Part shown: positions 1 through 35,731 of the stretch, in pieces | Numbering within the stretch: position 1 is the first letter of the stretch | Layout of the letters: each line of letters starts with the position of its first letter | NCBI GenBank assembly: GCA_020723855.1 | Contig: DYIB01000023.1 | Location: 1 to 35,731 of the forward strand | Origin: Uliginosibacterium gangwonense | GTDB taxonomy: Bacteria; Pseudomonadota; Gammaproteobacteria; Burkholderiales; Rhodocyclaceae | Direction of reading: 5' to 3' | Length of the DNA: 35,731 nt | Position numbers and translations under genes: made by a program | The notes under the pieces: generated by a model | Seen by the model: the letters and a program-made list of their open reading frames with translations, nothing else | The model's database searches: none | What the model was told of the DNA's origin: nothing

Positions 1-87
1 GCGATTGAGCACCGGCGCGCCGGGCGGCTGGGTGGCGATGTAGATCAGGGCCTGGATGGCGTACTGGCTGGTGCGCGTCAGGATCAC
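1..87 (-). CDS. Rrf2-family transcriptional regulator, N-terminal fragment cut by window edge
   Basis: The reverse strand reads 29 codons from a GTG start to the window edge: V-I-L-T-R-T-S-Q-Y-A-I-Q-A-L-I-Y-I-A and onward. This is the characteristic first helix of Rrf2-family winged-helix regulators (IscR, NsrR, RsrR and relatives), where an 'LT..S.YA..AL..LA' pattern opens the protein. A purine-rich TTAAGAG lies about seven bases upstream of the GTG and can serve as ribosome-binding site. The cluster-ligating cysteines, if present, lie outside the window, so iron-sulfur or nitric oxide sensing cannot be judged. It diverges from mfd, and a palindrome lies just upstream of its start. It differs from the iscR gene at 12915-13400, so the genome has at least two Rrf2 proteins. 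Family assignment is fairly secure; specific function is unknown. Confidence 0.7.
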   Translation of the reverse strand, partial: MILTRTSQYAIQALIYIATQPPGAPVLNR

Positions 88-93
88 GGGCCG

Positions 94-113
94 CTCTTAA
101 TCAGGATAAAGAG
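94..113. promoter_or_regulatory. Imperfect 20-bp palindrome upstream of the Rrf2 gene, possible operator
   Basis: CTCTTAATCAGGATAAAGAG has outer arms CTCTT/AAGAG that are perfectly complementary; six of seven arm positions pair overall. It lies 6 bp upstream of the Rrf2 GTG start, where a dimeric autoregulator could bind. It also contains the purine stretch that could be the ribosome-binding site of that gene, so the symmetry could be coincidental. Confidence 0.3.
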
Positions 114-211
114 GTCCAAAATACTACAATGAGGGCGTCACCGACAAGTCATCGAAGGCGCCGGCGCCCCCCCCGAAAAGCGTAACGCTCGGGCGGAAGG
201 GCCGCATCATT

Positions 212-217
212 TATAAT
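212..217 (+). promoter_or_regulatory. Consensus -10 element (TATAAT) upstream of mfd
   Basis: A perfect TATAAT lies three bases before the first in-frame ATG at 220 and 39 bases before the ATG at 256. No good -35 hexamer is seen 17 bp upstream (TCGGGC). If this element is used, transcription starts at about 223-225. The ATG at 220 would then not be in the message, which argues that translation of mfd begins at 256. Confidence 0.5.
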
Positions 218-255
218 CTATGTTTTTGCGCCAAGCCCCTTCCGCAGTCTCTCCC

Positions 256-3200
256 ATGGCAGAAGCGAATACCGCGCTGCTCGCGCAGCTCGCGTCTTTG
301 TCGTTTCCCGGTGCCGGGTCGCGCCGGGACCTGCCTGCGCTCGCCGGCTCGGCCGATGCCCTGGTCCTGGCGCAGACGGCCGTTACCGCCCGCGGCCGTC
401 TGCTGGCCGTGATCACCGCCAACCCGCTGGACGCCCAGCGCCTGCTGGAAGAGATCGCCTGGTTCGCGCCCGAGCTGCGGGTGCACCTCCTGCCCGACTG
501 GGAAACCCTGCCCTACGACAGCTTCTCGCCCCACCAGGACCTGGTGTCCGAGCGCCTGGCGACCCTGTACGAGATCACCCGGGGCGGCTGCGACATCGCC
601 CTGATTCCCGCCTCGACGGCGCTCTACCGCCTGCCGCCGCCCGAGTATCTGGCGGCCCACACCTTCTTCCTGAAGCAGGGCACGCGCCTGGACGGGGACG
701 CCCTGCGCGCCCAACTGACCCTGGCCGGCTATCACCACGTCACCCAGGTGGTGTCGCCCGGCGAATACAGTGTACGCGGCGGGCTCATCGACCTCTTTCC
801 CATGGGCTCCGCCCTGCCCTATCGCATCGACCTGTTCGACAACGAGATCGAGTCCATCCGCACCTTCGACGTGGACACCCAGCGCACGGTCTACCCGGTG
901 CAGGAGATCCGCCTGCTGCCGGCGCGCGAGTTCCCCATCGACGAGGCGGGGCGCACGCGCTTCCGCAGCCGCTTTCGCGAGACCTTCGAGGGCGACCCGT
1001 CGCGCTCGTCCATCTACAAGGATGTGAGCAACGGCATCGCGCCCGCCGGCATCGAGTATTACCTGCCCCTGTTCTTCGACCACACGGCGGTGCTGTTCGA
1101 CTACCTGCCGCCCCCGGCGGTGGTGGTGACGCACCATGCGGTAAACGACGCGATCCGGGATTTCTGGCAGGACACCCGGTCCCGCTACAACCTGCTCAAG
1201 GGCGACCGCAGCCGGCCCCTGCTGCCTCCCGAGGCCCTGTTCCTGGACGAGGAGGAGTTCTTCTCGCGCCTGAGGGCTTTCCCGCGCCTGCATGTGCCGG
1301 AGGGGGCACCGGCGGCGGACGCGCCCGCTACTCCCCTGCCCGAGGTCGCGGTGGAGCGGCGCGCGGAAGATCCGTTGGCGCGGCTGAAAGCCTTCCTCGC
1401 CGCCCATGGCGGCCGCACCCTGGTGGTGGCCGAATCGCCGGGACGGCGCGAGACCATCCTGCAGTACTTCGCCGAGTACGGCCTGCGTCCCGCCCAGGCG
1501 CCCGATTTCGCCGCGGCCCTGGCGGCGCCCGAGGCATTCGTGCTCACCGTGGGGCCCCTGTCCAGCGGCTTCCTGGTGCCGGATGCGGGCCTGGCGGTCA
1601 TCACCGAGAACGAGCTGTACACCGCCACCGCCCGCCCCCGCGGCCGGCGTGTCGAGGCGCGCCGCGCCACGGTGGACGCCTGGCTGCGGGATCTCACCGA
1701 GCTCAAGATCGGCGACCCGGTGGTGCATGAGAGCCACGGCATCGGCCGCTATCTGGGGCTGGTGCGCCTGGACCTGGGGGAAGGGGAGAACGAATTCCTG
1801 CACCTGGAATATGCGGGTGGTGACAAGCTCTACGTGCCCGTGTCCCAACTGCAGGTGATCAGCCGCTACAGTGGCACGCAGCCCGAGCTGGTGGAACTGC
1901 ACCGCCTGGGCAGCGGCCAGTGGGACAAGGCCAAGAGGAAGGCCGCCCAGCAGGTGCGCGACACCGCCGCCGAGCTGTTGGCCCTCTACGCTCAGCGGGC
2001 GGCGCGTGCCGGCCACGTGTTCGAGTTCCGCTCCCACGACCTGGAAGCCTTCGCCGACGGCTTCGGCTTCGAGGAAACGCCCGACCAGGCCGCCGCCATC
2101 GCCGCGGTGGTGCAGGACATGCAGTCGGGCCGCCCCATGGACCGCCTGGTGTGCGGCGACGTGGGCTTCGGCAAGACGGAAGTGGCCCTGCGCGCAGCCT
2201 TCATCGCCGTGGCCGGCGGCAAGCAGGTGGCGGTGCTCGCCCCCACTACCCTGCTGGCGGAGCAGCACTTCCAGACCTTCTCGGACCGCTTCGCCGACTG
2301 GCCGGTGCGCATCGTCGAGCTGTCGCGCTTCCGCTCCGCCAAGGAACAGGCGGCAGCCATCAGGGACCTGGCCGAGGGGCGGGTAGACATCGTCATCGGC
2401 ACCCACCGCCTGCTGCAGAAGGACGTGCAGTTCGCCCGCCTGGGGCTGGTGATCATCGACGAGGAGCACCGTTTCGGTGTGCGCCAGAAGGAGGCGCTGA
2501 AGGCCCTGCGCGCCGAGGTGGATGTGCTGGCCCTCACCGCCACGCCCATCCCGCGCACCCTGGGGCTGTCCCTGGAAGGCCTGCGCGATTTCTCGGTCAT
2601 CGCCACGGCGCCCCAGAAGCGCCTGGCCATCAAGACCTTCGTCATGGGCTATTCCGAGGGCGTGGTGCGCGAGGCGGTGCTGCGGGAATTCAAGCGCGGC
2701 GGCCAGGTGTACTTCCTGCACAATGAGGTGGAAACCATCGAGAACATGCGCGAACGCCTGGCCCGGCTGCTGCCGGAAGCGCGCATCGTCGTGGGCCACG
2801 GCCAGTTGCCGGAGCGGGAGCTGGAGCGGGTGATGCGCGAATTCACCCAGCAGCGCCACAACCTGCTCCTGTGCACCACCATCATCGAGACGGGCATCGA
2901 CAATCCCCATGCCAACACCATCATCATCAACCGCGCCGACAAGTTCGGCCTGGCCCAACTGCACCAGTTGCGCGGGCGCGTGGGGCGCTCCCACCACCAG
3001 GCCTATGCCTACCTGCTCACCGATCCCCACGCCAAGCCCACGGCCCAGGCGGCACGTCGCCTGGAGGCGATACAGATGATGGAGGAGCTGGGCTCGGGCT
3101 TCTTCCTGGCCATGCACGACCTGGAGATCCGCGGCGCCGGCGAGGTGCTGGGTGAGGCCCAGAGCGGTGAAATCCAGGAGGTGGGCTTCAACCTGTACAC

Positions 3201-3732
3201 CGCCATGCTCAACGCCGCGGTGAAGGCCCTCAAGGAAGGCCGGGAGCCGGACCTGACCCAGCCCCTGGGCGTTACTTCCGAGATCAACCTGCACACCCCG
3301 GCGCTACTGCCCAGCGATTATTGCAGCGACACCAACGAGCGCCTGACCCTGTACAAGCGCCTGGCCAACTGCGACGACGAGGACGAGCTGCGCCTGCTGC
3401 AGGAGGAGCTGATCGACCGCTTCGGCGAGCTGCCGCCGGCCGCCCGGGCGCTGGTGGAAACCCACCGCCTGCGCATCCTGGCCAAACCCTTGGGGATAGC
3501 CAGGATCGACGCCGCCGAGAGCCAGATCCTGTTCCAATTCGTGCCCAACCCGCCCGTGGAGCCCATGCGCATCATCGAGTTGATCCAGCGCAACCGGGAC
3601 TATAAGCTCATGGGCCCCGACCGCCTGGCCTGGCGCCACGCGACCCCGGGCCTGCAGGAGCGCGTCGCCGCCGTGCGCCGGCTGATGGCGGAGTTGACCG
3701 CCAAGAATTCGCAAGTGAGGGAGAAATCATGA
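256..3732 (+). CDS. mfd: Transcription-repair coupling factor Mfd
   Basis: Mfd is a DNA translocase that pushes stalled RNA polymerase off lesions and recruits UvrA for nucleotide excision repair. The protein is about 1158 residues from the chosen ATG, the normal family length. Visible in order are a UvrB-like N-terminal module containing LPDWETLPYD and SVRGGLIDLFP; the RNA-polymerase interaction domain with GDPVVHESHGIGRY at about 490-505; the motor with Walker A GDVGFGKTE at about 633; the Walker B box DEEHRFG; TATPIPRT; the TRG region with QLRGRVGRS; and the C-terminal autoinhibitory D7 domain. The open frame extends to an ATG at 220, but a TATAAT sits immediately before it, so 256 is preferred. 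Its last bases, ATGA, overlap the start of the DAHP synthase gene, implying translational coupling. Confidence 0.97.
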   Translation: MAEANTALLAQLASLSFPGAGSRRDLPALAGSADALVLAQTAVTARGRLLAVITANPLDAQRLLEEIAWFAPELRVHLLPDWETLPYDSFSPHQDLVSERLATLYEITRGGCDIALIPASTALYRLPPPEYLAAHTFFLKQGTRLDGDALRAQLTLAGYHHVTQVVSPGEYSVRGGLIDLFPMGSALPYRIDLFDNEIESIRTFDVDTQRTVYPVQEIRLLPAREFPIDEAGRTRFRSRFRETFEGDPSRSSIYKDVSNGIAPAGIEYYLPLFFDHTAVLFDYLPPPAVVVTHHAVNDAIRDFWQDTRSRYNLLKGDRSRPLLPPEALFLDEEEFFSRLRAFPRLHVPEGAPAADAPATPLPEVAVERRAEDPLARLKAFLAAHGGRTLVVAESPGRRETILQYFAEYGLRPAQAPDFAAALAAPEAFVLTVGPLSSGFLVPDAGLAVITENELYTATARPRGRRVEARRATVDAWLRDLTELKIGDPVVHESHGIGRYLGLVRLDLGEGENEFLHLEYAGGDKLYVPVSQLQVISRYSGTQPELVELHRLGSGQWDKAKRKAAQQVRDTAAELLALYAQRAARAGHVFEFRSHDLEAFADGFGFEETPDQAAAIAAVVQDMQSGRPMDRLVCGDVGFGKTEVALRAAFIAVAGGKQVAVLAPTTLLAEQHFQTFSDRFADWPVRIVELSRFRSAKEQAAAIRDLAEGRVDIVIGTHRLLQKDVQFARLGLVIIDEEHRFGVRQKEALKALRAEVDVLALTATPIPRTLGLSLEGLRDFSVIATAPQKRLAIKTFVMGYSEGVVREAVLREFKRGGQVYFLHNEVETIENMRERLARLLPEARIVVGHGQLPERELERVMREFTQQRHNLLLCTTIIETGIDNPHANTIIINRADKFGLAQLHQLRGRVGRSHHQAYAYLLTDPHAKPTAQAARRLEAIQMMEELGSGFFLAMHDLEIRGAGEVLGEAQSGEIQEVGFNLYTAMLNAAVKALKEGREPDLTQPLGVTSEINLHTPALLPSDYCSDTNERLTLYKRLANCDDEDELRLLQEELIDRFGELPPAARALVETHRLRILAKPLGIARIDAAESQILFQFVPNPPVEPMRIIELIQRNRDYKLMGPDRLAWRHATPGLQERVAAVRRLMAELTAKNSQVREKS

Positions 3733-4817
3733 ACCGCATGCCGATGGAAAACCTGAACATCGCGCAGTTCGATCTCATGCCATCGCCGCAGGAGATTCAC
3801 GACCGCGTGCCGCTGACGGAAACGGCGGCCGAAACGGTGTTCCAGGGACGCGAAACCATCAAGGCCATCCTGGACCGCAAGGACCCGCGCATCTTCCTGA
3901 TCGTGGGGCCCTGCTCCATCCACGACCCGATCGCCGGCTACGACTATGCCCAGCGCCTCAAACGCTTGGCCTCCGAAGTGCAGGACACCCTCTACCTGGT
4001 GATGCGCGTCTATTTCGAGAAGCCGCGCACCGTCACCGGCTGGAAGGGCTTCATCAACGATCCCTACATGGACGACTCCTTCCACATCGAGGAAGGCATG
4101 CAGAAGGCGCGCGCCTTTCTCATGCAGGTAGCCGAACTGGGCCTGCCCGCCGCCACCGAGGCCCTGGACCCCATCTCGCCCCAGTACTTGGGCGATCTGG
4201 TGTCGTGGACGGCCATCGGCGCCCGCACCTCGGAATCCCAGACCCATCGGGAGATGGCGAGCGGCCTGTCCACCCCGGTGGGCTTCAAGAACGGCACCGA
4301 CGGCGACATCGAGGTGGCGATCAACGCCATCCGCTCCGCTTCGCTCCCCCACAGCTTCCTGGGCGTCAACCGCATGGGCCAGTCGGCCATCGTGCGCACC
4401 CGCGGCAATGCCTACGGCCACGTGGTGCTGCGCGGCGGCGGCGGCCGCCCCAACTACGACACCGTGAGCATCTGCATGGTGGAGAAGGCCCTGGCCAAGG
4501 CCAAGCTGCCGGCGAACGTGGTGGTGGACTGCTCCCACGCCAATTCCCTCAAGGACCACACCCTGCAGCCCCTGGTGATGTCCGACTGCGTGCACCAGAT
4601 CCGCGAGGGCAACCAGTCCATCGTCGGCCTCATGCTCGAGAGCAACATCGAAGCGGGCAACCAGCCCATCCCGGCCGACCCGTCGCGCCTGAAATATGGC
4701 TGTTCGGTCACCGACCCCTGCATCGACTGGCGCACCACCAAGTTGATCGTGCGCAAGGCGCGCAATGTGCTCAAGGACATCCTGCCGGTCAGGGAAAGTC
4801 TCAAGCTGCGCGTCTGA
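3729..4817 (+). CDS. aroG: Class I 3-deoxy-7-phosphoheptulonate (DAHP) synthase
   Basis: It condenses phosphoenolpyruvate and erythrose 4-phosphate, the first step of the shikimate pathway to aromatic amino acids. The 362-residue product matches the length of the E. coli AroF/G/H type. Signature stretches are LIVGPCSIHDP near residue 57, the PEP-binding region with KPRTVTGWKG, SQTHREMASGLSTPVGFKNG in the middle, and the metal-binding DCSHANSLKDH. The N-terminal extension before residue 40 is where feedback inhibitors act in this family; which amino acid inhibits this copy cannot be read from sequence. The start overlaps the mfd stop by four bases (ATGA); a second in-frame ATG lies three codons later. 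The symbol is generic, since aroF, aroG and aroH cannot be separated here. A separate chromosomal paralogue is possible. Confidence 0.93.
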   Translation: MNRMPMENLNIAQFDLMPSPQEIHDRVPLTETAAETVFQGRETIKAILDRKDPRIFLIVGPCSIHDPIAGYDYAQRLKRLASEVQDTLYLVMRVYFEKPRTVTGWKGFINDPYMDDSFHIEEGMQKARAFLMQVAELGLPAATEALDPISPQYLGDLVSWTAIGARTSESQTHREMASGLSTPVGFKNGTDGDIEVAINAIRSASLPHSFLGVNRMGQSAIVRTRGNAYGHVVLRGGGGRPNYDTVSICMVEKALAKAKLPANVVVDCSHANSLKDHTLQPLVMSDCVHQIREGNQSIVGLMLESNIEAGNQPIPADPSRLKYGCSVTDPCIDWRTTKLIVRKARNVLKDILPVRESLKLRV

Positions 4818-4872
4818 CCGCAAGGACACGGCTGCCCCCAACCTCAACCCCGAAACCGAACATCCAACGACA

Positions 4873-6102
4873 ATGCCTCTGATACGCCCCTTCGCCGCCC
4901 TGCGCCCGGCTCTCGGTTACGCCGCTCAAGTCGCCGCGCCCCCCTACGACGTGCTGTCCACCGAGGAGGCCCGGCAGCGGGCCGCCGGCCGGCCGTGGAG
5001 CTTCCTGCACATCTCCAAGGCGGAGATCGACCTGCCGCCCGGAACCGACCCTTATTCGCCCGCGGTGTACGCCAAGGCCGCGGAGAACCTGGCCGCGATG
5101 ATGAAGGCGGGCGTCCTGCAGCGGGACGCAGCGCCCTGCTACTACGCCTACCGCCTGACCATGGGCAGCCACGGCAAGACGGGGCTGGTCGCCACGGCGT
5201 CCGTGGCGGCCTATGACGAGAACCGCATCCGCAAGCACGAGTTCACCCGCCCCGACAAGGAGGACGACCGGGTGCGCCAGATCGAGGCGCTGAACGCCCA
5301 GACCGGCCCGGTGCTCCTGGCCTACCCGCCGGCGCCACACATCGACGCGGTGATCGCCGCCGCCACCGCCGGCACGCCCGACATGGACGTGGTGGCCGAT
5401 GACGGGGTGCGGCATCAGATCTGGACCATCCATGGCGCCGACGCCATCACCATTTTGGGCGAGGACTTCGACGCCCTGCCCGCGCTCTACATCGCCGACG
5501 GCCATCACCGCTCGGCCGCCGCCTCGCGCGTCGCCGCCGCCCGGCGGGGCCGCGCGGGCACGGACGCGCACGAGTACTTCCTGGCGGTGATCTTTCCCCA
5601 CCACCAGATGCGCATCATGGACTACAACCGCGTGGTGAAGGATCTGCACGGATTGTCGGAAGAGCAACTGCTGACGCGGATCGGCGAGCGCTTCGAGGTA
5701 CGGGCGGAAGCCGGCCGGTTCAAGCCCTCGCGCTCCGGCGAGTACGGCATGTACCTGGGGGGGCGCTGGTACCGCCTCGCCATCCATCCCCGGTTCGTGC
5801 CTGCCGACGATCCCGTGGCGCGCCTGGACGTGAGTCTGCTGCAGGATCACCTGCTGGCGCCCGTGCTCGCCATCGGCGATCCGCGCCGCGACAAGCGCAT
5901 CGACTTCGTCGGCGGCATCCGCGGGCTGGAGGAGCTGGAGCGGCGCGTGGATTCGGGCGAGATGGCCGTGGCCTTCGCCCTGTTCCCCACGCGCATGGAA
6001 GACCTCATGGCGGTGGCCGACGCGGGCAGGGTGATGCCGCCCAAATCCACCTGGTTCGAGCCCAAACTCGCCGACGGCCTGCTGTCCCACGTACTGGATT
6101 GA
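4873..6102 (+). CDS. DUF1015 family protein
   Basis: A 409-residue protein recognised by the family opening PF.ALRPA...AAPPYDVLS at residues 5-36 and by the conserved ADGHHRSAAASR stretch in the middle. DUF1015 members are widespread cytoplasmic proteins of unproven biochemical role; some have been linked by annotation to HTH or chromosome-partition-like names, which this sequence does not support. The reading frame is open further upstream to 4765 inside the DAHP synthase gene. However, the family motif begins right after the ATG at 4873, so that start is chosen. A 55-base gap separates it from the DAHP synthase gene with no obvious terminator, so co-transcription with mfd is possible. Family membership is confident; function is unknown. 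Confidence 0.85.
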   Translation: MPLIRPFAALRPALGYAAQVAAPPYDVLSTEEARQRAAGRPWSFLHISKAEIDLPPGTDPYSPAVYAKAAENLAAMMKAGVLQRDAAPCYYAYRLTMGSHGKTGLVATASVAAYDENRIRKHEFTRPDKEDDRVRQIEALNAQTGPVLLAYPPAPHIDAVIAAATAGTPDMDVVADDGVRHQIWTIHGADAITILGEDFDALPALYIADGHHRSAAASRVAAARRGRAGTDAHEYFLAVIFPHHQMRIMDYNRVVKDLHGLSEEQLLTRIGERFEVRAEAGRFKPSRSGEYGMYLGGRWYRLAIHPRFVPADDPVARLDVSLLQDHLLAPVLAIGDPRRDKRIDFVGGIRGLEELERRVDSGEMAVAFALFPTRMEDLMAVADAGRVMPPKSTWFEPKLADGLLSHVLD

Positions 6103-6106
6103 GCGC

Positions 6107-6640
6107 GAAATCAAACTGACCGAAAATCACCGCCTGGGCTACGCCGACCTGCCCCAGTTCATCGGGCCGCCATGGAGCGCCGCTACTCCGCCCGCCCCTA
6201 TGAGGGCTTCTTCACCGGCGGCGGGCTGCACCACTTCCAGAACTTCGAGCCGGAAGACAACGGGCGCGTGCTCACGGTGCGCGAAGCCCTGCGCCGCTCG
6301 GTAAACCTGGTGTGCATCCGGCTGATGCGCGACGTGGTGCGCCACTATATGTTCAACCTGCCCGATTCCAGCACCGGCTTCCTGGAGGACCCGCAGGATC
6401 CCGTGCGCCAGGAATATCTCACCCGCTTTGCCGACCGGGAGGGCGCCGAATACCTGCAGCGCCCTCTGCCCAAGGCGGAGCACCCCCCTGGAGGAAATCG
6501 TCGCCCTATACACGGACTACGAGCGCAGCCGCTACAGCCTGACCGGCCGCGGCTACCTGGCGCGGGTCCATCCGCTGTTGTTATGGCTGGTGGAAATGTG
6601 CGCGGCCCCGACGCCGGCAACTACAAATTCACCAGCGGCC
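6107..6640 (+). pseudogene. Decayed fragment of a penicillin-binding/transglycosylase-domain protein
   Basis: Three pieces in shifting frames resemble a large betaproteobacterial cell-wall transglycosylase/transpeptidase. An opening piece from 6107 (EIKLTENHRLGYADLPQFI) is in frame 2. The main piece from about 6172 is in frame 1, with EGFFTGGGLHHFQNF, VREALRRSVNLVCIRLMRD and YLTRFADREG. A third piece from about 6482, back in frame 2, contains LEEIVALYTDY and GRGYLARVHPLLLWLV. The known family is roughly a thousand residues, so only a small central or C-terminal part remains, with no start codon, catalytic motifs or full domains. At least two frame changes, probably with small deletions, are needed to join the pieces. 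The remaining bases up to about 6793, between this fragment and iscX, show no recognisable gene. Family recognition is from memory of motifs; a real sequencing-induced frameshift cannot be excluded, but the missing ends make decay more likely. Confidence 0.6.
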
Positions 6641-6793
6641 TGACGGCACAGATCCTGAAGATGCTGGCGCCAGTGCTGTCGCCCCTCACCAGCCAGATCG
6701 GCACCCCCGACCCGGGCCGCTGCGATTCCCTGGGTCGCAATCCGATCGTGGCGGCGGCACCGTAGGTCCGGCTTCAGCCCGACAACACGGGGA

Positions 6794-6988
6794 TTATTCG
6801 ACTTCCTCGATCCACGCCATCTGGATCGCCTCGAGAATCTTCTCGCCGCAGTGCTTGGGGTCGTCGTTGAAGCCTTCCAGGGCCATCACCCACTGCATGA
6901 GGTCGGTGAAGCGCACGTAGCGCGGGTCCACGTCGGGGCGGCTGTCGGCGAGCGCAATGGCGATCTGGCGCGTATCGGTCCATTTCAT
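6794..6988 (-). CDS. iscX: Fe-S assembly protein IscX
   Basis: A 64-residue acidic protein starting MKWTDTRQIAIAL and containing DPRYVRFTDL and FNDDPKHCGEKILEAIQMAWIEE, which is the whole IscX (YfhJ) signature. IscX binds IscS and iron and modulates the rate of cluster synthesis on IscU. It is the last gene of the isc operon here, and its ATG overlaps the fdx stop codon by four bases (ATGA). The longer open frame upstream is the shadow of fdx and is ignored. Length and conserved acidic patch are typical. Confidence 0.95.
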   Translation of the reverse strand: MKWTDTRQIAIALADSRPDVDPRYVRFTDLMQWVMALEGFNDDPKHCGEKILEAIQMAWIEEVE

Positions 6989-7329
6989 TTCCTGGCTGCC
7001 TCCTTCACCATGTTGATGGTGTATTTCGGTATCTCGACCACCAACGGCGTCTCCTTCACCACCGCCTGGCAGGACAGACGCGACGTGGGTTCCAGGCCCC
7101 AGGCCTTGTCGAGCAGGTCTTCTTCCCGCTCCTGCGCCGGATCGAGGGAGCCGAAACCCTCGCGCACCACCACGTGGCAGGTAGTGCAGGCGCAGGACTT
7201 TTCGCAGGCGTGCTCCAGCTCGATGCCGTTGGCGAGCAGATTGTCGAGCAGGCTCACACCCGGCTTGGCCTCGATCACGGCGCCGTCGGGGCACAATTCC
7301 GCGTGGGGCAGTACGACGATCTGGGTCAT
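6985..7329 (-). CDS. fdx: ISC-type [2Fe-2S] ferredoxin
   Basis: A 114-residue adrenodoxin-type ferredoxin that supplies electrons for cluster assembly on IscU. The [2Fe-2S] ligands are visible as Cys42, Cys48, Cys51 and Cys87 (in HACEKSCACTTCH and SRLSCQ), the same positions as in E. coli Fdx. It is translated as the penultimate gene of the isc operon; a single base separates it from the hscA stop, and its own stop overlaps iscX. The start MTQIVVLPHAELCPDG is the only sensible one and matches the family. Confidence 0.96.
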   Translation of the reverse strand: MTQIVVLPHAELCPDGAVIEAKPGVSLLDNLLANGIELEHACEKSCACTTCHVVVREGFGSLDPAQEREEDLLDKAWGLEPTSRLSCQAVVKETPLVVEIPKYTINMVKEAARK

Positions 7330-7330
7330 G

Positions 7331-9198
<1,868 letters not shown>

Positions 9199-9199
<1 letters not shown>

Positions 9200-9732
9200 C
9201 AGTGGTCGAGGGCTGCCAGCGCCTCGTCGATTTCGTGTTGGATTTTTTCGATGAACATCAGGCGGCGCACGGCTTCGGCCGCCTGCTCGTAGTCCTTGTT
9301 CTCGTCCAGGTTGCGCTCCACCTCGCGGTACAGCTCGTCCGCCTGCTGCCGCAGGCGCACGTGCAGCTTCTCCAGCCCGTGCAGGTCATTGCCCTCCCGC
9401 GCCTCGGCCACGGCCTCGCGCCATTCCATCTGCTCCATGAGGAACTCGGGGGACATGGCGGTATTGCTTTCGTGGGCCGCATCCACTCCCGCCAACTGCA
9501 GCAGATAGCGCGCGCGGGCGAGCGGATTGCGCAGGGTGCGGTAAGCCTCATTCACCCGCGCCGCCACCTGCATGGACAGGCGCCGGTCGCCCTCCGGCAG
9601 ATGGGCGTAGCGGTCGGGGTGGACGCGGGACTGCACGTCACGATAGGCCGCTTCCAGCGCCACGGCGTCCAGCTTGAAAGCGGGCTTCAGGCCGAAAAGG
9701 ACAAAGAAATCCTCGGTAAGTTGAGACGCCAT
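9199..9732 (-). CDS. hscB: Fe-S protein assembly co-chaperone HscB
   Basis: A J-domain protein that delivers IscU to HscA and stimulates its ATPase. The J domain fills roughly the first 75 residues, with DFFVLFGL at the start and the essential HPD loop in [10 protein letters not shown]. The C-terminal three-helix bundle that docks IscU follows. The frame is open to a GTG at 9777 that overlaps the iscA stop. The ATG at 9732 is preferred because it gives the usual opening [15 protein letters not shown] and 177 residues, close to the family norm. No clear ribosome-binding site precedes 9732, so the coupled GTG start remains possible. Confidence 0.94.
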
Positions 9733-9773
9733 CGATCGGGGGGCGAGGGGACCGTTCGTCAGCCCCGCGGCTA

Positions 9774-10097
9774 TCACACGTTGAAGCTCTCGCCGCAGCC
9801 GCAGCTGTCCTTGACGTTCGGGTTGTTGAACTTGAACCCTTCGTTCAGGCCTTCGCGGGCGAAATCCAGTTCCGTGCCGTCGATGTAGGGCAGGCTCTTG
9901 GGGTCCACCACCACCTTGACGCCGTGGCTCTCGAACACCACATCGTCGGGCTGGACGTCGTCGGCGTATTCGAGCTTGTAGGACATACCCGAGCAGCCGG
10001 AGGTCTTGACACCCAGGCGCAGGCCGATGCCCTTGCCGCGCTTGGCGATGAAGTTGGTGACATGTTTTGCCGCTTTTTCCGTGAGCGTGATAGCCAT
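9774..10097 (-). CDS. iscA: A-type Fe-S carrier IscA
   Basis: A 107-residue A-type carrier that accepts clusters from the IscU system and passes them to target proteins. The three conserved cysteines are at 35 (SGCSG), 99 and 101 (DSCGCGESF), exactly the IscA pattern. The start [13 protein letters not shown] is the family N-terminus; an in-frame ATG seven codons upstream lies inside iscU and is less likely. It is ten bases downstream of iscU in the isc operon. Confidence 0.96.
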
Positions 10098-10107
10098 AAT
10101 CTCTGCC

Positions 10108-10509
10108 TCAAAGTTCATGTTGGTCGGGCGGTAGGTGCTTCTTCTTGTAATCGGCGACGGCCGCCTTGATGGCGTCCTCCGCCAGGATGGAACAGTGGAT
10201 CTTCACCGGCGGCAGCGCTAGTTCCTCGGCGATCTGGGTGTTCTTGATCTCCAGCGCCTGATCCACCGTCTTGCCCTTCACCCACTCGGTGACCAGGGAG
10301 GAGGACGCGATCGCCGAGCCGCAGCCGTAGGTCTTGAACCTGGCATCCTCGATGATACCGTCCTTGTTGACCTTGATCTGCAGCTTCATCACGTCGCCAC
10401 AGGCGGGCGCACCCACCATGCCGGTGCCCACGCCCTCCTCTTCCTTGCCGAAGGAGCCGACGTTGCGGGGATTCTCGTAGTGGTCCAGGACCTTGTCGCT
10501 ATAAGCCAT
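10108..10509 (-). CDS. iscU: Fe-S cluster scaffold protein IscU
   Basis: The scaffold on which IscS-derived sulfur and iron are built into [2Fe-2S] clusters. The 133-residue sequence shows the ligand set Cys37 (with Asp39), Cys63, His105 and Cys106, and the HscA-recognition motif LPPVK at 99-103. The start [19 protein letters not shown] is canonical. It sits 13 bases after iscS and is followed by iscA. Nothing is unusual in it. Confidence 0.98.
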
Positions 10510-10522
10510 GTTGCTTCCTCAA

Positions 10523-11734
10523 TCAATGCGCCGCCCATTGGACGGAGTTCAAATCGATGCCTTCCTTGTACATCTCCCACAGGGGCGACATTTCACGCAG
10601 CTTCTCGATCTTGCGCTGCAGCAGGTCGACCGTGAAATCGATCTCCTCTTCGGTGGTGAAACGACCGATGGTGAAACGGATCGAGCTGTGGGCCAGTTCG
10701 TCGTTGCGCCCCAGGGCGCGCAGCACGTAGGACGGCTCCAGGCTGGCGGAGGTACAGGCGGAACCGCTGGACACCGCGACATCCTTGATGGCCATGATCA
10801 GGGACTCGCCCTCGACGAAATTGAAGCTGACGTTCAGGTTGTGGGCCACGCGCCGCTCCAGGTCGCCGTTGATATAGACCTCCTCGATGCCGGACACGCC
10901 CTTGAGCAGCCGGTCGCGCAGCATGCGAATGCGCTCGTTCTCGACGGCCATCTCCTCGCGCGCGATGCGGAAGGCTTCCCCCATGCCGACGATCTGGTGG
11001 GGGGCCAGGGTGCCCGAGCGTAGCCCGCGCTCGTGGCCGCCGCCGTGGATCTGCGCCTCCAGGCGCACGCGCGGCTTGCGCCGCACGAACAGCGCGCCGA
11101 TGCCCTTGGGGCCGTAGGTCTTGTGGGCGGAGAAGGACATGAGGTCCACCTTGAGCCGCTGCAGGTCGATGGCCACCTTGCCGGTCGCCTGGGCCGCGTC
11201 GCAGTGGAAAATGATGCCCTTGTCGCGGCAGATCTCGCCGATCTCGGCGATGGGCTGGATCACCCCGATCTCGTTGTTCACCAGCATCACCGACACCACG
11301 CTGGTGTCGGGCCGCAGGGCCTGCTTGAACTTGTCCAGATCGAGGATGCCGTCGGGTTCGGGGTCGAGGTAGGTGACCTCGAAGCCCTGCCGCTCCAGCT
11401 CGCGCATGGTGTCGAGCACCGCCTTGTGCTCGGTCTTGACGGTGATCAGGTGCTTGCCCTTGCCCTGGTAGAAATGGGCCGCGCCCTTGAGGGCCAGGTT
11501 GTTGGACTCGGTGGCGCCGGAGGTCCAGATGATGTCCTTGGGATCGGCGTTCACCAGCGCCGCCACCTGTTCGCGCGCCTCCTCGACGGCCCGCTCCGCC
11601 TCCCAGCCGTAGGCATGGGAGCGGCTCGCCGGGTTGCCGAATTTCTCCGTCAGGTAGGGGATCATCTTGTCCGCCACCCGCGGATCCACCGGCGTGGTCG
11701 CCGAGTAATCCAGATAGATCGGGAACTTGAGCAT
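10523..11734 (-). CDS. iscS: Cysteine desulfurase IscS
   Basis: A PLP-dependent enzyme that converts cysteine to alanine and donates persulfide sulfur for Fe-S clusters and tRNA thiolation. The 403-residue protein opens [20 protein letters not shown], with PLP lysine in [12 protein letters not shown] near 207 and the active-site cysteine loop [14 protein letters not shown] near 329. Two adjacent ATG codons occur. The AGGAG Shine-Dalgarno sequence is five bases from the second (11734) but only two from the first, so the second is chosen. It is the closer match to E. coli IscS of the two desulfurases in this operon and lies directly before iscU, its usual partner. Confidence 0.97.
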
Positions 11735-11753
11735 CATTTCTCCTAAAGACAGC

Positions 11754-12902
11754 CTATACCGCCAGGGCGGTCATGTTCTTGAGCTTGGTCACAAGATCGC
11801 GCAGGGCGGCGAGGAACTGCGCCACCTGCGCCTCGTCGTTGTCCCGGCCCAGGCTGATGCGCACCGCCCCGCGCGCGATATCGGGCGCCACGCCCATGGA
11901 CAGCAGGGTGTGGGAGGGCTCCGGCGACGCGCTGGAGCAGGCCGAGCCGCTCGCCGCGGCGAAACCGGCCCGGTCCAGCTTGGCCACCAGGGTCTCGCCG
12001 TCCAGGCCGGGCAGGGAAAAGAATATGGTGTTGGGCAGGCGCTCGGCGCCGCCGCTGAAAATGCGTGCGCCCAGGGCCGCCAGCCCCTGCTCCACCTGCC
12101 CGCGCAGCGCCCGCAGGCGCGCCGCATCCTGTTCCAGCCGCGCCACCGCCAGTTCGCAGGCCACGCCGAAGCCCACCAGGGCGGCGACGTTTTCCGTGCC
12201 CGAACGCAGGTTGCGCTCCTGGCCGCCGCCGGAAATAAGCGGCTGCAGCTCGACGCGCTTGTCGAGCACCAGGGCGCCGGCGCCCTTGGGGCCGTAGATC
12301 TTGTGGGACGACAGGGTCAGGGCATGTACCCTCAGGGCGCGGAAATCCACCTTGATCTTGCCCAGGGCCTGCACCGCATCGCTGTGGAACCAGGCCCCGG
12401 CCGCGCGCGCCTGCTGCGCCAGGGCAGGGATGTCCTGCAGCACGCCGGTCTCGTTGTTGGCCGCCATCACCGACACCAGCGCCGGCCGCTGCGCCAGGGT
12501 CGCGGCAAAGTCGGCCGCGTCCACCCGGCCTTCGCCGTCCACGGCGATCTCATGCATGCGCCAGCCGGCGCGCTCCAGGTCCCGGGCCGGCTGGCGCACG
12601 CAGGGATGCTCCACGGCGCTCACCGCCACCAGACCCGGGCGCAGACAGGCGGCGGCGCCCTTGAGGAACAGGTTGTTCGCCTCCGAGCCGCCGCTGGTGA
12701 AAATCACTTCCGTGGGATGGGCGCCGACCGCCGCCGCCACCCGCTCGCGCGCCTCGTCTACCGCCGCCCGCGCCGCGCGCCCGTACTCATGGCGGCTGGA
12801 GGCATTGCCGAAGCGGCTGCGCAGATAGGGCAGCATGGCCTCCAGCACGCGCGCGTCGAGCGGCGTGGTGGCGTTGTGGTCGAGGTAGATCGGCGCGAAC
12901 AC
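11754..12902 (-). CDS. Second cysteine desulfurase (NifS/IscS-like) in the isc operon
   Basis: A 382-residue class V aminotransferase-fold protein, starting at a GTG with [16 protein letters not shown]. It keeps the PLP lysine ([16 protein letters not shown]) and a catalytic cysteine loop ([18 protein letters not shown]), so it should be an active cysteine desulfurase. It is shorter than IscS, diverged from it along the whole length, and closer in loop style to NifS-type enzymes. It lies 12 bases after iscR and 16 bases before iscS, so it is co-transcribed with both. Similar iscR-desulfurase-iscS arrangements are recalled from some betaproteobacteria. It might feed a different acceptor (selenium, tRNA thiolation or nitrogenase-type clusters), but no partner gene in the window identifies which. 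There is no sign of decay. Confidence 0.92.
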
Positions 12903-12914
12903 CCGGTGCGATCC

Positions 12915-13400
12915 TCAAGCGGTGGCGGCAAGGCCCTCGGACCGGGGGGACGGCCGCTGGCGTCCGTCGTGCAGCACGCTCACTTCCGCCGACTTGTGCT
13001 TCTGCTGGGCGACCAGATCGGCCACGTTCACCGAATCCAGGTACTCGAACATGCGCTTGTTGAGGTTGGTCCACAGATCGTGGGTCATGCAGCGCTGATC
13101 GTCCTGACAGTTTTCCTTGCCGCCGCACTGGGTCGCGTCGAGGGGCTCATCGACGGCGACGATGATGTCGGCGACCGAGATCTGCTCCATGGGACGGGCC
13201 AGGCGATAGCCGCCGCCGGGACCGCGCACGCTGGCGACGATCTTGTGCCGGCGCAGCTTGCCGAACAGTTGTTCCAGGTACGACAGGGAGATCTTCTGCC
13301 GTTCGCTGATGCCGGCCAGCGTCACCGGTCCATTGCCCTGCCGCAGCGCCAGGTCGATCATTGCAGTAACTGCAAAACGGCCCTTCGTTGTCAGTCTCAT
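12915..13400 (-). CDS. iscR: Fe-S cluster-sensing regulator IscR
   Basis: An Rrf2-family repressor/activator that holds a [2Fe-2S] cluster and represses the isc operon when clusters are abundant. The 161-residue product starts MRLTTKGRFAVTAMIDLAL, has the DNA-reading wing around RGPGGGYRLARP, and keeps the cluster ligands Cys92, Cys98, Cys104 and His107 (C-x5-C-x5-C-x2-H), as in E. coli. A longer frame to 13496 exists, but it runs into the promoter and its extra residues are unlike the family. CGAGG seven bases upstream of the ATG is the ribosome-binding site. The C-terminal tail after residue 130 is Ser/Arg-rich and variable. It is the first gene of the isc operon and is autoregulated through the sites at 13448-13500. 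Confidence 0.97.
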   Translation of the reverse strand: MRLTTKGRFAVTAMIDLALRQGNGPVTLAGISERQKISLSYLEQLFGKLRRHKIVASVRGPGGGYRLARPMEQISVADIIVAVDEPLDATQCGGKENCQDDQRCMTHDLWTNLNKRMFEYLDSVNVADLVAQQKHKSAEVSVLHDGRQRPSPRSEGLAATA

Positions 13401-13447
13401 TGCAAACCTCGGCTGAAAAAAGCGGTTGTTGGGGGGGAAACCGTTTA

Positions 13448-13500
13448 ATACTTGACATTTTTCCTCAACTATAAAGAACCCGATTTTTTCAGTCAACTAT
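13448..13500 (-). promoter_or_regulatory. iscR promoter with two tandem IscR type-1-like operator sites
   Basis: On the reverse strand, TTGACT (13491-13496) and TATAGT (13468-13473) are separated by exactly 17 bp, a near-ideal sigma-70 promoter. Two 25-bp windows each match 21 of 25 positions of the recalled IscR type 1 consensus. The distal one is 13476-13500, beginning ATAGTTGACT. The proximal one is 13448-13472, with arms ATAGTTGA and TCAAGTAT. They overlay the -35 and -10/start region respectively, as in the E. coli iscR promoter. The distal half-site also encodes the last residues and stop codon of cysE. Confidence 0.85.
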
Positions 13501-14244
13501 TTTGCTCAGATATTGCGGATCGAAATGGTCGGCGGGCACCGCAACTTCGCTGTCCAGCTTGATTCCCGCCTTTTCCAGCTTGCGCACCAGGGCTTCCAGG
13601 CGCCGGTCCGTTTCCACGGCGTGGTCCAGCAGGCCGTGGATGGCCTTGGCCAGGGGATCGTCCATGTCGCGCGTGACGCCGTAGGCCGAGAAGCCCATTT
13701 GCTGCGCTTTCGCCTCGCGCCGCGAGTCGCTGCCGGCTTCGATGATGCGGGCCGGATTACCCACCGCCGTGGCGCCGGGGGGCACCGGTTTCACCACCAC
13801 GGCGTTCGACCCGATCTTGGCGCCGTCGCCGACAGTGAAGCCGCCCAGCACCTTGGCGCCGGCTCCCACCACCACGCCCTTGCCCAGCGTGGGGTGGCGC
13901 TTGACGTGCTCCAGCGACGTGCCGCCCAGGGTAACCCCCTGGTACAGCGTGCAGTCGTCACCGATCTCGGCGGTCTCGCCGATCACCACGCCCATGCCGT
14001 GATCGATGAACACGCGCCGGCCGATCACGGCGCCGGGATGGATCTCGATGCCGGTGAACCAGCGGCCGAACTGGGAAATGAAGCGCGCCGGCCACTTGAA
14101 CCCGCGCAGCCACAGCCAGTGGGCCAGACGATGCAGGAGCAGCGCATGCACCCCGGGGTAACAGGTCAGCACCTCCCACTTGGATCGGGCTGCGGGATCC
14201 CGCTCTAGGACGCTGACGATGTCTTCCCTCAAGTGTGCAAACAT
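13489..14244 (-). CDS. cysE: Serine O-acetyltransferase CysE
   Basis: It acetylates L-serine with acetyl-CoA to O-acetylserine, the committed step of cysteine synthesis. The 251-residue protein has the N-terminal helical domain (residues 1-60) and a left-handed beta-helix with hexapeptide repeats. Active-site motifs include [42 protein letters not shown] and GNPARII. A long C-terminal tail (about 175-251) differs from enteric CysE. GATGGAG at 14253-14259 is its ribosome-binding site. It lies immediately upstream of iscR; its final codons (I-V-D-stop) form part of the iscR -35 box and IscR operator. Supplying cysteine to the IscS reaction makes this neighbourhood sensible. Confidence 0.95.
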
Positions 14245-14272
14245 GCAGAATGCTCCATCAGTAAACGCTTAA

Positions 14273-14305
14273 ATATTAAAAAACCTGAGTTTTCCGGTCA
14301 ACTTT
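14273..14305 (-). promoter_or_regulatory. cysE promoter with IscR-type-1-like sequence
   Basis: TTGACC (14296-14301) and TAATAT (14273-14278) are spaced by exactly 17 bp on the reverse strand, giving a transcription start about 22 bases before the cysE ATG. The 25-bp window 14281-14305 matches about 19 of 25 positions of the recalled IscR type 1 consensus. Aligned with the iscR promoter, 24 of 33 positions are identical. The stop codon TGA of trmJ lies inside the -35 hexamer. The promoter is well supported; IscR binding is inferred. Confidence 0.65.
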
Positions 14306-15035
14306 TGCCTGCCTTCTGAAAGAAATTCAGCATGCCGCGCAGGATGTTGACCTCTTCCCTTTCCAGCGCGGCGCGGTCGAACAGGCGCCGCAGGCGCGGC
14401 ATGAGCTTCTTGGGATTGGCCGGGTCGAGAAAGCCGCTGTCGATGAGCGCCTGTTCCAGATGGGCGTAGAAGCGCTGCACGTCCTCGAACGTGGCGGGCT
14501 CGTCGCGGCCGGTACGGGCAGCGGCCGGCGCCAGGGCGGCCATGCGCAGTTCGTAGCACATCACCTGCACCGCCGCTGCCAGGTTGAGGGAGGAATAGTC
14601 GGGGTTGGCCGGGATCATCACCGGCAAACGGCACAGGGCCAGCTCCTCGTTGGACAGCCCCGCCGTCTCGTTGCCGAACACCAGCGCCACCTCGCCCGCC
14701 AGCGCCGTGTCCACGATTTCCGCCGCCGCTTCGCGCGCCCACTTCAGCGGCGCCGCGTATTCGCGCCGGCGCGCGGTGAGCGCGGCCGCCATGACGGTGC
14801 CGCCGAGGGCCTCTTCCAGCGTGGCACAATGGACGGCGCCGTCGAGGACGTCGAGGGCGTTGGACGACAGGGCGCGCGCCTGGCCGTCGATCTCGCACTG
14901 GGGCGCCACCAGGTAGAGCCGGGACAGTCCCATGGTCTTCATGGCGCGGGCGGCGGCGCCGACGTTGCCGGAATGACTGGGCCGGGACAGCACGACGCGT
15001 ATCTGCGCGAGGGCACGGGCGCGGTTCTGGTTCAT
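14298..15035 (-). CDS. trmJ: tRNA (cytidine/uridine-2'-O-)-methyltransferase TrmJ
   Basis: A SPOUT-class methyltransferase that 2'-O-methylates position 32 of tRNA using S-adenosylmethionine. The 245-residue sequence has the N-terminal motif [24 protein letters not shown] (split here over residues 13-36) and the knot motifs [16 protein letters not shown] near 117 and [22 protein letters not shown] near 141, all diagnostic of TrmJ. The C-terminal helical extension follows from about 170. It is divergent from suhB across a 93-base gap, and its stop codon is embedded in the cysE promoter. The trmJ-cysE-iscR order is recalled from other proteobacteria. Confidence 0.95.
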
Positions 15036-15128
15036 GGCGATCTTCGGTTAAAATTGCGCTTTAAAACACAATCCAACGCCCGGTCCGGGCCGGCAAGCGT
15101 ACCGGAGGGCGCCCGCAGAACAATTCCC

Positions 15129-15926
15129 ATGCACCCCGCGCTAAATATTGCAGTCAAGGCGGCGCGTCGCGCCGGCAGCATCATCAACCGCGCCGCGCTC
15201 GACATCGACCTGGTGAAGGTCAGCAGCAAGCGTCACAACGATTTCGTCACCGAGGTGGACAAGGCCGCGGAAGCGGCGATCATCGAGATATTGCGCCAAG
15301 CCTACCCTGAGCACGCGATTCTAGCAGAAGAGTCCGGGGCGGCCGGCGCGTCGGACTACACCTGGATCGTCGATCCGCTCGACGGCACGACCAATTTCAT
15401 CCACGGCTTCCCCCAGTTCGCCGTGTCCATCGCGCTGGCCCACAAGGGTGTGGTCACCCAGGCGGTCGTTTATGATCCGACGCGCAACGAGATGTTCACC
15501 GCCAGCAAGGGATGCGGCGCTTTCCTCAATGACCGCCGCATCCGCGTCACCAAGCGCGCCAAGCTGGAGGATGCCCTGGTGGGCACCGGCTTCCCCTTTC
15601 GCGTGTTCCAGCACGTGGACACTTATCTCGCCATCTTCCGCGAGCTGATGGAAAAGACCGCGGGACTGCGCCGCCCGGGCGCGGCGGCGCTGGACCTGGC
15701 CTACGTCGCCTGCGGCCGCTTCGACGGCTTCTACGAGATCGGCCTTTCCCCGTGGGACATGGCGGCCGGCTCCCTGCTGGTCACCGAAGCGGGCGGACTG
15801 GTGGGCGATCTGCGCGGAGACGCCGGCTACATGGAAACGGGCAACATCGTCGCCGGCAACCCCAAGGTTTTCGCCCAGCTCCTGCACGTCATCGCCCCCC
15901 ACCTCAAGGGCACGCTCGTTGCTTGA
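15129..15926 (+). CDS. suhB: Inositol-1-monophosphatase family protein SuhB
   Basis: A Mg-dependent, Li-sensitive phosphatase that in E. coli also acts with Nus factors in rRNA transcription antitermination. The 265-residue protein carries the metal and phosphate motifs EESG near residue 67, [17 protein letters not shown] at about 79-95, and [17 protein letters not shown] near 208. An upstream extension of the open frame into the trmJ region is antisense and is rejected; the start [19 protein letters not shown] is canonical. It is transcribed divergently from trmJ, a widely conserved neighbour pair. Confidence 0.95.
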
Positions 15927-15986
15927 TTCATGCTTTGCGGCGCCGGCATGGCGCGTTGCAGCAAGAAGAATTTTTTGTGACCCGCC

Positions 15987-16015
15987 TTGGATTGTTCCCG
16001 CGAGTCGCCTATACT
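15987..16015 (+). promoter_or_regulatory. Probable mutS promoter
   Basis: TTGGAT (15987-15992) and TATACT (16010-16015) are spaced by 17 bp in the 226-base gap between suhB and mutS. The -10 is five of six to consensus, the -35 weak. A start near 16022 would give an unusually long leader of about 130 bases before the mutS ATG, with no recognised riboswitch in it. The rest of the gap shows a weak GC-rich hairpin after suhB but no convincing terminator. Confidence 0.5.
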
Positions 16016-16152
16016 GCGCACGTATTTGTCATACCAAAGAAACCGGCCGTGCGGCTCCTAACCGGTCATTCAACTCTTCGCGCCGCCCCGGGCAGCATAC
16101 ACGCGAATGCCGCTTCGGCTAAGATACGCGGCTTTGGCATCCCCGGCCTTCC

Positions 16153-18723
16153 ATGACCGACACCGCCGAAATCGCCAATCACACCCCCATGATGCAGCAG
16201 TACCTGCGCCTCAAGGCGCAGTATCCGGAGCTGCTGCTGTTCTACCGCATTGGGGATTTCTACGAGCTGTTCTTCGACGACGCGGAGAAGGCCGCGCGCC
16301 TGCTCGACATCACGCTCACCACGCGCGGCCAGTCGGCGGGCCAGCCCATCAAGATGGCGGGCGTGCCCTACCACGCGGTGGAGCAGTATCTCGCCAAGCT
16401 GGTGAAGCTGGGCGAGTCGGTGGTGATCTGCGAGCAGGTGGGCGATCCGGCGACCTCGAAAGGTCCAGTGGAACGTGCCGTAACGCGTATCGTCACCCCG
16501 GGCACGCTCACCGATTCGGCGCTGCTGGACGACAAGTCGGACAGTCTGCTGCTGGCGCTCTCCTGCGACAGGAAACGCATCGGGCTGGCCTGGCTGAACC
16601 TCGCCAACGGCGACCTGCGCCTGATGGAAATCGACGCGCAAGCACTGCCCGCCCAGTTGGAGCGCCTGCGCCCCGCGGAAGTCCTGCTCGCCGACGGCAG
16701 CGGCCTGGAGCTCGCCCGGGAGCGCGCCGCAGTAAAACGCCTGCCCGCCTGGCACTTCGACGCGGACACGGCGGTGCGCCTGCTCACCGAGCATTTCGGC
16801 ACCCGCGACCTGTCGGGCTTCGGCGTCGATGCCGTGCCCTGCGCGCTGCGCGCCGCCGCCGCGCTCTATCAGTACGCACGCACCACCCAGCAGCAGGCGC
16901 TGGCCCATGTGACGGCGCTGACGGTGGAGCACGAGAGCGCCTACCTGCGCCTGGATGCGGCGACGCGGCGCAATCTGGAGCTCACCGAGACCCTGCGCGG
17001 CGAGCCGGCGCCCACCCTGCTGTCCCTGCTGGACACCTGCCAGACCGTGATGGGCTCGCGCTGGCTGCGCCACTGCCTGCATCATCCCCTCGCCGACCGC
17101 GCCGCGGCGGCGGCGCGCCACGAAGCGGTGGCGGCCCTCCTGGGCGAGGCCGGCGCCGGCCCCTATGACGCCTTGCGCCGCGCCCTGCGCGGCATTGCCG
17201 ACATCGAACGCATCACCGCGCGCATCGCCTTGAAGAGCGCGCGCCCGCGCGACCTCTCCAGCCTGCGCGACAGCCTGCAGGCCCTGGAACCGGTGCGCGC
17301 TGCCCTGGGGACGCCCGCCAGCCCCCTGCTGCAGGAGCTGACGGCGCAGCTGGCCACGCCGGGAGAGTGCCTGGGGCTGCTGGCGCGCGCCGTGGCGCCG
17401 GAGCCGGCGGCGGTGCTGCGCGACGGGGGTATCATCGCCGCCGGCTACGACGCGGAGCTGGACGAACTGCGCGCCATCCACCAGAACTGCGGCGCCTTCC
17501 TGGTGGACCTGGAGGCGCGCGAACGCTCGCGCACCGGCATCGCCAACCTGCGCGTGGAATACAACAAGGTCCACGGCTTCTACATCGAAGTCACCCATGC
17601 CCACGCCGACAAGGTGCCCGACGACTACCGCCGGCGCCAGACCCTGAAGAACGCGGAACGCTACATCACGCCCGAGCTGAAGGCCTTCGAGGACAAGGCG
17701 CTGTCGGCCCAGGAGCGGGCGCTGGCGCGGGAAAGACAGCTCTACGAACAATTGCTCGACGCGCTCGCACCGTTCATTCCGCAACTGCAGCGCATCGCCC
17801 GCGCCGTGGCGCTGCTGGACGGCCTGGCGGCCTTCGCCGACGCGGCCCTGCGCTACGACTACTGCCGCCCGCAATTCACCGACGAGCCGGCCCTGGAAGT
17901 GGAAGCGGGGCGCCATCCGGTGGTGGAACGCCAGGTGGACAACTTCATCGCCAACGACTGCCGCCTCGGCCAGACGCGGCGCATGCTGCTCATCACCGGC
18001 CCCAACATGGGCGGCAAGTCCACCTACATGCGCCAGGCGGCGCTGATCGTGCTGCTGGCCCACTGCGGCAGCTTCGTGCCGGCGCGCGCCTGCCGCCTTG
18101 GCCCCGTCGACGCCATCTACACGCGCATCGGCGCCTCGGACGATCTGGCCTCGGGCCGCTCCACCTTCATGGTGGAAATGACCGAAGCAGCCGCCATTCT
18201 CCACGGCGCCGGCGAACGCAGCCTGGTGCTGATGGACGAAGTGGGGCGCGGCACGTCCACTTTCGACGGCATGGCCCTGGCCTTCGCCATCGCCCGCCAT
18301 CTGCTGGAGAAAAACCGCTGCTACACCCTGTTCGCCACCCACTACTTCGAGCTGACGCGGCTGGCCCTCGATTATCCCGAGTGCGCCAACGTCCATCTGG
18401 ACGCGGTGGAGCACGCCAACACCGTGATCTTCCTGCACGCCGTGGAAGAAGGCCCCGCCAGCCAGAGCTATGGCATCGAGGTGGCGGCGCTCGCGGGCGT
18501 TCCGGGCAGCGTCATCCGCGATGCCAAGCGGCGCCTGCGCGCCCTGGAAAACCGGGAGGTGGCTGCCGGTGCCCAGCCCGACCTGTTCGCCGCCCTGCCG
18601 CCGGAGCCGGAAGCGCCCGCCGCCCCCCCCGTGGTCGAGGCGCTGCGCCGGCTGGACCCCGACGCCCTCAGTCCGCGCCAGGCCCTGGAGCGGCTCTACG
18701 AGCTGAAGCGCATGCTGGAATGA
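16153..18723 (+). CDS. mutS: DNA mismatch repair protein MutS
   Basis: It recognises base mismatches and small loops and, in its ATP-bound clamp form, recruits MutL. The 856-residue length is normal. The mismatch-reading Phe36-x-Glu38 motif is seen in [12 protein letters not shown]; the connector, lever/clamp and ATPase domains follow. Walker A is GPNMGGKST at about 616-624, Walker [17 protein letters not shown] at about 690, and the nucleotide-site signature [11 protein letters not shown] lies between. The C-terminal LYELKRMLE helix resembles the tetramer-forming tail. The start [25 protein letters not shown] fits the family. It is a single-gene unit downstream of suhB. Confidence 0.98.
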
Positions 18724-18923
18724 GCAGGCGCGCCGCTGCCATCCCGCGCGCGGCTACCGGGATTTCCTGGAGCGGCTGCGGGCGGAGACGCTGGCCTTTG
18801 CCGGGCAAGTGAAGCGCTACGGCGGCGTGAAATGCGGCTATGCAGCCGCGAAAGTGCTGGTGAAGAAACTGAAACAGGCCGGTCCCAAGCCGACCGACCC
18901 GCAAGAAACTGCGCCAGCCGCGC
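18724..18923 (+). other. Intergenic stretch with a possible coding remnant
   Basis: This 200-base gap between mutS and slyD has no complete gene. The third frame reads GYRDFLERLRAETLAFAGQV and KRYGGVKCGYAAAKVLVKKL, with natural-looking composition and codon use, but it has no credible start and runs through into antisense of slyD. I do not recognise the family. It may be the tail of a lost gene. Confidence 0.25.
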
Positions 18924-19403
18924 TCAGTGCTCGTGGTCGTGCGGACCATGCACGTGGCCGTGGGCCAGCTCGTCGCTGGTGGCGGGGCGCACGTCGGCCA
19001 CGGTGGCGCTGAAGATCAGGGCCATGCCTGCCAGGGGATGATTGCCGTCCACCACCACCTTGTCCTCGACGATGTCGGTGATGGTGTAGACCAGCTCGTC
19101 CTCGCCGTCCTCCGAAGTGCGCTCGAACTGCATGCCGACTTCGATGCCTTCGGGGAACAGGGACAGGGGCTCGATACGCACCAGCGATTCGTCGTATTCG
19201 CCGAAGGCGTCGTCGGGCTGGAGCTTCAGCTCGACCCGGTCGCCCACACCCTTGCCGGTCAGGGCTTCCTCGATGCGCGGAAAGATGCCGTGATAACCGC
19301 CATGGAGATAGACCAGGGGCTGGCGCCCCTCGTCCACCATGTTGCCATCGGTGTCCATCACGTTGTAGTCCAGGGTAACGACGGTATCCTGTGCGATTTG
19401 CAT
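18924..19403 (-). CDS. slyD: SlyD-type FKBP peptidyl-prolyl cis-trans isomerase
   Basis: A folding helper and metallochaperone of 159 residues. The split FKBP domain opens MQIAQDTVVTLDYNVMDTDG, with PLVYLHGGYHGIFPRIEEAL; the inserted flap (chaperone) domain occupies about 65-120 around DDAFGEYDE; and the domain closes with VVDGNHPLAGMALIFSATV. The C-terminus is histidine-rich (HGHVHGPHDHEH), the metal-binding tail typical of SlyD, though shorter than in E. coli. It is ten bases downstream of bcp and probably co-transcribed. SlpA-type relatives lack the His tail, so SlyD is preferred. Confidence 0.92.
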   Translation of the reverse strand: MQIAQDTVVTLDYNVMDTDGNMVDEGRQPLVYLHGGYHGIFPRIEEALTGKGVGDRVELKLQPDDAFGEYDESLVRIEPLSLFPEGIEVGMQFERTSEDGEDELVYTITDIVEDKVVVDGNHPLAGMALIFSATVADVRPATSDELAHGHVHGPHDHEH

Positions 19404-19413
19404 GGCGTATTCC

Positions 19414-19881
19414 TCAATCTAGATTTTTCACAAGCTGCAGAACCTCGGCTGCGTGGCCGCGGGGGTTTACGCCATAAAGGGCATGACGCACGATCCCTTT
19501 TCTGTCGATGATGAAGGTGGAACGCACGACGCCCATTTTCCTGACGCCGTCCTTCTCCTTCATCTGCCATACGCCGTACTGCTGACATACTTCGCATTCC
19601 GCATCGGACAGCAGGCGCACCGACAGGCCGTGCTTGTCGCGAAACTCGGCGTGGCTGATACAGTCGTCGCAGCTGACACCCACCACCACGCAGCCGTGGC
19701 GCGCAAACTCCTCCTCGTGGTCCGAGAACTCGATGGCTTCCAGCGTGCAGCCGGGGGTGTCATCCTTTGGATAGAAATAGAGAACCAAAGTCTTCTTGCC
19801 CAGCACCTCGGAGAGATCGAAGGTCTCCATATCGGCGTCGGGCAGGGCAAAAGCGGGGGCGGCTTGTCCGACTTGCAGCAT
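19414..19881 (-). CDS. bcp: Peroxiredoxin of the Bcp/PrxQ type
   Basis: A thiol peroxidase that reduces hydroperoxides, usually with thioredoxin. The 155-residue protein starts MLQVGQAAPAFALPDADME and has the thioredoxin fold with peroxidatic Cys45 in PKDDTPGCTLEA. The classical PrxQ resolving cysteine five residues on is replaced by Ile50. Other cysteines at 64, 71, 74, 96 and 99 could take over: the CEVCQQYG pair at 96/99 precedes the region where some PrxQ subtypes keep a helix-3 resolving cysteine. The frame is open upstream to 20100, but those residues are antisense to the divergent gene. It lies first in a bcp-slyD pair. Confidence 0.92.
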   Translation of the reverse strand: MLQVGQAAPAFALPDADMETFDLSEVLGKKTLVLYFYPKDDTPGCTLEAIEFSDHEEEFARHGCVVVGVSCDDCISHAEFRDKHGLSVRLLSDAECEVCQQYGVWQMKEKDGVRKMGVVRSTFIIDRKGIVRHALYGVNPRGHAAEVLQLVKNLD

Positions 19882-19976
19882 CACTTGGTTCTCCTTCCTC
19901 CGTGCCGCGATTCTAACCGAGAAAATTGAAAAGAATCCATAATCGCAGCCGTATCGACCAAGAACGGGCGAAACCG

Positions 19977-20483
19977 ATGAAATCGAGGCGGGCATTTCTC
20001 GCACTTTTCCTCGCCGTCCTGTGCGGCATGGCAGGCGCCGCCCAACGCGTGCCCGAATGGTGGAACTTCGACAAGGACCCCGACAACTGGGTGCTGGCAC
20101 GGGAGAGCGGCGAACGCCAGCAGGGGGAACGGGTCTATGTCCTGAAGGGAGAGAACCCCTACTTCTGGAACGAGATGATCATCAGCGGCTATGCCAAGAC
20201 CGGGGGCATGCCGGACAACTACCTGCTGGGCTTCGTGAACGAGCTGGTGGACAACTGCCGGCCGCTCAAGGTTTCGCCCATCGAGGAAAGCCCCACCTCG
20301 GTGATTTTCGAGTGGGAGGGCGACTGCCGCATCGTCGGCCTCCAGGTGGAGATCCGCCGCGTCGCAATAGGCCCTGAAGGGGTTCACTACCTGGCCTACA
20401 GCGCCAAACCCAACCGGCTCACGCCCGAGAAGCGCGAATTCTGGCTGGACATCATCCGCCGGGCGACCCTGCGGCAGTATTGA
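19977..20483 (+). CDS. Small secreted protein of unknown function
   Basis: A 168-residue protein with a clear Sec signal peptide: MKSRR, a hydrophobic stretch AFLALFLAVLCGMAG, and likely cleavage after the AA near residue 22. The mature part is acidic to neutral and rich in Trp and Tyr (VPEWWNFDKDPDNW, KGENPYFWNEM). It has a cysteine pair (DNCRPL, GDCRIV) that could form a periplasmic disulfide. I recognise no family. The open frame begins at 19926, but ATG 19977 directly precedes the signal peptide. It ends 30 bases before the two-component regulator gene in the same orientation. Its product might therefore work with, or be sensed by, that system, although this is only positional. Confidence 0.75.
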   Translation: MKSRRAFLALFLAVLCGMAGAAQRVPEWWNFDKDPDNWVLARESGERQQGERVYVLKGENPYFWNEMIISGYAKTGGMPDNYLLGFVNELVDNCRPLKVSPIEESPTSVIFEWEGDCRIVGLQVEIRRVAIGPEGVHYLAYSAKPNRLTPEKREFWLDIIRRATLRQY

Positions 20484-20513
20484 CCGGGCCGCACTGCCCT
20501 GCCCTGACCCTCC

Positions 20514-21188
20514 ATGCGCGTGCTGCTGGTAGAAGACGACGCCACCCTGGCCGACGGCATCCTGCGCTTCCTGGAACAGGAAGGCTACCGGGCCCACTGG
20601 GCGGCCAGCGGCGAGGAAGCCGACCGGCGCCTGGGGGAAGAGGCTTTCGATCTGCTGGTCCTGGACATCGGCCTGCCCGGCCGCGACGGCTTCGAAGTGC
20701 TGCGACGCCTGCGCAGCCAGCCCGGCAGGACGCTGCCGGTGCTGATCCTGACCGCCCGCGATGCGGTCGAAGACCGTGTGCGCGGCCTGGACCTGGGCGC
20801 CGACGACTATATGGTGAAGCCTTTTGCCCTGCCGGAGCTGGGCGCCCGCCTGCGCGCCCTGGGTCGCCGCCGGCAGCAGGAGCAGAACCTCGCGATCCGC
20901 CACGGCCCGCTGCTGCTGGATACCGCTGCCCACCGGGCCTGGCTGCGGGGCGAGCCGCTGGAGCTGACGGTGCGCGAATGGGCGGTGCTGGGGGTGCTGC
21001 TGTCGCGCACCGGCCAGGTGGTGAGCAAGGAACAGATCATACGCGCCATTACCCCCCTGGAGGGCGAGCTCAGCGCCAATGCCGTAGAGGTCTATGTCTC
21101 CCGCCTGCGCACCAAGCTGGAGCCGGCGGGCATACGCATCCGCACGGTGCGCGGCTTCGGCTATGTACTGGAGGAGCACCGGCCATGA
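20514..21188 (+). CDS. OmpR-family response regulator (TctD/QseB-like)
   Basis: A DNA-binding response regulator of 224 residues. The receiver domain shows acidic residues Glu7, Asp8 and Asp9 (LLVEDD), phosphoacceptor Asp51 (VLDIGLPG), Thr80 (ILTARD) and Lys102 (MVKPF). A short linker leads to an OmpR-type winged helix (LTVREWAVLGVLL, NAVEVYVSRLRTKL, VRGFGYVLEE). Its stop codon overlaps the kinase start by ATGA, so the pair is translationally coupled. The closest named relatives by pattern are TctD and QseB. The regulated genes are not identifiable: no transporter operon lies next to it. Confidence 0.93.
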   Translation: MRVLLVEDDATLADGILRFLEQEGYRAHWAASGEEADRRLGEEAFDLLVLDIGLPGRDGFEVLRRLRSQPGRTLPVLILTARDAVEDRVRGLDLGADDYMVKPFALPELGARLRALGRRRQQEQNLAIRHGPLLLDTAAHRAWLRGEPLELTVREWAVLGVLLSRTGQVVSKEQIIRAITPLEGELSANAVEVYVSRLRTKLEPAGIRIRTVRGFGYVLEEHRP

Positions 21189-22576
21189 GGAAGACCAGCC
21201 TGCGCTGGCAATTGCTGCGCACCCTGGCGATCCCCCTGCTCATGGTATTCGCCGTGGGCAGCGGCCTGGCCTTCTTCTTCACCATCAAGCCCGCCATCCT
21301 CGCCTATGACGACGCGCTGGGCGACACGGCCCATGCCGTGGCCCTGCACGTGCGCTTCTCCGGCAGCCGCGCGCGCCTGGAACTGCCGCCCGAGGCGGAG
21401 CGGCTGCTGCGCTGGCGTACCAATGCGCGCATCTATTTCCAGGTGGACGGCCTGTACCGCGAGTTCGTCGGCGGCGACCGCAACCTGCCGCCGGCTCCGT
21501 TCGAGCCGCAACCGGGCGAGCCCCTCTATTACGACGGCGTATACGAAGGCAACCTGGTGCGGGTGGTAGCCCTCGCAGTGCCCCACGCCCGCGGCCGCTA
21601 TCTCATTCGCGTGGCCGAAACGACCACCCGGCGCGACCAGCTCGAGCTGCAAACCTATATCGGCGTGCTGATCCCGGCCCTGCTGCTCGCCGCGGCCATG
21701 ATCCTGCTCACCCGCAACGGCATCGCCCGGGCGCTGAAGCCCCTCATGCAATTGCGCAACGACATCGCCGCCCGCTCCCACCGGGACTTGCGGCCCGTGG
21801 ACGAGACGCGCGCGCCCCTGGAGTTGCAGGCTTTCGTCCATGCCATCAACGACCTGCTGGAGCGCCTCGCCCGGGCCACCGACGCCCAGCAGCGCTTCCT
21901 CGCCAACGCCGCCCACCAGTTGCGCACGCCCCTGGCGGGATTGCAGACGCAACTGGAGCTGGCCCTCAAGCTGCCGGTCACGCGCGAGCTGCAGCAGGCC
22001 CTGGAGCGCATTCACCGGGCCACGGAGCGCACCGCACGGCTGGCCAATCAGTTGCTCGCCCTGGCGCGCGCCGAGCCGGGCGGCTACCACGGCGACCGCC
22101 TGCAGGCCACCGACTTGCAGGCGGTGATCGACGAGGCGGCCAACCAGTGGGTGCGCCAGGCGCTGGACAAGGACATCGACCTGGGCTTCGAGCTGGCGCC
22201 GGCCCCCCTCGAGGCCGAGCCTTTCCTGGTGCGGGAGCTGCTGGCCAACCTGGTGGACAATGCCATCGCCTACACGCCCGCAGGCGGCCGGGTCACGGTG
22301 CGCTGCTTCAGCCGCGACGGGCGCGCCTGCCTGGAGGTGGAGGACGACGGCCCGGGCATTCCCACTGAAGAAAGGCAGAAGGTGCTGGAGCGCTTCTACC
22401 GCCTGCCCGGCTCCCCCGGCACCGGCAGCGGCCTGGGACTGGCCATCGTGCGGGAGATCGCCCAGGCGCACGGCGCCACCCTGCTGATCGCCGATGCGGC
22501 TGGGGGCCGCGGCACCCTCGTTTCGGTGTGCTTCCCACCGCTCGGACCCGCAGCCCCCTTGCGCTCTGCCCGATAA
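21185..22576 (+). CDS. Membrane sensor histidine kinase (TctE/QseC-like)
   Basis: A 463-residue kinase, partner of the regulator at 20514. Transmembrane segment one is at about 12-36 ([20 protein letters not shown]). The next 130 residues form a small periplasmic sensor of the 2CSK_N type found in TctE and QseC, with transmembrane segment two at about 160-180 ([17 protein letters not shown]). A HAMP-like linker follows, then the H-box [13 protein letters not shown] with His near 244, the N-box [16 protein letters not shown]1 VEDDGPGIP and G2 GSGLGLAIV. Its frame runs open upstream to 20480 as a shadow of the regulator gene; the overlapping ATG is chosen. Its TAA stop is immediately followed by the lexA SOS box. 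Confidence 0.93.
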
Positions 22577-22592
22577 CTGTATATAAAAACAG
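22559..22592 (+). promoter_or_regulatory. lexA promoter with SOS (LexA) box
   Basis: CTGTATATAAAAACAG at 22577-22592 fits the LexA-box pattern CTG-N10-CAG with an A/T-rich centre. It overlaps a promoter made of TTGCGC (22559-22564), a 17-bp spacer and TATAAA (22582-22587), so LexA bound here would cover the -10. It precedes the lexA ATG by 28 bases, as expected for autoregulation. The box begins on the base right after the kinase stop codon. Confidence 0.88.
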
Positions 22593-22620
22593 ATACCCTA
22601 CACTCACCGACGAAGCCCCC

Positions 22621-23238
22621 ATGCGCAGCCCCTTGAAACTCACCGCGCGCCAGGAAGAGATCCTGCATTTCATCCGTGACTGCCTGGAAGAAAACGGTGC
22701 CCCGCCCACCCGCGCCGAGATTTCCGCCGCCTTCGGCTTCAGCTCGCCCAATGCCGCTGAGGAGCATCTGCGCGCCCTGGAGCGCAAGGGGGTGATCCGC
22801 CTGGAGCCGGGCTCGGCCCGGGGCATCCGCCTGGTGGAGCAGCTGGGCCTGCCCCTCATCGGTCACGTGGCCGCGGGCCAGCCCATCCTCGCCGCCGAGC
22901 ACGTGCAGGCCCGCTATCAGCTCGATCCCCATCTGTTCAGCCCGCGCGCCGACTACCTGCTGAGGGTGCGCGGCATGAGCATGCGCGACGCCGGCATCCT
23001 GGACGGCGACCTGCTGGCGGTGCATCGCACCACCCAGGTGAGGAGCGGGCAGATCATCGTCGCCCGCGTCGGCGGCGAGGTCACGGTCAAGCGCCTGCGC
23101 CGCCGGGGCAACAGCAATACCATCGAGCTGCTGCCGGAAAACCCGGATTTCGCGCCCATCGTGGTGGATACCAAGCGCGACCCGGTGGAGATCGAAGGGC
23201 TGGCGGTGGGGCTGATCCGCAACGGGCGGCTGGTGTGA
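22621..23238 (+). CDS. lexA: SOS-response repressor LexA
   Basis: The repressor of DNA-damage genes; RecA filaments trigger its self-cleavage. The 205-residue protein has an N-terminal winged helix ([31 protein letters not shown]), the cleavage bond Ala85-Gly86 (HVAAGQP), nucleophile Ser120 (GMSMRD) and general base Lys157 (TVKRL), all in family spacing. The start at 22621 gives [11 protein letters not shown]; the longer frame reaches back through the promoter and is rejected. It is controlled by the SOS box directly upstream. Confidence 0.97.
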
Positions 23239-23290
23239 TGCAAAGTGCTCCACCTTTCGTCGCTCCTTTGCCAAGTGATATCCTTGCCAG

Positions 23291-23479
23291 ATGAAAGTCA
23301 GCGACTTGCTTCGCCTGCTTCACGCGGATGGCTGGGTGCTCGTCGCCACACGGGGCAGCCACCGACAGTACAAACATCCGACGAAGCCAGGGCGAGTAAC
23401 AGTTCCGGGCAAGCCAAGCGATGATCTCGCTCCAGGCACATTGAACAGCATCCTGAAGCAATCGGCTTTGAAGAAGTGA
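23291..23479 (+). CDS. hicA: HicA-type mRNA interferase toxin
   Basis: A 62-residue double-stranded-RNA-binding-fold toxin that cleaves mRNA during translation. MKVSDLLRLLHADGWVLVAT is followed by the catalytic RGSHRQYKHP with His24, then GRVTVPGKPSDDLAPGTLNSILKQ, all typical of HicA. No strong ribosome-binding site precedes the ATG; a TATCCT only seven bases upstream hints at a leaderless or weakly translated message. It pairs with hicB seven bases downstream. Base composition across the pair looks clearly lower in GC than the flanking genes, which suggests acquisition. Confidence 0.93.
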   Translation: MKVSDLLRLLHADGWVLVATRGSHRQYKHPTKPGRVTVPGKPSDDLAPGTLNSILKQSALKK

Positions 23480-23486
23480 GGTTTAC

Positions 23487-23699
23487 ATGCGTTACGCCAT
23501 CGTAATCGAAAAGGCTGAAGGCAATTACTCCGCCTACGTCCCCGACCTGCCGGGATGTGTCGCGACGGGATCCAGTATCGGGGAAGTCGAGGAGCAGATC
23601 AGAGAGGCTATCGAGTTTCACCTTGAGGGGTTGCGCGAAGACGGCCTCGCGATTCCTCAACCTTCCAGCCAGGTTGAATACATCGAAGTCGCCGCATAG
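23487..23699 (+). CDS. hicB: HicB-type antitoxin
   Basis: A 70-residue antitoxin with the partial RNase-H-like HicB fold: MRYAIVIEKAEGNYSAYVPDLPGC, then an amphipathic helix VEEQIREAIEFHLEGLREDG, ending in VEYIEVAA. It would bind and block HicA. It lacks the C-terminal HTH or ribbon-helix-helix domain of longer HicB proteins, so it may not regulate its own operon by direct DNA binding. A GTGAGG ribosome-binding site overlaps the hicA stop region, favouring coupled and stronger translation of the antitoxin. It is convergent with iorB, 27 bases away. Confidence 0.92.
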   Translation: MRYAIVIEKAEGNYSAYVPDLPGCVATGSSIGEVEEQIREAIEFHLEGLREDGLAIPQPSSQVEYIEVAA

Positions 23700-23726
23700 C
23701 AGCGGCTTCGACTCAGCGCCCGACCA

Positions 23727-25253
23727 TCACCCCTTGCCCGGCCTCTTCATGAACACCAGGGGCTTGACCGTTGCCGGCGCTGCCGGCGACATGGTGGTGC
23801 AGCCCTTTTCTGCGCCCAGAATGCGGCTGCGGGCCTGGCGCAGCTCGCTCTTGAGATAGTCCGCTCCCTTGGCGGCGGCCGCCTCGTTCTCCAGCAAGCC
23901 CTCCAGGATCTGCAGCAAAGCCTGTCGGCCCTTGCCGTGGGTCTCGCCGTAGCCGCGCACCAGCGCCGCGCAGCGGGCGATCTCCAGGGCCAGATCGCGA
24001 TCCAGGGAGGCGAAACCCAGGCGCTTGAGCGCCCCCAGCCAGCGCTCCATCAGGGCCTGCTCCTCGGCGTAGCGGGAGCTGCGCCGGCGCAGCGGCTTGA
24101 GGGCAGCCAGGGCGCGCAGCGCCAGGTAGCCCATGATGCCGCTGCTCTTGAGCTTCAGAGGGAAGGCCGGGACCCGACCGCGCTTGCGTGCCCAGGCGCG
24201 CAGGCGCCGCGCCCAGGCGGAGGGCAGGGAACAGGCCTCCTCCAGCCCGGGCTTGAGGTAATCCACCACCACCACCGGCTGTCCGGGCTGCGCCCCCACT
24301 TCCCGCCGCACCCGTTCCAGACGGCTCGGGCGCGACTTGAGATCGGCCACGCGGATGACATCCTCATAGCTCATCCACAAGGCCAGCAGGCGCGCCGTCT
24401 CGCGCGTCAGGGCGAAGCCGTCGGCCTCGCCGCCCGCCTCCCGGTCCACCGCCAGCACTGCCCGCACCCGGTCCAGGTACAGGGCGGCATAGGCCTCGTC
24501 CTGGTAGTCAGCCAGCCGCGCCGCGGCCAGCTCCAGCAGTTCGTGGAGGGCGGGCGGGAACTCGCGCCGGATGCGCTCGACACGGGGCGGCCGCCGCTTG
24601 GCCTTGGCCGCCGGGGCCGTCGCCGTCTTGCCGACGGCCAGGGCCAGCCCCGCGGCGAAACCGCGCAGATTGGCTTCCGCCCCCTTGGCCGTCTTGCGCA
24701 TCGCCGCTTCGCAATGCTCCCGCGACAAGGGCAGCACGCCGGCGCCGCATAGGGCGCCGAACAGCACGGCATTGATGAGGGCGCCCGATTCCCGTGCCGC
24801 GGCCGAGAAATCCGTCAGGATGGCGCGCTTGGCCAGGGTGCGCGCCGCCGCCAGGATCTTGTCGCTGTCGTAGCGCTGGTCGGCCGCCGTCATCTTCTCC
24901 TGGACCGCATATACCCGGTGGGTCGAGGCGATCAGGGTGGTGCGGCCGGTCACGTAGCCGTTCTGCAGGGCGCGGCCAGCTTCCACCAGTTCGGATGCCA
25001 CCACCACGTCCACGCCGTCGGCACAGGGCACCAGCGCCAGGACCGGCTGGCGCCCGCCCAGGTCGGCGAACTTGACGGGATGGATCTCCAGGTAATAGGT
25101 GGTGGCGCCGGTGCGCTGGGACACGCCGGGAATCGAGGTGCTCTGCACCGGGTAGCCGGCGGTGCTGGCCGCCTCCACCAGCCATTCGGCCAGCACGCCG
25201 CCGCCCTCGCCGCCCAGAGCAGCGATGAGGATGGTGATGGGTGCGCCGCTCAT
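23727..25253 (-). CDS. iorB: Indolepyruvate/arylpyruvate oxidoreductase beta subunit, long form
   Basis: The small catalytic partner of IorA in oxidative decarboxylation of arylpyruvates to arylacetyl-CoA. The first 200 residues are the 2-oxoacid oxidoreductase gamma/beta domain (ITILIAALGGEGGGVLAEWL, VPCADGVDVVVASEL, INAVLFGALCGAGVLP). They are followed by about 300 residues (FPPALHELLELAAARL, YLKPGLEEACSLP, SSGIMGYLALRALAALKPL) that are absent from archaeal IorB and match the long proteobacterial type with an extra uncharacterised domain. The ATG overlaps the iorA stop by four bases; the open frame further upstream is a shadow of iorA. It is the last gene of the pad-ior cluster and convergent with hicAB. 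Confidence 0.88.
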   Translation of the reverse strand: MSGAPITILIAALGGEGGGVLAEWLVEAASTAGYPVQSTSIPGVSQRTGATTYYLEIHPVKFADLGGRQPVLALVPCADGVDVVVASELVEAGRALQNGYVTGRTTLIASTHRVYAVQEKMTAADQRYDSDKILAAARTLAKRAILTDFSAAARESGALINAVLFGALCGAGVLPLSREHCEAAMRKTAKGAEANLRGFAAGLALAVGKTATAPAAKAKRRPPRVERIRREFPPALHELLELAAARLADYQDEAYAALYLDRVRAVLAVDREAGGEADGFALTRETARLLALWMSYEDVIRVADLKSRPSRLERVRREVGAQPGQPVVVVDYLKPGLEEACSLPSAWARRLRAWARKRGRVPAFPLKLKSSGIMGYLALRALAALKPLRRRSSRYAEEQALMERWLGALKRLGFASLDRDLALEIARCAALVRGYGETHGKGRQALLQILEGLLENEAAAAKGADYLKSELRQARSRILGAEKGCTTMSPAAPATVKPLVFMKRPGKG

Positions 25254-27373
25254 GCTTTCGCCTCCCGCGCCAGCAGCGCCACCACGCCGCGGCGCAGCCG
25301 GTCCACGAAGCGGTCGCGCCAGGCCGGGTTCTGGATGACCTCGGCGTGGAAGAAGGACGGGCACAGGGAGGCGGCATGGGCCGCCTCGCCGCACAGGCCG
25401 CAGCCGACGCAGCCGGCATCCACCGTGGTCACCGGCTCGGTGCGCAGGGGATCCGGGTTGTCCTTGACGGTGAGCGAAGGACAGCCCGACAGGCGGATGC
25501 AGGATCGGTCGCCGGTGCACACGTCTTCGTCGATGCCGAAGCGCGTGCGCACCGTGCGCTCGCCGCGGGCCAGCCGCAGGGCCCTGGCCGGGCGCTCGCG
25601 GCGCTGGCGCTCCAGCATGCATTCGCCGTCGGCGATGATCACCTTCAAGCCGCCTTCAGGAGTGGTCATGGCGCGGCGCAGGGCATCCGCCACGGCGCTC
25701 ACCTGGTAGTTGCCCACCCGCTCCAGCCAGCGCACGCCCAGGCCGCGCAGCGCGCTCTCGATGGCGATGCCACGCTCGATCCCGGGCGAGGACGGTATGT
25801 TCTGGGTGCCGGTGGCCGAGGTGTAGCCGTTCTGCATGATGACCAGCACGCCGTCGTCGCCGCGGAACAGGGCGTTGGCCACGCCGGTGGTCAGCCCGTT
25901 GTGCCAGAAGCCGCCGTCGCCCATCACCGTCACCACGCGCTTGGCCATGTTGGGCCCGACGCCGGCCGCCGCCGCCAGGGACAGGCCGTAGCCGAGCACG
26001 GTGTTGCCCAGATTGAAGGGCGGCAGGGTGGAGAAGGTATGGCAGCCGATGTCGGAGCTGATGTGGAAGCCGCCCAGTTCCTTCTCCATGAGCTTGAGCG
26101 CGGTGAACACCGGCCGCTCGGGACAGCCCACGCAGAAGCCCGGCGGCCGCGTCGGCACCGGTGCGCCCAGCAGTTCGGCGGCCCTGGCCTTGGCGCCCTC
26201 CACCCGGGCCAGGGTCTGGGCCACGCCCTCCAGGTCGATGCCGTCGGGCATGACCAGTTGCAGGAACCGGCCGATGCCGCCCAGCACCACTTCGGCGGTG
26301 TATTCCCCCGCCAGGGGCAGCAGATCCTTGCCCACCACGTGGGTGCGGTCGATGTCGGCGCGGCGCAGGATGGCGTTGATCGCCTCCTCGATGTGCGCCG
26401 GCTGGCCCTCCTCCACCACCAGCACGGCGCGCTTGGTGGCGCAGAACCCGGTCAGCTCCTCGGGCACCAGGGGATAGGTGACGTTGAGCACGTAGAGCGG
26501 CACGCGGGTTGCGCCGAAATCATCCGCCAGGCCCAGATGGCGTAGCGCCCGCACCACGGTGTTGTACATGCCACCCTGGAGGATGATGCCGATGTCGCGC
26601 AGGTCGCCGTCGAAGAACTCGTTGAGCTTGTGGCGGCGGATGAATTTCTGCGCCGCCGGCCAGCGCACCTCCACCTTGTGCTTCTCCTGGACGTAGGTGG
26701 ACGGCGGCAAGGCGATGCGCTCGTAGCTGAAGTCCGGCTGCACCAGCGGGTCGCGGCGCGAGTGGGCCGGCCGGCGGTTGTCCTTGCACTGGAAGCGGCC
26801 ATGGACGTGGCAGGCGCGGATGCGCAGCTCCAGCATGACCGGAGTATTGGAGGCTTCCGACAGCTCGAAGCCCTGCTCCACCAGGCGCACGATGGTCGGC
26901 AGGTCCGGCCGCGGGTCGAGCAGCCACATCTGGGACTTCATGGCGAAGGAGTGGCTGCGCTCCTGGATGATGGAGGCGCCCTCGCCGTAGTCCTCGCCCA
27001 CGATCACCAGCACGCCCCCCTTGACGCCGGCCGAGGACAGGTTGGACAGGGCGTCCGAGGCCACGTTGGTGCCCACCACCGACTTCCAGGTGGCGGCGCC
27101 GCGCAGGGGGTAGTTGATGGAGGCGCCCAGCAGGGCAGCGGCGCCCGCCTCGTTGGCGCAGGCCTCGAAGTGTACGCCCAGCTCGTCGAGCACCTCGCGC
27201 GCGTCCGCCAGCACGTCCATGAGATGGGATACGGGCGCGCCCTGGTAGCCGCCCACGTAGGACACGCCGGACTGCAGCAGGGCCTTGGTCACGGCCAGGA
27301 TGCCCTCGCCGTGGAAAGTTTCGCCGTCGCCCAGGCGCAGCTTGGCGACCTGTTCTTTGAAGGAGCGTTCCAT
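25250..27373 (-). CDS. iorA: Indolepyruvate/arylpyruvate:ferredoxin oxidoreductase alpha subunit
   Basis: A TPP- and Fe-S-containing 2-oxoacid:ferredoxin oxidoreductase of 707 residues that, with IorB, converts arylpyruvate plus CoA to arylacetyl-CoA, CO2 and reduced ferredoxin. The pyrimidine-binding half is N-terminal (YVGGYQGAPVSHLMDVL, CANEAGAAALLGASI). The TPP-binding half has CVGCPERPVFTAL and VTVMGDGGFWHNGLTTGVANAL with the TPP metal motif GDG..N. The C-terminal ferredoxin module has DVCTGDRSCIRLSGCPSL and CVGCGLCGEAAHAASLCPSF. The substrate could be indolepyruvate, phenylpyruvate or hydroxyphenylpyruvate; the adjacent phenylacetyl-CoA pathway argues for phenylpyruvate. It starts 85 bases after padI, separated by a strong palindrome. 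Confidence 0.93.
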   Translation of the reverse strand: MERSFKEQVAKLRLGDGETFHGEGILAVTKALLQSGVSYVGGYQGAPVSHLMDVLADAREVLDELGVHFEACANEAGAAALLGASINYPLRGAATWKSVVGTNVASDALSNLSSAGVKGGVLVIVGEDYGEGASIIQERSHSFAMKSQMWLLDPRPDLPTIVRLVEQGFELSEASNTPVMLELRIRACHVHGRFQCKDNRRPAHSRRDPLVQPDFSYERIALPPSTYVQEKHKVEVRWPAAQKFIRRHKLNEFFDGDLRDIGIILQGGMYNTVVRALRHLGLADDFGATRVPLYVLNVTYPLVPEELTGFCATKRAVLVVEEGQPAHIEEAINAILRRADIDRTHVVGKDLLPLAGEYTAEVVLGGIGRFLQLVMPDGIDLEGVAQTLARVEGAKARAAELLGAPVPTRPPGFCVGCPERPVFTALKLMEKELGGFHISSDIGCHTFSTLPPFNLGNTVLGYGLSLAAAAGVGPNMAKRVVTVMGDGGFWHNGLTTGVANALFRGDDGVLVIMQNGYTSATGTQNIPSSPGIERGIAIESALRGLGVRWLERVGNYQVSAVADALRRAMTTPEGGLKVIIADGECMLERQRRERPARALRLARGERTVRTRFGIDEDVCTGDRSCIRLSGCPSLTVKDNPDPLRTEPVTTVDAGCVGCGLCGEAAHAASLCPSFFHAEVIQNPAWRDRFVDRLRRGVVALLAREAKA

Positions 27374-27409
27374 AGTCTCTGTTGGGTTTGTTATGCGCTG
27401 TCGCTGGAG

Positions 27410-27461
27410 GAGCGGCTTGCCCGGGCTTGCCCGCGCCCGATCGCGGGCAAGCCCGCTCCTA
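27410..27461. repeat. REP-like palindrome between padI and iorA
   Basis: A perfect 13-bp stem, GGGCTTGCCCGCG (27423-27435) and CGCGGGCAAGCCC (27442-27454), encloses a six-base loop. The flank GGAGCGG before it repeats the first arm in part (GGCTTGCCC), and GCTCCTAC follows it. The motif GGAGCGGGCTTGCCCGCG is like the REP palindromes of pseudomonads and relatives. It includes the padI stop codon (27459-27461). There is no T-run, so it is a mobile-type repeat or mRNA-stabilising hairpin rather than a classical terminator. Confidence 0.85.
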
Positions 27462-28790
27462 CATGGCAGGCAGCCTGGCGCTGCCGTCCGCCAGGCCGCG
27501 GATGAAGGCGACCTGGTGGTCGACGCCCGCCTGGATGTGGGCCACCTGCTCCGGTGACAGATGGCGGTACTTGCCCTGGGCCTCCAGATATTCGCGCAAG
27601 GGACGGGGTTTGTCCACGGGATGCGTCAGGCGCAGGCCGTCGCGCGGATTGAATTCCCACAGCAGGACGAAGTTCGTCTCCACCGCCTTGCGCGCCACCT
27701 CGATGTTCTTCCGGGATGGGAAACGCCAGCCGGTGGTGCATGGGGAATAGAGGTGCAGGTAGGCGAAGCCGCGCCTGGAGGCGTCCAGGGCCTTCTCCAG
27801 CTTCTCGTAGAAGTCCTCCATGAAGGCGGTGGAGGCCGTGGCCACGTACTCGCAGTTGTGCATCATCATGATCACCGGCAGGTTCTTGGCGTCCTGAGAC
27901 TTGCCCTTGCCCCGCTCGCCCACCGGCGTGGTGGAGGTCCACGCGCCGTAGGGCGTGCAGCTCGAGCGCTGCATGCCGGTGTTCATGTAGCCCTCGTTGT
28001 CTACGCACACGAACAGGATTTGCTCGCCCCGTTCCGCCGCGCCCGACAGAGACTGGAAGCCCACGTCTGAGGCGCCGCCGTCGCCCGCCAGGGCCAGCGC
28101 CGTCACCTCGCGCCCCCGGCGCTTGTAGTAGCGCTTGACGCCGGCGAGCATGGACGCGGTGTTGGTGAGCAGGGGGTGGAATACGGGCACCTTGGTGCCG
28201 GTCAGCCCGTTGTAACCCACCGAGCCCATGCCGGGAATGCAACCGGGCGGCGTGGCCAGCACCGTGTCCGGGCCGACGCGGCGCAGGGTGTGGCGCATGA
28301 TCAGCTCGGTGTTGCAGCCCTGGCAGCCGGCGAGTCCCGGCACGAACAGATCCTCCAGGGCGCCCACCTCGTTGTAGATCCTGGCGGTGGTGACATACTT
28401 CAGGGCGCCGCGGCCGCAGGCCTTGACGCAGGCCGGGTCGCCGCCGCAGGTGTCGCACTTCACCACGTGGCCGCGGGCGGCATTGTAGGCAATGCCGCCG
28501 TAGGCGCAGCCCACGGTGCACAGCAGGCAGTTCACACACTTGTCCCCGTCCCACTCGATGGTGCCCGTCTCCTCGTTCTTGGAGAGGGCGGCGGCCGGGC
28601 AGTTGGCGACGCATTTGGGGTCGCCGCACTGGCGGCACAGGGCCAGCTCGAAGCGCCCCCGGTCCGGCACGATCTGGATGCGGGAATCGGCCAGCGTCTC
28701 GCCGCCCTTGGCGTCGCCGCAGGCTTGCATGCAGGCGTTGCAGCCGTCGCACAGCTCCGGCTTGAAGGCGATGGTGCTATAGGCTCCCAT
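27459..28790 (-). CDS. padI: Phenylglyoxylate:NAD+ oxidoreductase, TPP-binding beta subunit with ferredoxin domain
   Basis: A catalytic subunit that would bind thiamine pyrophosphate in CoA-dependent oxidative decarboxylation of phenylglyoxylate to benzoyl-CoA. The first 160 residues are a polyferredoxin: CDGCNACMQAC from Cys14, CRQCGDPKCVANCP, CVNCLLCTVGC and CDTCGGDPACVKAC, enough for four [4Fe-4S] clusters. The rest is a pyruvate-oxidoreductase beta fold: GCQGCNTELIMRHTLRRVGP, then the TPP motif from LAGDGGASDVGFQSLSGAAE to CVDNEGYMNTG, and a SSCTPYGAWTSTTPVG loop. The fusion and its place after padH match PadI of Azoarcus-type clusters. GGAGGT upstream overlaps the padH stop, coupling the two. 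A pyruvate-type oxidoreductase is the alternative, disfavoured by context. Confidence 0.88.
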   Translation of the reverse strand: MGAYSTIAFKPELCDGCNACMQACGDAKGGETLADSRIQIVPDRGRFELALCRQCGDPKCVANCPAAALSKNEETGTIEWDGDKCVNCLLCTVGCAYGGIAYNAARGHVVKCDTCGGDPACVKACGRGALKYVTTARIYNEVGALEDLFVPGLAGCQGCNTELIMRHTLRRVGPDTVLATPPGCIPGMGSVGYNGLTGTKVPVFHPLLTNTASMLAGVKRYYKRRGREVTALALAGDGGASDVGFQSLSGAAERGEQILFVCVDNEGYMNTGMQRSSCTPYGAWTSTTPVGERGKGKSQDAKNLPVIMMMHNCEYVATASTAFMEDFYEKLEKALDASRRGFAYLHLYSPCTTGWRFPSRKNIEVARKAVETNFVLLWEFNPRDGLRLTHPVDKPRPLREYLEAQGKYRHLSPEQVAHIQAGVDHQVAFIRGLADGSARLPAM

Positions 28791-28795
28791 GGGGC

Positions 28796-30049
28796 TTACC
28801 TCCACAGGCGCGACATGAGGGCGCGGGCCGTCTCCTGGGGCCGCACCAGGAAGTCGGTTTTCACCGGGCCGAGGTCCACGCGGCGCAGCACCAGTTCCCA
28901 CATCACGCCTGGATCGAAGGCGGCGTTGATGCCGAAGATGCCCAGCAGCCGGTCGTCCTTGAGCACCACCTTGAGATGGCGGCACCCGTCGGGATCGGTT
29001 TCGGCATACACCTCGGCGCCGTCCACGCCCTGCTCCTGGATGCCCACGGACACGGCGCGCTGGCCGAAGAAGGTATAGGTGTTGAGGGGCACGCCGCCGG
29101 GATAGGGCCGCAGTCCCGGATCGCCCGCCATGGCCATGCCCGCCACCCGGCCCTGCTCCACCGCGTTGGGCAGGATGCCATTGACCGTTCTGGCGTCGCT
29201 GTAGAAGCTGCGCGCCTGGGCCACGTCCCCCGCCGCCCAGATGTTGTCTACGCTGGTGCGCATGGTGTCGTCCACCAGCACGCCCCGATCCACCTCCACT
29301 CCGGTGCCCGCCAGGAAGTCCGTGACCGGGGCCACCCCCACGCCCACCAGCAGCAGATCGGCGGCGATGGTCTCGCCCGCCTCCAGGCACACGGTGCAGC
29401 CGCTGCCCGCCGGCTCCACCCGCACTACCTTGTGCCCGGTGAGCAGCATCACCCCGCGCTTGCGGAAGGCGCTCTCGATGATGGCCGCCGCCTGGGCGTC
29501 GAAATAGCCGGGCAGCACGTGGGGCTGCATCTCCACCACGGTCACCGCCGCGCCGGTCTTGGCCAGGTTCTCCGCCGCATGCATGCCCACCAGGCCCGCG
29601 CCCAGCACCACCGCCTGGCGCGCCCGCCCCAGGGCGCTCTTCAGGGCCAGGGCATCGTCCAGGGTACGCAGCACGTGGAAGCGGCTGTCGCGCAGCCCCG
29701 GGATGGGCGGCACCACGGGCGCGGCGCCCGTGGCCACCAGCAGCTTGCGGTAGGCGATGGTGCGCCCGTCGGCGAGATGCGCCCGGCTGCCGGCACCGTC
29801 CACCGCCGCCACCGCCGCACCGCGCAGCAGCTCGGCGCGGCTGCGGGCGAAATAGTCCTCGTTCTTGAGGAACACGCGCTGGGGCTGGGAGCGGCCGGAC
29901 ACCACGTAGGGCAGCACCGTGGGCGAGTACGGCAGGCAGTCGTCGCGGGTCACCAGGGTGATGCCGCCGTCTGCGTCGTGCATGCGTATGGCATTGAGCG
30001 CCGACAGGGCGGCGTGGCTGGCGCCCAGGATCAGGTAGTCGGTGTGCAT
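28796..30049 (-). CDS. padH: Phenylglyoxylate:NAD+ oxidoreductase, FAD/NADH-binding subunit
   Basis: A 417-residue pyridine nucleotide-disulfide-oxidoreductase-fold flavoprotein that would pass electrons from the Fe-S/TPP core to NAD+. The FAD-binding N-terminus YLILGASHAALSALNAIR is at 5-22, the NAD-binding VVLGAGLVGMHAAENLAKTG near 147, and the second FAD motif NIWAAGDVAQA near 270. There is no redox-active CxxxxC disulfide, as expected for an NADH dehydrogenase-like electron-transfer subunit. It lies between padG and padI with gaps of ten and five bases. The presence of this subunit is what distinguishes a NAD-linked phenylglyoxylate enzyme from ordinary ferredoxin-linked 2-oxoacid oxidoreductases. 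Confidence 0.88.
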   Translation of the reverse strand: MHTDYLILGASHAALSALNAIRMHDADGGITLVTRDDCLPYSPTVLPYVVSGRSQPQRVFLKNEDYFARSRAELLRGAAVAAVDGAGSRAHLADGRTIAYRKLLVATGAAPVVPPIPGLRDSRFHVLRTLDDALALKSALGRARQAVVLGAGLVGMHAAENLAKTGAAVTVVEMQPHVLPGYFDAQAAAIIESAFRKRGVMLLTGHKVVRVEPAGSGCTVCLEAGETIAADLLLVGVGVAPVTDFLAGTGVEVDRGVLVDDTMRTSVDNIWAAGDVAQARSFYSDARTVNGILPNAVEQGRVAGMAMAGDPGLRPYPGGVPLNTYTFFGQRAVSVGIQEQGVDGAEVYAETDPDGCRHLKVVLKDDRLLGIFGINAAFDPGVMWELVLRRVDLGPVKTDFLVRPQETARALMSRLWR

Positions 30050-30059
30050 GCCGTTCCTC

Positions 30060-31283
30060 TCAATCGTTTTCGTTGAGCCACACGGTCTCGCCCGGCTGCC
30101 CGTCCTGGGCTAGCCGGGCGGTGCGCTCGATGACCCGGTGGAAGTGGTCCACCGTCAGGTCCGCCCCCGCCAGGCCGCCGATGAAGCTCATGGCCGGGAT
30201 GCGCCGCAGCGCGCCGCTGAGGGCCGCGAGCGCGTCCTGATACAGAGGCCCGCCATTCCAGCCGAAGCTGACGCTGCGGTCCACCACGCCCACCGCCTGC
30301 ACACCCGCCAGGGCCTCGACCACGGCGCGCACCGGGAACGGCCGGTAGGTCTTCACCTTCACCAGCCCCACCTTGCGCCCCTGGCTGCGCGCCTCGTCCA
30401 CCGCGTCCTTGGCCGCCCCGGTCATGGAACCCAATGTCATGATTGCGTACTCGGCGTCGTCCATGCGGTAGCGCTCCACCAGCCCGGCATGGCGCCGGCC
30501 GAAGCGGGCCGCCCAGTCCTCATGCACTTCCTCGATCACGCGCAAGGCGTTCTGCATGCCGCGGCAATGGCCTTTGCGGTACTTCACGAACATCCGGGGG
30601 CCCGGCCCGCCGGCGCCGCCGGTGAGGGGGTCCACCGCCATGGGCCGCTCCGGATCCAGGGCCGCGTGCCAGTTCACGCTGGGCGGGCCGAGGAATTCCC
30701 GTGTCGCCGCGCCATCGGGCAGCTCGACCCGGGCGGCGCCGTAGGACAGGTAGTTGCCGTCGTGGCACACGTTGACCGGCAGCATCACGTCCCGGTGCTC
30801 GGCGATGCGGTAGGCCATGATGGTGGTGTCCAGCACTTCCTGCACCGTCTCGCAGTACATCTGGATCCAGCCCACCTCGCGCACCGACATGGCGTCCTGG
30901 TGCCCGCCCCACACGCTCTGGGGCGTCAGGGTGTCGCGGGTGACGATGCCCATGACCATGGGCAGGCGTAGCCCCGGGGTGCGGATGTAAGGTTCGAACA
31001 TGAAGGCCAGCCCCGGGCCGCAGGTGGCCGTGTAGACGCGCGCGCCGGCCAGCGCCCCGCCCTGCAGCACCGACAGGACGCTGTGCTCGCCCTCCACGTC
31101 CACGATCTCGGCGTCGAGCTTGCCCTCGGCGACGAACTTGGCCAGGTACTCCACCAGGGACGACTGGGGCGTGATGGGATAGACGGCCACCATGTCCACG
31201 CTCGCCAGGGTGACGCCCCAGGCGGCCGCCTCGTTGCCGTCGCACACGACGATCTTGGGCTTGGCTTCGGTCACGGCGCTCAT
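30060..31283 (-). CDS. padG: Phenylglyoxylate:NAD+ oxidoreductase alpha subunit
   Basis: The alpha (pyrimidine-binding) subunit of a 2-oxoacid oxidoreductase, 407 residues. Landmarks are VVCDGNEAAAWGVTLASVDM, the conserved VYPITPQSSLVEYLAKF near 35, the glutamate-containing VDVEGEHSVLSVLQGGALAG near 63, TATCGPGLAFMFEP near 87, and the domain II/III region with MTLGSMTGAAKDAVDEAR near 285 and KVKTYRPFPVRAV. It should form the active site together with PadI. It follows padF after a 76-base gap containing two hairpins, the only sizeable gap inside the EFGHI block. Confidence 0.9.
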   Translation of the reverse strand: MSAVTEAKPKIVVCDGNEAAAWGVTLASVDMVAVYPITPQSSLVEYLAKFVAEGKLDAEIVDVEGEHSVLSVLQGGALAGARVYTATCGPGLAFMFEPYIRTPGLRLPMVMGIVTRDTLTPQSVWGGHQDAMSVREVGWIQMYCETVQEVLDTTIMAYRIAEHRDVMLPVNVCHDGNYLSYGAARVELPDGAATREFLGPPSVNWHAALDPERPMAVDPLTGGAGGPGPRMFVKYRKGHCRGMQNALRVIEEVHEDWAARFGRRHAGLVERYRMDDAEYAIMTLGSMTGAAKDAVDEARSQGRKVGLVKVKTYRPFPVRAVVEALAGVQAVGVVDRSVSFGWNGGPLYQDALAALSGALRRIPAMSFIGGLAGADLTVDHFHRVIERTARLAQDGQPGETVWLNEND

Positions 31284-31322
31284 GGTTGGCCCCCGGCGCT
31301 TCGCGCCAACCCCCCACGGGGG
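31284..31322. repeat. Inverted repeats immediately upstream of padG
   Basis: GGTTGGC (31284-31290) pairs with GCCAACC (31305-31311) around a GC-rich loop containing GGCGCTTCGC. Next to it, CCCCC (31311-31315) pairs with the G-run ending at 31322 around ACG. On the coding strand the hairpins directly abut the padG ATG and would occlude its ribosome-binding site. A GGCGCGAAGCGCC-centred palindrome of this kind is recalled as an intergenic repeat in related genomes, but that recollection is unverified. Confidence 0.6.
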
Positions 31323-31359
31323 TATGAGCGCATCTTGAGGCGGCTCTGCGATGCGTTCA

Positions 31360-31650
31360 TCATGCGGCCTCCGGTACCATGGTGATCGCCCGGTGCGGGC
31401 ATTCCTGGGCGCAGATGCCGCAGCCCTTGCAGGTGGCCAGGTCGAAGTCGAACCAGGCGGGCTTTTCCACGACGCACTGCACCGGACAGTAGAGCCAGCA
31501 CACGGCGCACTTCACGCACTTGGCCCGGTCCACCACCGGCCGCAGGCTGCGCCAGTCGCCGGGCAGCATGGGGTTGGGCCTGGTGGCGATGGGACAGAGG
31601 TCGTCCGGGACGTTGCTGGTATCGAAGAAGGGTTTCGCTTGTTTGATCAT
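31360..31650 (-). CDS. padF: Phenylglyoxylate:NAD+ oxidoreductase delta (ferredoxin-like) subunit
   Basis: A 96-residue 2x[4Fe-4S] ferredoxin-type subunit: CVKCAVCWLYCPVQC from about residue 44 and CKGCGICAQECPH from about 74. It is preceded by an N-terminal extension (FFDTSNVPDDLCPIATRPN, then PMLPGDWRSLRPVVD) typical of delta subunits of pyruvate and 2-ketoisovalerate oxidoreductases. It carries electrons between the TPP site and the other clusters. Its ATG overlaps the padE stop by four bases, so it is coupled to it. Confidence 0.9.
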   Translation of the reverse strand: MIKQAKPFFDTSNVPDDLCPIATRPNPMLPGDWRSLRPVVDRAKCVKCAVCWLYCPVQCVVEKPAWFDFDLATCKGCGICAQECPHRAITMVPEAA

Positions 31651-32219
31651 GCGAGCTCCTGGCGGGCCAGAGTGTGCACCTGCGTGCCCTCATACCCCCG
31701 CTCCAGCGCCTCCAGGTTCTGCTGCAGGCCGGCGTCGCGGAAGTCCGATTCGCGCACCGCGTGGCGCAGGGCTTCCAGGGATACCAGGCCCGTGGTGCGG
31801 GCAAGCGCGCCGAGCATGATAGTGTTGGTGATGGGCCGCTTGAAGATGTCCAGGGCAATGGCCACCGCATCGCACAGACCCACGGTCTTCACCTGCTCCG
31901 ACAGGCGCAGCTCCTCCAGGCCCTTGGCGGTGGTCTGCACCAGCACGCCGTCGTCGCGCAGGCCCTCGAAGATGTTGACGGCGCGCGCCACCGTGGGATC
32001 GATGCACACGACGCAGTTGGGTCGGTAGATGTTGGTCATCTGCCGGATCTCGCGCTCGTCGCAGCGCAGGTAGGTCGCCACCGGCGCGCCGCGGCGCTCG
32101 AAGCCGAAGGACGGCACGGCCACCACGAACTTGCCCTCGGCCACCAGCGCCGCCGCCAGCATGCTGCCCATGAGGACGGCCCCCTGGCCGCCGCGCCCGT
32201 GGATGCGTACTTCATACAT
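31647..32219 (-). CDS. padE: Phenylglyoxylate:NAD+ oxidoreductase gamma subunit
   Basis: The gamma subunit of the 2-oxoacid oxidoreductase superfamily, 190 residues, with the CoA-binding-domain signature MYEVRIHGRGGQGAVLMGSM at the N-terminus, SFGFERRGAPVATYLR near 37, and TNTIMLGALARTTGLV near 130. It is preceded by GGAGGTAAGCC, in which the ribosome-binding site overlaps the padD stop codon, and it overlaps padF at its end. It is the first gene of the EFGHI enzyme set and is physically tied to the upstream padBCD genes. Confidence 0.9.
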   Translation of the reverse strand: MYEVRIHGRGGQGAVLMGSMLAAALVAEGKFVVAVPSFGFERRGAPVATYLRCDEREIRQMTNIYRPNCVVCIDPTVARAVNIFEGLRDDGVLVQTTAKGLEELRLSEQVKTVGLCDAVAIALDIFKRPITNTIMLGALARTTGLVSLEALRHAVRESDFRDAGLQQNLEALERGYEGTQVHTLARQELA

Positions 32220-32222
32220 GGC

Positions 32223-33095
32223 TTACCTCCATCCCGGCTTGGTGCCGGGCTGCGGGACGCCGCTGCCCCGGATGGGCAGGCGCGGCAGCGCGAAGCCCTG
32301 GTTGTAGGCCGCCCGGGTGACGATGACATACTTGAGCGCCCAGCCGGCCAGGGCGGCAATGAGGCCGCCCAGCGCCGCGAACCAGGGAGAGCCGCCCAGC
32401 GCCGCCGTGGCCAGCAGCAGCGCCGGCAGCAGATTGCCGGCGAACAGGAAGGGCTTGTCGAAGCGGCCATAGACCTGCAGCGTCTTCACCGGCGCGCCGG
32501 TGGCGGCGAGCTGGTTGAGGTAGCTGCGCCAGGCGACGACCCGGGACAACAGCAGGAGGAAACCGGCGGCGGCAAAGGCGCGCAGGCTCAAGCCGCCCGC
32601 CGCCGCCAGCAGCAGCATCCAACCCGCCCCTTCCGCCAGGCCGGTGGTGACGATCAGGGGCACGATGCGCCCCTGGCGCCAGGCGGGGATGCCCTTGGCC
32701 GCCTGCAGAATGCGCCCCTGGGCATAGAGGAAGGCCATCCCGAACAGCGCCGCCAGCCAGGTCCAGGCGCCGCCGAAGGCGAGCGCCGCCAGGCCGGCGG
32801 CGAACAGCACGGGTGCGATCATGGCCTCCCGGGACATCCACGAGGTTTGCGGATGGAAGAACACGTGCAGCGCCCGCCAGGGCTTGCCGATCTCCAGCCA
32901 GACGCAGGTGAGTCCCAGGGCGACCAAGGCCAGGCCCAGCGCCACGGCCGCCCGATAGTCCATGCCGGCGGCGGCGGCCAGGGCGGCGAACAGCACCAGC
33001 CCGGTGCCGGAACCGCCGCCGATGAAGTTGCCGGCGGCGCGGGCATCCCAGTTGGTCTGGTGCCAGGGGGCGGGGGTGAATACCTTAGCTTTCAT
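32223..33095 (-). CDS. padD: Phenylacetyl-CoA dehydrogenase membrane anchor subunit (DmsC/NrfD-like)
   Basis: A 290-residue integral membrane protein with about eight hydrophobic segments, for example GTGLVLFAALAAAAGM near 30, AVALGLALVALGLTCVW near 50 and FLFAGNLLPALLLATAALGG near 225. It resembles DmsC/NrfD-type quinone-reactive anchors (WDARAAGNFIGGGSGTGLVL, LEIGKPWRALHVFFHPQTSW). It would anchor PadBC and transfer electrons from phenylacetyl-CoA oxidation to the quinone pool. It follows padC after a 206-base gap filled by repeats and is three bases from padE. Anchor families evolve fast, so the assignment relies on context as well as sequence. Confidence 0.85.
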   Translation of the reverse strand: MKAKVFTPAPWHQTNWDARAAGNFIGGGSGTGLVLFAALAAAAGMDYRAAVALGLALVALGLTCVWLEIGKPWRALHVFFHPQTSWMSREAMIAPVLFAAGLAALAFGGAWTWLAALFGMAFLYAQGRILQAAKGIPAWRQGRIVPLIVTTGLAEGAGWMLLLAAAGGLSLRAFAAAGFLLLLSRVVAWRSYLNQLAATGAPVKTLQVYGRFDKPFLFAGNLLPALLLATAALGGSPWFAALGGLIAALAGWALKYVIVTRAAYNQGFALPRLPIRGSGVPQPGTKPGWR

Positions 33096-33138
33096 GATGA
33101 GAAACCCTGTTTAACCGTTCATCCTGAAAACCGCACTT

Positions 33139-33270
33139 AACGCAAAGGACGCGAAGGAACGCAAAGGACGCAAAGGACGCAAAGGAAAATCCCTGAAGGA
33201 TGGCCGACACCCAAAGGGTGAGAGGCTGTGGATCCTTCTTTGCGGCCTCTGCGTCTTTGCGATCTTTGCG
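33139..33270. repeat. Tandem and inverted ACGCAAAGG repeats in the padC-padD gap
   Basis: Five near-identical units of ACGCAAAGG run head to tail at 33140-33185; the second unit is variant, with G for A and one extra base. Three copies of the reverse motif CTTTGCG occur at 33238-33244, 33255-33261 and 33264-33270, allowing a long imperfect hairpin. Between the arms lies a small perfect hairpin CACCC-AAA-GGGTG at 33208-33220. This is the only gap over 100 bases inside the pad cluster. No open reading frame of its own is credible. CGCAAAG-type repeats are recalled as dispersed intergenic elements in environmental proteobacteria. Confidence 0.85.
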
Positions 33271-33301
33271 TCGAAGGCGGTTCCAACTGCGGTTTCAAGG
33301 T

Positions 33302-33949
33302 TCATTTCCGGTCCCAGATGTAGTACACGCCCGGATCGGTGCCCAGCTCCTCGTGCATGCGGAAGTGCCGGGTCTCGGCCAGCAACTGCGACACGTTGCT
33401 GCCGGGATCGTCCCGGTCGCCGAAGGCCAGCGCCCCGGCGATGCAGGCGTTCACGCAGGCGGGCGTCACCTCCGGGTCCACACCCGGCGTGAGGCCCTGC
33501 TCCGCGGCAGCGTCGATGCGGCCGATGCAGAAGCTGCACTTGGTGGCCACCGCCAGGCGCTTGTCGTCGAAGCGCGCCGCCTCGGACCGGGTCGGCTGCT
33601 CTCCGTAGGAGAACTCGGCCCGGTGGCTGATGTAGCGGGCCTGGTAGGGGCAGGCGACGGCGCAATAGCCGCAGCCGATGCACAAGTCGTAGTCGATGCC
33701 CACCAGCCCGTCGTCGCGCCGGTAGGTGGCGGTGGACGGGCACACCTCCATGCAGGGCGGATTGGCGCAGTGCATGCAGCCCACGGGCACGAAACTGCGG
33801 CGCACGTCCGGGAACTCGCCCGATTCGATGTCCAGCACGCGCCGCCACTGCACGCCGGGGGGCGTGGCGTTGGCGTGGCGGCAGGCGGCGGTACAGGTCT
33901 GGCAGCCGACGCAACGACGCAGGTCCACGGTCATGATGTAGCGCGTCAT
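33302..33949 (-). CDS. padC: Phenylacetyl-CoA dehydrogenase iron-sulfur subunit
   Basis: A DmsB/PsrB-type electron-transfer subunit of 215 residues with four cysteine groups for [4Fe-4S] clusters: RCVGCQTCTAACRHAN from Cys13, CMHCANPPCMEVCPS, CIGCGYCAVACPYQAR, and the group made of KCSFCIGRI plus CVNACIAGAL. It links the molybdopterin subunit PadB to the membrane subunit PadD. No signal peptide is present, so export would depend on PadB if the complex is periplasmic. The ATG overlaps the padB stop (ATGA). A much longer frame upstream is an out-of-frame shadow of padB. Confidence 0.92.
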   Translation of the reverse strand: MTRYIMTVDLRRCVGCQTCTAACRHANATPPGVQWRRVLDIESGEFPDVRRSFVPVGCMHCANPPCMEVCPSTATYRRDDGLVGIDYDLCIGCGYCAVACPYQARYISHRAEFSYGEQPTRSEAARFDDKRLAVATKCSFCIGRIDAAAEQGLTPGVDPEVTPACVNACIAGALAFGDRDDPGSNVSQLLAETRHFRMHEELGTDPGVYYIWDRK

Positions 33950-35730
33950 AGCTTGCGCACCCCCACTCGCACCAGGTCCGCGCTGGAACCGGTGGCATCG
34001 GTCAGATCCATGGACATGGGCACCAGGCCGTTCATGCTCGGCGCCTTCATGTCTTTGGCATATGGTGTCACCCAGTGGTCGAACTGTCCCAGCATGAGCA
34101 GCGTGTCGGGCCGGATGCCCTGGCGCAGCACCGCCGGCCCCTGGGTGGTGCCCAGGTAGGAGCGTACTTCCACCATGTCCCCCTCCTCGATGCCCAGCTC
34201 GCGCGCCCGCTGGCTGTTGATCACCACGCCCCGGTGGCCGCGCAGGTTGCCCGCCACCTCGTCCATGAGCTGGATGCTCACGTTGCTGCCCCAGGCGTAC
34301 TGCATGCTGCGCGAGGTCACCAGCCAGAAAGGATAGTCGTCCAGGGAGCCGGCGTGCTTGAGGGTCTCTCTTTCCCAGATGCCGGGAAAATCCTTCACCG
34401 CCGGCAGCGCCTGGTACTCGGTGAGCTGGACGTCCCACCAGGTGATGCCGCGCTCGTGCAGGCGGTTGCCCAGCTCCACGCCGGTGCGCAGCAGGCGCTC
34501 TTGGTAGGGCATCTCGAAGCGGATGCCCTGCTTCTTCAGCTCCGGGAACAGATACCAGGACAGGCGCGCAATGGGCCGCGTGCGGTAGCCGTTCTCGCGG
34601 AACCAGTCGAGGCCGTCGCTTTCCTTGCCGCCGGTGATCTCGGCGCTGGCGCTGCGGCACACCCGGTCCCAGATGGTGTGCGCGTCGTGCTTCTGCTTGG
34701 GGTCCAGGCCGAAGTTGTACAGCCCATTGACCAGCGGCACGCCGGCGGCGCCCCGGTTGATGGCTTCGTTGTAGCGCTCCAGCAGGCCGGTGCGCGCCGC
34801 CAGTTCCGTGGCGATGTCGGTGAAGTCGCGCGTCTCGCCCGCCGGCTTCACCGCCGGCTGGCGCAGGGCGAAGCCCTCGTGGTCCCAGAACTGCTCGATG
34901 AACTTGCTGCCGCCGATGCGGATGAGTTGCAAGCTCTCGATGTCGGTGCACTCGGGCAGCAGGATGTCCGCCATGTGGTTGGTCTCGTCGCGGGTATAGG
35001 CGAAGGCAACCACGAAGGGAAACTCGGCGATGCGTTCGGCGATGGCCTTGGTGTCCCAGAAGGAAATGCTCGGGTTGGTGCGGTAGCAGAACCAGATATC
35101 CGGCGCCGTCACCTTGGGCCACTGGTCCGGCGACTCCTTGCGGAACATCCAGGCGAGATGGGTGGGGCCCAGTGCCGTGCTCCAGGGCGAGTCGGCCGAC
35201 AGGGGCACCAGGGTGTCGTGGGCGTTGCGCACCCGCGGGCGCGGCGACCAGTGCTCCTTGTCGGTAGGGTTCATGGGGTAATGCATGAAGCCGTCGTCGT
35301 TGGGGCGCACGCTGGCCTGGCGCGAGGTGGCGGGACGGTTCAGGCGAACCGTGGTGCCCAGGGTGCCGCCCGGCACTTCCAGGGCGCCCACCAGGCAGGC
35401 GAGCAGGGTGCGCGCCCAGCAGCACTCGTAGCCGCCCCAGCCGTTGGTGACGGTCTTGCCCATGGCGATGGCCACGGGCCGGAAGGGCAGCACCTCGCCC
35501 TCGATCTCCACGGTCGCGCCCACCTGGGCATGCTCCAGGAACTCGCCGGCGATGCGCCGCACCGTGCCTTCCCGCACGTCGCACACGCCCTCGGCCCACT
35601 CGGGCGTGTAGGGCCGCATGTGGGCCACCAGCCGGGCGAAGGCGGTCTGGGCGGCGATACCCTGGTGCTGCCACTCCTGCCCGTCGGCGCCCACCTCCAG
35701 GGCATCGACGGTGAAGTTGCCCTCCAGGGC
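33946..35730 (-). CDS. padB: Phenylacetyl-CoA dehydrogenase molybdopterin catalytic subunit, C-terminal part
   Basis: About 594 C-terminal residues of a DMSO-reductase-family molybdoenzyme; the frame runs off the window end, so the N-terminus, [4Fe-4S] motif, molybdenum ligand and any twin-arginine signal are not visible. Seen are EGNFTVDALEVGADG at the edge, a cofactor-binding region (VAIAMGKTVTNGWGGYECCW, TRDETNHMADILLPECTDIES), and the C-terminal molydopterin dinucleotide-binding domain (GHRGVVINSQRARELGIEEG, DMVEVRS). The family oxidises phenylacetyl-CoA to phenylglyoxylate with water as oxygen source. The specific name rests on the complete B-C-D-E-F-G-H-I gene order; from this fragment alone it could be any polysulfide/tetrathionate-type oxidoreductase. 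Confidence 0.85.
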   Translation of the reverse strand, partial: ALEGNFTVDALEVGADGQEWQHQGIAAQTAFARLVAHMRPYTPEWAEGVCDVREGTVRRIAGEFLEHAQVGATVEIEGEVLPFRPVAIAMGKTVTNGWGGYECCWARTLLACLVGALEVPGGTLGTTVRLNRPATSRQASVRPNDDGFMHYPMNPTDKEHWSPRPRVRNAHDTLVPLSADSPWSTALGPTHLAWMFRKESPDQWPKVTAPDIWFCYRTNPSISFWDTKAIAERIAEFPFVVAFAYTRDETNHMADILLPECTDIESLQLIRIGGSKFIEQFWDHEGFALRQPAVKPAGETRDFTDIATELAARTGLLERYNEAINRGAAGVPLVNGLYNFGLDPKQKHDAHTIWDRVCRSASAEITGGKESDGLDWFRENGYRTRPIARLSWYLFPELKKQGIRFEMPYQERLLRTGVELGNRLHERGITWWDVQLTEYQALPAVKDFPGIWERETLKHAGSLDDYPFWLVTSRSMQYAWGSNVSIQLMDEVAGNLRGHRGVVINSQRARELGIEEGDMVEVRSYLGTTQGPAVLRQGIRPDTLLMLGQFDHWVTPYAKDMKAPSMNGLVPMSMDLTDATGSSADLVRVGVRKL

Positions 35731-35731
35731 C

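What the first reader, a model, noticed from the sequence alone, without database searches (positions are those of the whole stretch)
23727..35731. Phenylacetyl-CoA (pad) cluster joined directly to iorAB: a possible one-operon route from phenylpyruvate to benzoyl-CoA
Ten same-strand genes with mostly overlapping starts encode PadBCD, PadEFGHI and IorAB. From the known families, IorAB would make phenylacetyl-CoA from phenylpyruvate, PadBCD would oxidise it to phenylglyoxylate, and PadEFGHI would give benzoyl-CoA. In the classical cluster, as recalled, a phenylacetate-CoA ligase (padJ) follows padI; here iorAB does instead. If no ligase exists nearby, the ATP-consuming activation of free phenylacetate is bypassed, with energy kept as reduced ferredoxin, quinol and NADH.
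Basis: partly seen in the sequence, partly recalled or inferred. Interest (0 to 1): 0.7.

Follow-up and report, generated by a model that had tools for sequence, protein, structure and literature searches.

The report
Phenylacetate-degradation operon with extra oxidoreductase

Summary
The ten genes are real: padB (cut by the contig end), padCDEFGHI, iorA, iorB, one strand, ending at convergent lexA. PadE-I pass all five NCBIfam equivalog cut-offs. iorAB follows padI in 12 of 80 related loci, iorBA in 6; 36 have the classical padJ.

The ligase bypass is not supported: padB's missing start lies on another contig, beside a divergent phenylacetate-CoA ligase, and 18 of 18 pad-ior genomes searched have such a ligase (13 over cut-off).

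The phenylpyruvate assignment is doubtful. IorA scores 261 bits against a canonical cut-off of 651; a near-canonical IorAB lies elsewhere in the genome. Relatives in the sister branch sit beside isatin hydrolase or salicylyl-CoA hydroxylase (13 of 17 rows), two in its own branch beside mandelate-dehydrogenase-like genes, suggesting arylglyoxylates. In three split genomes iorBA stays with the phenylglyoxylate half. Against this: Aromatoleum-type phenylpyruvate decarboxylase occurs in 0 of 13 iorAB but 20 of 29 padJ genomes (one clade contrast), and isatin contexts are absent from the pad-linked branch.

Best reading: a ferredoxin-type arylglyoxylate oxidoreductase added to PadEFGHI; no biochemistry. 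The phenylpyruvate-IorAB route itself is in print for other bacteria.

The parts
33946..35731 (-). padB, molybdenum catalytic subunit of phenylacetyl-CoA:acceptor oxidoreductase, C-terminal 594 residues; its start lies on contig C29
33302..33949 (-). padC, 4Fe-4S subunit, 215 aa
32223..33095 (-). padD, third subunit (membrane subunit by recalled family knowledge), 290 aa
   Evidence: homology and order; no NCBIfam match
31647..32219 (-). padE, phenylglyoxylate dehydrogenase gamma
   Evidence: NF045762 322.4/300 bits
31360..31650 (-). padF, phenylglyoxylate dehydrogenase delta
   Evidence: NF045763 162.3/150 bits
30060..31283 (-). padG, phenylglyoxylate dehydrogenase alpha
   Evidence: NF045764 750.5/700 bits
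28796..30049 (-). padH, phenylglyoxylate dehydrogenase epsilon
   Evidence: NF045765 636.3/475 bits
27459..28790 (-). padI, phenylglyoxylate dehydrogenase beta
   Evidence: NF045766 832.5/700 bits
27374..27458 (-). 85-bp padI-iorA gap with a strong palindrome of a dispersed REP-like repeat (the 22-base unit reaches into the end of padI, 27441-27462)
   Evidence: fold -38.6 kcal/mol, z -3.16; 6 copies in the genome, this one included, at up to 2 mismatches, 0 of the reversed control; no terminator-like site here
25250..27373 (-). iorA-like alpha subunit, 707 aa, TPP domain; seven C-terminal cysteines present in 31 of 31 aligned rows
23727..25253 (-). iorB-like beta subunit, 508 aa, POR domain plus DUF6537
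   Evidence: PRK08312 530/348 bits; Pfam PF01558 and PF20169
22528..23238 (+). lexA, converges on the operon and marks its end
   Evidence: Pfam LexA_DNA_bind and Peptidase_S24

Best explanation
An anaerobic phenylacetate operon of a recurrent second type. A ligase beside padB supplies phenylacetyl-CoA; PadBCD oxidises it to phenylglyoxylate; PadEFGHI converts that to benzoyl-CoA with NADH. The extra IorAB belongs to a two-subunit, DUF6537-bearing family that is named IOR by default and most likely oxidises arylglyoxylates to aroyl-CoA. Here it would act on phenylglyoxylate (or a ring-substituted one), beside PadEFGHI, passing electrons to ferredoxin, which the ATP-dependent benzoyl-CoA reductase encoded in this genome would use. 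Shown: genes, order, recurrence, ligase and reductase genes, relatives' neighbourhoods. Inferred: substrate, electron acceptor, co-transcription, adjacency of contigs C29 and C87. Pad reactions follow from established knowledge of the families.
For: IorA is far under the canonical IOR cut-off (261.4 against 650.9 bits; IorB 47.9 against 205.8), while a near-canonical pair lies on C104 (IorA 641 against 650.9, IorB 279.2 against 237), 25% identical to the window's IorA. Of 14 plasmid relatives fetched (of 50 records; two are near copies from Sulfitobacter, and some marker queries were taken from members of the set), 7 have an isatin-hydrolase homologue in the fetched stretch, 3 a salicylyl-CoA 5-hydroxylase homologue, 9 at least one. 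Three such cyclase genes match solved isatin hydrolases at 518, 258 and 431 bits. Isatinate is an arylglyoxylate (established chemistry). Two further relatives, L228 and L233, have a mandelate-dehydrogenase-like FMN enzyme and fall in the same major branch as both pad-linked groups. In three iorBA genomes padBCD with a ligase was found on another contig than padEFGHI-iorBA (L242, L243, L247), so iorBA goes with the phenylglyoxylate half. Four of 5 iorBA genomes have phenylpyruvate decarboxylase as well (one barely over cut-off and in two pieces). bzdN, bzdO and bzdQ are present.
Against: The strongest context, isatin hydrolase or salicylyl-CoA hydroxylase, is confined to the sister branch of the IorA tree: 13 of 17 rows there, none of the 27 fetched loci of the branch that holds the pad-linked rows, so the inference crosses the deepest split. 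The FMN enzymes beside L228 and L233 are assigned by family only; L228's scores slightly higher with an L-lactate oxidase than with mandelate dehydrogenase. PadEFGHI already does this step. Phenylpyruvate decarboxylase is over cut-off in 0 of 13 iorAB genomes and 20 of 29 padJ genomes, which suits the phenylpyruvate reading, though it is one clade contrast (1 independent pair). The plasmid relatives were hand-picked. iadAB is outside the nine-gene region that restored IAA degradation to anthranilate in Variovorax (passages of preprint PMC12633357). A canonical IorAB was looked for in this genome only. No assay exists.
Confidence: 0.47

Rival explanations
1. One reading: IorAB makes phenylacetyl-CoA from phenylpyruvate and replaces the decarboxylase-aldehyde route of Aromatoleum, while the ligase serves free phenylacetate.
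For: Phenylpyruvate decarboxylase (TIGR03394 over cut-off) in 0 of 13 iorAB genomes against 20 of 29 padJ genomes. Such IorAB activity is stated for A. aromaticum EbN1 (passage of PMC9765128) and suggested by proteomics in D. multivorans (passages of PMC5109826). The product feeds PadBCD in the same operon. Isatin contexts are absent from the pad-linked branch.
Against: IorA is of another subfamily than the canonical enzyme, a near-canonical pair lies elsewhere in this genome, relatives sit in isatin or mandelate-like contexts, and iorBA is separated from padBCD in three genomes. The decarboxylase contrast is one clade.
Confidence: 0.35
2. Ligase-free, ATP-saving one-operon route as written by the first reader.
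For: padJ is not after padI.
Against: Ligase beside padB on contig C29; a TIGR02155 ligase match in 18 of 18 pad-ior genomes searched, 13 over cut-off and the other five at 607-617 bits against 646.3; divergent ligase on the same contig in 6 of the 8 iorAB loci whose stretch reaches at least 1.5 kb past the pad genes.
Confidence: 0.04
3. IorAB is a neighbour of unrelated function (another 2-oxoacid) that shares only the location.
For: The gap is 85 bp with a REP-like hairpin and in relatives varies from about 99 to 2748 bp, so co-transcription is unproved.
Against: Two IorA branches with opposite gene orders both follow padI.
Confidence: 0.13

Closest known systems
padBCDEFGHIJ cluster of Aromatoleum and Thauera
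   Same: padB to padI in the same order; PadI 72-73% identical
   Different: padJ follows padI there; here iorAB does, and the ligase is upstream of padB on the other strand, on a separate contig
Canonical indolepyruvate:ferredoxin oxidoreductase IorAB (TIGR03336, TIGR03334)
   Same: TPP-dependent 2-oxoacid oxidoreductase superfamily; alpha subunit with C-terminal Fe-S-type cysteines; POR-domain beta subunit
   Different: 261 and 48 bits against cut-offs of 650.9 and 205.8; beta subunit carries DUF6537; different spacing of the first cysteine group from the C104 copy
IadA/IadB (IotA/IorB) of aerobic auxin-degrading iad loci
   Same: relatives with IorA 55-60% identical and a 500-aa IorB lie beside Rieske, MarR, isatin hydrolase or salicylyl-CoA hydroxylase genes; iad-like loci are reported to carry such a pair (passages of PMC9613470)
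   Different: context is isatin and anthranilate, not phenylglyoxylate, and they lie in the sister branch; that these loci are iad loci is my reading of gene content

Membership tests
Phenylglyoxylate dehydrogenase PadEFGHI | five subunits over NCBIfam equivalog cut-offs | tested here: met
   5 of 5
Classical padBCDEFGHIJ cluster | padJ directly after padI | tested here: not met
   iorAB there
Ligase-free phenylpyruvate route | no phenylacetate-CoA ligase nearby | tested here: not met
Canonical IorAB | alpha and beta over TIGR03336 and TIGR03334 cut-offs | tested here: not met
   261.4/650.9 and 47.9/205.8
IorB family PRK08312 with DUF6537 | beta subunit over the subfamily cut-off and DUF6537 present | tested here: met
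   530/348; PF20169
2-oxoacid oxidoreductase with TPP and Fe-S clusters | TPP domain and conserved cluster cysteines | tested here: met
   PF02775; C619, C625, C631, C655, C658, C661, C671 in 31 of 31 rows; that they bind clusters is inferred
Arylglyoxylate oxidoreductase | activity on phenylglyoxylate or isatinate with CoA | not testable with these tools
   only neighbourhood evidence
Single transcription unit padB-iorB | co-transcription across 27374-27458 | tested here: inconclusive
   no minus-strand terminator-like site between padB and iorB, one after iorB at 23390-23378, hairpin in the gap

The most novel reading that the evidence does not exclude
The whole two-subunit DUF6537 'IorAB' family, now named indolepyruvate oxidoreductase, is a family of arylglyoxylate:ferredoxin oxidoreductases forming aroyl-CoA (isatinate to 2-aminobenzoyl-CoA in auxin and isatin degraders, phenylglyoxylate to benzoyl-CoA in mandelate and pad clusters). 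In this operon two distantly related enzymes would do the same step with NAD and with ferredoxin, the second one charging ferredoxin for benzoyl-CoA reductase, and the linkage to padI arose at least twice.
Probability: 0.33. Interest if true: 0.68.

Novelty: new variant of a known kind. Interest (0 to 1): 0.48.

Why it matters
It shows a second, recurrent layout of the anaerobic phenylacetate cluster in betaproteobacteria, and corrects a ligase-free reading that a contig break suggested. If the arylglyoxylate reading holds, a family found in aerobes and anaerobes is misnamed, an auxin-degradation gene pair (iadAB) to which the passages I saw assign no reaction gets a predicted one, and one operon would choose between NADH and ferredoxin at the last step before ring reduction. 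One enzyme assay decides it.

Tried and rejected
Rejected: ligase-free bypass. Rejected: chance adjacency. Tried without deciding: promoter and terminator scan of 23200-35731 (0 promoter-like sites; 3 terminator-like against a shuffled mean of 5.0). Tried: decarboxylase presence as a proxy for the phenylpyruvate route; Fisher's test gives p = 2.3e-5 but there is only 1 phylogenetically independent pair, so it is not used as proof. Tried: solved structures for IorA, none at E 0.001, so pocket residues were not compared. Structure prediction was not run. The PadI tree has weak deep branches.

Papers: the ten searches of the PMC library were used. I saw passages only, of PMC9765128, PMC2907700, PMC8402940, PMC5109826, PMC13285125, PMC6365646 (its iorAB is another enzyme), PMC9007349, PMC9613470, PMC12633357, PMC8383072 and PMC13290082; the rest in listings. 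None of what I saw describes iorAB beside padI, but most subscription papers are not held, so absence from print is not claimed.

Selection and dropped rows: the 80 loci are the best 80 of 184. Searches covered 33, 16, 18, 7 and 41 genomes chosen by me. In the decarboxylase count L131 (330.8 bits, partial) counts as absent, L099 (556.9, second piece 299.8) as present, and L084 (iorA 7.8 kb from padI; no match) is left out of the 13 but is among the 18 genomes. L174_3, L185_3689 and L184_126 were dropped from the first IorA tree; the second kept earlier rows over 500 aa, without L158, and kept the partial L241. In one search the label isatin_iad_like was put on L230, L236 and L239, which lack both markers, and not on L234, L240 and L241, which have one; the recount replaces it.
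Full report
The observation. The window is the whole of contig C87 (35731 bases) of a 3.12 Mb, 155-contig genome, 84% complete. On the minus strand, padB (cut), padC, padD, padE, padF, padG, padH, padI, iorA and iorB run from 35731 to 23727. PadE, F, G, H and I each pass their NCBIfam equivalog cut-off. lexA converges from the other side, so the run ends at iorB. Three of nine junctions overlap, three have 3-10 bp, three have 76, 85 and 206 bp.

The ligase. A PadB start of 295 residues lies at the edge of contig C29 in the same genome: against the 914-aa PadB of locus L076 it covers residues 6-298, and the window's part covers 314-910, so about 15 residues are missing between the contigs. The contigs were not joined; their adjacency is inferred from this fit. 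On C29 an FlK-type thioesterase gene (940-1338) precedes padB on padB's strand, and on the other strand, its open frame starting 601 bp from the start of padB, lies a phenylacetate-CoA ligase (TIGR02155, 733.7 against 646.3 bits); beyond it are a ferredoxin, korB- and korA-like genes and an aldehyde oxidoreductase fused to a ThiS/MoaD domain. A second ligase homologue is on C123 (69% to PadJ, 77% to the C29 ligase; not scored with TIGR02155). In relatives the ligase is on the same contig, on the opposite strand upstream of the first pad gene, in 6 of the 8 iorAB loci whose stretch reaches at least 1.5 kb past the pad genes (L074, L076, L077, L082, L083, L085; not L080, L089). TIGR02155 matches in 18 of 18 pad-ior genomes (13 of the iorAB kind, L084 with a distant iorA included, all over cut-off; 5 of the iorBA kind at 607-617 bits). 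Activation by a ligase is therefore not bypassed for want of one.

How common the layout is. A scan of one genome per species with PadI gave 184 relatives, of which the best 80 were kept. Within 3 kb after padI: padJ in 36, iorAB in 12, iorBA in 6 (5 genomes), reversed padJ in 1, none of these in 19, contig edge in 6; no locus has both padJ and ior genes after padI. On the PadI tree the padJ loci and the ior loci lie on different sides, with weak support at the base. On the IorA tree the iorAB-linked rows and the iorBA-linked rows are separate branches (97/99 for 12 rows: the window, ten linked rows and L205, on a short contig of a genome whose pad contig ends after padI; 88/89 with three Oxalobacteraceae rows added; 100/92 for five iorBA rows). 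With the opposite gene orders this suggests two linkages to padI.

What IorAB is. The window's IorA scores 261.4 bits against the canonical model (cut-off 650.9) and its IorB 47.9 (cut-off 205.8), but IorB passes PRK08312 (530 against 348) and carries DUF6537. The genome has a near-canonical pair on C104: IorA 641 bits, just under its cut-off, and IorB 279.2 against 237. The two IorA are 25% identical. A fused IOR-family protein is on C120. Seven C-terminal cysteines are present in 31 of 31 aligned rows, so the protein looks active; the GDG motif at 485 is in the window but not all its letters are invariant.

What relatives do. A search of plasmids with IorA gave 50 records; I fetched 14, hand-picked. 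In the fetched stretches 7 of 14 have an isatin-hydrolase homologue, 3 of 14 a salicylyl-CoA 5-hydroxylase homologue, 9 of 14 at least one; 2 of 14 have a mandelate-dehydrogenase-like FMN enzyme; 3 have none of these. The marker queries came from members of the set (L237, L228) and from L198 and L191, and L237 and L241 are near copies. Three cyclase genes match solved isatin hydrolases at 518, 258 and 431 bits. Isatin hydrolase makes isatinate, which is 2-aminophenylglyoxylate (established chemistry). The iad auxin loci carry iotA/iorB genes as exclusive markers and pass through isatinic acid (passages of PMC9613470); [quoted passage not shown] Among the 80 pad loci, an isatin-hydrolase homologue occurs in one (L108, no ior gene there) and the salicylyl-CoA enzyme in none.

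The limit of that argument. On the wider IorA tree (47 rows) the isatin or salicylyl-CoA markers occur with 13 of the 17 rows of one branch and with none of the 27 fetched loci of the other, which holds both pad-linked groups. In that second branch only L228 and L233 support an arylglyoxylate reading, through FMN enzymes of the mandelate-dehydrogenase family; L228's scores 317 bits with an L-lactate oxidase and 302 with (S)-mandelate dehydrogenase, and has a mandelate-racemase-family gene nearby.

Where iorBA goes when the pathway is split. In iorBA loci no padBCD was found beside padEFGHI. PadB is elsewhere in the three iorBA genomes; L242, L243 and L247 show padBCD with a ligase on one contig, other than the iorBA contig, and L244 shows padB alone near a contig end. 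The enzyme thus stays with the phenylglyoxylate half. Four of five iorBA genomes also carry the phenylpyruvate decarboxylase, one of them barely over cut-off and in two pieces.

Evidence the other way. That decarboxylase (TIGR03394) is over cut-off in 0 of 13 iorAB genomes (the window's included) and in 20 of 29 padJ genomes. This is what one expects if IorAB replaces it, but the contrast is one clade against another (one independent pair), and many genomes are incomplete MAGs. The phenylpyruvate route by IorAB is stated for EbN1 (passage of PMC9765128) and suggested for D. multivorans (passages of PMC5109826); whether those IorAB belong to the window's subfamily I could not test. IORs of archaea act on phenyl-, hydroxyphenyl- and indolepyruvate (passage of PMC13285125).

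Downstream. The genome encodes bzdN, bzdO, bzdQ over cut-offs and a further activase-family subunit, with oah and had over cut-offs, an ATP-dependent benzoyl-CoA reductase of the class that uses ferredoxin (recalled). A ferredoxin-reducing oxidation just before it would be energetically apt; this is inference.

Co-transcription. The padI-iorA gap contains a dispersed palindrome (6 copies in the genome with up to 2 mismatches, 0 control hits) folding at -38.6 kcal/mol; no minus-strand terminator-like site was found between padB and iorB, and one lies after iorB (23390-23378). In relatives the gap runs from about 99 to 2748 bp. One transcript is plausible, not shown.

Verdict. Confirmed arrangement, a recurrent variant of the known pad cluster; ligase bypass rejected; IorAB somewhat more likely an arylglyoxylate than an arylpyruvate enzyme (0.47 against 0.35).

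Noticed in passing
window 33096-33301: The padC-padD gap holds short repeats and what looks by eye like an inverted copy (CGCAAAGACGC-type; sequence), another dispersed-repeat-like element inside the operon.
   Followed up: no
L154 6357-8681 (own contig C29): Aldehyde:ferredoxin oxidoreductase fused to a C-terminal ThiS/MoaD domain, beside korAB and the ligase; a similar order recurs in L195 and L206, with ligase and thioesterase swapped.
   Followed up: partly
L082, L083, L084, L089, L090: padC and padD are kept beside padEFGHI but the padB homologue found lies elsewhere in the genome (60-62% identical).
   Followed up: partly
L225 3136-5728 (own contig C65): A second benzoyl-CoA-reductase-like gene set whose B and C subunits score well under the cut-offs (213 and 299 bits), next to two activase-family matches; substrate unknown.
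   Followed up: partly
L202 9632-15568 and L203 5532-11219: Two different iorA genes beside a single iorB, from two branches of the IorA tree.
   Followed up: no
L194 (second iorAB of the L076 genome): A non-pad iorAB lies beside genes resembling AorABC (25-35% matches to AOR, PadI's ferredoxin part and PadH; the AorABC comparison is recalled).
   Followed up: no
L108: A pad locus without ior genes that carries an isatin-hydrolase homologue.
   Followed up: no
window 1-22500: Housekeeping genes: mfd, DAHP synthase, an isc cluster with an Rrf2 regulator, hscA and hscB, cysE, trmJ, mutS.
   Followed up: no
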